Positions 1 through 53,681 of a stretch of DNA of 53,681 nucleotides are shown here, in pieces (the stretch's first letter is position 1; the number at the start of each line of letters is the position of its first letter). The notes under the pieces are model-generated. The model was not told where the DNA came from, made no database searches, and worked only from the letters and a program-made list of their open reading frames with translations. A program made the position numbers and the translations under genes. The stretch comes from Alphaproteobacteria bacterium casp-alpha2 (GTDB lineage Bacteria; Pseudomonadota; Alphaproteobacteria; Rhodospirillales; Casp-alpha2): positions 1 to 53,681 of the forward strand of contig LFEN01000064.1 in assembly GCA_001510075.1 (NCBI GenBank), read 5' to 3'.

Positions 1-469
1 TCAGGCGGTCTTGTTTGTAGTCGCTAAGTCGGCTCTTGCGCATAGGTCCCATAATAACCCCAAAACTCGGTTATCTGGGTCAGCCCCTTGAAAAATATCG
101 ACATGCGGCTGGATGGGGGATTGGCGCTGTCGTCCGTATATATGTATTCCAGCCGCCGCGGCGCGCTGGCGCAGGGCGGGCTTCCCGTTGCCTTGTCCGA
201 AATCGCAGCCGAAGGCCGTCGTTGGCCGTCTCTCGGGCAAGAGGAAATACAAGGCCATGTCCGTGACCGCACGCAGCCCGGTCAGCCTGTTGATGAATTC
301 ATCCTGAGCGCCATTGCCGATGAAAAAGTCCGGGACGACAGGACCCGGATGCTGAATGAAGAAAGCCTTCCGTTTAACTATCCGGACTTCACTCTTATTG
401 AGCTTTGAGGCGGTCAAAAACGAGACTAGTATCAACAGGAAGGGGGGCGTCAGAAATAGAGGTGGCGCT

Positions 470-970
470 ATGAGCGTTTTTTGGCTTCCAGATGAAGAAG
501 AACCAGCGGACCTTGGTAACGTCATCAAGGCCGCTGAAGCGCTTATAATTTCAGAATACGATTTTTTCCATCTTGCGTTCCGGCGCTGGAAAGGTTGTGC
601 GCCTGAAAAGGTTGCGCTGGAAGAAACCTTTGCCGATTACATGTTCCATCAGACCGTACCGCCCTGGGTTCGGCACCTGGCGCGCGAAGTGCTTTCTCTG
701 GAAGAAAACGGAACGCTAGATATCGTCTGCATGGGGGCGCATCGATACCAACGGGGCGTACCTCCGCCGAAGAATGGCCGGTTCCACGTTGGAATCATGG
801 CGGCGGCGGTTATCGTTTATTGTTTTGCCCTGGTGGAAATCAGCCATTTTCAGGACACAACGGCGCCATTGCCGTGCAATGGGGGGCCGGGGCTGATGGT
901 TATTTCAAAAATGGCATATGCCGTTTCCGAAGGAAGGATGCCGCCGTGCGGGGAACAAACCGGTGGCTAG
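470..970 (+). CDS. hypothetical protein (acidic N-terminal half, possible TM segment)
   Basis: ATG at 470 preceded by GAGGTGG; ORF MSVFWLPDEEEPADLGNVIKAAEALIISEYDFFHLAFRRW...; no family recognised. Confidence 0.5.
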   Translation: MSVFWLPDEEEPADLGNVIKAAEALIISEYDFFHLAFRRWKGCAPEKVALEETFADYMFHQTVPPWVRHLAREVLSLEENGTLDIVCMGAHRYQRGVPPPKNGRFHVGIMAAAVIVYCFALVEISHFQDTTAPLPCNGGPGLMVISKMAYAVSEGRMPPCGEQTGG

Positions 971-1899
971 ACTAGAAGTTGCCCGGCAACGATGCCGACA
1001 AAAACCATTAACCCGAAATCGCGATTGGATTTGAATTTGGACAGGCAATCCTTGGGCTCGGTGATATCGACGTTTTGCGTCTGCCAGGCGAGATGCAGGG
1101 CGGCCAAGCCCAGCGCCGCATAAAAAGGCCACCCCAGCCCTGCCAGCCACCCCGCCGATATCAACAAACCAAGGGTGATCGTATAGAACCCGGCGAGCCA
1201 GGGTTTTGTTGCGGCACCGAATTTCAGCGCCGTCGATTTGACCCCGATCAGCGCGTCGTCTTCCTTGTCCTGGTGGGCGTAAATGGTGTCGTAGCCCAGG
1301 GTCCAGAAAATCCCGGCGCCATAAAGTGCCAACGCCGGGGCGGCAAGGCTCCCCGTGACAACGCTCCAGCCCACCAAGGCGCCCCAATTGAATGTCAGGC
1401 CCAAAAACAATTGCGGCCAATAGGTGATGCGTTTCATGAAAGGATAGGCCGCGACCAGGGCCAGGGAACTGATGCCGAGGATGATGGAAAACATGTTGAA
1501 TTGCACCAGGACGGCCAACCCCAACAGCAGTTGCAGGCCTAAAAACAAGACCGCCTTGGCGACGCTGATTTTGCCGCTGGCGATGGGCCGGGTCGCGGTT
1601 CTGGCAACGCGGGCGTCAAAGTTCCTATCGGCGATGTCGTTGACGGTGCACCCCGCGCCCCGCATGACGATGGAGCCGACGGCAAACAATATCATTACCT
1701 GCCAGTCCGGCCATGTCGGAGTAGCCAGCGCCAACCCCCACCAGCAGGGCAGCAAAAGCAACCACGTGCCAATGGGTCTGTCGGCCCGCGCTAAGCGCAG
1801 GTACGGTTTGGCGAATGACGGCGCCAACCGGTCAATCCAGCTTTGCGGCGGTATATCGGTGGCGATTGGGCCGGGCGTGTGAGGTGACGAATCGTTCAT
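967..1899 (-). CDS. ubiA: 4-hydroxybenzoate polyprenyltransferase
   Basis: Translation RLARADRPIGTWLLLLPCWWGLALA...NDIADRNFDARVARTATRPIASG...YAHQDKEDDALIGVKSTAL is typical UbiA. Confidence 0.95.
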   Translation of the reverse strand: MNDSSPHTPGPIATDIPPQSWIDRLAPSFAKPYLRLARADRPIGTWLLLLPCWWGLALATPTWPDWQVMILFAVGSIVMRGAGCTVNDIADRNFDARVARTATRPIASGKISVAKAVLFLGLQLLLGLAVLVQFNMFSIILGISSLALVAAYPFMKRITYWPQLFLGLTFNWGALVGWSVVTGSLAAPALALYGAGIFWTLGYDTIYAHQDKEDDALIGVKSTALKFGAATKPWLAGFYTITLGLLISAGWLAGLGWPFYAALGLAALHLAWQTQNVDITEPKDCLSKFKSNRDFGLMVFVGIVAGQLLV

Positions 1900-1974
1900 G
1901 AGGAAAACTATACCCGAAACAGTGGCCGCTTATGATATATCCGATGGAATGATGTTTTTCCCGGTATCATAACA

Positions 1975-2739
1975 GTGAATTCTAATCTTCATAATCTGCC
2001 CCGGCTTTTTATCGAGCAACCCCTTGCCGCCGGCCAGCCTGTTGCCCTTGATGCTTCCCAGGCCAACTATCTGGGCAATGTCATGCGTTTGGGCACCGGG
2101 GACGAGGTCTTGTTGTTCAATGGCCGGGACGGTGAATGGGGCGCCCAGCTCGGTAAAATCGGTAAAAAAAAGGGGGATGTGGTCGTTAAGGAGCAGACCC
2201 GCCCCCAGGAACAAGAACCGGGGCCTTGGCTGGCCTTTGCGCCCCTGAAAAAACCCCGAACCGCGTTCCTGGTTGAAAAGGCGACAGAGCTGGGTGCTTC
2301 CCGGCTTTGCCCGGTTTTTACCCGCCATACCAATTCGGCCCGCATCAACCCGGAGCGCATGCGCGCCCATGCCATTGAGGCGGCCGAACAGTGCCGTCGG
2401 CTCAGCGTCCCGGAGATCGAGGCGGCAAAACCCCTGGCCCAATTCATCGACGGCTGGCCCCCGGGGCGCAGGCTTCTGGTGCTCGATGAAACCGGCGGCG
2501 GTGCGCCTATCGCCGAGCACCTGTCTTCCTTGCGGGCAGCGTCTGGCGGGCTATCTTTTGAGTGCGGGTTTTTATGCGGCCCGGAAGGCGGATTTGAAGA
2601 AAGCGAGCTTGACGCCCTTCGTGCGCTGGATTTTGCTTCTCGCGTTGATCTGGGGCCGAGAATTTTGCGGGCGGAAACGGCGGCCTTGTCGGCCTTGGCC
2701 TGCTGGCAGGCTTTTCTCGGCAATGGCCATCGGTCGTAA
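1975..2739 (+). CDS. rsmE: 16S rRNA (uracil(1498)-N(3))-methyltransferase
   Basis: PRLFIEQPL...[17 protein letters not shown]...[14 protein letters not shown]...[16 protein letters not shown]. Confidence 0.93.
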
Positions 2740-2765
2740 CAATTAAACCAACGAAAGAAATTAAA

Positions 2766-4145
2766 ATGACTTCTCAATCCCCGGGCGCCCCCCTGGCCAA
2801 AGATGCCTTCGTCAACGGCAAGGAATCGTTGATTGAATACATTGCCGCCGGCTGTAAACCGAAAAAAAATTGGCGGATCGGCACGGAACACGAAAAATTC
2901 GCCTACCACCTGTCTACCCTGGAGCCGCTGGAATACGAAGGCCCGTCGGGTATCCGCGCCCTTCTCGAAGGCCTGACCCAGTTCGGCTGGGAGCCGGTTC
3001 TGGAAGCCGGCAACCCGATTGCCCTTTCCAAGCCGGACGGCAGTTTTGTCAGTCTGGAACCGGCAGGCCAGGTGGAACTTTCCGGCGCCCCGGTGGAAAC
3101 CATTCACCAAACCTGTGACGAGGTCACCGGTCACCTGCAACAGGTCAAGGCCATCGCCCGTGAGTTGGACATCGGTTATATCGGCCTCGGCCACCGGGCA
3201 AAATGGTCGACCAAAGATATGCCCTGGATGCCGAAAGGGCGCTACAAGATCATGCGCGATTACATGCCTAAAAAAGGCAAGCTCGGTCTCGAGATGATGC
3301 AGTCCACCTGCACCGTGCAGGTCAACCTGGATTTCGAATCCGAGGCCGCCATGGTCCGCATGTATCGCATTTCGCTGGCGTTGCAGCCGGTGGCGACGGC
3401 GCTTTGGGCCAACTCGCCATTCAAGGACGGCAAGCCGTCCGGGTATCTGTCATATCGCAGCCATATCTGGACGGATGTCGATCCCGACCGCAGTGGCATG
3501 CTGCCCTTCGTCTTCGAAGACGGCTTCGGGTTCGAACGCTACGTCGATTACGTGCTCGATGTGCCGATGTATTTCGTTTACCGGGATGGCGTCTATATCG
3601 ATGCCGCCGGCCAATCGTTCCGGGATTTTATGGACGCTAAGTTGCCGGCGCTTCCAGGTGAAAAGCCATTGATGAAGGACTGGATCGATCACATGAGTAC
3701 CGTCTTTCCCGAGGTCCGCCTGAAACAGTTTCTGGAAATGCGCGGCACCGACGGCGGGCCCTGGAGCCGCTTGTGCGCCTTGCCCGCCTTTTGGGTTGGC
3801 TTGCTCTATGACTCGGAAGCCGTGGACGCTGCCTGGAATCTCGTCAAGGACTGGACGTTCGATGAAATGCAGGCCATGCGCGACGAAGTGCCGCGCCTGG
3901 CCCTGAAAACACCGTTCAGGAACCGGACGGTCAAAGATATCGCCATAGAGGCGCTGGAAATTTCCCACAAGGGGCTTGGCAATCGTCGTTGCCTCGACAG
4001 TATCGGGCTCGACGAAACCCACTTTTTGAAGCCTTTGTTTCAGACCGCCCATTCCGGCATCACGCCGGCGGAAGAAATGTTGAATGCCTATGAAGGCCGT
4101 TGGGGCGGTTCCGTCGATCCGGTGTTTCAGGAATACTCGTATTAA
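2766..4145 (+). CDS. gshA: glutamate--cysteine ligase (plant/alphaproteobacterial type)
   Basis: [25 protein letters not shown]...[25 protein letters not shown]...[26 protein letters not shown]. Confidence 0.95.
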
Positions 4146-5572
4146 ACAGCCGTGCCGCCGACGGTCAAATTGTCGATCTTGAGGGTCGGTTGGCCGACGC
4201 CGACGGGCACCCCTTGGCCATCCTTGCCGCAGGTGCCGACGCCGGGATCGAGCGCCATATCGTTGCCGATCATGGAAACCCGCGTCAACACATCCGGGCC
4301 GTTGCCGATCAGGGTTGCCCCTTTCAGGGGTACGCCGATCTTGCCGTTCTCGATCTGGTAGGCTTCGGTGCAGGTGAAGACGAATTTGCCGGACGTGATA
4401 TCGACCTGGCCACCGCCGAAGTTGACGGCATAGACGCCCTTATCCACGGACTTAAGGATTTCTTGCGGATCGTGTTCGCCGGACAGCAGGCAGGTGTTGG
4501 TCATTCTCGGCATCGGGGCGTGGGCGTAGCTTTCCCGGCGCCCATTGCCGGTGCCCGGCACGCCCATCAGGCGCGCGTTCATACGATCTTGCATATAGCC
4601 TTTGAGGATTCCGTCCTCGATCAGCACGGTGCGTTCGCTGGGCGTGCCTTCATCGTCAATGGTCAGCGATCCCCGCCGGTCCTCGATGGTGCCGTCGTCA
4701 ATAACCGTGATGCCGGGAGACGCGACCCGTTGGCCCAAGAGGCCGGAGAAAGCGGATGTTTTCTTGCGGTTAAAGTCGCCTTCCAGCCCGTGACCGATGG
4801 CTTCGTGCAGCAAGATGCCCGGCCAACCGGGGCCGAGCACCACCGGCACTTCGCCGGCCGGTGCGGCGATTGATTCCAGGTTGACCAACGCCTGGCGAAG
4901 CGCCTCGTCCACCGATGCCTTCCAGGCGGCGGGTTCCAGGTAAAGATCAAACGCGACCCGCCCGCCGACGCCGTGCGACCCGGTTTCCATGCGCCCGTCT
5001 TTTTCCACGACGACGGAGACATTGAGCCGAACCAGGGGCCGGATATCGGCAGCCCGGGCGCCGTCGGCGCGGATGATTTCCACCGCCTGCCAGTTGCCGG
5101 ACAGGGACGCCGACACTTGCACCACACGCTCGTCCTTTTGGCGCGCGTAGGCGTCCATATCGGCCAGTAGTTTCACCTTGGTTTCAAAATCGACCAGGGA
5201 AAGCGGATTGTCGTCCATATAAAGGTTGCGGTTGGTGCCCACCGGGCCCGCATCGGTGCCGCCCTTGCCGGCGCTGATGGTTTTGACCGTATTGCCGGCG
5301 CGGCGGATGGCGTCTTCGCTTATTTCCGAAGCATGGGAATACCCCGTCGTTTCCCCGCAAACGGCGCGAAGCCCGAAACCCTGGCTGGTATCGAAGGCGG
5401 CGCTTTTGATCTGGCCGTCGTCGAAAACAATACTTTCCGATTGGCGGTATTCGAGAAACAACTCTCCGTCGTCGCTTCCCTTGAGCGCATCCTCGACAAT
5501 GCCCTGGACACGGCCCCGGTCGAGACCGGCGCGGGTAAAGAACAAATCGTCGGTGGCGGCAAAATCGGTCAT
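4142..5572 (-). CDS. tldD: metalloprotease TldD
   Basis: [22 protein letters not shown] zinc motif, TldD architecture; 4-bp convergent overlap with gshA. Confidence 0.95.
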
Positions 5573-5666
5573 AAAAACTTCCTTAGCTAAAAAAATCTAC
5601 CCATGTTATGGGCTGTGGCGAACCGGTATGATGATTATATAGGAAGACATCGAGGAAAAAACGACC

Positions 5667-6962
5667 ATGACGGGATTTAAGGAACATCCGCTGCGCGAAA
5701 CCCTTGCTCGGGAAATGCATGCGCGGCCATTCGGGGTTGTCGATGCGCCTGCGAAAATCTCCTATCTGGCGGTGGTAAACGGTGAAATCAGTGATGACGC
5801 TGAGCGTCAGCACCTTAGCAACCTGTGCTCGGTTTTCAAGGTGCCGCCACCACCGGGCGACGCCACCCATTTTGCCGAAAACATGGGCCGCTTTCGGTTG
5901 AAATGGGAACGCCATACGGAGTTCGCCACCTACACCTTCATTTGTGAAGAACCTTTTGAGCAGCCGTTCAAGGAACCTGTCATCGATTTGATCCCCGAGG
6001 ATTGGTTGTCTGCTATCCCCGGTGAAGTTCTAGTCGCGTCCCACATCGCCATTGAAGGCCGTGACATGCCCGAGCGGGCGGTTCCGGAGCTGGTCGGTCT
6101 GTTCGACAACAACACGGTCATGGGCGGCCACGCCGGCGGTGGGCGAGCCTTGGTCTGGACCGATTTCAAGATCCACGAAGACCGGTTCCGGCGTATTCTC
6201 GTTCGCGATATCGGCATGAACCATCGCGCGATGGCCCGGCTCGTTCAGCGGGTTGTGGAAATCGAAACATACCGGTCCTTGGCGATGTTGGCGTTACCGC
6301 TGGCCCGTGACGCCCGGTTCCGGGTTTCCGGTTTTGAAACCGAAGTCAGCAATATTATTACCAGCCTTGCCGGAATCGACGGTGTTGATGATGAACGCAA
6401 ACTGCTGGCCAGGTTATCTATCCTTGCCGCCGAGGCCGAACAGACGTCGGTAGAAACCAGCTATCGGTTCAGTGCTGCCCGGGCCTATTACAATCTCGTA
6501 AAACGCAGGCTTGAAGACATTCGCGAAGACAAGATCGTCGGCCTGCAATCGATCGGGGAATTCATCGACAAACGGCTGGGGCCGGCCATGGAGACAGTTG
6601 AAAATGCCGCCAGCCGCCAGGAAGTCCTGTCCCGGCGCATTGCGCGCGCCAGTGACCTTCTTCGTACCCGTGTCGATGTCGCCCTGGAAGAGCAAAACCG
6701 CGATCTTTTGCGCTCCATGGACCGCCGCGCCCGGTTGCAGCTTCGCCTGCAGGCGACGGTTGAGGGCCTGTCCGTTGTCGCCATCAGTTACTACCTGTTG
6801 AGCCTGATTTCCTATCTGGCCAAGGGGGCCAGGGGCTTTGGCGTCGTCGTCGATCCTTTTGTCGTTGTCACGATTGCGTTTCCCTTTGTCGCCTTCGGTG
6901 TTTGGGCCGGTGTACGCAGGGTTCGCCGCTCGGTCACGGCGCGCAAGGAGGAAGAAGATTGA
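5667..6962 (+). CDS. DUF3422 family protein
   Basis: HPLRETLAREMHARPFGVVDAPAKISYLAV... and C-terminal membrane segments. Confidence 0.88.
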   Translation: MTGFKEHPLRETLAREMHARPFGVVDAPAKISYLAVVNGEISDDAERQHLSNLCSVFKVPPPPGDATHFAENMGRFRLKWERHTEFATYTFICEEPFEQPFKEPVIDLIPEDWLSAIPGEVLVASHIAIEGRDMPERAVPELVGLFDNNTVMGGHAGGGRALVWTDFKIHEDRFRRILVRDIGMNHRAMARLVQRVVEIETYRSLAMLALPLARDARFRVSGFETEVSNIITSLAGIDGVDDERKLLARLSILAAEAEQTSVETSYRFSAARAYYNLVKRRLEDIREDKIVGLQSIGEFIDKRLGPAMETVENAASRQEVLSRRIARASDLLRTRVDVALEEQNRDLLRSMDRRARLQLRLQATVEGLSVVAISYYLLSLISYLAKGARGFGVVVDPFVVVTIAFPFVAFGVWAGVRRVRRSVTARKEEED

Positions 6963-7032
6963 AGCATCCTTTTCCCCGAATGATGATTGGGACTTGATTT
7001 TTACCAAGGAGAGGGGTTTATTCTCTGTTGTT

Positions 7033-7090
7033 ACGTGGTGATTTGGTCGACCGGCTTGCGCCCACGTTAAAAAAACCGCTAAAAGGTCGG
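7033..7090 (+). ncRNA. SAM-II riboswitch aptamer upstream of metZ
   Basis: GTGGTGATTTGGTCGACCGGCTTGCGCCCACGTTAAAAAAACCGCTAAAAGGTCGG matches the SAM-II consensus (GUGAUUUG, CCACGUUAAA, GCUAAAA); GTGG/CCAC stem and CGACC(7048-7052)/GGTCG(7085-7089) pseudoknot. Confidence 0.9.
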
Positions 7091-7102
7091 AGCTGTAGAA
7101 AG

Positions 7103-7130
7103 CCCTGACCCCTGTGGTTAGGGTTTTTTT
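7103..7130 (+). terminator. intrinsic terminator in the metZ leader
   Basis: CCCTGACC-cctgt-GGTTAGGG stem (one G-U pair) followed by TTTTTTT. Confidence 0.85.
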
Positions 7131-7165
7131 ATTGCCGGTCCGACGCAAAAACGGAGGACGATATT

Positions 7166-8356
7166 ATGGATGCCAAGAAAACCGATCCGGCAAATTGGCG
7201 CTCTGCGACAAAACTTGTCCGTGGCGGCACCGAGCGTTCGCCTTTTCAGGAAACCAGCGAGGGCCTGTTCCTGACGTCTGGGTACGTTTACGACAGCGCC
7301 GAAGAGGCCGAACGGGCCTTCACCGGCGACGTCCAGCGCTACATGTATTCGCGCTACGCCAATCCCACCGTCACCATGTTCGAAAATCGCCTGGCCTTGC
7401 TGGAGGGGGCTGAATATTGCGTCTCCACCGCGACCGGCATGGCGGCGGCCTATGCGGCGTTAACCAGCCAGCTCAAGGCCGGCGACCGGGTGGTCGCGTC
7501 CCGGGCGCTGTTCGGGTCGTGTCATTACATCATCACTCAGGAACTGCCGAAGTTCGGAATTGAAACGGTGCTGGTGGACGGCATCGATCTGGATGCCTGG
7601 GCCGAGGCGCTGGAGGAAAAAACCCAGTGCGTTTTTCTGGAAACACCGTCCAACCCGGCCCTCGAAATCATCGACATCAAGGCCGTCAGCGAGCTTGCCC
7701 ACAAGGCGGGGGCGCTGCTGATCATTGATAATGTCTTTGCCACGCCGATCCTGCAAAAGCCTTTGGAACTGGGCGCCGATATCGTCATGTACTCGGCAAC
7801 CAAGCACATTGACGGGCAGGGGCGGACCCTGGGCGGTGCTATTTTGACCAATAACGAGGATTATTTCGAAAATTTGCTGAAACCCTTCCTGCGCCATACC
7901 GGACCGTCGCTCAGTCCCTTTAACGCCTGGGTGCTGTTAAAAGGGCTGGAGACGCTCGATCTTCGGGTTCGGCGGCACGTGGAAAATGCCCACGTCCTGG
8001 CGAAATTCCTGGAAGGTCGCAAGCAAGTCACCAAGGTGCTGTATCCCGGCCTGGGCAGCCATCCGCAACATGAACTGGCGATGCGGCAAATGACCGGCGG
8101 CGGGACAATGGTGTCGTTTGAGGTCGATGGCGGCAAGGACGGGGCGTTCCGGTTCCTGGATGGCTTGGGGTTGATCGACATTTCCAACAACCTGGGCGAT
8201 GCCAAAAGTCTGATCACGCACCCGGCGACGACGACGCACCACCGCCTGAGCCCCGAAGAAAGAATGGAAATCGGCATCTCCGACGGCCTTGTCCGCTTAT
8301 CGGTGGGGCTGGAAGATGTCGAAGATCTTAAAGAGGACCTGGACCAAGCGTTATAG
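7166..8356 (+). CDS. metZ: O-succinylhomoserine sulfhydrylase
   Basis: TKLVRGGTERSPFQETSEGLFLTSGYVYDSAEEAE...YSATKHIDGQGRTLGGAIL PLP motif; SAM-II leader supports it. Confidence 0.94.
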   Translation: MDAKKTDPANWRSATKLVRGGTERSPFQETSEGLFLTSGYVYDSAEEAERAFTGDVQRYMYSRYANPTVTMFENRLALLEGAEYCVSTATGMAAAYAALTSQLKAGDRVVASRALFGSCHYIITQELPKFGIETVLVDGIDLDAWAEALEEKTQCVFLETPSNPALEIIDIKAVSELAHKAGALLIIDNVFATPILQKPLELGADIVMYSATKHIDGQGRTLGGAILTNNEDYFENLLKPFLRHTGPSLSPFNAWVLLKGLETLDLRVRRHVENAHVLAKFLEGRKQVTKVLYPGLGSHPQHELAMRQMTGGGTMVSFEVDGGKDGAFRFLDGLGLIDISNNLGDAKSLITHPATTTHHRLSPEERMEIGISDGLVRLSVGLEDVEDLKEDLDQAL

Positions 8357-8360
8357 ACGA

Positions 8361-8786
8361 CTATTTTTGTCGCCAGGGAAGGCCGTCCGCCTTCCAACCG
8401 GAGACGGTGCCCCGGTGGCCGTCGTCGTCACGGTCTCCTTCGAAGCCGCCTTCGATGTTGAAACATTGTGTAAACCCGTTGGCGGTCATGGTCTCTGCGG
8501 CACTGGCGGACCGGCCGCCGGACCGGCACAGGAATAAAATGGCTGTATCCTTGCTTGGCACCCCGCTGCTGACCTGGTCGATGAAATCGGGATTGGGGTC
8601 CATGCCGGGATAGGCTTTCCATTGGATGGCAAGCGGCTCTTTGCCCAGTTGCGACAGATCAGGTCCGCCGACCCATGTGTGTTCGGCGTCGGTTCTGACA
8701 TCAATCAGGACAGCATCCGGGTCTTGGGAAAGTTTTTCCCATGCCTGTTTGACCGAGACGTCCCCGGCGTAAGTTTTTTCTGACAA
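8361..8786 (-). CDS. rhodanese-like domain protein
   Basis: DPDAVLIDVRTDAEHTWVGGPD...AILFLCRSGGRSASAAETM active-site loop. Confidence 0.9.
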   Translation of the reverse strand: MSEKTYAGDVSVKQAWEKLSQDPDAVLIDVRTDAEHTWVGGPDLSQLGKEPLAIQWKAYPGMDPNPDFIDQVSSGVPSKDTAILFLCRSGGRSASAAETMTANGFTQCFNIEGGFEGDRDDDGHRGTVSGWKADGLPWRQK

Positions 8787-8803
8787 GAGCGTGTCTCCTT
8801 AAA

Positions 8804-10099
8804 TTAATTTAGCGCGTCGAGCATTTCCTGCACGGTGATGAATTTTTTGCGCGGGTGGCTCCCTTGCGCATTACTGATTTCGGCGGCGTCAATTTTTTTC
8901 CATTCTTCGAGGCTGACAAAGCGGACGTTGTTATCTTGCAGGTGTTTTTTAAAAGCACCCCGCCCGGGCTTTTTGCCATGAACATCAGCCAAAATATGCC
9001 CGGCAACGGTTTTCCCGTCTGGCCGGTTGGACGATATCACCCCGGAAGGGCCGCGTTTGACCCAGCCAACTGCATAAAGGCCGTCATCGACGCGACCGTC
9101 ATCATTGGGAACAATCCCTTGCTTTTCATCGAACGGCGCACCTTCCAAAGCGCCGGACCGATAGCCGGTGGCGGTGACGACAAGGCCGCAGTTAATTTCA
9201 AAAAATTCCCCCGAACCGATGGCCTTTCCGTTTTCAACGGCAGTGCGTTCCAGCCGTATGCCTTCCACTTTTTCCCCGCCCAAAATTTCAACCGGAGACG
9301 CGTAAAATCCGAAATGAACCGTTTTTGGTTTATCGCCACGTGGCATTTCTGAATACTGGCGCAGCGTTTCCAGATTTCGCTCTTTCAGTCTTTTGTCTCG
9401 GTCGGGAAGATCGCCAGCGTCGGCCGGGATATGATCGGTGTCGATTGCCAGTTCGGCGTTTTCAAGATCGCCCATTTCTCGTAGTTCAACATTAGTGAAT
9501 TTGGCCTCAACGGGGCCACGGCGGCCAAATATGTGAACGTCTTTGATGGCTGATTTAAGGATGGCGTCTTCCGCATAATCGGGGATATCGGCCTCGGCCA
9601 ATTCCTTTTTTGTGCGGACCAGAAGCCGCGCCACATCAATGGCGACATTGCCGATGCCAATTACGGCGGCGGCGGCAACATTAAGGTCCGGGCCCAAGTC
9701 GATGAAATCGGGATGGCCGTTGTACCAACCGACAAAATCGGCGGACCCGTAAACGCCCGCCTTGTCTTGCCCGGGAATGCCGGGGTTCCTGTCCAGGGGG
9801 GCGCCAATGGCGAGAACCACGGCGTCATAGATTTCCCGGAGCGCCGCAAGGCTAATGTCGCGACCGACTTCGACATTGCCGAAATACCGGACTTTTTCGT
9901 TGTCGAGCGTTTTCGCGTATTTTTTAGTGATATTCTTGGTCGTTTGATGATCAGGCGCAACGCCGGCCCGAATCAAGCCGAACGGGGACGGCAGACGTTC
10001 GATGATATCGACGCTAATGTCTGCGCCTGAAGCAACGAGGGCATCCGCCGTATAAACGCCGGCTGGTCCTGAGCCAACAATTGCAACACTGACCGGCAT
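8804..10099 (-). CDS. adrenodoxin-reductase-type ferredoxin--NADP reductase
   Basis: VAIVGSGPAGVYTADAL...FGLIRAGVAPDHQTTKNITKKYAKTL...GIGNVAIDVARLLV; adjacent to korAB. Confidence 0.9.
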   Translation of the reverse strand: MPVSVAIVGSGPAGVYTADALVASGADISVDIIERLPSPFGLIRAGVAPDHQTTKNITKKYAKTLDNEKVRYFGNVEVGRDISLAALREIYDAVVLAIGAPLDRNPGIPGQDKAGVYGSADFVGWYNGHPDFIDLGPDLNVAAAAVIGIGNVAIDVARLLVRTKKELAEADIPDYAEDAILKSAIKDVHIFGRRGPVEAKFTNVELREMGDLENAELAIDTDHIPADAGDLPDRDKRLKERNLETLRQYSEMPRGDKPKTVHFGFYASPVEILGGEKVEGIRLERTAVENGKAIGSGEFFEINCGLVVTATGYRSGALEGAPFDEKQGIVPNDDGRVDDGLYAVGWVKRGPSGVISSNRPDGKTVAGHILADVHGKKPGRGAFKKHLQDNNVRFVSLEEWKKIDAAEISNAQGSHPRKKFITVQEMLDALN

Positions 10100-10132
10100 G
10101 GAAATTCCTTTGAAACGCGCCGTATCTTGGTC

Positions 10133-11161
10133 TTAGCCGGTGACGGTCCAGGTGTGACCCCTGCGTAAAAGCTTGTTGATATCACCGCCGGGGTTATGGG
10201 CCTTGGCTTCGTCGAAGTGGTCTTTGACGCCGTCTTCATAGCTGGGCGTCGGGTAGCAATAAAGAACGCCGAGCGCCACCGGCATCGTGGGTGGTTCCAT
10301 CAGGGCCAGCATTCCGGCCAGCGCCCGGTTGGTTTCGTCGTGAACCAGGATGTCCTTTTCCTCAACCCCGTCCTCGCCGATGGTGACGGCTTCCAGTTCA
10401 AAAAATCCCGGCCGCACCCTGAGCCCGCGGGTTCTTTCCTTGCCGAAAATAAGCGGTTGCCCGTGTTCCAGGATAATTTGTGCCTCATCGGCGATGTCTT
10501 TGGCGGTGAAGTCGGCAAAGATATCGTTGTTGAAAACGATGCAGTTCTGGAAAATTTCGACGAAGGACGTGCCGTTGTGATCGTGGGCGCGCTTGAACAT
10601 TTCGCCCAGGTGTTTTTGCATGGTGTCGACGGAGCGCGCGACAAAGCGCCCCCCGGCGCCCAACGCCAGGGCGGCGGCGGAAACGGGGTTTTCGATTGAT
10701 CCCCAGGGCGTCGACGGTGAGCGCGTGCCGGCCCTGGATGCCGGTGAATACTGGCCTTTTGTCAGGCCGTAAATTTCGTTATTGAACAGCAGGACCTGCA
10801 AATTCACGTTGCGCCTGAGCACATGCAGCAGATGGTTGCCGCCGATGGACAGCGCATCGCCGTCGCCCGTGACCACCCAAACATCGAGATCGGGGTTGGC
10901 CAGCTTGATGCCGGTGCCAAACGCCGGCGCCCGGCCATGAATGGTATGAAATCCGTAGGTTGCCATGTAATAGGGGAACCTGGCGGCGCAGCCGATGCCG
11001 GATACGAAGACGGTATTTTCCCGCTTGGCCCCGATATCGGCCAGGGTCCGTTGCATGGCTTTCAAAATAGCGTAGTCCCCGCAACCGGGGCACCAGCGGA
11101 CCTCCTGGTCGGTAGCGAAGTCCTTGGGCGTCAATTCATTGACCGGTGTTACGATATTCAT
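10133..11161 (-). CDS. korB: 2-oxoacid (2-oxoglutarate):ferredoxin oxidoreductase beta subunit
   Basis: VRWCPGCGDYAILKAMQRTL...VSGIGCAARFPYYMATYGFHTIHGRAPAFGTGIKLANPDLDVWVVTGDGDALSIGGNHLLH. Confidence 0.92.
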   Translation of the reverse strand: MNIVTPVNELTPKDFATDQEVRWCPGCGDYAILKAMQRTLADIGAKRENTVFVSGIGCAARFPYYMATYGFHTIHGRAPAFGTGIKLANPDLDVWVVTGDGDALSIGGNHLLHVLRRNVNLQVLLFNNEIYGLTKGQYSPASRAGTRSPSTPWGSIENPVSAAALALGAGGRFVARSVDTMQKHLGEMFKRAHDHNGTSFVEIFQNCIVFNNDIFADFTAKDIADEAQIILEHGQPLIFGKERTRGLRVRPGFFELEAVTIGEDGVEEKDILVHDETNRALAGMLALMEPPTMPVALGVLYCYPTPSYEDGVKDHFDEAKAHNPGGDINKLLRRGHTWTVTG

Positions 11162-13044
11162 GTCTGGGACTCCAGCCTTTCGCGGATGGCAGCTTCAATC
11201 TCGGAAATTTTGAAGGGTTGGCCTGAAACCTTCGACAAGCTGACGGCATCGATCAGGAATTTGTCCCGGATCAGGGTCACCAACTGGCCGGTGTTCAATT
11301 CCGGGACCAACACCTGATCAAACCCGGCCAGCAATTCTCCCAGGTTGGCGGCCATGGGCCAGATATGGCGAAGATGGATATGGGCGACATCGAGCCCGTC
11401 CCCGCGCACCGTGCTGACGGCCCGGTTGATGGCGCCGTAGGTGGAACCCCAGCCGACAACCGCCAATTTCCCCTGCGTGCCGCCTTCTTCGACGCCTTGG
11501 GGCGGGATGTCATTGGCGATGCCGTTGATTTTGGCGGCGCGCATGTCGGTCATGCGCTGATGATTGGCCGGGTCATAGGAAATATGCCCCGTATCATAGT
11601 CCTTCTCCAGCCCGCCGATGCGGTGTTCCAGGCCCGGCGTGCCCGGAATGGCCCACGGCCGGGCCAGGGTTTTTTCGTCCCTGAGGAACGGCTTGAAACC
11701 TTCCGGGTCGGTGCTGAACTGAACCGGCTTTTTCTCATACGTATCCATGTCCGGAATTCGCCATGGCTCGGCGGCGTTTCCGATGTAGCCATCGGTCATC
11801 AAAATGACCGGCGTCATGTATTTCGTCGACAACTGGATCGCCTCAATGGCGACGTCAAAACAATCCGCCGGGGAGCGGGCTGAAATTACCACCAGCGGAC
11901 TGTCGGCGTTGCGACCATACACCGCCTGATACAGGTCCGATTGTTCGGTTTTCGTCGGCAGGCCCGTGGACGGTCCGGCGCGTTGCGAATTGATAATGAG
12001 CAGCGGCAACTCGGCACTGATGGCGAGGCCCATGGCTTCCGTCTTGAGCGCGATGCCGGGGCCGGAACTGGACGTGACGCCCAAAGACCCGGCATAGGAC
12101 GCGCCAATGGCGGAACAGATGGCAGCGATTTCATCTTCCGCCTGGAATGTAAGAACATCATATTCCATCAAATTGGAAAGGATATGTAGGATCGGGGTCG
12201 CCGGCGTGATGGGGTAGGAACAGAACGTCATCTGCAATCCGATCAGATTGGCGCCGCAGACCAGCCCCCACGATAACGCCTCGGCACCGGTTACGGTGCG
12301 GTATTGCCCGGGTTCGATGTCGGCCTTGCCGATGGAAAACCCGTGGATGTCGTGCGGCATCTCGGCGGTTTCCCCAAAGGCGTGCCCGGCGTTGAGAGCG
12401 GTGATGTTGGCTTCAGCCAATTCCGGTTTCTTGACGAACTTTTCATTCAGCCAGTCAAGGGTCGGCTGGCGGTCGCGAGCATACATCCAATAGACGAAGC
12501 CCAGCGCCCACATGTTCTTGCACCGGAGCGATTCTTTCTTGCCGAGGTCCATGCTCTTCACGGCCTCCAGGGTCATCGCCGAAATATCAAGTTTGATCAC
12601 CCGGTAGGCGTCGAGTGTGCCGTCTTCAAGCGGGCTGGACTCGTAATGCGCCTTGTGCAGGTTGCGCTCGGTGAAGGTGCCGGTATCGACGACCACCAGC
12701 CCGCCGGGAAGCAATTCGGGCAACTCGACCTTTAATGCCGCCGGGTTCATCACCACGACCATGTCACAGGCATCGCCGGGCGTCTGGATGGTGTCGTCGC
12801 CAAAATTAATCTGAAAGGCGGATACGCCGAAGGTGGTCCCCGCCGGGGCCCTGATTTCGGCTGGAAAATCCGGGAAAGTGGCGAGATCGTTTCCGGAAAG
12901 CGCTGTCGACTGGGTGAACTGGCTGCCGGCGAACTGCATGCCGTCACCGGAATCGCCGGCAAAGCGAACGACGGCGGACCCCAATTGGTCACGCCGCACC
13001 GCTCCGCCGGGCGGAGGTTTGTTTTCTGTTGCTACCCTTGGCAT
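11158..13044 (-). CDS. korA: 2-oxoacid (2-oxoglutarate):ferredoxin oxidoreductase gamma/alpha fusion subunit
   Basis: VRFAGDSGDGMQFAGSQFTQSTAL... (gamma) fused to ITPATPILHILSNL...QAEDEIAAICSAIGASYAGSLGVTSSSGPGIALKTEAMGLA (alpha); 4-bp overlap with korB. Confidence 0.92.
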   Translation of the reverse strand: MPRVATENKPPPGGAVRRDQLGSAVVRFAGDSGDGMQFAGSQFTQSTALSGNDLATFPDFPAEIRAPAGTTFGVSAFQINFGDDTIQTPGDACDMVVVMNPAALKVELPELLPGGLVVVDTGTFTERNLHKAHYESSPLEDGTLDAYRVIKLDISAMTLEAVKSMDLGKKESLRCKNMWALGFVYWMYARDRQPTLDWLNEKFVKKPELAEANITALNAGHAFGETAEMPHDIHGFSIGKADIEPGQYRTVTGAEALSWGLVCGANLIGLQMTFCSYPITPATPILHILSNLMEYDVLTFQAEDEIAAICSAIGASYAGSLGVTSSSGPGIALKTEAMGLAISAELPLLIINSQRAGPSTGLPTKTEQSDLYQAVYGRNADSPLVVISARSPADCFDVAIEAIQLSTKYMTPVILMTDGYIGNAAEPWRIPDMDTYEKKPVQFSTDPEGFKPFLRDEKTLARPWAIPGTPGLEHRIGGLEKDYDTGHISYDPANHQRMTDMRAAKINGIANDIPPQGVEEGGTQGKLAVVGWGSTYGAINRAVSTVRGDGLDVAHIHLRHIWPMAANLGELLAGFDQVLVPELNTGQLVTLIRDKFLIDAVSLSKVSGQPFKISEIEAAIRERLESQT

Positions 13045-13220
13045 GGTCTTCTTACCAGGATGTCACCCTATTATATGGGGTCAGCGCTTGCCTTGCGTGG
13101 GCCGGCACATCATAAGAAGGTATCTCACCGGCCCATTTATTATATTTCTACTATCGGGCCGACTTCACAACTCTTTATCACATTAAAATGAACTTATTCT
13201 GACGTGGGCGAGAAAACCGT

Positions 13221-14564
13221 ATGAATGACGAAAAACAGAATCTGGACCTTCTCGATAGCCTGATCGGCATGGCCAGCAAGGCGGGCGCGGACGCTGCGGA
13301 CGCTGTTTTTGTTGAAGGCGTGTCACTGTCCCTGGGCGTCAGGCTCGGCAAACAGGAGCATCTGGAACGCTCGGAAGGTGCGGACATCGGCCTCAGGGTT
13401 TTTGTCGGCCAACGCCAATCCATTGTTTCGTCTTCGGACACGTCCGACGACGCCTTGCAGGAGCTGGTTGAGCGCGCCATCGCCATGGCCCGCTCGGTGC
13501 CGGAAGATGAATTCACCGGCCTTGCCGATCCCAGTCAGTTGGCGACGGAATTCCCCGATCTGGAAATCTGCGACGATGAAGAACCTGCTACCGAGACCTT
13601 GAACGACAGAGCCAAGCGTGCGGAAGAGGCAGCCTTGGCGGTTCCCGGCATCACCAATTCGGAAGGCGCAAACGCAAGCTGGGGCTTTTCCAGGATGGCC
13701 GTCGCCGCCAGTAACGGGTTTGCCCGCGCAAGGTCCGGGTCGCGTCATTCGATCAGCGCCTCCGTTCTGGCAGGCACTGGCACCGAGATGGAGCGCGATT
13801 ATGATTATGCCAGCACGGTCTACGGCGAAGACCTGACAAGCCCGGAAGACATCGGCCGCTCCGCCGGGGAAAAAACCATCCGCCGGCTGAACGCACGAAA
13901 AGCCCAAACGGCATCGGTGCCGGTTCTCTATGATCCCAGAGTGGCCAATTCCCTGGTCGGCCACTTGGCCAGTGCGATCAATGGCAGTTCTGTTGCCAGG
14001 GGCACGACTTTCCTGAAAGACAAGCTCACGGAAAAGATATTTACGGACGCCGTCACCATTGTTGACGACCCGCGCCTGCGCCGGGGCTTGCGGTCTAAAT
14101 CCTTCGACGCCGAGGGCGTCGCAACGCAACGCCGCGAGATCATCAAGGACGGGGTTTTGACGACCTGGATTCTCGATCTGCGCTCGGCCCGGCAATTGGC
14201 GCTGGGGACGACCGGGCATGCGTCCCGGGGAACGTCTTCGCCACCATCGCCCTCGACCACGAACCTTTACATGCAAGCCGGCTCGCTTAGCCCTGAGGAA
14301 TTGATGGCCGATATCAAAGACGGCCTCTACATTACTGAATTAATGGGAATGGGGGTCAATGGGGTTACCGGTGATTACAGCCGGGGTGCCAGCGGGTTCT
14401 GGATTGAAAACGGAACGTTGGCGTATCCTGTCAACGAAGTCACCATTGCCGGGAATTTGACCGACATGTTCGCCCATAGTACCGCCGCCGACGACCTGGA
14501 ATTCCGTTATGGAACCAACGCACCGACTCTCCGGGTCGACGGGATGACCGTTGCCGGACGCTAG
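13221..14564 (+). CDS. pmbA: metalloprotease PmbA/TldE
   Basis: ADAADAVFVEGVSLSLGVRLGKQEHLERSEGADIGLRVFVGQRQ...NLYMQAGSLSPEELMADIKDGLYITELMGMGVNGVTGDYSRGASGFWIENG. Confidence 0.93.
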   Translation: MNDEKQNLDLLDSLIGMASKAGADAADAVFVEGVSLSLGVRLGKQEHLERSEGADIGLRVFVGQRQSIVSSSDTSDDALQELVERAIAMARSVPEDEFTGLADPSQLATEFPDLEICDDEEPATETLNDRAKRAEEAALAVPGITNSEGANASWGFSRMAVAASNGFARARSGSRHSISASVLAGTGTEMERDYDYASTVYGEDLTSPEDIGRSAGEKTIRRLNARKAQTASVPVLYDPRVANSLVGHLASAINGSSVARGTTFLKDKLTEKIFTDAVTIVDDPRLRRGLRSKSFDAEGVATQRREIIKDGVLTTWILDLRSARQLALGTTGHASRGTSSPPSPSTTNLYMQAGSLSPEELMADIKDGLYITELMGMGVNGVTGDYSRGASGFWIENGTLAYPVNEVTIAGNLTDMFAHSTAADDLEFRYGTNAPTLRVDGMTVAGR

Positions 14565-14668
14565 GATGGCGCTAAGATATTGGCAAACATTGGCTTTTGG
14601 GCATGTGGCGTGTTATTGTCCCGAACGTCAAGCACGGGTTGCAGGCCTTGAACGATCTAACTGAAAAT

Positions 14669-16456
14669 ATGCCGCACCGCAACGTTTCCACTATTGCCTT
14701 GATGCGCCGTCTGTGGCGCGAAAGCATCCGTCATTATTTCGGTTGGCTGATGTTGGCGCTGTGCTGCATGGCGCTGATGGCCGCGACAACGGCGTTTACC
14801 GCCTGGTTGATGGAGCCGGTGGTCAATGAGGTGTTCATCGCCGAGAAAAAAGATATTTTGTGGCCGCTGGGCTTGTTGGTGTTTGCCACCTTCACGGTCA
14901 AAGGCTTGGCCAATTTTTCTCAGTCGATGCTGATGAGCTTCGTCGGGCTTCGCATCATCGCCGATACCCAGAACCGGCTGTTCGCCCATCTGGCGCGCCT
15001 GGAGCTGGGTTTTTTCCATAATAATTCCACCGGCGGCCTAATTTCGCGCTTCATGGTCGATATCAACCAGATGCGCGTTGCCGTGTCGAATGCGTTGACC
15101 GGGTTTGGCAAGGATTTGTTGTCCCTGATTGCCCTGATTGGCGTGATGTTCGCCAAGGACTGGCAATTGGCGGCCATTTCGATTTTCATTTTTCCGCTGG
15201 CGGCCATGCCCATTCTCCGGCTGGGCCGGCGCATGCGCAAAGTCACCGCCAATACGCAACACGAAATGGGCCTGTTCACGACCCTGCTGGAACAGACCTT
15301 CCAGGGCATCCGGGTGGTCAAGGCTTATGGCATGGAGGGGTACGAAAAAAGCCGCATCGGCGATGTCGTTGAGCGAATTTTCGGCCTCAATATGAAATCC
15401 GCCCGCACACGGGCGATGTCCAGCCCGATCATGGAAACCTTGGGGGGGGTGGCGGTGGCGGTGGTTATTATTTACGGTGGCCACCGCGTCATCGAAGGCG
15501 CGACGACGTCAGGCGCGTTCTTCGCTTTTATCACCGCCCTGTTGCTGGCCTATGAACCGATGAAGCGGCTGGCCAACCTCAATGCCAGCCTGCAGGAAGG
15601 TCTGGCGGGGGCGCAACGTCTGTTTCAGCTTCTGGATACGGAGCCGATGATCAAAGAAAAGCCGGATGCGGTTGATCTTGGTGTCGTCGAGGGACGGATC
15701 CAACTGGACAATGTCCAGTTCAGTTATACATCCGCCAAATCGGCGCTCGACGGGATCAGCCTGGAAGTACCGGCCGGAAAACGGATCGCCCTGGTCGGTG
15801 CGTCCGGGGCGGGAAAATCGACGATTCTCAACCTGATCCCCCGTTTTTATGATGTTGATGAGGGCAGCGTCACTGTCGACGGCACCGATGTTCGTGACGT
15901 TACCTTTGCCTCGCTTTATGCCAACGTCGCCCTGGTCAGTCAGGAAATCACCTTGTTCGACGATACCGTGCGCGCCAACATCGCCTATGGCCGGGCCGGC
16001 GCCGAAGAAGATGATATTATCGACGCCGCCCGGAACGCCGCCGCCCATGACTTCATTATCGAACTTCCCGACGGCTATGACACCATGGTCGGCGAACAGG
16101 GCATACGGCTTTCCGGTGGCCAGCGACAGCGATTGGCGATTGCCCGGGCGATGTTGAAAAACGCCCCGGTGTTGCTGTTGGACGAGGCGACATCGGCGCT
16201 TGATACGGAATCCGAGCGCCAGGTGCAAGCCGCGCTCGACAAGCTCATGCAGGGGCGCACGACGTTGGTCATCGCGCACCGGCTGTCCACCGTGACCGGC
16301 GCCGATCTTATTTACGTCATCGACCAAGGACGGGTGACAGAGCAGGGAACGCACGCTGAATTGATTGCCTGTGGCGGAGCCTATCAACGGCTTTATAATC
16401 TGCAATTCGCCGAAGAAGAATTGGCCGGCGATGCGGCGCAGGCTCAGGAAGCCTGA
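14669..16456 (+). CDS. msbA: lipid A/phospholipid ABC exporter, MsbA-like (permease-ATPase)
   Basis: Walker A GASGAGKS, LSGGQRQR signature, six-TM N-domain; in lipid A gene cluster; start at ATG 14669 preferred over the upstream ORF start. Confidence 0.88.
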   Translation: MPHRNVSTIALMRRLWRESIRHYFGWLMLALCCMALMAATTAFTAWLMEPVVNEVFIAEKKDILWPLGLLVFATFTVKGLANFSQSMLMSFVGLRIIADTQNRLFAHLARLELGFFHNNSTGGLISRFMVDINQMRVAVSNALTGFGKDLLSLIALIGVMFAKDWQLAAISIFIFPLAAMPILRLGRRMRKVTANTQHEMGLFTTLLEQTFQGIRVVKAYGMEGYEKSRIGDVVERIFGLNMKSARTRAMSSPIMETLGGVAVAVVIIYGGHRVIEGATTSGAFFAFITALLLAYEPMKRLANLNASLQEGLAGAQRLFQLLDTEPMIKEKPDAVDLGVVEGRIQLDNVQFSYTSAKSALDGISLEVPAGKRIALVGASGAGKSTILNLIPRFYDVDEGSVTVDGTDVRDVTFASLYANVALVSQEITLFDDTVRANIAYGRAGAEEDDIIDAARNAAAHDFIIELPDGYDTMVGEQGIRLSGGQRQRLAIARAMLKNAPVLLLDEATSALDTESERQVQAALDKLMQGRTTLVIAHRLSTVTGADLIYVIDQGRVTEQGTHAELIACGGAYQRLYNLQFAEEELAGDAAQAQEA

Positions 16457-16479
16457 GAAATTATCGGGGGCTCCTCACC

Positions 16480-17190
16480 GTGAGGCCATTGAAGCGAATC
16501 CTTAAATCGGAAATCGTTCGCAGGTTTTTTTGTTTCCTGGCGTCTCTGTATATCCGTCTGGCTTTTCACAGCGGTCGATGGAGCGTGGTCGGCGGCGAAA
16601 TTCCAAAACGGTTTTGGGACGAGGGCAAGCCCTTTATCCTGGGCTTTTGGCACGGCAGGCTGTTGATGATGCCCTATTGCTGGGATCCGAAAAAAACCAT
16701 CCATATGCTGATATCCCAGCACCGGGACGGCCAGCTTATCGCGCGCACCGTCGGACATTTTGGCATCAAAACAGCAGCCGGCTCATCGACCCGGGGCGGC
16801 GCGCAGGCGCTGCGCACCATGGTCAAGGCCTTGGGGCGGGGAGAATACGTCGGCATCACCCCGGACGGCCCCCGCGGCCCCCGCATGCGGGCCAGCGAAG
16901 GCGTCGTCAGCGTCGCCAGACTTTCCGGCGTGCCGGTTATCCCCGCCGCCTTTGGCTGCAATCGGGGACGGGTTATTTCCTCCTGGGACCGGTTTCTAAT
17001 CGCCTGGCCTTTCACCCGTGGCGTGATCGTTTGGGGTGAGCCCGTCATGGTGGACCGGGCCGCCGATGCGTCTGCCCAGGAAACCGCCCGTCAGCAAATC
17101 GAAGACGGCCTGAATGCGGTTACCGCCGAAGCCGATCGGCTTTCCGCACGCTCTCCGGTGAAACCCGCCGAAGAAGGGGGTGGACGGTGA
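16480..17190 (+). CDS. lysophospholipid acyltransferase family protein (DUF374)
   Basis: FWHGRLLMMPYCW...SQHRDGQLIARTVGHFGIKTAAGSSTRGGAQALRTMVKAL...GITPDGPRGPRM. Confidence 0.9.
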   Translation: MRPLKRILKSEIVRRFFCFLASLYIRLAFHSGRWSVVGGEIPKRFWDEGKPFILGFWHGRLLMMPYCWDPKKTIHMLISQHRDGQLIARTVGHFGIKTAAGSSTRGGAQALRTMVKALGRGEYVGITPDGPRGPRMRASEGVVSVARLSGVPVIPAAFGCNRGRVISSWDRFLIAWPFTRGVIVWGEPVMVDRAADASAQETARQQIEDGLNAVTAEADRLSARSPVKPAEEGGGR

Positions 17191-18482
17191 TATTATCCCT
17201 TTACCGCATACTTTCCGGCTTGGGAGGGCCCTTCATCGGCGTCTATCTGGGATTGCGCAAAGCGCGCGGCAAGGAAGACCGGGAACGATTCGGCGAACGT
17301 TCCGGCCATCCCGGTCGTGACCGCCCCGATGGCCCCCTGGTTTGGGTGCACGCCGCCAGCGTCGGCGAGTCGCTTTCCCTGTTGCCGCTGATCGGGCGGC
17401 TGGTTTCCGAGCGGCCCGGCCTTAATATTCTGGTGACGACGGGCACGGTGACGTCGGCCGGGTTGCTCGCCGAACGGCTTCCGGTGGGCGCGTTTCACCA
17501 ATACATTCCCGTTGACCGGGTTTCTTACGTCAGGCGGTTTCTGGATCATTGGCGCCCGGACCTGGTGTTGTGGGCGGAATCGGAATTCTGGCCCAACCTT
17601 ATTTACGAGACGACGCGGCGCGGTGTCCCCATGGTTCTTGTCAATGGACGGATATCGGCCCGCTCGCTTTCCGGCTGGCAGCGTTTCGGCGGTTTTATCG
17701 GGCAACTTTTGAGCAAGTTTTCCCTTTGCCTGGGCCAGACCGAGGTCGATGCGCAACGCCTGCGCCAGCTTGGGGCGGAAGGGGCGAAATATGTCGGCAA
17801 CTTGAAATTCGCCGCCCCCCCGCTTCCCGCCGATGCCGACATGCTGGCTAAATTTGAGTATGCCCTGGAAGGCCGGCCCCGGTGGCTGGCGGCCAGCACC
17901 CACGTCGGCGAAGAGAAATTGGTCGGGCAAATTCATCAACGACTGAAAGCCAATCATGCCGGGTTGCTGACGATCATCGTTCCCCGCCATCCCGACCGGG
18001 GCGAAGACATCGCGGCCCTGCTGCGCGATCAAGGGTTAAGCGTTGCCCGCCGCTCCCAAGGGGATGCACTCGGCGCCGATACGGACATTTACCTGGCCGA
18101 TACCTTAGGCGAACTCGGCCTCTTTTATCGCTTGGCGGGGATCGCCTTTATGGGAAAATCTTTGGTTCCTCTGGGCGGGCAAAACCCGCTGGAAGCGGCC
18201 AGGCTTGACTGCGCCATCATCCACGGCCCGCATATGATGAATTTCGAGGATGTCACCGAAGGCTTGCGCCACACCTATGGGGCGGAGGAAGTGCTGGATG
18301 AGAAAGGCCTGGAAGCGGCCATCGCCCGGTTGCTGGACAACCCGGTGGAACGCGACCGCATGGCCGCCGCCGCCGGTGAGGTCGCAATGGCCGAAGCCGG
18401 GGTGCTGAGCGCCGTGACGGCGGAACTAAAGCCGTATCTTGATGGTTTATCGAGGGAGGCCCTCCCCCGTGCGCGCGCCTGA
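17187..18482 (+). CDS. waaA: 3-deoxy-D-manno-octulosonic acid transferase
   Basis: VWVHAASVGESLSLLPLIGRL...VTTGTVTSAGLLAERLP...FMGKSLVPLGGQNPLEAARLDCAIIHGPHMMNF. Confidence 0.94.
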   Translation: MILSLYRILSGLGGPFIGVYLGLRKARGKEDRERFGERSGHPGRDRPDGPLVWVHAASVGESLSLLPLIGRLVSERPGLNILVTTGTVTSAGLLAERLPVGAFHQYIPVDRVSYVRRFLDHWRPDLVLWAESEFWPNLIYETTRRGVPMVLVNGRISARSLSGWQRFGGFIGQLLSKFSLCLGQTEVDAQRLRQLGAEGAKYVGNLKFAAPPLPADADMLAKFEYALEGRPRWLAASTHVGEEKLVGQIHQRLKANHAGLLTIIVPRHPDRGEDIAALLRDQGLSVARRSQGDALGADTDIYLADTLGELGLFYRLAGIAFMGKSLVPLGGQNPLEAARLDCAIIHGPHMMNFEDVTEGLRHTYGAEEVLDEKGLEAAIARLLDNPVERDRMAAAAGEVAMAEAGVLSAVTAELKPYLDGLSREALPRARA

Positions 18483-19458
18483 TTTCTGGAGCCGGAACGG
18501 CAGCCCTTGGGGGATGGCTTTGGCGCCTCTGGGATGGGCTTATGGGTTGAGCACCCGGCTACGTCTGATGCGCATCAATCCCTGGCGGGCGCCAGTACCG
18601 GTGATTTGCATCGGCAATGTGGTTGCCGGCGGGGCGGGCAAGACCCCCGTTGCCCTTTCTCTTGGGCGACGGCTGATAGGGCAGGGCCGAAAAGTGCATT
18701 TTCTCTCCCGCGGTTTTGGTGGTTTAGCACTAGGGCCGCTGCGGGTTGACCCTGAAAAACACAGCGCCCGCGACGTCGGTGACGAGCCACTGCTGCTGGC
18801 CCGCGTAGGCCCGACATGGGTGTCTGCCGAGCGCGCCGCCGGCGCCCTGGAAGCGAGCGGCGGGCCAGATGGGCCAGACGTGATTATCATGGACGACGGT
18901 TTTCAGAATCCCGGCGTATTCAAGGACCTGTCCCTGCTGGTCGTTGATGGTGATTACGGTTTCGGTAATGGGCAGATGATCCCGGCGGGGCCGCTGCGAG
19001 AACCCGTCGCCGCCGCCCTGGCCCGCGCGGCGGCCATGGTGTTGATCGGCGAGGATGCGGCGGGGGTCAATAATCATCCGGCGCTTCAGGAAAAAGATAC
19101 TCCTGTCCTTCGAGCCAACATAAAACCGAATCCCGAAACCGCAGGCCTGAAAGGAAAGCCTGTTTTCGCCTTTGCCGGCATCGCCCGGCCTGAGAAATTT
19201 TTTAAATCCCTTAAAGAAACTGGCCTGGATATCAAAGGGACGCGGTCATTCGCCGACCATCATCCGTTTGACCCAGCCGACCTTGAGGCGCTGAAAGCGG
19301 CTGCGGCAGAGGCGGGGGCAGCCCTGGTGACAACGGAAAAAGACGCCGTGCGCCTGCCTGCCGCAGACCGGGAAGGCATTGAGGTTTTGGGTATTTCCCT
19401 TGAATGGCGAGACGAAACGGCCTTGGATTCGATTGTTGCTCCGATTTTTAAGAACTGA
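18469..19458 (+). CDS. lpxK: tetraacyldisaccharide 4'-kinase (start probably GTG 18469; ORF open from 18439)
   Basis: VPVICIGNVVAGGAGKTPVALSLGRRL Walker A; MDDGFQNP; SFADHHPF. Confidence 0.93.
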   Translation: MRAPDFWSRNGSPWGMALAPLGWAYGLSTRLRLMRINPWRAPVPVICIGNVVAGGAGKTPVALSLGRRLIGQGRKVHFLSRGFGGLALGPLRVDPEKHSARDVGDEPLLLARVGPTWVSAERAAGALEASGGPDGPDVIIMDDGFQNPGVFKDLSLLVVDGDYGFGNGQMIPAGPLREPVAAALARAAAMVLIGEDAAGVNNHPALQEKDTPVLRANIKPNPETAGLKGKPVFAFAGIARPEKFFKSLKETGLDIKGTRSFADHHPFDPADLEALKAAAAEAGAALVTTEKDAVRLPAADREGIEVLGISLEWRDETALDSIVAPIFKN

Positions 19459-19466
19459 CAGGCCCG

Positions 19467-20372
19467 ATGCCGAAACTGCCGTCCTCCGTTAACCGTTATT
19501 TTCTGCATCCGCTTCAGGCGTTGGCGGCGGCTGTGGGGTATAGCCTGTTTCGGGTGTTGCCGATTGATGTTGCGTCGGCCATCGGGGGGTGGCTGGGGCG
19601 AACCATCGGGCCCCGGCTGTCGATTTCGGGGCGGGCGGTCAAAAACCTGACGCGGGCTTTTCCGGAAAAGTCGCCAGAAGAAATCGCCGCTATCGTTCGT
19701 GGCATGTGGGACAATCTGTGCCGGGTGGCGGTGGAATACCCGCATCTGGGGTCGCTCAATATTTATGATCCCGATAGCCGGGTTGAGGTCATCGGCGCTG
19801 AAAATGTCGATCTGCTGCGGGACGACGATCAGGCGGGGATATTTTTTTCCGCCCATCTCGGCAATTGGGAAATCGTATCTTTGGGTGCCACCCAGCGCGA
19901 CTTGCCGCTGGACCGGGTATACCGGGAAGCCAACAACCGGTTGGTGGAGTGGCTGTACCAGCACGGGCGCGCCGCCGTCGAAGGCGCGCTGATCCCCAAG
20001 GGTTCTGCCGGCGCCCGGTTGTTGCTGCAATCGATCAAAAACGGCAAGCATCTCGGCATGATGGTCGACCAAAAAATGAACGACGGGATTCCAGTGCCGT
20101 TTTTCGGCCGCGACGTAATGACGGCACCGGCGCTGGCGGAACTGGCGCTTCGCTATGATTGCCCGGTGGTGCCGGCGCGGGTCGAGCGACTAAAAGGCGC
20201 GCACTTTAAACTGATTGTCCTGGCGCCTCTGGAAATGCTCCGCACCGGCGACCGCCATGCCGATGTCGCCGCCAATATGGCCAAGGTCAACGCCCAAATC
20301 GAACAATGGGTCCGCGATACGCCGGAACAATGGCTGTGGCTTCATAACCGCTGGTCGGACGGATCTGATTAA
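19467..20372 (+). CDS. lipid A biosynthesis acyltransferase (LpxL/HtrB family)
   Basis: FFSAHLGNWEIVSLGA..., YREANNRLVEWL, MMVDQKMNDGIPVPFFGRDVMTAPALAELALRY. Confidence 0.9.
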   Translation: MPKLPSSVNRYFLHPLQALAAAVGYSLFRVLPIDVASAIGGWLGRTIGPRLSISGRAVKNLTRAFPEKSPEEIAAIVRGMWDNLCRVAVEYPHLGSLNIYDPDSRVEVIGAENVDLLRDDDQAGIFFSAHLGNWEIVSLGATQRDLPLDRVYREANNRLVEWLYQHGRAAVEGALIPKGSAGARLLLQSIKNGKHLGMMVDQKMNDGIPVPFFGRDVMTAPALAELALRYDCPVVPARVERLKGAHFKLIVLAPLEMLRTGDRHADVAANMAKVNAQIEQWVRDTPEQWLWLHNRWSDGSD

Positions 20373-20551
20373 ACAGAAGGCCTCTTGTCATCGCATCCTT
20401 CACCCCAACCCCAACCGGGGGTGGGTTCCGGTGCGGGTGCCGGCGTTGTCGCAGTTGTGGGTGCCGGTGTGGTTTCGGCGCTGATGGCGTGTTCGGCAAA
20501 ACCAAAGGCCATCAGGGCGGCAGCGAAAACAAATACTGAAAATTTCTGCAT
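20369..20551 (-). CDS. small secreted Pro/Thr-rich protein
   Basis: MQKFSVFVFAAALMAFGFAEHAISAETTPAPTTATTPAPAPEPTPGWGWGEGCDDKRPSV: signal peptide plus low-complexity tail. Confidence 0.5.
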   Translation of the reverse strand: MQKFSVFVFAAALMAFGFAEHAISAETTPAPTTATTPAPAPEPTPGWGWGEGCDDKRPSV

Positions 20552-20613
20552 CGGGTTCCTCCTGTTTGCCAAGAAAAAACGGTAGGGAACCTTATATTAA
20601 ATGTCGCTAATTT

Positions 20614-21450
20614 TCAACGAGACGGCATTTTTTCAACGCCCCCCGCCAGCAAGGCCGGGTCCAGGTGCGTGCCGAACAAGGTGACCCCCCAATGCAGGTG
20701 TGGGCCGGTAACGCGGCCTGTCTTGCCGATGGTGCCGATGGCGGCGCCTTTGGTGATGTGCTGGCCTTGGGTCACGTTGATTTTGTCCATGTGCGCGTAG
20801 ACGGATGTCAGGCCGTGGCCGTGGTCGATCATTACCGTCTTGCCGGTGTAGAACATGTCCTTTTGCGCCAGCACCACGCGCCCGTCGGCGGGGGCAACGA
20901 CAGGCGCGCCCAGGGGCGCCGCGACATCGACGCCGTTGTGCGGGTTTTTTGGTTTGCCGTTGAGTATCCGCTGGCTGCCATAAACACCCGATATTGGTCC
21001 CGCGGCCGGCCAGCGGAAGCCGGAAGAAAAATCCGCCCGGTCCGTATCCTGCCGACGGACCTGGCCGATTTTGGCGTTATCACCACGGATGCGTATTAAA
21101 TCTTCCGGGTGCGGCGTTACTTTGCCGGGCGGCAGGCCGTTGATGCGCTGCACTTTGTATTGCCGCTTGCTCACCTTCAGGGTTTTTTCCGTCAAGCCGC
21201 CGCCGGGGTGACTGATGCGGAGCCGCGCCTCGGGTTTGGCGTCGCGTCCAAAACCGATGAGAAACTGTCCGTCCGGTGAAACCCGAACGGGCGATCCGTC
21301 GATGCTGACGCGGGCGCCGGGGTCGGTTTTCCCGATCACCAGCCCGCCCTGCGTCAATGTTCCTTCCAGCGTCAGGCTCCCGGCCATCGTCGCCACCGGT
21401 GACCACCAGATGACGAGCATTGCCGCCAACCCTATCCGCCACCCCATCAA
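20614..21450 (-). CDS. M23 family metallopeptidase (LytM domain)
   Basis: NPHNGVDVAAPLGAPVVAPADGRVVLAQKDMFYTGKTVMIDHGHGLTSVYAHMDKINV...GPHLHWGVTLFG. Confidence 0.92.
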   Translation of the reverse strand: MMGWRIGLAAMLVIWWSPVATMAGSLTLEGTLTQGGLVIGKTDPGARVSIDGSPVRVSPDGQFLIGFGRDAKPEARLRISHPGGGLTEKTLKVSKRQYKVQRINGLPPGKVTPHPEDLIRIRGDNAKIGQVRRQDTDRADFSSGFRWPAAGPISGVYGSQRILNGKPKNPHNGVDVAAPLGAPVVAPADGRVVLAQKDMFYTGKTVMIDHGHGLTSVYAHMDKINVTQGQHITKGAAIGTIGKTGRVTGPHLHWGVTLFGTHLDPALLAGGVEKMPSR

Positions 21451-22931
21451 AGCAGCGTCCCTTGTGGGTCATCTGGCGGGTCATCTGGTGGATCGCCGCC
21501 GCCTGGTTTCTTCTTTGGTTTTTTTGCGGGGTTCTTTTTGCGACCGCCAACCCCATCCACCGTTGCCCCCGCCTCGCCGTCATGGAAACGCATGGTCAGG
21601 CCCATGCCGGGGCTGAGCGCAGCAGCCGAAAGTACCGGGGCCTTGGCGTCATCGGTGATCAGGGCGAAGCCTCGTTCCAGAACCCGCTCGTAGGAATAGC
21701 TTTCCAGCAACGCGACGGCTTGTTTCAAGGTTTGGCGGGGGTCCTTGAGAATTGCTTTTCCTGCTGCTCTCAGGGCCCGGACTTCGCGCTTTAACTGGCT
21801 TCGGGCATGCTTGAGTTGTTGATCCGGCCGGGGAAGTTGCGCCGCCAGCGCCGCCAGTTCACCCCGTCGGGCGTCCATCCCGCCCCGCGATGCATTAACC
21901 AGACGCTCCGTCCAGTCATCCAGGCGCTGGAAGAATTCTCCGATGATGCGGCCCAGGTCCGGCAGACCCTGGGCCCGACTGTCGAGGCGCAAGCGGGCGT
22001 CCTCAATCATCCGCGCGCTCGCCGCCGTCAGCCGGGCGCCGTCTTCTTGCAGCCGCGCCAGTAATTCGGCCCGCACCGGCACGGCGCGTTCCGCCGCCGC
22101 GCTCGGCGTCGGTGCGCGTTCATCGGCGGCGAAATCGATCAGCGTCGTATCCGTTTCATGACCGACGGCGGAAATCAGCGGGATCGAACTGGCGGCCGCC
22201 GCGCGAACGACGCTTTCCTCGTTGAACGCCATCAGGTCTTCGAGGCTGCCGCCACCACGCGCCACGATCAGCACGTCCGGTCGGGGCACCTTGGTTCTGT
22301 CTGATAGCCGGTTAAATCCTTCGATGGCGGCGGCGACCTCGCCTGCGGCACCGTCACCCTGCACCCTGACCGGCCATAACAATACGTGCCTCGGGAAGCG
22401 GTCGTCGAGGCGGTGCAGAATGTCCCGGATGACCGCGCCCGTGGGCGAGGTAACGACGCCGATGACAGTTGGCAGGAAGGGAATGGCCTTTTTTCTATCG
22501 GCATCGAACAGGCCTTCGGCGCTGAGTTTCTCGCGCCGGTCCTGCAAAAGCTTGAGAAGTGCGCCGACGCCGGCCAGTTCCATGGCCTCGACGACGATCT
22601 GGTAGTTGGACCGCCCCTGGTATGTCGTCAACCGCCCGGTGGCGACGATTTCCATGCCGTCTTCCGGCGATAGCGCCAACCGCCCCGCCGCGCCGCGCCA
22701 GCAAACCCCGTCCAGCACCGCGCCCTCGTCTTTAAGCCGGAAATAAAGATGCCCCGAGGACGCACGTTTGAAACCGGTAATTTCGCCGCGCACCCGGACC
22801 AACGGGAAGGCCTCTTCGACCGTGTTCTTCAGAATCACCGAAAGTTCGCTGACCGAAAGGATCGCCGGTCCTTGATTGCCGTCAAGGTCAGCAGGCACTT
22901 CTTGGTCAATGCTGGATGGACGCTTGTTCAT
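21447..22931 (-). CDS. xseA: exodeoxyribonuclease VII large subunit
   Basis: LSVSELSVILKNTVEEAFPLVRVRGEITGFKRASSGHLYFRLKDE...DVLIVARGGGSLEDLMAFNEE. Confidence 0.95.
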   Translation of the reverse strand: MNKRPSSIDQEVPADLDGNQGPAILSVSELSVILKNTVEEAFPLVRVRGEITGFKRASSGHLYFRLKDEGAVLDGVCWRGAAGRLALSPEDGMEIVATGRLTTYQGRSNYQIVVEAMELAGVGALLKLLQDRREKLSAEGLFDADRKKAIPFLPTVIGVVTSPTGAVIRDILHRLDDRFPRHVLLWPVRVQGDGAAGEVAAAIEGFNRLSDRTKVPRPDVLIVARGGGSLEDLMAFNEESVVRAAAASSIPLISAVGHETDTTLIDFAADERAPTPSAAAERAVPVRAELLARLQEDGARLTAASARMIEDARLRLDSRAQGLPDLGRIIGEFFQRLDDWTERLVNASRGGMDARRGELAALAAQLPRPDQQLKHARSQLKREVRALRAAGKAILKDPRQTLKQAVALLESYSYERVLERGFALITDDAKAPVLSAAALSPGMGLTMRFHDGEAGATVDGVGGRKKNPAKKPKKKPGGGDPPDDPPDDPQGTLL

Positions 22932-22992
22932 GATTACATTATGAATGATAGAAGCGGGTTCGGGAACGCCCCAACCTTAAACGGGAGTATTT

Positions 22993-24273
22993 TTGATGAA
23001 AGTTCTGGTGGTCGGTTCTGGCGGGCGCGAGCATTCTCTTTGCTGGGCCATTGCCAAATCGTCCCAGTGCGACGAACTGTACTGTGCGCCGGGCAATGCC
23101 GGTATAGATCAGGTCGCCATCTCGGTCCCCGTCCCGGCCGATGATCTTGACGGCATTATGGAATTTGTCCTGGACAACGAGGTCGATTTTGTCGTTGTCG
23201 GCCCGGAAGGGCCGCTGGTAGCGGGGTTGGTCGATCATCTGGAGGCCGCCGGCGTTAAAGCCTTTGGCCCCAGCGCCAAGGCCGCGGCCCTGGAAGGCTC
23301 GAAGGCATTCACCAAGGATTTGTGCGGCAAGTATGGCATTCCCACCGCCGAGTACGCGCGCTTCGATGAGCCGGACGCGGCCAAGGAATACATCCGCATC
23401 AAAGGCGCGCCCATCGTCGTCAAGGCCGACGGCCTGGCGGCGGGCAAGGGCGTTATCCTGTGCCGCAACGAAAACGAGGCCTACGCCGCCATCGACCACA
23501 TCATGACCGAAGCGGCTTTTGGCGCCGCCGGCTCGGAAGTGGTCATCGAAGAAATGATGACCGGCGAGGAAGCCAGCTTCTTCGCCCTGGTCGATGGAAA
23601 AACAGCTGTCCCCCTGGTCGCCGCCCAGGACCACAAGGCCGCGTTCGACGGCGATGAAGGCCCCAACACCGGCGGCATGGGCGCCTATTCGCCGGCCCCG
23701 GTCATCGATGCCAAGATGAGCCAGCAGGTCATGGACACAATTATCACCCCCACCATCGAGGGCATGGCGGCAGAGGGCGCGCCCTACAAGGGCGTCCTTT
23801 ATGCCGGCCTGATGATGACCGAAAAAGGCCCGCAACTGATCGAATACAACGTCCGCTTCGGCGACCCGGAATGCCAGCCGATGATGATGCGCCTGAAATC
23901 TGATTTGCTGGATTTGCTGATGGCCTGCGCCGAAGGCCGTCTCGCTAAAGCCAAGCTCGAGTGGCGCAAGGAAGCTGCCTTGTCCGTGGTCATGGCGACG
24001 CAAGGCTATCCGGGACACTATGGCAAAGGCTCCGAGATCAAGGGTCTGGAGAAGGCTGCGGCCTTGAAAGACGTTGAAATATTCCATGCCGGGACCCGCG
24101 AAGAGGACGGCCGTATCCTTGCCAACGCAGGGCGGGTGCTGAACGTGACGGCACTGGGCAAGACCGTCGCCGAGGCCCAGAAACGGGCGTACAAGGCCGT
24201 CGGGCTGATCGACTGGCCGGAAGGTTTCTGCCGTTCCGACATCGGCTGGCGGGCAATCAAATCCCGGGCTTAA
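22993..24273 (+). CDS. purD: phosphoribosylamine--glycine ligase
   Basis: MKVLVVGSGGREHSLCWAIAKS...VKADGLAAGKGVILC...NTGGMGAYSPAPV. Confidence 0.97.
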   Translation: MMKVLVVGSGGREHSLCWAIAKSSQCDELYCAPGNAGIDQVAISVPVPADDLDGIMEFVLDNEVDFVVVGPEGPLVAGLVDHLEAAGVKAFGPSAKAAALEGSKAFTKDLCGKYGIPTAEYARFDEPDAAKEYIRIKGAPIVVKADGLAAGKGVILCRNENEAYAAIDHIMTEAAFGAAGSEVVIEEMMTGEEASFFALVDGKTAVPLVAAQDHKAAFDGDEGPNTGGMGAYSPAPVIDAKMSQQVMDTIITPTIEGMAAEGAPYKGVLYAGLMMTEKGPQLIEYNVRFGDPECQPMMMRLKSDLLDLLMACAEGRLAKAKLEWRKEAALSVVMATQGYPGHYGKGSEIKGLEKAAALKDVEIFHAGTREEDGRILANAGRVLNVTALGKTVAEAQKRAYKAVGLIDWPEGFCRSDIGWRAIKSRA

Positions 24274-24363
24274 CGGGGTCTTGGCCCAAACCCTTTATTA
24301 TCAAGCCCATCCCCCCTATATATCTTGCAACCATCATCGCCAACATGCGGGGGAGAAAACGCT

Positions 24364-24696
24364 ATGAGCGAGAAAATCGACGATAAAACACGCACCGAAC
24401 TGGAAGCCGCCGCCTTTCGCGGTTTGGTTGAACACCTGCAAAAACGCACCGATGTGCAGAATATCGACATCATGAATTTGGCCGGCTTCTGCCGCAATTG
24501 CCTTTCCAAATGGTACCGCGCAGCGGCCGAGGACCGGGGAATAGACATGACCTATGACGCGGCCCGGGAAATCGTCTATGGCATGCCCTACGACGACTGG
24601 AAGGCCGCCCACCAGACCGGGGCGTCGGACGAACAGAAAAAGCTGTTCGAGGATTCAAAGCCGCTTCATGCCGACATCAGCGGCCACAGCAAATAA
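24364..24696 (+). CDS. DUF1244 domain protein
   Basis: AAAFRGLVEHLQKRTDVQNIDIMNLAGFCRNCLSKWYRAAAEDRGIDMTYDAAREIVYGMPYDDWKA. Confidence 0.92.
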   Translation: MSEKIDDKTRTELEAAAFRGLVEHLQKRTDVQNIDIMNLAGFCRNCLSKWYRAAAEDRGIDMTYDAAREIVYGMPYDDWKAAHQTGASDEQKKLFEDSKPLHADISGHSK

Positions 24697-24705
24697 AACC
24701 CCCGC

Positions 24706-25749
24706 ATGGCTAACCTGACATCCGACGGTCTGACCCGGCCCGAGCTCTGGCCGACGTGTGGCTATGCCTTGCTGGACCGGGATGGCGACGGCAGGCTTGT
24801 GGTCACCGACGAGTTCCTGCGCGCCTATCTGGCGCGGCCGGAACTGGCGCCGGTGGCAGAGTCTTGCGATGCCGAGCGCGCTCTCCACGCTGCCTTGTTG
24901 GACGACCCCCGGCGCGATGTAACGCAGGCGGGACTGGATGCGCTGGTTGATGCGGACGCGCGCGAGAACTATCAGGTTCTGCTGGGCTTTCGCGACCGGC
25001 TGCTCGCCGCCGGCACGGTGGAAGCCTGCTATCACGGCCTTTTCAAGTCCGGCGACGTCGGCCTGCCGGTGATGTTTCTTGACCAGATGGTCCACGTCAT
25101 CGTCCGCAATATCCTCGACGACGTTACCGACCCGTTTCGCGCCCGGGCCGGGGAACTGCTGTTTCGCGAACAGAACGCCACCCGCCAGGAAGGTGCGGTC
25201 CTGTTGGGCGACACCGAAACCGTTGAAATGCTGGCGACGACGGCCGGCATGGGCAGCCTCGGCAAGCTGGTGGTCGACGGCGGCATCAAGCCGAAGCAGA
25301 TTGATCTCGATGTGTTGCAGCCGGGCGCGGCCGACATTTACTGGGCCCGCAACGAAAGCTTTGACACCGTGCTCGATTTGACCTTTACCCGGCCGGGGCT
25401 GGAAGCGCTTTGCCGCGTGCTGGAGGCCTGGGTCGGGCATTTTCTCGGTGCCGGCGTCAACGTCCAGCCGGTGCAGCAGATTACGGACGAGCGCTGGCTC
25501 TGGCATGTCGGGCTCGACCGGGTTGCATCGCAATTATTGAATGAACTTTACGAAGGCGCCGATGTCGCACCGGAGCGCATGGAACGATTGCTGAGCCTGT
25601 TCCGCCTCGAATTTGACGCCCCCGGCCTGATGCGCTCCGATATCGCCGGGCGGCCCGTCTATCTGGGGCTTTGCATGTCGGAAACCGGCAAGGTGCGCAT
25701 CAAACCGCAGAATTTATTGGTCAACCTGCCCCTGGCCAGCAAGGTTTAA
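24706..25749 (+). CDS. DUF6352-like protein
   Basis: LTRPELWPTCGYALLDRDGDGRLVVTDEFLRAYLARPELAPVAESCDAERALHAALL; family assigned from memory. Confidence 0.75.
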   Translation: MANLTSDGLTRPELWPTCGYALLDRDGDGRLVVTDEFLRAYLARPELAPVAESCDAERALHAALLDDPRRDVTQAGLDALVDADARENYQVLLGFRDRLLAAGTVEACYHGLFKSGDVGLPVMFLDQMVHVIVRNILDDVTDPFRARAGELLFREQNATRQEGAVLLGDTETVEMLATTAGMGSLGKLVVDGGIKPKQIDLDVLQPGAADIYWARNESFDTVLDLTFTRPGLEALCRVLEAWVGHFLGAGVNVQPVQQITDERWLWHVGLDRVASQLLNELYEGADVAPERMERLLSLFRLEFDAPGLMRSDIAGRPVYLGLCMSETGKVRIKPQNLLVNLPLASKV

Positions 25750-25775
25750 AGGCCGAGGGCATTATTGGACCTGCC

Positions 25776-25934
25776 TCAGGCGTGGTCCCGGCCGGCGAGA
25801 ATCCTGGCCGACATGGCGAGCAATACACACAGGACAGCGAAGGCAATATAGGGGTCGCCGTAGGGTATAAACGTGAAAAGCCCGCACCAGGAAGACCAGA
25901 TCTCCATGATCGAATGCTGAAACTGATAAAGCAT
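25776..25934 (-). CDS. small single-pass membrane protein (52 aa)
   Basis: MLYQFQHSIMEIWSSWCGLFTFIPYGDPYIAFAVLCVLLAMSARILAGRDHA; GGAGAAACGAC upstream on minus strand. Confidence 0.55.
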   Translation of the reverse strand: MLYQFQHSIMEIWSSWCGLFTFIPYGDPYIAFAVLCVLLAMSARILAGRDHA

Positions 25935-26250
25935 AGTCGTTTCTCCTTTTCGGCAACACCGCCACCCTAGCATCTGCCTTAGGCCGGTTGTTTTGCGCCC
26001 CGCCGTTTCCGGCGGTTTGCCCTTTCGTGGAAAACGAAACTTCCCGCGAAACTTGATGATGACTGTAGCGAAAGAAGTCTTGGACGTCAGTGATGCCGGT
26101 CACATATTATTGTGCGCAGGGATAAGGCCAAATACGCTTCGTTCCCGCCGGCGCGAAAGAACCGTCAGGTTTCATATTTTCTCAGCATTTTATGCAGCGC
26201 GAGTATAGCCAATTAAAGGGCAACGCGGGGAGTAACTCTATTCTTCCATC

Positions 26251-26281
26251 TTGACCCTAAAGGTACTGGAAGGTTTAGGAT
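26251..26281 (+). promoter_or_regulatory. MerR-family-type promoter (TTGACC-19 bp-TAGGAT with dyad spacer)
   Basis: TTGACCctaaaggtactggaaggttTAGGAT; spacer carries partial dyad ACCCTAAAG/CTGGAAGGT. Confidence 0.7.
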
Positions 26282-26322
26282 GCGCGACGTTGCTGGTGGT
26301 TAAGGAAAAAGGAAAAATTACA

Positions 26323-26586
26323 ATGACGACGAAACGTAAAGTTGAAGTTTTCAGCGCCGGGTGCGCGCTTTGCCAGGACACGATCGATCTGGTTAATGAA
26401 ATGGCGTGTTCGGGTTGTGAAGTTTCCGTGCTCGACATGCTGGATGCGGATGTCGCCGAGCGGGCGAAAAGCCTGGGCGTGCTATCCGTGCCCGCCGTCG
26501 CGGTCAACGGGGAATTGGCGTCGTGTTGCGCCGGGCGTGGTCCCGATGAAGCGGCCCTTCGCGCCGCCGGGATCGGCGCCGGCTAA
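26323..26586 (+). CDS. thioredoxin/glutaredoxin-fold protein, Cys-rich
   Basis: VEVFSAGCALCQDTIDLVNEMACSGCEVSVLDMLDADVAERAKSLGVLSVPAVAVNGELASCCAGRGPDEAALRAAG (CxxC, cis-Pro VPAVAV). Confidence 0.8.
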   Translation: MTTKRKVEVFSAGCALCQDTIDLVNEMACSGCEVSVLDMLDADVAERAKSLGVLSVPAVAVNGELASCCAGRGPDEAALRAAGIGAG

Positions 26587-26596
26587 AGAGGCATTT

Positions 26597-27055
26597 TTAG
26601 CGCCGTTCTTTGAAAAATTCTTTCAGCAATTCCGCCGCTTCGGTTTCGTTGACGCCGCCGATGACTTCCGGTTTGTGATGGCAGGTGTCGTGGTCGAAAA
26701 CCTTGGCACCGTGATCGACGCCGCCGGATTTGGCATCATAGGCCCCGAAATACAACCTTCTGATGCGGGCGAAGGAAATTGCCGCCGCGCACATGGCGCA
26801 CGGCTCCAGCGTCACATAGAGATCGCAGTCTTGCAGCCGGGGGGCACCCTGGCGGGACGTCGCCTCACGGATCGCCATTATTTCCGCGTGTGCCGTCGGA
26901 TCGTTCCGTTCTTCCGTGCGGTTGCAGGCGGTGGCGATCAAATGCCCGGTCTTGGCCTCGATGATGACCGCGCCGACCGGCACTTCGCCGCGCTGGGCAG
27001 CGGCCTGGGCTTGCGCCAGCGCCAGCTGCATCGGGGTCTGTTTGGTTTCGCTCAT
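26597..27055 (-). CDS. tadA: tRNA adenosine(34) deaminase / nucleoside deaminase
   Basis: GEVPVGAVIIEAKTG...DPTAHAEIMAIREA...LYVTLEPCAMCAAAISFARIRRLYFGAYDAKSGGVDHG. Confidence 0.92.
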   Translation of the reverse strand: MSETKQTPMQLALAQAQAAAQRGEVPVGAVIIEAKTGHLIATACNRTEERNDPTAHAEIMAIREATSRQGAPRLQDCDLYVTLEPCAMCAAAISFARIRRLYFGAYDAKSGGVDHGAKVFDHDTCHHKPEVIGGVNETEAAELLKEFFKERR

Positions 27056-27172
27056 GGGCCGAGCCTGCCGCCGGGGGCTAATAAAGGCAAGTCCCCAGGG
27101 CGCTTCGTTGTTGCTGGAAACGGGGGCGGGCCATAAAGTGCGACCATGGATAGTCTTAAAACCAAGGAATTG

Positions 27173-27240
27173 AACCACTAAGGCACAAAGGCGCAAAGAG
27201 GAGCCCCCTTCTATATTTGTGCCTTCGTGTCTTTGTGGTC
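27173..27240. repeat. long imperfect inverted repeat, AACCAC..AAGGCAC../..GTGCCTTCGTG..GTGGTT type, copy 1
   Basis: Left arm aaccactaaggcacaaaggcgcaaag; right arm atttgtgccttcgtgtctttgtggtc. Confidence 0.8.
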
Positions 27241-27249
27241 AAAAAAACG

Positions 27250-28062
27250 ATGCAAGAACCATTATCCAAGCCTGAGCGTATCGCCAAAGTGCTGGCCCGC
27301 GCCGGCCTGTGTTCCCGGCGCGAGGCTGAACGCTGGATCGAGGCCGGTCGCGTCATCGTCGATGGCGAGACGCTGGCGAGCCCTGCCTTCACGGTGACGG
27401 CGGAAAGCAAGATCGTCGTTGATGGCCAACCACTGCCGGCCAAGCAGCCGACGCGGCTTTGGCGCTATCACAAACCACCGGGGCTGGTCACCAGCCACAA
27501 GGACCCCGAGGGCCGCCCGACCGTATTCCAGCGCCTGCCGGAAAACTTGCCCCGCGTCGTTTCCGTCGGCCGTTTGGATTTGAACTCGGAAGGATTGCTG
27601 CTGGTCACCAACGATGGCGAAATTGCGCGCCGCCTGGAACTGCCGGAAACCGGCTGGGCTCGGGTGTACCGGGTGCGGGTGCACGGCACCGTCGATGAAA
27701 AAAAACTGGCCGCGCTGGAAAAAGGCGTCACCGTTTCCGGTGTTAAATACGGGCCCATCAAGGCGGCGCTGGACAAGCAACAGGGCGCTAATGCCTGGCT
27801 GACGGTATCGTTGACGGAAGGCCGCAACCGCGAAATCCGCAAGGTCATGGAACACTTGGGGCTAACGGTAAGCCGTCTGATCCGCACCGCCTACGGCCCG
27901 TTTCAGTTGGGCAAGTTGACCCGCGGCCAGACGGCGGAGATCACCGGCAAGGTGCTGCGCGAGCAGTTGGGGATTAAACAAGAGGCGCGGACGGGCGCAG
28001 CCCGGACCGGGAAAAATAAACAAGAGGCGCGGACGGGGAAACCAAATAGGGCCGGCAAATGA
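27250..28062 (+). CDS. rluB: 23S rRNA pseudouridine synthase (RluB family)
   Basis: S4 domain RIAKVLARAGLCSRREAERWIEAGRVIVDG; VGRLDLNSEGLLLVTNDGE; EGRNREIRKVMEHLGL. Confidence 0.93.
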   Translation: MQEPLSKPERIAKVLARAGLCSRREAERWIEAGRVIVDGETLASPAFTVTAESKIVVDGQPLPAKQPTRLWRYHKPPGLVTSHKDPEGRPTVFQRLPENLPRVVSVGRLDLNSEGLLLVTNDGEIARRLELPETGWARVYRVRVHGTVDEKKLAALEKGVTVSGVKYGPIKAALDKQQGANAWLTVSLTEGRNREIRKVMEHLGLTVSRLIRTAYGPFQLGKLTRGQTAEITGKVLREQLGIKQEARTGAARTGKNKQEARTGKPNRAGK

Positions 28063-28619
28063 GGATTGTAGGCGGGCGTTTCCGGGGCCGCGCCCTTGAG
28101 GCTCCAACCGATCGCGACTTGCGACCGACGGCGGACCGAGTCCGGGAATCAATATTTAACGTGCTCGCCCACGGTGTCGATGGGTTCGATTTCGACGGCC
28201 TGACCGTGTTGGATGTTTTCGCCGGCACCGGCGCGCTGGGGTTGGAAGCCATGTCACGGGGCTGCGGCCATGGCGTCTTCATCGACAGTGCTCCGTCGGC
28301 GCAGGCATTGACCCGCAAGAATGCCGGCGGCCTTGGTCTGGGGCGCGCGGTGACGTTGTTGAAGCTTGACGCCACCCGCCTGCCGCCACCGCCGCGCATC
28401 GCCAAGACGCCGGCCGGGCTGGTATTCCTCGATCCTCCATACGAAAAGGGCTTGGTTGCGCCGGCGCTCAAGGGGTTGGTGAATAAAGGCTGGATCAAGC
28501 AAGGCTGCGTTTGCGTCGTCGAAGTGGCGGCGAAGGAAGAATTTGATCCACCCCGTGAATTTAAAATTCTTGACGAACGTACTTACGGCGCTGCCCGGGT
28601 GATTTTTCTAGCCCTTTAG
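28059..28619 (+). CDS. rsmD: 16S rRNA (guanine(966)-N(2))-methyltransferase
   Basis: MRIVGGRFRGRALEAPTDRDLRPTADRVRESIFNVLAH...DVFAGTGALGLEAMSRG...FLDPPYEKGL. Confidence 0.95.
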   Translation: MRIVGGRFRGRALEAPTDRDLRPTADRVRESIFNVLAHGVDGFDFDGLTVLDVFAGTGALGLEAMSRGCGHGVFIDSAPSAQALTRKNAGGLGLGRAVTLLKLDATRLPPPPRIAKTPAGLVFLDPPYEKGLVAPALKGLVNKGWIKQGCVCVVEVAAKEEFDPPREFKILDERTYGAARVIFLAL

Positions 28620-29402
28620 ATCGGCGATGCCGGCCATGCGGAAGCTGAGGTCGATATGGCGGTTGATTTCCGGCCTGGGGGCGATGTTCCAGGTCCATCT
28701 TTTGATCTGGGCAGCCCTCAGTTCGGACCCGAACAAGGGGTCGATTTCCTGTAGCACGTCGCCGCCGTCACAGATGGCGCGTTGCTTTTCCGTAATCAGG
28801 CATACCCGGCCGGGCAGGCTTAAGAGGAATTCCAAATGGTGGTCGACGATGCCCCGGGCGAAGGATCTAAGGGCGTCTTCGTCATAGGCAGGGCTGTTCT
28901 CCTGCACCCAACCCATGGGCAGCAGGGGGAGTTGCGTGAGAAGGTTAAGCGACACAACCAAGTCGCAATCGGCGACGATGCCGGCATCGATTTCCGGGCT
29001 CGGCAAGGCGCCGGTGCGGCCTTCGTTGACATGGGCAAAGGTGGCCTCGGCCAGCCCGGTGAGATCAGCGGTGACGAGACGGACATTGGCCAGCCCGGCG
29101 ACGCGTTTTTCGACGGCGGGCATGTGGAAAATATCGACCAGCCGGACGTCTGAAAATTTCTCCGATAATTCCCTAAGCGGCACGTCGAGCAGCAGGCCCG
29201 AGCCCAGCACCGCCACCCGGCCGGGCTTGACCGCATCGGCGGCCTCCAAGATGAGTTTTTTACAGGCCTCGAGATGGCTCGCCCAGGCGGCCCGCTGGCG
29301 GCCATGCCGGGCCTCGATGGCGATCAGTTCTTTCAGGTAGCCCATTTTTTTTAGGTGCGTCGGACAGGGCGTCGTCAGGTGCCTGAACCATTCGGCCAAC
29401 AT
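28608..29402 (-). CDS. SAM-methyltransferase-like protein of unknown function
   Basis: PGRVAVLGSGLLLDVPLRELSEKFSDVRLVDIFHMPAVEKRV...DCDLVVSLNLLTQLPL: Rossmann-like motif I. Confidence 0.65.
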   Translation of the reverse strand: MLAEWFRHLTTPCPTHLKKMGYLKELIAIEARHGRQRAAWASHLEACKKLILEAADAVKPGRVAVLGSGLLLDVPLRELSEKFSDVRLVDIFHMPAVEKRVAGLANVRLVTADLTGLAEATFAHVNEGRTGALPSPEIDAGIVADCDLVVSLNLLTQLPLLPMGWVQENSPAYDEDALRSFARGIVDHHLEFLLSLPGRVCLITEKQRAICDGGDVLQEIDPLFGSELRAAQIKRWTWNIAPRPEINRHIDLSFRMAGIADLKG

Positions 29403-29409
29403 GGCGGGT

Positions 29410-31194
29410 TTATCGCCGCCCGAACAGTTTTTCGATGTCGGCCAGCTTTAGCTCGACATAGGTCGGCCGCCCGTGGCTGCATTGGCCGGCATGCGGCGTC
29501 GTTTCCATTTCGCGCAACAGCGCGTTCATCTCTGCGCCGTTAAGCCGCCTGCCGGCGCGCACCGAGCCGTGGCATGCCATGGTCGCGCAGACATCGCCCA
29601 GTTTCTGCGTCAGCGCCAAGCCCTCGTCCCATTGGGCCAGGTCGTCGGCGAGGTCTTTGATTAACCCCTGAATATCGGTTTCGCCTAACAGCGCCGGCGT
29701 TTCCCGCACGACGACGGTGGCGTCGCCGAAGCCTTCGATGACCAGCCCCAGTTCGGCCAGTTCCCCGGCGCGTCCTAACAGCCGTCCGCAGGCGTCTTCG
29801 TCCAGTTCAACCACCTCGGGGATCAACAAGCCCTGGCGCGCCACGCTGCCCGCATCCAGCGCCTTCTTGATGCGTTCCTGGACCAGCCGTTCGTGGGCGG
29901 CGTGCTGATCGACGATGACAATGCCGTCCTTTGTTTGGGCGACGACGTAGGTTTCATGAACCTGGGCGCGGGCGACGCCTAAAGGATAATCGCCGATGTC
30001 GTCATCAGGGAAAGGCGCGGACGGCGCCGCAGAAGGCGCTGCGTCAAGGCCGGGAAAGGGGGTGTGAAAGGCGTCGGCGCGGTCGCGCAGGCCTGCGGAA
30101 ACGGGGCTCCCGCGATAATTTCCGCCGCCAAATCCCCCGCCTGTTCCGCCAGGTCGAATGGCTCCCAGGGCGGCGTCGGCGGCCGTCGTCGATGCCCGGT
30201 GACCGGCCTCGGCCAGGCCGTGTTTGATGGCGCCGACGATCAGACCACGGACCATGCCAGCATCGCGGAAGCGGACTTCGGTCTTGGCTGGATGGACGTT
30301 GACGTCAACGGCGTCCGCGGGCAAGTCGATAAACAAGGCCACCAACGGATAGCGGTTGGACGCCAGGAACTCCCGATAGGCCCCCCTGAGCGCCCCGAAC
30401 AGCAGCTTGTCGTTGACCGGGCGTTGGTTGACGAACAGGAACTGCAACGCCCCGTTGCCACGGTTCAGCGTCGGCAGCCCGGCAAAGCCGGTGAGGTGCG
30501 CGCCTTCCCGCTCGGCCTGGATGGCAATGGCGTTGCCCGAGAAATCCCGGCCCATGATGCGGCTAAGGCGATCAAGCCGGGCGCTTTCACCGCTGGCGCG
30601 GGGCAATTTCAGCAGATCGCGATGGCCGTCCGAGAGCGTGAAGGCGATGCCCGGATGCGCCATGGCGAGGCGCTTGACGGCGTCCGTGGCGTGGATTTGT
30701 TCGGTCTTGGCGGCCTTCATAAATTTCAGTCTGGCCGGCGTTGCGAAAAAAAGATCGCGCACCTCGACCCGGGTGCCACGGCTTAACGCCGCCGGTTCGG
30801 GGTCTTGGGCTTTGCCGCCTTCGACGGCAATCATCCAGGCGTCGTCGGAGCCTTCGGCGCGGCTGGTGATGGCGAGCCGGGCAATCGCGCCGATGGCGGG
30901 CAATGCCTCGCCCCTGAAGCCGAAGCTATTGATGTGGAGCAGGTCGTCATCGGGTAGTTTCGAGGTGGCGTGGCGTTCAATGCAAAGGGCGAGTTCATCG
31001 CGGTGCATGCCGTGCCCGTCATCGGTAACGGAAATTAACGTCTGCCCGCCATCGCGCAGCACGGCGGAAATATTTTCCGCCCCGGCGTCGATGGCGTTTT
31101 CCACCAGTTCCTTGATCACCGAGGCCGGTCGCTCGACCACCTCACCGGCGGCGATGCGGTTGATGACGGTTTCCGGCAGGCGGCGCAGCGTCAT
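29410..31194 (-). CDS. mutL: DNA mismatch repair protein MutL
   Basis: [37 protein letters not shown]...[14 protein letters not shown]-terminal [22 protein letters not shown]. Confidence 0.97.
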
Positions 31195-32855
31195 CGGTTT
31201 TTCGCCTTCCAGGATTTGTAGCGATCAATCAGGCCGGTGGTGGAGGCGCACGTTTTAGGCGCTGTCGCGCCGGTTTCCAGCGTTTCGAGGATTTGCGTCG
31301 CCAGTTCCTTGCCCCACTCGACGCCCCATTGGTCGAACGGGTTGAGGCCCCAGATTGCCGCCTGGACAAAGGCTTTGTGTTCATAGAGCGCAATCAACTG
31401 GCCTAAGCTAAAGGCGTCCAGCCGCTCCAGCAGGATCGAGTTGGTCGGCCGGTTGCCTTCAAAAACCCGATGCGGGAGCTGTTTTTTGCGCTCGGTTTCA
31501 GGCACCCCCCTGAGCACCATGGCGGCCTGGGCCTCGTCCGACGTGCGTCCGGCCATCAGGGCTTCCGTTTGGGCGAAGAAATTAGCCAGCAATCGGTCGT
31601 GGTGGGAGCCGCCCTTGTGGCGACTTTCCATGGGCGCGATGAAATCACACGCGATGCGTTGGCGGCCCTGGTGCAGGGCCTGGTAAAAGGCGTGTTGGCC
31701 GCGGGTGCCGGGGTCGCCGAAGACGACGGTGGCGGTGCCGGCATCGACCGGGTTGCCGTCACGATCCAGCGCCTTGCCGTTGCTTTCCATTTCCAACTGG
31801 CGGAGATAGTTGGGCAGGCCGCGCAGCCCCTCGTCGTAAGGCAGGATGGCGAGCGCCTGGGCGTCCAGGAAATCGATGTTCCAGATGCCGATCAGCCCTA
31901 AAATTACCGGCATGTTTTTTTCCAGGGGAGAGTCCCGGAAATGGCAGTCCATATCGTGCGCGCCCCGGAGCAATTCCTCGAAAGTGTCCATTCCCAGAGA
32001 TAGCGCAATGGGCAGGCCGATCGCGGAACAGACGGAATAGCGCCCGCCGACCCAGTCCCAAAGCGCGAAGGTGTTGTCGTCGGGGATGCCGAAGTTGGCG
32101 ACGGCCTTGGCGTTGCCTGAAATGGCGATGAAGTGCCGGAGGGTGGCCTCTTCACCCAACGCCGCTACCAGCCAGTCCTTGGCGGTGCGGGCATTGGTGA
32201 TTGTTTCTTCCGTGGTGAAGGTTTTGGAGGCGGCGATGAACAGCGTCGTTTCCGGTGATAACCCTTCCAGCACGCCGGCGATCTGCACCCCGTCGACGTT
32301 GGAGACGAAGTGCATTTCCGGGCCGCCATTGGCCTCTGGGGGGCCAAGAGGACGCAGCGCCTCCGTGACCATTTCCGGGCCGAGGTGCGAGCCGCCGGTG
32401 CCGATATGAACGATGGCGTTGATTTTTTCGCCGGTGGCGCCCTTCCAATCACCGGAACGGATGGCTTCGGTGACGGTGCGCATTTTGTCCCGGTTGGCGC
32501 GGACATCCGGCATGACATCGACGCCCGCCGCCATCATCGGGCCGCCATCGTCGGGATGGCGCAACGCCACATGAAGGGCAGCGCGGCTTTCGGTGTTGTT
32601 GAGGATTTCGCCGTCGAACATGCGCTGTCTCCAGCCTTCGACGTCTGTTTGCCGGGCCAGGTCGATGAGCAGGGCGACGGTGTCATCGCTAATCAGGTTT
32701 TTCGAATAATCGAGGAACAGCCCGCCCAGACCGAGCGAGAGCCTGTCGAAGCGATTATCGTCTCCGGCGAACAGATCGCGCATGTGGGTTGTCGAAATCT
32801 TTTTATGGTGGGCCGCTAGCGCCTTCCAGGCGGCAGTACGTTTCAAGGACGCCAT
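31191..32855 (-). CDS. pgi: glucose-6-phosphate isomerase
   Basis: [19 protein letters not shown]...[19 protein letters not shown]...[13 protein letters not shown]. Confidence 0.97.
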
Positions 32856-32952
32856 CAGTGAAAAACCGCTCCGTCAGTGCCCTTTTGGGGGCAGGGGTAT
32901 CGGAGGAGACTAGCAAAGAACGTCGCCGCCAACCAGTGCCGGAGCGGGAATT

Positions 32953-34293
32953 TTACGGCGTTGCTTTGACGCCGTTGGGTTTGCCGACGATGACGAAGCT
33001 GAGCCGGTCTTGCTTCAGGTACTTTGCCGCCACCCGGTTGACGTCGGCCAGCGTCACTTGTTCGATCAGGCCGTTGCGCCGGTCCATATAGTCGATGCCG
33101 AGGTTGTCCAACTGGATGCCGACCAGCATCGAGGCGATGGACCCGGACGACGTGAAACGCAGCGGATAAGACCCGGTGAGGTAGGTTTTGGCATCTTTCA
33201 GTTCGGCGGCGGTCATGCCGTCTTTGGCCATTTTCGACCATTCACGCTTAAGCACCCGGATGGTTTCGCCGACGCGCTCGTTGGCGGTGCCCGCTCCGCC
33301 GACGATCAGGCCGGCGTGATTCATGGGATGCAGCCCCGAATAGACGGAATAGACCAAACCCCGCTTCTCGCGGATGTTGCTGTAAAGCCTGGACGTGAAC
33401 CCGCCGCCGCCCAGAACATGGTTCATGACATAGGCGGCGTAAAATTCCGGGTCTTTCCGTTTCAGGCCTTTTTGTGCAAAAACGATAACGCTTTGCGGAA
33501 TGGCTTTTTCGATGATTTTGATCGAGCCGGCGCTTTGCGGTTTCACATCGGGCACCTCCCAGGCTACCGCCGTCGCCGGCAGGCCGCCGAAGACCGTGTC
33601 CAGCAGCCGGGCCAGGTCGTCTTTCTTGATGTCGCCGACGACGCCGATGACAAGGTTGTTTCTGGCCAGCCTTCTCGTGGTGAAGGCGCTGAGGTCGTTC
33701 CGGGTAATGGCGGCAACGGATTCAGGCGTGCCGTTGGCGGGCCGGGCGTAGGCATGGCCGGGGAACAGGGTCTGCATCAACGTTTTCCTGGCGATGGCGC
33801 CGGGGTCTTCCGTTTCCTGGCGCAGCCCGGCCTGGATCTGGCTGCGGATGCGTTGCACCGGCTCGGCATCGAAGCGGGGCTTGGTGAGCGCCAGGCGCAG
33901 CAGGTCGAAGGCCGTGTCCTTGTTGGTGACCAAGGTATTTAACTGGCCGGAAAAGGTATCGCGCCCGGCGTTGAAGCGTAGCGTGATGACCAAATCCTCA
34001 AGTTTCGCCTGAAAGGCCTTGCTGTCGATATCGCCGGCACCCTCGTCCAGGCTTGAGGCGACCATGTTAGCGAGCCCGCCTTTACCCTTGGGATCCAGCG
34101 CCGCACCGCCCCTGAAGGCGAAGCGCATGGAAATGATCGGGTTGGAATGATCGCGCACCAGCCAGGCGGTGACGCCGCTTTTGGAGGTGACTTTTTCCAC
34201 CGTCACCGCGTCGGCGGTTCCGCCGATCATCAGCGTAAGCGCAAGCGTTAGGGCCAGAACGGATAAAGATTTTTTTATCATTTCGTCCACCAC
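32953..34293 (-). CDS. M16 family peptidase, non-catalytic partner
   Basis: M16 fold (SMRFAFRGGAALDPKGKGGLANMVASSLDEG) lacking HxxEH. Confidence 0.88.
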   Translation of the reverse strand: MVDEMIKKSLSVLALTLALTLMIGGTADAVTVEKVTSKSGVTAWLVRDHSNPIISMRFAFRGGAALDPKGKGGLANMVASSLDEGAGDIDSKAFQAKLEDLVITLRFNAGRDTFSGQLNTLVTNKDTAFDLLRLALTKPRFDAEPVQRIRSQIQAGLRQETEDPGAIARKTLMQTLFPGHAYARPANGTPESVAAITRNDLSAFTTRRLARNNLVIGVVGDIKKDDLARLLDTVFGGLPATAVAWEVPDVKPQSAGSIKIIEKAIPQSVIVFAQKGLKRKDPEFYAAYVMNHVLGGGGFTSRLYSNIREKRGLVYSVYSGLHPMNHAGLIVGGAGTANERVGETIRVLKREWSKMAKDGMTAAELKDAKTYLTGSYPLRFTSSGSIASMLVGIQLDNLGIDYMDRRNGLIEQVTLADVNRVAAKYLKQDRLSFVIVGKPNGVKATP

Positions 34294-34295
34294 CC

Positions 34296-35630
34296 TCAGC
34301 CGGATTTCTTTTGCAGCAACAGCGAGGTCACCGAGCGGCCCTCTTTCAACACGGCACGCGCTGCCTTGTTGACGGCGTCTACGGTAACGGCGCCGATGCG
34401 ATCGGGCCAGGATTCGACATCCTCGACGGCCATGCCGATGGCCAGCGCCGTGCCCAGCGTTCTGGCCCCGGTGGACTGGGAATCGCGGGCGTAGACGGCC
34501 TGGGCCTGCATGCGTTTCTTGGCCCGCTCGACCTCGGACGCGGTGACCCCGTCTTTGAGCAACGTCGCCAGTTCGCCTTCTACCCGCTTTTCCAGTTCCA
34601 CCATGTCGATGCCGGGCCGGGGGCTGGCGTGCAGGGAAAAGCTGGAAGGGCCCCGGTCACTGGCGCCGTAATAGCTGCCTGCCGAGACGGCGATTTTGTT
34701 GTCGACGACCAACGCCCGGTTGAGCCGGCTCGACGCGCCGCCGCCGAATATATTGGCCAGCACCTGAAGCGCATAGGCGTGCTCCACCGCCCCGCTAAGA
34801 TAGCTCGGCGCCAGGAACGTGCGCGACCATGAGGGCTGGCGCACGCGGGAGTCTTTCAACGTCACCCGGCGCGTCGCTTGTTGCGGCGGTTCGGTGGGCC
34901 GCAATCGCTTCACCCCCGGGCCGCGGGGGATGGCGCCGTAATATTTTTCGGCCAGTGGTTTCAACTTTTCGGCCGTGATGTCGCCGGCGACGACCAGGAT
35001 GGCATTTTCCGGCGCGTACCATTTTTTGTAGAAGGCCATGATGCCTTCAAGCGACAGCGCCTCGATCTCGTGCGCCCAGCCGATCACCGGGCGGCGGTAC
35101 GGATAGTTGAGGTAAAGCGCCGCATTGACCTGTTCAGCCAAAATGCCGGACGGGTTGTTGTCGGTGCGCGAGCGGCGTTCTTCCAAAACGACCTTTTTTT
35201 CCGTATCCACATCCTCCGCGCTCAGCACCAGATTGGTCATCCGGTCGGCTTCCATTTCCATAACCATTTCCAGCCGGTCGGCGGCGACGGTCTGGAAATA
35301 GGCGGTGTAGTCCGATGACGTGAAGGCGTTTTCCTGCCCGCCGTTGCGCGCCAGAATTTTCGAGAACTCGCCGGCTTTGCGCTTTTTTGTGCCCTTGAAC
35401 ATCAGGTGTTCGAGGAAATGGGCGATGCCCGATTCGCCGGGGCCTTCATCCGCCGACCCAACGCGGTACCAAACCATGTGCGTGACCACCGGCACCCGGT
35501 GGTTTTTGACGACCACGACCTGCATGCCGTTGTTGAGCGTGAACGTGTCGGGATTGAAAACGCCGGCGCTGGCCGCGTTGGCGGAAAAAGCCAGAAGCAG
35601 GGCTGCCAGGATCGGGAATAGACGCGTCAT
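34296..35630 (-). CDS. M16 family zinc peptidase
   Basis: GSADEGPGESGIAHFLEHLMFKGT (HxxEH) plus signal peptide. Confidence 0.94.
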   Translation of the reverse strand: MTRLFPILAALLLAFSANAASAGVFNPDTFTLNNGMQVVVVKNHRVPVVTHMVWYRVGSADEGPGESGIAHFLEHLMFKGTKKRKAGEFSKILARNGGQENAFTSSDYTAYFQTVAADRLEMVMEMEADRMTNLVLSAEDVDTEKKVVLEERRSRTDNNPSGILAEQVNAALYLNYPYRRPVIGWAHEIEALSLEGIMAFYKKWYAPENAILVVAGDITAEKLKPLAEKYYGAIPRGPGVKRLRPTEPPQQATRRVTLKDSRVRQPSWSRTFLAPSYLSGAVEHAYALQVLANIFGGGASSRLNRALVVDNKIAVSAGSYYGASDRGPSSFSLHASPRPGIDMVELEKRVEGELATLLKDGVTASEVERAKKRMQAQAVYARDSQSTGARTLGTALAIGMAVEDVESWPDRIGAVTVDAVNKAARAVLKEGRSVTSLLLQKKSG

Positions 35631-35748
35631 TAAGGGGTCCTTTTTATGGTTGCCGGGCCGAGTATAACCGGGGAATGACTGACCATCTTAGGGGAAGATG
35701 GCAATTGCATGGCAAAAAGCAAAAGGAATAACGCTTTTGTGATTCAGT

Positions 35749-36312
35749 TTAGAAATTCAACAGGCCCTTGCGGCCGCGTTTAACCTTGATTTCCGGCGTT
35801 TCGCCATCGGTGACCGGGCGGCCCAGGGCCTGATTCTTCTGGATGCGTTTCTGTTCTTTTTCCGCATCGACAATGGTGCCCTGGAAGGGTTTGTCATCAA
35901 CCCAGAAAATCAGTTTATTGACGAAGGCCTGGTCCCTTTCCGCCAAGATCGAGGTTTCCTCGTTAATCACGGTGCGGATGTCGGCAGACGCCGTCAGCGC
36001 CCCGGTGTCACGCAAAAGTGCGCGCACCCCGGTGCTGCCCTTGACGGCTTTCAACTGTTTGCCGGAACGGGCCTTGGGGCCGAGGATCGCCCTCTCCGCC
36101 AGGGTTTTTGCCGTCTCGCCTTGCGGCCGGGACGAGCCGGGGACCGGGGGGCGTAGTTTGTATTCCGGCGGCAGGCTCAAGGGCGGGCGGGAATAGACGG
36201 CGAATTCGTCCGGCGCGGTTTTATCGCTGCTGAAAACCTTGCGTGCGGATTCGCAAGCCCCGAGCAGCGCTACGGCGGCGAAAAGACAGGTAACGGTGGA
36301 TATTTTCTTCAT
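35749..36312 (-). CDS. DUF3035 lipoprotein
   Basis: Lipobox LLGACESARKVF; EFAVYSRPPLSLPPEYKLRPP. Confidence 0.85.
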   Translation of the reverse strand: MKKISTVTCLFAAVALLGACESARKVFSSDKTAPDEFAVYSRPPLSLPPEYKLRPPVPGSSRPQGETAKTLAERAILGPKARSGKQLKAVKGSTGVRALLRDTGALTASADIRTVINEETSILAERDQAFVNKLIFWVDDKPFQGTIVDAEKEQKRIQKNQALGRPVTDGETPEIKVKRGRKGLLNF

Positions 36313-36321
36313 CGTTCTATT

Positions 36322-36804
36322 TTACTGCTTTTCCCGGCTTTCAAACAAGGTTTCCAGAACCAAAGCCACGGCGCCGATGAAAATGGCGCTGTCTGCGGCA
36401 TTAAAGGCCGGCCAGTGATAGCCGGCCCAATGAAAATCAAGAAAATCCGCTACCGCGCCGAAGCGGAGGCGGTCGATGAGGTTGCCGAGCGCGCCGCCGA
36501 TGATGAGACCCAGGCCCAACGCGGTGACGAGCTTGTCGGCGCGGGCGAGCCAGACGCCAAGACCGAGAATGATCGCCGCCGTCGCAATGGGCAGCCCCCA
36601 CGCCGCAAGCCAGCCGCCCGAATTCAACATGCCAAAGCTGACGCCCTGGTTCCAGGCCATGACCAGATTGAAAAACGGTGTTACCTCGATCACCCGGGGC
36701 GGGTTCATGACGGTGCTGAGTATCCACCACTTGCTGGCCTGATCGATAAGGATGATCAGGGCGGCAAGACCGAGTCCTTTGCGGAATTGGATGGTGAGTG
36801 TCAT
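36322..36804 (-). CDS. lspA: signal peptidase II
   Basis: IDQASKWWILSTV...GGALGNLIDRLRFGAVADFLDFHW...FNAADSAIFIGA. Confidence 0.96.
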   Translation of the reverse strand: MTLTIQFRKGLGLAALIILIDQASKWWILSTVMNPPRVIEVTPFFNLVMAWNQGVSFGMLNSGGWLAAWGLPIATAAIILGLGVWLARADKLVTALGLGLIIGGALGNLIDRLRFGAVADFLDFHWAGYHWPAFNAADSAIFIGAVALVLETLFESREKQ

Positions 36805-39605
36805 GGCGCAGATTGGCGCACAGCATCAGCGCAACGCCCGCAGACTGCCGGATGGTCGCTATCGGCGCCGACATCGGGCAATACTTTCCAGCAGCGTTCG
36901 CACTTTTCGCCGTCGGCCGGGCTCCATTCGACGGTAACGCCGGGCACGTCATCTAGGGCAAAGCCCGTTTCTTTGTTGCCTTCACCAAACGAAGCCGCCG
37001 ACGTGATAAACAGTTCGGCAAGGTCGATGCCGTTAAAGGCTTCCTGATGGGTGCTATCGCCGTGAACGACGGCATTGGCCTGCAGGCTGGAGCCGATTTT
37101 CTTTTCCGCTCGCGCCACTTCCAACGCCCCGGTCACGACGCGCCGGACTTTGCGCACGGTTTCCCATTTTTCTGCCAAGGCGTCGTCGCGCCAATTTTCC
37201 GGGATTTCCGGGAAAGTGCGAAGATGAACGCTGCCATCGTCGTTTCCGTCTCTGGAAAGCCACGCTTCTTCGGCGGTGAAGCAAATAAAGGGCGCCAACC
37301 ACGCGGTCAGGCAATTAAATATTTCGTCAAGCGCCGTGCGCGCCGCGCGCCGTTTTGGATCGGTCAGGCTATCGCAATAGAGCGCGTCTTTCCGGACGTC
37401 AAAATAAAACGCCGACAGATCGACAGCGCAGAAATTGTGCAGCTCCGTAAACAGCGGATGAAAATTGAACCCGTCACAGGCATTGCGCAGATGGTTGTCC
37501 ATTTCCCAGAGCCGGTGCAGCACCCAGCGTTCCAGTTCCGGTAATTCGGCAGGGTCCAGGCGTTCGGCTTCGTCGAAGCCATCCAGGTTGCCGAGCAGAA
37601 AACGAAGCGTATTGCGCAGCCGCCGGTAAACGTCGGCTTGCTGTTTCAAGATATCCGGTCCGATGCGAAGGTCTTCGGTGTAATCGGACCCAACCACCCA
37701 CAGGCGCAAGATGTCGGCTCCTTGCGTGGAGGTCACTTCCTGGGGCGAGGCGGCGTTGCCGGTGGATTTCGACATCTTTTCGCCGTTCTGGGTCAGAAGA
37801 AAACCGTGCGTCAGTACGGCTTCATATGGTGCGCGTCCCCGCGTGCCGCAGGATTCCAGCAATGAAGAATGAAACCAGCCACGGTGCTGGTCGGTGCCTT
37901 CCAGGTACAAGGACGCCGGCCATTGCAAATCGTCGCGGGCCTCAAGGACGAAGGCGTGGGTCGATCCGGAATCGAACCAGACGTCGAGAATATCCGTCAC
38001 CGCTTCGAAATCGTCGGCGTTATGGTCGGGCCCTAAGAAGCGGCTGGGATCAGGCGCGAACCAGGCGTCCGCGCCTTCTTCTTCGACGGCGGCGACGATG
38101 CGGTCGAGCACGGCCTGGTCGCGCAGCGGTTCGCCGGTTTTTTTGTTGACGAATACCGTGATCGGCACGCCCCAGGCGCGTTGGCGCGACACGCACCAAT
38201 CGGGGCGGTCCTTGATCATGCCGCGAAGCCGGTTCTGACCCGATGCGGGGATAAACCGGGTGTCGTCGATGGCGGCTAGCGCTTTTTCACGAAGCCCCGT
38301 GGTTTCCATGGAAATGAACCACTGCGTCGTGTTGCGGAAAATCAGCGGCGCCTTCGAGCGCCAGGAATGGGGATAGCGATGCGACAGCTTGCCCTTCGCC
38401 AGCAAGCCGCCCGCAGCCTCAAGGGTGTCGGCGACAATGTCGTTGACCTTGTAGACGTGCTGGCCGGCGAACAGCGGCACGTGATCGAAAAAACATCCGT
38501 CCTCGCCGACGGTCTCGGGTACCGCAATGCCGTTGGCGATGCCCAGTTCCCAGTCATCGGCGCCGTGGCCGGGCGCGATGTGGACGATGCCGGTGCCTTC
38601 GTCCGTGGTGGCGAAGGCGGCGGGCAGGGCAGGAACCTCGAAATCATAACCTTGGCCATTTAAGGGGTGCTTGCAGACGGTGCCTTCCAGGGCCGCACCT
38701 TTGAGAGTCGCCAGCACATGCGGCGTGGTGATCCCGCAAGCGCCGATAAACGCTTCCAGCCGGGCTTCGGCGACGACCAGCTTTTCACCGACGGTTGCCA
38801 GGCTGCCGTCGGCGGCTTCCTTGACCTCGATGACGACGTAGTCGATGTCGGGGCCAAAGGCGACGGCGCGGTTGCCGGGCATGGTCCAGGGCGTCGTCGT
38901 CCAGATAACGATGGCGGCACCCTCGATTTCGGGCGTCGATGCTTTTGCCACCGGGAAGCGGACAAAAATCGTCGTTGATGTGTGGTCGTGGTACTCGATT
39001 TCGGCTTCCGCCAGGGCGGTTTTTTCAACCGGCGACCACATCACCGGCTTGGCGCCGCGATAGAGCGAGCCGTCCATCAGGAACTTGCCAAGTTCACGCA
39101 CGATCTGCGCTTCGGCATCGAAGCTCATGGTCGTGTAGGGATTGTCCCAGTCGCCGGTCAGGCCTAGGCGTTTGAATTCTTCGCGTTGGATATCGATCCA
39201 GTGTTCGGCGAATTCACGGCACTCCTTGCGGAACTCGATGACCGGTACGTCGTCTTTGTCTTTTTTCTTTTTGCGGTATTTTTCTTCGATCTTCCATTCG
39301 ATGGGCAGGCCATGACAGTCCCAGCCCGGCACATAAACGGAATCCTTGCCCAGCATCTGTTGGCTGCGCACGACGACGTCTTTCAGAATCTTGTTCAGCG
39401 CGTGGCCGAAATGCAAATGGCCGTTGGCGTAGGGCGGGCCGTCATGGAGGACAAATTTCTCCCGGCCCTGGCTGTTTTTGCGGAGCAGCGCATGGAGGCC
39501 CATCTTTTGCCAGCGCTCAAGCATTTTCGGCTCGCGCTCGGCCAGCCCCGCTTTCATGGGGAAATCCGTCTTGGGCAGGAACACAGTGGATTTGTAGTCG
39601 GTCAT
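36801..39605 (-). CDS. ileS: isoleucyl-tRNA synthetase
   Basis: VLHDGPPYANGHLHFGHALNKILKD (HIGH), KMSKSTGN, C-terminal zinc finger CERCWKVLP..CGRC. Confidence 0.97.
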   Translation of the reverse strand: MTDYKSTVFLPKTDFPMKAGLAEREPKMLERWQKMGLHALLRKNSQGREKFVLHDGPPYANGHLHFGHALNKILKDVVVRSQQMLGKDSVYVPGWDCHGLPIEWKIEEKYRKKKKDKDDVPVIEFRKECREFAEHWIDIQREEFKRLGLTGDWDNPYTTMSFDAEAQIVRELGKFLMDGSLYRGAKPVMWSPVEKTALAEAEIEYHDHTSTTIFVRFPVAKASTPEIEGAAIVIWTTTPWTMPGNRAVAFGPDIDYVVIEVKEAADGSLATVGEKLVVAEARLEAFIGACGITTPHVLATLKGAALEGTVCKHPLNGQGYDFEVPALPAAFATTDEGTGIVHIAPGHGADDWELGIANGIAVPETVGEDGCFFDHVPLFAGQHVYKVNDIVADTLEAAGGLLAKGKLSHRYPHSWRSKAPLIFRNTTQWFISMETTGLREKALAAIDDTRFIPASGQNRLRGMIKDRPDWCVSRQRAWGVPITVFVNKKTGEPLRDQAVLDRIVAAVEEEGADAWFAPDPSRFLGPDHNADDFEAVTDILDVWFDSGSTHAFVLEARDDLQWPASLYLEGTDQHRGWFHSSLLESCGTRGRAPYEAVLTHGFLLTQNGEKMSKSTGNAASPQEVTSTQGADILRLWVVGSDYTEDLRIGPDILKQQADVYRRLRNTLRFLLGNLDGFDEAERLDPAELPELERWVLHRLWEMDNHLRNACDGFNFHPLFTELHNFCAVDLSAFYFDVRKDALYCDSLTDPKRRAARTALDEIFNCLTAWLAPFICFTAEEAWLSRDGNDDGSVHLRTFPEIPENWRDDALAEKWETVRKVRRVVTGALEVARAEKKIGSSLQANAVVHGDSTHQEAFNGIDLAELFITSAASFGEGNKETGFALDDVPGVTVEWSPADGEKCERCWKVLPDVGADSDHPAVCGRCADAVRQSAP

Positions 39606-39629
39606 CATGCGTCTTCGTCCTAGTTTATT

Positions 39630-39700
39630 AACCACAAAGACACGAAGAAAAAAGAAAAAATGGGATCATTCTTCTTAGCGCCTTTGTGCCTTCGTGGTTC
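39630..39700. repeat. long imperfect inverted repeat of the same family as 27173-27240, copy 2
   Basis: Left arm aaccacaaagacacgaag; right arm ctttgtgccttcgtggtt. Confidence 0.8.
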
Positions 39701-39718
39701 ACCTTCTTATTGGCGTCG

Positions 39719-40675
39719 CTAAACCGTAAGTATTTCCATTGCCTTGGTTACGTCCAGGGCGATTTGTGTCTTCAAATCACCGATGCCGTCAAACTTCTTT
39801 TCGTCGCGCAGGAAGCCGATCAGCCGGACATGCATTCTTTGTCCGTACAGATCGCCGTCAAAATCGAACAAATGTACTTCCAGCACGACGCCGTCGCCGC
39901 CGAAGGTGGGCCTGACGCCGATGTTGGCGACGCCGTCCCGCCATTCGCCGCAACCACCTGCTTGCGCCCGAATGGCGTAGACGCCGAGACGCGGGCAAAC
40001 GGCCTGGCCGAGGGCGATATTGGCGGTGGGAAAGCCGATGGTATGGCCGCGCCGTTGGCCATGCATGACCCGCCCGCGGTATTGGAAATCCCGTCCTAAA
40101 AGAGCCTTCGCGCCATCCAGGTCGCCGTTGGCCAAACAGTCGCGCACCCGGGTCGAAGAATAGACCTGGCCGGTGCCGTCCTCGACGGCGTTGACGGCGG
40201 TAAAGCCGAAATTGTGTTCCCTGCCCATGGCCAGCAGCATGTCGCAGTGGCCCGAGCGTTTGTAGCCGAAAACGAAATCATACCCGGCCACCACATGGCT
40301 GGCGTTCAAGCCCCCGACCAGCGCCTCGATGACGAAATCTTTGGCTTCCATTTGTGAGAATGCCGTATCGAAGCGCTGGACGATCAGCAGATCGACGCCC
40401 ATGGCCTCGATCGCCTCGGCCTTGGCGGCGAACGGGGTCAGGCGGAAGGGCGGCTGGTCGGGCGCGAACAGTTTTCTCGGGTGCGGCTCGAAGGTCAGCA
40501 CCGCCCATGGGCGCTTGCCGTCACCTGTAACGTCCCTCGTTGTATCCTTGGCGATAACACCGGCTTCGTGGATGACCGCCTGATGGCCTTTGTGGACGCC
40601 ATCGAAATTGCCGACGGCGACCGCTGCCCCCTTGGCATCATCGGGCAAGGCATTGAAATGTCGAAAGATCCGCAT
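39719..40675 (-). CDS. ribF: bifunctional riboflavin kinase/FAD synthetase
   Basis: AVGNFDGVHKGHQAVI...VGYDFVFGYKRSGHCDML...SSTRVRDCLANGDLDGAKALLGRDFQYRG. Confidence 0.96.
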   Translation of the reverse strand: MRIFRHFNALPDDAKGAAVAVGNFDGVHKGHQAVIHEAGVIAKDTTRDVTGDGKRPWAVLTFEPHPRKLFAPDQPPFRLTPFAAKAEAIEAMGVDLLIVQRFDTAFSQMEAKDFVIEALVGGLNASHVVAGYDFVFGYKRSGHCDMLLAMGREHNFGFTAVNAVEDGTGQVYSSTRVRDCLANGDLDGAKALLGRDFQYRGRVMHGQRRGHTIGFPTANIALGQAVCPRLGVYAIRAQAGGCGEWRDGVANIGVRPTFGGDGVVLEVHLFDFDGDLYGQRMHVRLIGFLRDEKKFDGIGDLKTQIALDVTKAMEILTV

Positions 40676-40728
40676 GGCGGGAAAGTGTCAGCGCCCTCCC
40701 TTTGGGTCAAGGATAAAGAAGCCCAAGG

Positions 40729-40779
40729 GAATACGAGTGGAATACGAGTGGAATACGAGTGGAATACGAGTGGAATACG
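40729..40779. repeat. 11-bp tandem repeat GAATACGAGTG, 4 full copies plus partial
   Basis: gaatacgagtg at 40729, 40740, 40751, 40762, then gaatacg from 40773. Confidence 0.93.
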
Positions 40780-40796
40780 GGGGGGTAAGTGAGCGT

Positions 40797-41279
40797 TCAG
40801 ACTTGCGTCGGGCGGACGGGGACCATGATCAGGGCCTCGCCTTCGAGAACCGTTTTTGCGCCGACAGAGCACAAGGTCTGCATCTCGATCATGTGTTTTT
40901 CCGGGATCATCTTGGTGACCGTGCATACCGCCGTCACCGTATCGCCGACTTTGACCGGCGCCTTGAAGCGCAGGTTCTGCGACACATAGATGCACCCCGG
41001 TCCCGGCAACTTGGTGCCGATGACGGTGGAAATGAAACTCGCCGTCAGCATGCCGTGGGCGACGCGCCCTTCGAACATGGTTTCGTTGGCGAATTCGTGG
41101 TTCAGGTGAACGGGGTTGGTGTCGCCGGAAATGCCGGCGAAGGTGATGACGTCGGCGTCGGTGATGGTTTTGGCGTACGCGCCCAGCATGCCGATTTCCA
41201 GATCCTCGAAATAAAATCCGTGCAGACGGGCATTGGCTTCCTTGATCCTTTTGGCCTCGACGGCTTTTTCCAGTTCCAT
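40797..41279 (-). CDS. MaoC family (R)-specific enoyl-CoA hydratase-like protein
   Basis: GFYFEDLEIGMLGAYAKTITDADVITFAGISGDTNPVHLNHEFANETMFEGRVAHGMLTASFISTVIGTKLPGPG. Confidence 0.93.
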   Translation of the reverse strand: MELEKAVEAKRIKEANARLHGFYFEDLEIGMLGAYAKTITDADVITFAGISGDTNPVHLNHEFANETMFEGRVAHGMLTASFISTVIGTKLPGPGCIYVSQNLRFKAPVKVGDTVTAVCTVTKMIPEKHMIEMQTLCSVGAKTVLEGEALIMVPVRPTQV

Positions 41280-41304
41280 CCGTATTTTCCGTTCATTATT
41301 GTTA

Positions 41305-41362
41305 TTGCGACGCAAAAGAACTTGTTGCGACGCAATATATAGGCCGGGGGGCTTGGGGGCAA
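41305..41362 (-). promoter_or_regulatory. maoC promoter with twin TTGCGACGCAA palindromic operators
   Basis: Minus strand TTGCCC-17 bp-TATATT; operators at 41305-41315 and 41325-41335, 20 bp centre to centre. Confidence 0.7.
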
Positions 41363-41411
41363 GGCGATGATTTGGGGTTATGGAAGACGGCCATGCTTGG
41401 TAATAATAAGA

Positions 41412-42479
41412 ATGCGGCATTTTTGGCGAAAACGTACGATCAGCCTTGTTCCGGGGCGGTGGTTATCTTTTCCGGCGGGATTGTGGGGCCTGTTTCTGGC
41501 GCTGGCGCCGTTGGTTGCGCCGGGGGCTGCCCATGGGGCCGAACAGCCGAAATTGGCCTTGCCGATTCGCTGCGAACCGGGCCGGGATTGCTGGCTGGTC
41601 AACCGTGTCGATCTGGACCCTGGCCCGGGGGTCAGGGATTACGCCTGCCATGGGCGGACCTATGACGGCCACAAGGGCACCGATATCGCCATTCGCGACC
41701 TAGAGGTGATGAACAAGGGGGTGGCGGTGCTGGCGTCGGCGGCGGGGATCGTGCGCGGCGGCCGGGACGGCATGGCGGATGTCGATTTCACCAAAAAGGG
41801 CGGACCCAAGATCGAAAGCCGGGAATGCGGCAACGGCGTCGTTCTTGCGCACGGAGACGGTTGGGAAACCCAGTACTGCCATATGCGCCGGGGCTCGGTC
41901 ATGGTGCGCCTTGGAGATAAGGTCGAAAAGGGTCAGCAACTGGGCCTGGTCGGGCATTCTGGCCGGGCGCAGTTTCCCCATGTGCATTTGTCCGTGCGCC
42001 TGAAGCAAAAAATCATCGACCCTTTTGCCGGACTGGGACGGACGGAAAATTGCCGGCCGGGGCCAAAGCCGCTGTGGGAACCGGAAACGCTCGCCCGGCT
42101 GGGGCAGGATACGACAGCGGTCTTTCATGTCGGCTTTGCCTCGGGTGCGCCGAAACCGGATGCTGCCAGGGCCGGGCGGTTGAATGGGAAAACAATGCCC
42201 GCTATCGCCCCGGCGCTGGTGTTGTGGGCGGATATATACTGGGTAAATGAGGGTGATGAATTAATCATCAGCATCACCGCTCCCAACGGAACCGTGCTCA
42301 CCCGGCGCGCCCAGTCGATCAAAAAAACCCAGGCCCGTTACTTCGGCTTTGCCGGCAAGAAAAGAAAGCTTCAGCGCTGGCCCGAGGGGGTTTACCGGGG
42401 GGAAATCGTTCTTAGGCGTGTGAGCGGAACTGCAAAAAAGATGGAAATCAAAGTCACGCGCGACATCGAAATCCGCTAG
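41412..42479 (+). CDS. M23 family metallopeptidase
   Basis: GRTYDGHKGTDIAIRDL...NGVVLAHGDGWETQYCHMRRGS...QFPHVHLSVRL; signal peptide. Confidence 0.88.
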   Translation: MRHFWRKRTISLVPGRWLSFPAGLWGLFLALAPLVAPGAAHGAEQPKLALPIRCEPGRDCWLVNRVDLDPGPGVRDYACHGRTYDGHKGTDIAIRDLEVMNKGVAVLASAAGIVRGGRDGMADVDFTKKGGPKIESRECGNGVVLAHGDGWETQYCHMRRGSVMVRLGDKVEKGQQLGLVGHSGRAQFPHVHLSVRLKQKIIDPFAGLGRTENCRPGPKPLWEPETLARLGQDTTAVFHVGFASGAPKPDAARAGRLNGKTMPAIAPALVLWADIYWVNEGDELIISITAPNGTVLTRRAQSIKKTQARYFGFAGKKRKLQRWPEGVYRGEIVLRRVSGTAKKMEIKVTRDIEIR

Positions 42480-42519
42480 GGCCTGATCGCCCTGGATCAG
42501 CCCCGGCAATCTAGCCCTT

Positions 42520-43002
42520 TTATTTTTTCAACTTGCGTTTTGATACCAGCTTCGGGCTGGCGCTGAGGCCGGGCCGGGTTTTTTTGCTCTTACCCGGTGT
42601 TGCCACCTTCTTTTTCGGGGTTTTTTTCGGTTTACCGGGCGGCGTCGGGTTGAGGACGTCGTCGTCAGGAAAAAGCGCTAGCCGTTTATCCTTCGCCGCC
42701 TGTTTTTTCACCTTCGCCCTGGCCTCGATCAGGCCGAGGGTGCGGATAACGGTTGCGTCGCGTTCCGGCCTTTTGCGCGATTTCGTGGTGTGAATCTTGG
42801 CGATGGCGGTGAATATTTTGGTGATGGCGGGAAAGGTCTTGTCGGGCTCCAGCCAGCGGGCATAGGCGGCCAGCGTCCAGGGATTGGCCGGCACCGCATC
42901 GAGCCCGCGTCCCGTGCACCAGGAAACGAAGTCGGCCCAGGCCTTTTCCTCGTCGGGCTTGGCCTTCTTTTTTATCTGCTGGCGTCTCTTTTTTCGTCGC
43001 AT
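42520..43002 (-). CDS. Lys-rich protein with integrase-type core-binding (SAM-like) domain only
   Basis: AWADFVSWCTGRGLDAVPANPWTLAAYARWLEPDKTFPAITKIFTAIAKIHTTK..., then Lys/Pro tail PPGKPKKTPKKKVATPGKSKKTRPG. Confidence 0.6.
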   Translation of the reverse strand: MRRKKRRQQIKKKAKPDEEKAWADFVSWCTGRGLDAVPANPWTLAAYARWLEPDKTFPAITKIFTAIAKIHTTKSRKRPERDATVIRTLGLIEARAKVKKQAAKDKRLALFPDDDVLNPTPPGKPKKTPKKKVATPGKSKKTRPGLSASPKLVSKRKLKK

Positions 43003-43127
43003 TATTACCGGCTCGTACTCCCGCCTTTAGCCTACGCCTCGCCAAACCCGGCGAGAAGCCTTTTTAGGCAGTTCATCTGACATGATCGTGATTTGGCAGA
43101 GGAACCGATGAGACTGTAGCTTCTTGC

Positions 43128-43889
43128 ATGATGGAAAACGCCTGCCTTTCTCTTGCTCCTTTGTCCCTCAAGGCCGAACGCGCCCAGTGGCGGGCGGCGG
43201 ATGTCGCCGATTGGCCGGAGAAAAAGGCGCTTCCCCGGTGGCTGGGGCGGAAATTTCAGGTCCAGGTTCTGAGCCAACTTTACCACGGCGAACGGGCGAC
43301 GCTGGCCATGTGCAGACAGCTCAAGGCTAAAATCGACGATCCGTGGGCCCAGCGCTGCCTCGATTTCCAGATCATGGATGAGGAACGCCACGCCCGGGTC
43401 TATCTGGATTACCTGGCCGGCATCGGCGAGTTGCAGCCCCTCGATCCGGTGCTGGCCGCTGCTTACGAGCGGGCGTTGGGCTGGTCTGGCCGCCCGGAAG
43501 GCATGATCGCCGCCTTCAATGTCATCCTCGAAGGCGAGGCGCTGTTCGCGCTGGATTATCTCGGCGGTTGGTTCCGCTGTCCGCTGTTCGCCCGAATCAA
43601 CGCCCGCATCCGTCGCGACGAAGCCCGCCATCTCGCTTTTGGCCGGGCCTATCTGGCGGAAACCTTGCCGCAGTTGCCGTTGGACGAACGGCTTGAAATC
43701 CACCGCTGGCTGAAGGCGCTTTGGCAAGACACGGCAGAAGGCGTATTCAGACGTTTTCCCGTCACCAACCTGTTCTTGCGTCGGCGTTGCCGGACGTGGG
43801 TGGAAACGGGTTGGCAAGACCATCTGAAAATCCTGAAGGATGTCGGTTTGCTCAAGGATGGGGAAATTCATGTGGGAGAAAGGACATGA
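43128..43889 (+). CDS. ferritin-like (di-iron) domain protein
   Basis: LYHGERATLAMCRQLK...FQIMDEERHARVYLDYL...ILEGEALFALDYL...ARIRRDEARHLAFGRAYL: repeated E..ExxH motifs. Confidence 0.78.
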   Translation: MMENACLSLAPLSLKAERAQWRAADVADWPEKKALPRWLGRKFQVQVLSQLYHGERATLAMCRQLKAKIDDPWAQRCLDFQIMDEERHARVYLDYLAGIGELQPLDPVLAAAYERALGWSGRPEGMIAAFNVILEGEALFALDYLGGWFRCPLFARINARIRRDEARHLAFGRAYLAETLPQLPLDERLEIHRWLKALWQDTAEGVFRRFPVTNLFLRRRCRTWVETGWQDHLKILKDVGLLKDGEIHVGERT

Positions 43890-44578
43890 TTTCGGTCATC
43901 ATCCCGTGCCTGAACGAAGAAGCAAACCTGCCGGGGTTGCTGGGGTCTTTAATGGCGGAAGGGGCCGATCACGAAGTCATTGTCGTCGATGGTATGAGCC
44001 TGGATGGTACGGTGGCGGTTGCCCGGGGGGCGGGGGCAAAGGTCATCGTCTCTGAGCCTGGGCGCGGGCGTCAGCTGTTCGAGGGTGCCGTTCTGGCCCA
44101 GGGTGATGTGCTGTTGTTCCTGCATGCGGATTCGATTTTTCCCGAAGGCGGCCTTGAGGCCATCGACAAAGCGCTGAGAGATAACCCCGGCGCGCCGGGC
44201 GGCAATTTCCGCTTGTTGTTCGACGGCGATGACGGTTTCAGCCGCTGGCTTGAGGGTTTCTATGCCTGGCTGCGCTCAAAAGGAATCTATTACGGTGATT
44301 CCGGTATTTTTGTTCGAAGCCATGTCTACGAACGCCTCGGCGGTATTCGCCCCATGGCCCTGATGGAGGACTACGATTTTGTCTGTCGCTTAGAAGGCGC
44401 GGGCCGGACGTGCCTGATTGAAACGCCTGCGCTGATAACGTCATCCCGGCGTTTCCGGGGCCGCTGTCCGGTTAGCATTGTCTGGGGCTGGATTAAGATT
44501 CATGCGCTTTATCTGATGGGCGCCGACCCGGATGCCCTGGCCCGGCGTTACGATTCAACCCGCCGCCGCGAGGCTTAA
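43886..44578 (+). CDS. TIGR04283-type glycosyltransferase (arsenosugar-biosynthesis family)
   Basis: MISVIIPCLNEEANLPGLLGSL...VIVVDGMSLDGTVAVARGAGAKVIVSEPGRGRQLFEGAVLAQGDVLLFLHADSIFPEG; ATGA overlap with upstream gene. Confidence 0.85.
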   Translation: MISVIIPCLNEEANLPGLLGSLMAEGADHEVIVVDGMSLDGTVAVARGAGAKVIVSEPGRGRQLFEGAVLAQGDVLLFLHADSIFPEGGLEAIDKALRDNPGAPGGNFRLLFDGDDGFSRWLEGFYAWLRSKGIYYGDSGIFVRSHVYERLGGIRPMALMEDYDFVCRLEGAGRTCLIETPALITSSRRFRGRCPVSIVWGWIKIHALYLMGADPDALARRYDSTRRREA

Positions 44579-44586
44579 ATTATTTA

Positions 44587-45483
44587 TTATTTGGCTCCGT
44601 TCAGGGACCAGTCGTATTCGTAATCGTCAATCGATGTCCGCCCTGCCAGCGCCCTGGCCAATGGCGGCTCGGCGTTTCGGCGCAGGTGTGCGATGACCGT
44701 TTCCTCGCTGCCGCCGAAGTCTTCGGCAAACCAGGCGTAGATTTTAGACACGACCAGCCGCCCGTCCTCGATGCGCGCGCCGCGCCGATGATTGGCGAAG
44801 TTCAGCGCCGCATGGTCAAGGATGGTGTTCGTGTTGGCGGCGGTGAAGGCGGTTGGTTGCAAGTTGGGACAGCCGAGCGCGGCGCAGTTGACGGCGTAGT
44901 GAATGCGCGCATCGCGCCAGACGGGACGCAGGATGCGGTGTTCGATATCGTTGAGGCTTAGGGGCGTGCCAATGACTTCCAATAGTTTCCGGTTCCACGG
45001 CCCGCCGGACGGGCCGGACGATACGTCGATGTCTTTAATGCTGTCGACGGGATGAAATTGCAGCACCATGCGCACCGTTAGCGCGTTATAGAGGTTGATC
45101 CAGTAGGCCTTCTGTTCGGCGCGGTTGAAATTTCCGATGGGCGTGGTGCGCAGCCGGTTAAGGTAATCGTGTAGCGCCTTTTTGTCGTCTTCGCCGACGC
45201 GGCCATAAAGGACCCGGTTAACGCCGTCCTTGTGACCGACGATGTATTTTTTAAGGAACTTGTCCCAGGCGGCGTGGCTGATGGTGGCCGCCGATTTCGG
45301 GTTGTGGGCCTGCCAGCGGGGCCAGGGTTCCGACTTCGGCGCCAGCGCCGCTTCGAGGAAGATGAAGCCAGACAGCGCCGCCATCAGCACGCCTGCGCAA
45401 ATTGTTCTGCCGATGATAAATTTTCCGGCCATGGTGGATGTATGCAAGGTTCGGGTGCGCCTCGCAAATAAAATTAATCTCAC
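44587..45483 (-). CDS. DUF547 domain protein
   Basis: [24 protein letters not shown]...[35 protein letters not shown]. Confidence 0.9.
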
Positions 45484-45974
45484 GATTTTGTGATTCCTTC
45501 CAGGGCCGCCAGCGGCAGGGCGGTTTTGTAGGCGACCTGTTTCAGGGCGAAGGAGGATTTGATCGAGGCGACGCCGGGAATGCGCGTCAACTGATCGATC
45601 AGGAATCGCTCATAGGCGTCGAGGTCCGACGTGACCACGCGCAGCAGGTAATCGGCGTCACCGGTCATCAGATAACATTCCATGACCTCGGGGCAGGCGT
45701 TGATTCTTTTTTCGAAGGTTCCGAGCGCCTTTTTAACCTGTTTTTCCAGGGTCACACTAACAAAGACGCTGACCGGCAGGCCGGCGGCTTTGGCATCGAC
45801 CAGGGTGGCGTAGCCTTTGATAATGCCCTTTTTTTCCAGCATGCCGACGCGCCTGAGGCACGGGCTGGGCGACAGGCCGACTCTTTCCGCCAGTTCCACA
45901 TTGCGGATGCGGGCGTCGTTCTGCAGCGTTTCCAGAATTTTCCTGTCTATCGCATCGAGGCTACTATTTGACAT
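45480..45974 (-). CDS. Lrp/AsnC family transcriptional regulator
   Basis: [50 protein letters not shown]...AsnC ligand domain. Confidence 0.95.
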
Positions 45975-46080
45975 TAAATTCTAATTCCATCGAATATATG
46001 TTATATTTATTGCTAAACAGTGCCATAATTAAGCTGTTTTCGCAAGTACCTGCGCCGCCGTTTCGGATTAAAATGTTGCC

Positions 46081-48438
46081 ATGGCACCGCTTGATGAACA
46101 ACACCCCGCCGCGCCGCAGGCAACCGATCTTCGAGACGCTTTGCCTTATCTGCAGGAGCTGGAAAAAAAGGTCCTGTGGCTCGCCTCGTGGATGATCCAC
46201 AACGCTAATTACCTGCGCGGCGATAAAGCCAGGGCTGGCGGACTTAAGGTTGGCGGCCACCAGGCATCGTCGGCGTCGGTGACGGCGCTGATGACGGCGT
46301 TGTATTTTCATACGTTGAGGCCGCAGGACCGGGTCGCGGTCAAACCCCACGCCAGCCCCGTTTTCCACGCCATCCAGTATCTGCTTGGCAACCAATCACT
46401 GGATAAATTGCAGAACTTCCGCGGCCTCGGCGGCGCGCAAAGCTACCCGTCCAGAACCAAGGATACCGACGACGTCGATATTTCCACCGGTTCCGTCGGC
46501 TTGGGCCCGGCGATGACGGTGTTCGCGTCATTGATGCAGGACTACCTGCGCCGCCATTCCGACACCGTCGCCGCTGGGTTGCCGGGCCGCATGATCGCCG
46601 TTGTCGGCGATGCGGAAATGGATGAAGGCAACATGTACGAAGCCTTGCTGGAAGGCCGCAAGCACGACCTTCGCAATTGCTGGTGGATTATCGACTACAA
46701 CCGCCAAAGCCTCGACGGCGTCGTCTTTGACCGCATGTTCCGCTGGATTGACCGTACCTTCCGCGCCACCGGCTGGACCGTGGTGACACTGAAATACGGC
46801 AAGCGGATGATGCAGGCCTTCGCCCAGCCGGGCGGCAAAACCCTGAAACGCTGGATCAAAGACTGCCCCAATGACCTTTATTCGGCGCTGACGTTCCAGG
46901 GCGGCGCGCATTGGCGTCAGCAACTGATGGCGGATATCGGCAATGAGGACGGCGTCACCGATTTGCTTCGCTCTTATGACGATGCGGCATTGCAGGACCT
47001 GATGACCAATCTTGGCGGTCATTGCCTGGAAACCATCCTCGAAGCTTTTGCCTCGATCACCGACGATACCCCGGCCTGTTTCATCGCTTACACCATCAAG
47101 GGCCACGGCTTGCCGCTGGCCGGACACAAGGACAATCATTCCGGCATCATGAACGAAGACCAGATGCAGGGCTTCCGCCAAAACCATGGCATTGCCGAAG
47201 GCCGGGAATGGGATCGGTTCTCAGGGCTGGGCAAGCCTGCCGATGATCTGCAAGGCTTCCTCGACGCTGTCCCCTTCAAGGCAATGAATGGTGGCCGCAA
47301 TAAAAGCGCAGCCCCGGTGCCCATCCCGGAAACCCTGAGCGTGCCAGAGCAAGAGACCATCAGCACCCAGGAAGCCTTCGGCAAGATTCTCTACGATATC
47401 GCCGGCTCGGACTCGTTGCTGGCCGATCGCATCGTCACCACATCGCCGGACGTGACGCAGTCGACCAACCTGGGCCCGTGGGTCAACCGGCGCGGCATTT
47501 TCGCCCGCGACGAAATGCCCGATACCTTCCGCGACCACCATGTCGCATCGACCCAGAAATGGTCCGCCGATGATGCCGGCCAGCACCTGGAGCTGGGCAT
47601 CGCCGAAAACAACCTGTTTTTGATGTTGGGCGCGTTCGGATTGGCGCACCGGCTGTTCGGCGAAAGGCTGCTTCCCATCGGCACGCTGTATGATCCGTTT
47701 ATCTGTCGTGGCCTCGATGCGCTCAATTATGCCTGCTATCAGGACGCGCGCTTCATGTTGGTGGCGACGCCGTCGGGTTTGTCGCTGGCGCCGGAAGGGG
47801 GGGCGCACCAGTCTATTGCGACGCCGCTGATCGGCATGGGCCAGCCGGGCCTGGCTTACTTCGAGCCCGCCTTCGCCGACGAGTTATCGGAAATTATGCG
47901 CTGGGGGTTCGCCCACATGCAGGATGACGATGGTAATGGCGGGGGCGGCTCGGTTTATCTGCGCCTGTCGACGTTGCCGCAGACACAGCCGAAGCGCAAA
48001 ATGACCAAAAGCCTAAAACACGATATTCTCGCCGGGGCCTATTGGCGGGTGAAACCGAAAGCCAACGCGAAAGGCGCGATTATCTATGCCGGCGCCATCG
48101 CCGGCGAAGCGCAAGCCGCGCATGAAAACCTCGGCGGTGGGCAAGCCGGGCTTGGGCTGTTGGCGGTAACGTCGCCGGACAGGCTTTTCAAGGACTGGCG
48201 GGAAAAGGGTGCCAAATCCCATCTGGCTGGTCTGCTGGCGGCCATCGACCGTGATGCCACGCTCGTCACCGTACAGGACGGCCACCCGGCGGGACTGGGC
48301 TGGATCGGTTCCGTCGCCGGGCATTTTGTCCGCTCTTTAGGCGTCGATGCCTTCGGCCAATGCGGGGATGTCGGGGAGCTATACCGGGAATACGGCGTTG
48401 ATGCCGTGGCTATCGAAGACGCGTTTAAGAGGCTTTAG
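46081..48438 (+). CDS. homodimeric (AceE-like) 2-oxoacid dehydrogenase E1 / transketolase-family protein
   Basis: GGHQASSASVTALMTALYFHTLRPQDRVAVKPHASPVFHAIQYLLG...VVGDAEMDEGNMYEALLEGRKHDLRNCWWIIDYNRQSLDGVV TPP motif; about 785 aa. Confidence 0.88.
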   Translation: MAPLDEQHPAAPQATDLRDALPYLQELEKKVLWLASWMIHNANYLRGDKARAGGLKVGGHQASSASVTALMTALYFHTLRPQDRVAVKPHASPVFHAIQYLLGNQSLDKLQNFRGLGGAQSYPSRTKDTDDVDISTGSVGLGPAMTVFASLMQDYLRRHSDTVAAGLPGRMIAVVGDAEMDEGNMYEALLEGRKHDLRNCWWIIDYNRQSLDGVVFDRMFRWIDRTFRATGWTVVTLKYGKRMMQAFAQPGGKTLKRWIKDCPNDLYSALTFQGGAHWRQQLMADIGNEDGVTDLLRSYDDAALQDLMTNLGGHCLETILEAFASITDDTPACFIAYTIKGHGLPLAGHKDNHSGIMNEDQMQGFRQNHGIAEGREWDRFSGLGKPADDLQGFLDAVPFKAMNGGRNKSAAPVPIPETLSVPEQETISTQEAFGKILYDIAGSDSLLADRIVTTSPDVTQSTNLGPWVNRRGIFARDEMPDTFRDHHVASTQKWSADDAGQHLELGIAENNLFLMLGAFGLAHRLFGERLLPIGTLYDPFICRGLDALNYACYQDARFMLVATPSGLSLAPEGGAHQSIATPLIGMGQPGLAYFEPAFADELSEIMRWGFAHMQDDDGNGGGGSVYLRLSTLPQTQPKRKMTKSLKHDILAGAYWRVKPKANAKGAIIYAGAIAGEAQAAHENLGGGQAGLGLLAVTSPDRLFKDWREKGAKSHLAGLLAAIDRDATLVTVQDGHPAGLGWIGSVAGHFVRSLGVDAFGQCGDVGELYREYGVDAVAIEDAFKRL

Positions 48439-48818
48439 TCGCCCTCGCGCCAGTTGCTGGACCCCAGCAATGCGGTCAAATCGTTAAACCGTTTCTGCCA
48501 GATTTCCAGGTCTTCCGGGTCGGCGTCTTCGTCTTTGTCCTTGATCAGCTGCTCGTGCAGGGTGACCTGGGCCTTGACGATATCAATGACCTCTTTCAGG
48601 TGCGGCTCGGTAATGGCGTTGATGGTCAGCTTGCCGTCAAACAGCATGTCGGCGCGTTCCATCATCGGCAATTCTTCCAGCCGCTCGTCCAGCGCCTTCC
48701 ATTGGGCAAACCATTCATTATAGACGGACCCAGGGGGGACACTTTTGCCGGCAATCGCTTCGTCCATATATCCCATGATGGTCATGAACTCGTGCACGGT
48801 AAATTCTAGCTTATCCAA
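48435..48818 (-). CDS. conserved hypothetical protein
   Basis: Full-length ORF MDKLEFTVHEFMTIMGYMDEAIAGKSVPPGSVYNEWFAQWKALDERLEELP... Confidence 0.65.
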   Translation of the reverse strand: MDKLEFTVHEFMTIMGYMDEAIAGKSVPPGSVYNEWFAQWKALDERLEELPMMERADMLFDGKLTINAITEPHLKEVIDIVKAQVTLHEQLIKDKDEDADPEDLEIWQKRFNDLTALLGSSNWREGD

Positions 48819-48932
48819 GTAACATTCCCTTTTCGCTGGCGTTTCGCGTATTTTCTTACAGGTCGAAATTATGCAAGGCTTTTAACGGATCGTCCACCGT
48901 CGCTCAACCTTTCAAGGGAAAAAACCCGGACC

Positions 48933-49823
48933 ATGACCCCGCCCGACCACTCCAAAGACCAGAACGGATTGCCGGACCCCCGCGCCAATCCTTACCGCGA
49001 CGACATCGCCGCCGATTATCTGGAAGGCAAGGTTCCGGCAGCGCGCTTTGTCGCCGGCGCTGAGCGGCGCTTAGGGCTCGCTTGTGCGCCGGTAATGAGC
49101 AAGCCCGACGCCGGCGCCCTGCAATCCAGCGAGCTGCTGTTCGGTGAGGATTTTATCGTTTACGAGGATAAAGACGGCTGGGCCTGGGGCCAGTGCGGGC
49201 ACGACGGCTATGTCGGCTACGTCAAATCCTCCGGTCTTTTCAGCAATCTGCCGGAAGCCACGCATTGGGTGGCGGCGCTTCGCTCGCTGGTATTTCCCGA
49301 CAACAAGGGCGAATACCCGCCGAGCTTAAGCCTTTCCATGATGTCAAAGGTGGCGGTGGAAGAAACGGATGGCGATTATGCCAAGCTCGCCTCCGGCGGC
49401 TGGATGTTTGCATCTCACCTGGCGCCCTTCGGCGAGACGCGGCCTGATTTTGTCGCCACGGCATCGATTTTTTCCCGCCTGCCGTATTTGTGGGGCGGTC
49501 GTGGCGGCCAGGGGATTGATTGTTCTGGCCTGATCCAGATATCGCTGGCTGCTGCCGGTATCTTGTGCCCCCGCGATTCCGACCAGCAGGCCGCCGCCAT
49601 CGGCCAGGACATCCCGGTACCCGACGACCTGGGCGACCTGGCGCCCGGCGATATCGTCTTTTTCCCCGGCCACGTCGGCATTTACCTGGCGGCAGGCGCG
49701 TTCTTGCATGCCTCCAGCCACGATATGATGGTGGTGACGCATTCGCTGACAGACGTGGTCGAGCGAATGCGCGAACGCTTTGATCGTTCCATCAACCGGG
49801 TGCGGCGGGTGGCGGGTAATTGA
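48933..49823 (+). CDS. NlpC/P60 family C40 peptidase with SH3-like N-domain
   Basis: LPYLWGGRGGQGIDCSGLIQISLAAAGILCPRDSDQQAA...LAPGDIVFFPGHVGIYLAAGAFLHAS. Confidence 0.93.
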   Translation: MTPPDHSKDQNGLPDPRANPYRDDIAADYLEGKVPAARFVAGAERRLGLACAPVMSKPDAGALQSSELLFGEDFIVYEDKDGWAWGQCGHDGYVGYVKSSGLFSNLPEATHWVAALRSLVFPDNKGEYPPSLSLSMMSKVAVEETDGDYAKLASGGWMFASHLAPFGETRPDFVATASIFSRLPYLWGGRGGQGIDCSGLIQISLAAAGILCPRDSDQQAAAIGQDIPVPDDLGDLAPGDIVFFPGHVGIYLAAGAFLHASSHDMMVVTHSLTDVVERMRERFDRSINRVRRVAGN

Positions 49824-49984
49824 GGGTAGGGGGCCGCCTCAACAAACGCCGGTATTACAAAAAATTACAATTTTCTGATGAACCGGACATACGCTGATAA
49901 CAATTCCCCGTAATAATGTGCCGGTAAATTTGGCGCAGGGGATTTGAGCGATGAACAACACCGAAGTTTTGACCGAAGAGAGCA

Positions 49985-50107
49985 ATGAAGTTCAGCAAAA
50001 CGACGTTGCTGAAGAAGCGGATGAAAAAATGGAACCGTTCGTGGAAGCTTCGGCTCATTGAAGAAGTCAATCCGGACTGGAATGATCTATCCGACAGGAT
50101 TGTGTAG
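49985..50107 (+). pseudogene. C-terminal remnant of a GIY-YIG nuclease family gene
   Basis: MKFSKTTLLKKRMKKWNRSWKLRLIEEVNPDWNDLSDRIV* matches the conserved C-terminus (..KKWNRxWKxxLIExxNPxWxDL..); no GIY/YIG N-terminus upstream, TGA in frame at 49970. Confidence 0.75.
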
Positions 50108-50116
50108 AAAGACTGG

Positions 50117-50160
50117 ATTCCCGCCTTCGCGGGAATGACGGCGGGGGAAGCGGGAATGAC
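50117..50160. repeat. REP-like palindrome ATTCCCGC-CTTC-GCGGGAATGACG plus a partial direct copy
   Basis: Perfect 8-bp stem at 50117-50136; GCGGGAATGAC recurs at 50150-50160. Confidence 0.8.
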
Positions 50161-50173
50161 GAAAAAAAGGGAA

Positions 50174-50229
50174 TGGTGCCCCCGGGGAGAATCGAACTCC
50201 CACTCCCTTGCGAGAACGGGATTTTGAAT
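50174..50229 (-). tRNA. 3' fragment of tRNA-Leu(CAA), truncated at the anticodon loop; element attachment site
   Basis: Minus strand ATTCAAAATCCCGTTCTCGCAAGGGAGTGGGAGTTCGATTCTCCCCGGGGGCACCA: anticodon loop TTCAAAA, variable arm, T-arm GGGAG-TTCGATT-CTCCC, acceptor CGGGGGCA-CCA; no 5' half on the element side. Confidence 0.85.
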
Positions 50230-50629
50230 TAAATGTGTATTTGAATTATACCTATTAAATCAATAACTTAAAAATTTGTGAAAAATATCATACACAGATT
50301 GTACAAATTTCAGCTTCGAACGATCACGGTTGCTGCTCTCATCATTCTAGGCTGAAGCTTAAATACGATCCTCCATTTGATCAACGAAACGCCTTGTGGC
50401 GAGTGTAAAGCTTGCTCGGAGGTAAAGAGAGCATTCGATCAGACGGGGTGCGATTATACGAATTTTTCCGAGAAATCGGATTGATCTACTGCTTGTTGAA
50501 GAACGGCTTCGCTTTAATTCGGCGGGACGCTAGGCAGGGAAACAACACCTACGTAGCCGCCGGCGACGCGAGATCACTGACGCGTGAAGAAATTAAAGAC
50601 ACGTATGGAAAAGCCGCTGGATAGTTTTC

Positions 50630-50950
50630 TCATTTAAATGAGATGCCGTGGCGCACGTGGTCCCTTAACTGCTCGACAACCTTAGCCTGCTTTTCAAACA
50701 AATCGCGGGCAAATTCACTTAACCTGGCACTCTGCGCGGCATCACTCGAAAACTGTTCTCGCTGACCGCACTCGTTCAGCAACGTCAGAACCGTGTCCGC
50801 GGTCGGTTCCGAACCGCTGCTCTTTAGATACCCGTAATATCCGGCACTGCGGTGGAGCCAATTTCGGCTGAAATCATACTGGCTCTGCACTAGATTGTTC
50901 TTGCGGAGGCGCTGGTAAGCATCTGTGACCACTTGCCGTAACTCAGTCAT
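50630..50950 (-). CDS. DUF6626-like small protein
   Basis: VVTDAYQRLRKNNLVQSQYDFSRNWLHRSAGYYGYLKSSGSEPTADTVLTLLNE. Confidence 0.6.
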   Translation of the reverse strand: MTELRQVVTDAYQRLRKNNLVQSQYDFSRNWLHRSAGYYGYLKSSGSEPTADTVLTLLNECGQREQFSSDAAQSARLSEFARDLFEKQAKVVEQLRDHVRHGISFK

Positions 50951-51231
50951 TCAGCATTATCCCAACTCCGTCCATAAACTCCTTTGGATTGTCTGGTTAA
51001 TGCGTGTTTAGCCATATTGCGGACGGTTTTAGAGGAATTGTCGCTGTCATCGTTTAGCTTGGTTCTCAAATCAGCGAGTTTGGCTTGATATTCAGCCCAT
51101 TTCTTACCCAGCTCGTATTGCTGCTTGTGTAATTCGATGGTTTTTGGGTCTTTCGGCACGAGGATGCGCCGTCTTTGCAATTGTTGTTCCGCTATGAATT
51201 CATGTGCTCTCATTAAAATTCCTCCTGTCAC
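50947..51231 (-). CDS. hypothetical protein, coupled to the downstream DUF6626-like gene
   Basis: ORF MTGGILMRAHEFIAEQQLQRRRILVPKDPKTIELHKQQYELGKKWAEYQAKLADLRTKLND; 4-bp overlap. Confidence 0.5.
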   Translation of the reverse strand: MTGGILMRAHEFIAEQQLQRRRILVPKDPKTIELHKQQYELGKKWAEYQAKLADLRTKLNDDSDNSSKTVRNMAKHALTRQSKGVYGRSWDNAE

Positions 51232-51394
51232 ATCTATTTATGCAGATCGTTAAATTTCTAGCGGCACAATGTTAACTAATGCTTGAAAGTTAACCGACCG
51301 CACCTAACCCTTTCAAAATCCACAGATCATAATTCTCCATCAGCCATAGGCCGCCCAAAACCATTAATATACAATCGTAATAGTAGAAATATTA

Positions 51395-51976
51395 ATGAAA
51401 GGGATAGTTATGGGACAAGCTATTGTGCTTACGGATGGGGATGTAAAAAAGGTTCTCAGCATCATCGCTGTTGGCAAACATGCTGCACGTAATCGCATTG
51501 CTTTCTTGCTCAGCGTTCAAGCTGGTATGCGGGTTGGAGAAATTTCCAAGCTGACTGTGGGTGATGTTCTGAATGGTGATGGCGGTGTTGTGCGTGAAAT
51601 TAAACTGTCGGCTGAGCAGACAAAGGGAAACAAGAGCCGAATTGTATATTTGAGCGATAAGCTACAACGGGAACTTGCCGCCTATGTCAAAACGCTGCCA
51701 CGCACCCATTCAAGCTTTCCGCTCATTTACTCGCAACGTAGATATGCTCATTTCAGCAACGTCACGCTTTGTATGCTGTTTAAGAAGCTCTACGAGCAGG
51801 CTGGTTTGCGAAATTCGAGCCATGCTGGTCGGAGAACTTTTGCGACGAAGCTGAATGCAAAGGGCGTTGGAATGCGGACTATTCAGAAATTAATGGGGCA
51901 TTCAAATATTCAAACCACATCATTGTATTGTGACGTGAGCGAAGAAACGCTGCGGAATGCTGCAGGCTTGGCATAA
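51395..51976 (+). CDS. tyrosine recombinase/integrase, catalytic domain only
   Basis: AGMRVGEIS (R), GNKSR (K), SSHAGRRTF (HxxR), LMGHSNIQTTSLY (H..Y); no N-terminal core-binding domain. Confidence 0.9.
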   Translation: MKGIVMGQAIVLTDGDVKKVLSIIAVGKHAARNRIAFLLSVQAGMRVGEISKLTVGDVLNGDGGVVREIKLSAEQTKGNKSRIVYLSDKLQRELAAYVKTLPRTHSSFPLIYSQRRYAHFSNVTLCMLFKKLYEQAGLRNSSHAGRRTFATKLNAKGVGMRTIQKLMGHSNIQTTSLYCDVSEETLRNAAGLA

Positions 51977-52207
51977 GTGATTTCAGGATAAGATATTGCA
52001 TACGCTTTGAGAATTGATGTCCGCTTAAGCAGATGGGGTGGATGGCTCCCGCTCCCTGTATATCATGATGCGGTGAAACTAGGCTTAGCCATCAGCGTTA
52101 ATGGCGGATGGATGATGACCGCAAGCGGACGTGATGTGCGGAATGAAATGCTGAACGATTAGGAAATCACGCTCCAACCCTTGAAACTGTCATGTTATTG
52201 TTTGCGA

Positions 52208-52492
52208 ATGTTCACCGTCGTCCGCACAACCACAAACCTTAGCCTTGATGAGCACTTCATCAAACACTCCGCTGCAACCTTCTTCGTGAAGGTCGAGGGC
52301 GACGGCATGGAAGATCACGGCCTATACAAGGGCGACACACTAATCGTTGACCGATCTATCAATCCTGAGAAGACCTCCATTGTCATTGTCGTCATTGATG
52401 GCGAACTGACTGTTCGTCACTTCTCAGACATCGACAGCGAAGAGGCTGCCGTCTGGGGCGTCGTGCGCGGCTCGATAAGAGACTTGCTATGA
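52208..52492 (+). CDS. umuD: UmuD'-like protein lacking the Ser/Lys catalytic dyad
   Basis: LSLDEHFIKHSAATFFVKVEGDGMEDHGLYKGDTLIVDRSINPEKTSIVIVVIDGELTVRHF aligns with UmuD [36 protein letters not shown]...GEFTVKKL. Confidence 0.88.
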   Translation: MFTVVRTTTNLSLDEHFIKHSAATFFVKVEGDGMEDHGLYKGDTLIVDRSINPEKTSIVIVVIDGELTVRHFSDIDSEEAAVWGVVRGSIRDLL

Positions 52493-53681
52493 CCATTTAC
52501 GCCTTGGTCGATTGCAACAACTTCTATGTTTCGTGTGAGCGGGTGTTCAATCCGAAGCTCGAAGGCCGCCCCGTCATCATCCTATCGTCCAATGACGGCT
52601 GCGCTATTGCCCGATCCAATGAAGCGAAGGAGTGTGGGGTCAAGATGGCTCAACCGCTTTATCAGTTCACCGACATCGTGAAGAATCACGACATCCAAGT
52701 TCTCAGCGGTAACTTCCACCTGTACACCGATATGTCCAATCGGGTGATGCAGGTGTTGGCTGACATGGCCCCCGCTGCCCAGCAGTATTCTATCGACGAG
52801 TGCTTCCTCGATATTACCGGACTTCCTGACGATCTCGATGAATATGGACAGGCCGTCCGTGCCAAGGTGAAGCAGTGGACGGGCATACCAGTCGGCATTG
52901 GGATCGCTGAAACCAAGACCCTTTCCAAGGTCGCCAACCGCATCGCTAAGGTGTCTAAGAAGGCTGATGGCGTTCTCAACCTTGTCGGCTCACAATGGCG
53001 CGAAAAGGCACTAGAAATGACCGAGGTCGGAGACGTGTGGGGGATCGGCAAGCAGTTTGCAAAGAAGCTACACAGGAACGGCGTGAAAACGGCCCTCGAA
53101 TTAACCAAGCAGCCCGACGGTTGGATCAGAAAAGAAATGGGTGTCGGCGGCCTGAAGACGGTCCGCGAACTTCGAGGTGAAGACTGCATCGGCTTCGAGA
53201 GCATCCCGCAACCCAAGCAGACGACGATGGTATCCCGGTCATTCGGCCAAACCATTACTGAACTGGACGACCTGATCAACGCCGTGACGGTGTTTGCCAC
53301 GACAGCGGCGGCGGACATTCGCAAGGCCAACCTCGTTAGCTCCGCCGTAAGCGTGTTTATCGAGACGAACCGCTTCTCGAATGAGCCGCAGTATGCGCCT
53401 TCGCAATCCATTGAACTATCGCCTGCCACCAATAACACCAAGCATATCGTCCGCGCCGCCATTCAGGGCGTGAAAGAGGCTTACAGCGAAGGGTTCAAAT
53501 TCAAGAAGGCCGGGGTGATGCTGCTTGACCTTGTTGATGCTGACCAAACGCCCCAGTCTCTCTTCGATACCCACGACCCGAAAGATGACAAGCTCATTGA
53601 AGCCTTCGACCAGATCATCCGTCAACAAGGGCCGGGAGCGATCAACTTCGGAACGGCCGGGCAAGCATCTGAATGGCACTC
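52489..53681 (+). CDS. umuC: DNA polymerase V catalytic subunit UmuC (runs off the window; absent from the ORF track)
   Basis: ATG 52489 overlaps umuD TGA; MTIYALVDCNNFYVSCERVFNPKLEGRPVIILSSNDGCAIARSNEAKECGVKMAQP...QQYSIDECFLDITG. Confidence 0.94.
   Translation, partial: MTIYALVDCNNFYVSCERVFNPKLEGRPVIILSSNDGCAIARSNEAKECGVKMAQPLYQFTDIVKNHDIQVLSGNFHLYTDMSNRVMQVLADMAPAAQQYSIDECFLDITGLPDDLDEYGQAVRAKVKQWTGIPVGIGIAETKTLSKVANRIAKVSKKADGVLNLVGSQWREKALEMTEVGDVWGIGKQFAKKLHRNGVKTALELTKQPDGWIRKEMGVGGLKTVRELRGEDCIGFESIPQPKQTTMVSRSFGQTITELDDLINAVTVFATTAAADIRKANLVSSAVSVFIETNRFSNEPQYAPSQSIELSPATNNTKHIVRAAIQGVKEAYSEGFKFKKAGVMLLDLVDADQTPQSLFDTHDPKDDKLIEAFDQIIRQQGPGAINFGTAGQASEWH

Follow-up and report, generated by a model that had tools for sequence, protein, structure and literature searches.

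The last part of the 53,681-nucleotide contig of the alphaproteobacterium casp-alpha2 analyzed here (the whole stretch is hereafter called the window) carries a umuDC-type operon whose UmuD-like protein has neither a cleavage arm nor a catalytic dyad. With a probability of roughly 65%, we regard it as a conserved mobile operon in which UmuD is permanently a UmuD'-type, non-proteolytic subunit for its own UmuC. DNA polymerase V (Pol V) is among the most tightly restrained bacterial polymerases, being subject to LexA repression, delayed cleavage, proteolysis and activation by RecA*. In Escherichia coli it consists of UmuD'2C, a complex that gains activity only when joined by ATP and by RecA supplied from a nucleoprotein filament (PMC6375631, PMC6511836). 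The UmuD-like gene and its two diagnostic codons are located as follows.

52208–52492, plus strand: umuD-like gene encoding a natively UmuD'-sized, catalytically dead accessory subunit of 94 amino acids (PF00717, E 3e-13)
52304–52306, plus strand: GGC codon, Gly33 at the position of the nucleophile Ser60
52415–52417, plus strand: CGT codon, Arg70 at the position of the general base Lys97

The protein scores 49.9 bits against PF00717 (cut-off, 23.3 bits). In a phmmer alignment of its residues 11–71 with E. coli UmuD' (1ay9; E 4e-12), the glycine of VEGDGMEDHG is opposite the serine and the arginine of GELTVRHF is opposite the lysine, which confirms the changes of GDSM to GDGM and of TVK to TVR proposed in the initial annotation. 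The proposed loss of the N-terminal arm with its Cys-Gly site was also borne out. Alignment with canonical proteins indicates that the arm, the C/A-G cleavage site and the conserved GFPSPADDY segment are all missing; the protein starts about three residues inside UmuD', near UmuD residue 28, and MFTVVRTTTN stands in place of GFPSPADDY. A hidden arm upstream of the start codon was considered and rejected by six-frame reading and by the upstream stops of two related loci, L018 and L019, in which an in-frame stop lies just 5' of the start with four codons between. The deletion suspected before the C-terminal strand is present, but it amounts to 19 residues between the TVR and WGVV strands by alignment rather than the 20–25 first estimated. 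This further deletion, beyond native UmuD' size, accounts for the length of 94 residues. The core fold predicted by AF2 agrees with the UmuD' assignment, its top match being 1ay9 (probability 1.00, TMq 0.68). The protein falls below the NCBIfam cut-offs of both the UmuD subfamily (NF007621; 83.5 versus 110 bits) and the HumD equivalog (NF051876; 41.6 versus 120 bits).

Searches of species genomes identified five further loci in the same dead state (G010, L018, L019, L020 and L021). The G010 locus (L004/L070) comes from another genus of the same taxonomic family as the window genome and is 82% identical, and L021, which is ended by a contig end, apparently corresponds to contig C73 of G097. Residue 33 is Gly in 6/6 members; residue 70 is Arg and the length is 94 in 5/5 complete members. 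Most alignment columns of the complete proteins are invariant, and the arm M-F-T-x-V-R-T is strictly conserved. The other UmuD homologs collected, in the order and outside it, keep a GFPSP-type cleavage segment, the lysine and GDSM, GESM or a Ser-holding variant. Every relative found has these residues and deletions, so the sequence state is not due to chance. The window contig derives from a metagenome-assembled genome (MAG) and ends within umuC, as might be expected of a sequencing or assembly artefact; however, identical residues and indels occur in five independent assemblies from other projects, which makes an error at the Ser and Lys codons, or an artefact of any kind, a negligible prospect.

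Degradation of the gene on a dying element would be in keeping with the multiple losses relative to UmuD, the broken umuC of G010 and the rarity of the family. Nevertheless, the five complete copies have a dN/dS of about 0.1 and saturated synonymous sites, show no frameshifts and are equal in length, and 433 of the 647 umuD differences fall at third codon positions. Pairwise dN values are 0.08–0.14 with dS near or above 1, alike in umuD and umuC; several YN00 estimates are missing because of the synonymous saturation. The window and L021 form a nearer pair, with 8% nucleotide difference over 48 codons. Six loci with a shared state, a dN of about 0.1 and a saturated dS are not the picture of an isolated decaying copy, and we consider decay very unlikely; the substitution pattern indicates that the dead state is under purifying selection.

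The dead umuDC family is rare. No member other than the window was found among 385 genomes sampled across the class, and only G010 and G097 carried one, besides the window genome (G000), among 317 genomes of the order. A phage or plasmid origin was considered and rejected: IMG/VR and INPHARED contained no close relatives, and all matches in PLSDB were below 60% identity. All family members come from draft MAGs. Two of them are small contigs with doubtful binning, namely L018, with a reported coverage of 0.08, and L019, from a Kiritimatiellia bin; this affects the host assignment and not the sequence.

The upstream region contains the following elements.

52196–52201, plus strand: -10-like hexamer TATTGT, ending 6 nt before the ATG, with T-12, A-11 and T-7 invariant in six loci
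52199–52202, plus strand: position of the left half-site of the ancestral LexA box, now lost, with TGTT instead of the GTTC seen in relatives
52208–52213, plus strand: ATGTTC, the start codon and Phe2, in which GTTC (52210–52213) is the retained right half-site

The initial annotation had reported no SOS box. Our scan likewise detected no GTTC-N7-GTTC, allowing up to one mismatch, within 500 bp upstream of the window umuD, and the exact box was present in 0/6 dead loci (for L018, the upstream sequence is limited to 217 bp). Thirty-one canonical umuD loci were examined in the order, and the 30 with enough upstream DNA all have an exact box within 500 bp. Together with two sister loci (2/2), the box is found in 32/32 canonical alphaproteobacterial relatives versus 0/6 dead loci (Fisher p 4e-7, a value that ignores the relatedness of the loci). 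In the window genome, lexA itself carries GTTC-N7-GTTC twice, which makes it very probable that the LexA of this genome recognizes the sequence.

Ten canonical loci have the arrangement GTTC-N5-ATG-TTC, in which an in-frame start-like codon (ATG in nine loci, TTG in one) runs into the right half-site; one of them, L046, has a stop at codon 3, so the start-like codon is not the start there. A LexA box over the start codon was noted at L105, L106, L010, L013–L015, L017, L055, L062 and L064. Because the operator overlaps the start codon in such canonical umuD genes, it dictates Phe2, and their mRNA may be leaderless. All six dead loci keep ATGTTC, and the position of the left half-site reads TGTT, CGTT, CGTC, TGTC, CATC and CATC. 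Within 40 bp upstream, only -21, -17, -12, -11 and -7 are invariant, the last three being those that matter most in a -10 hexamer if transcription begins at the ATG. The mRNA of the dead operon is thus probably leaderless. These comparisons indicate that the ancestral LexA box was lost through its left half while the promoter was kept. Another regulator could have replaced the LexA box, leaving the operon stress-induced: from about -22 outward the loci have dissimilar upstream sequences, so that local promoters may differ, and the -35 region is not conserved among the six loci. However, no shared operator is visible in them except the -10 region, and we consider such damage induction independent of LexA improbable.

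The partner gene follows immediately.

52489–52492, plus strand: ATGA overlap of the umuD stop and the umuC start, with the same layout in all five complete loci
52489–53679, plus strand: umuC (Y-family polymerase), 397 of about 419 amino acids before the contig end, with the catalytic residues D8, D103 and E104 kept

An intact, translationally coupled UmuC had been proposed, and the gene does appear intact as far as it extends: the window ends with the contig, and the last ~22 residues lie outside the sequence. The protein contains the PF00817 (IMS) and PF11799 (IMS_C) domains. umuC is open in four family copies, the window copy being open up to the contig end; three orthologs (L018–L020) encode a complete UmuC of 419 residues, in which the C-terminal region is complete and alignable. 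In G010 (L070:2889–3619, G010:C59), umuC is interrupted after about 135 codons, and the unrelated sequence that follows leads into a cytochrome-like gene; this is either a genuine deletion or a join made during assembly. In the UmuC tree, the dead loci group together in a single clade (SH-aLRT 100), apart from the UmuC of the genus to which the window belongs, so the operon was not inherited vertically with the genus.

Compared with 45 canonical UmuC proteins (among them an E. coli sequence that serves for numbering only), the dead clade is changed at six near-uniform positions: N34S, E98Q, G54A, S74A/G, Y76F and R223K. At positions 34 and 98, the canonical residues N and E occur in 45/45 proteins, and the dead clade has S and Q. 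The changed positions (34, 54, 74, 76, 98 and 223) are mostly within the N-terminal 100 residues. An AF2 model of UmuC, run without an alignment, had a pLDDT of 35, too low to be of use. In structural models of the E. coli proteins, one of the UmuD' arms lies close to the active site of UmuC (PMC11791011). The N-terminal changes possibly compensate for the new UmuD arm, and the MFTxVRT arm and the UmuC changes may have co-evolved into a working pair.

With no such arm to reach the active site of UmuC, the dead UmuD could instead act as a brake or competitor, binding UmuC or the host UmuD/UmuD' and holding Pol V in an inactive or replication-slowing state. Armless E. coli UmuD' is reported to form dimers but not to support mutagenesis in vivo (PMC11791011), which suits this alternative, as does the canonical umuDC also present in G097. 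On the other hand, the dead UmuD is coupled to its own UmuC, the catalytic residues of which are conserved, and the two genes are under equal purifying selection. Moreover, the strict conservation of the MFTxVRT arm, together with the changes of UmuC at near-invariant sites, suggests a rebuilt working interface. We therefore consider a braking function unlikely.

The preferred reading, a permanently UmuD'-type subunit, would start from an ancestor with a LexA-controlled, self-cleaving UmuD. From this ancestor, the left half of the LexA box would have disappeared with the promoter kept, as would the N-terminal arm with the cleavage site and the GFPSP segment, the Ser-Lys dyad, and the 19-residue C-terminal segment. 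The product would be made without SOS derepression and would not need RecA-stimulated cleavage. The dead UmuD would presumably dimerize, bind UmuC and provide TLS activity. This activity presupposes a rebuilt UmuC interface, because the GFPSP arm is replaced and armless E. coli UmuD' is reported to be inactive (PMC11791011). RecA* would probably still be required as the transactivator, because the UmuC proteins of L018–L020 retain an alignable counterpart of the C-terminal region with which E. coli UmuC binds RecA and UmuD'. In E. coli, the arm delivers UmuD and UmuD' to ClpXP, and the sequence of UmuD that ClpX recognizes is located there (PMC5342242); with the arm absent, proteolytic control may also be lost. 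The initial description of a constitutive UmuD' mimic holds for the native UmuD' size and the dead catalysis but not in the sense of a simple UmuD', since the GFPSP arm is also replaced. Likewise, of the proposed removal of the RecA and cleavage checkpoint, the loss of self-cleavage stands, whereas escape from RecA* activation is improbable, given the C-terminal region present in the complete UmuC proteins of the family. The suggestion that mutagenesis depends only on expression goes too far, because UmuD'2C needs RecA* and ATP (PMC6375631). A stronger version is possible but doubtful: a self-contained, horizontally moving Pol V that escapes transcriptional SOS control, self-cleavage and probably proteolysis, with a rebuilt interface between the arm and the UmuC active site and a perhaps relaxed need for RecA*, would be an always-on mutator cassette.

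Two genes lie upstream of the operon.

51395–51976, plus strand: tyrosine recombinase of 193 amino acids, directly upstream of the umuD-like operon
52007–52162, plus strand: small ORF, the C-terminal part of which is shared only with the G010 locus

In BLASTN comparisons between loci, the homologous stretch begins no more than ~22 bp ahead of the start codon and stops where umuC ends. No homology was detected beyond it, apart from a further ~160 bp upstream that the window has in common with G010. Because homology ends at the operon edges, the umuDC unit has moved; these breaks and the upstream recombinase support the mobile-element setting proposed at the outset. A tRNA integration site was considered and rejected, as the window contains no tRNA. 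L020 has two weak recombinase fragments downstream. A 30-nt inverted repeat with 97% complementarity lies just downstream of umuC in L020 (L020:7664–7738) and is absent downstream of umuC in L018 and L019. Beside the recombinase, two overlapping small genes (window 50630–51231, minus strand) encode a 94-residue protein of unknown function and a 106-residue DUF6626 protein, possibly a two-gene accessory module.

The window genome (1.77 Mb, 84 contigs) is 79.6% complete. In its assembled part, LexA is the only other S24 protein and there is no second Y-family polymerase; neither a second intact umuD nor a broken umuC was seen in this roughly 80% of the genome, and a canonical umuD could lie elsewhere. 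G097 carries the dead umuD (C73, at a contig end) alongside a canonical umuDC (C164), so UmuD heterodimers are conceivable there.

The nearest precedent in logic is the P1 HumD type (also N15 gp26, phiKO2 gp23, HK639, HK140, yong1 and pAEv1818; NF051876). P1 HumD has been named as an exception to activation by cleavage, and it demonstrates that a protein made at UmuD' size can function (PMC7092418). HumD types and the window protein are both natively UmuD'-sized, and self-cleavage is dispensable in both. HumD types begin at or next to the cleavage glycine, mostly with MGFPSP, and keep the hairpin region, the GFPSP segment being altered in pAEv1818; the window protein, in contrast, has no GFPSP and misses 19 C-terminal residues. 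No umuC is adjacent to HumD types in the regions seen, whereas the window protein has its own, and LexA sites are annotated for the P1 and phiKO2 genes but the box is missing from the window locus. Among the seven aligned phage proteins (L092–L098), most of which start with MGFPSP, Ser60 is replaced in 6/7 and Lys97 in 3/7, a pattern indicating that the dyad erodes once cleavage is not needed. On sequence grounds, the window protein is most aptly described as belonging to a convergent branch of its own among UmuD'-type proteins.

E. coli UmuDC and the plasmid-borne MucAB and RumAB systems resemble the window operon in the translational coupling of an S24-type subunit to UmuC, and the catalytic residues and, at the family level, the C-terminal tail are common to UmuC here and in canonical Pol V operons. 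The window operon differs from them by its lack of the cleavage site, the dyad and the LexA box and by a different N-terminal arm. The nearest UmuC relatives are those of the G145 umuDC (53% identical) and the Magnetospirillum plasmid pMSR-1 (50%), the latter flanked by recombinase and transposase genes. Their UmuD proteins start with MF, like the window family, but are otherwise canonical, with the cleavage site, GDSM, TVK and a LexA box across the ATG-TTC start.

If our reading is true, this family would be a HumD-like exception in the form of a bacterial operon with its own polymerase. A family without at least two of the Pol V controls, yet kept by selection, raises the question of what these controls are for and provides natural test material; because the arm and UmuC changed together, the control that the UmuD' arm exerts on UmuC can likewise be studied in it as a natural experiment. 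The dead family may represent a mutagenic repair enzyme that is no longer tied to the usual damage signal, and the substitution patterns indicate that selection keeps the umuDC pair in at least five distinct lineages.
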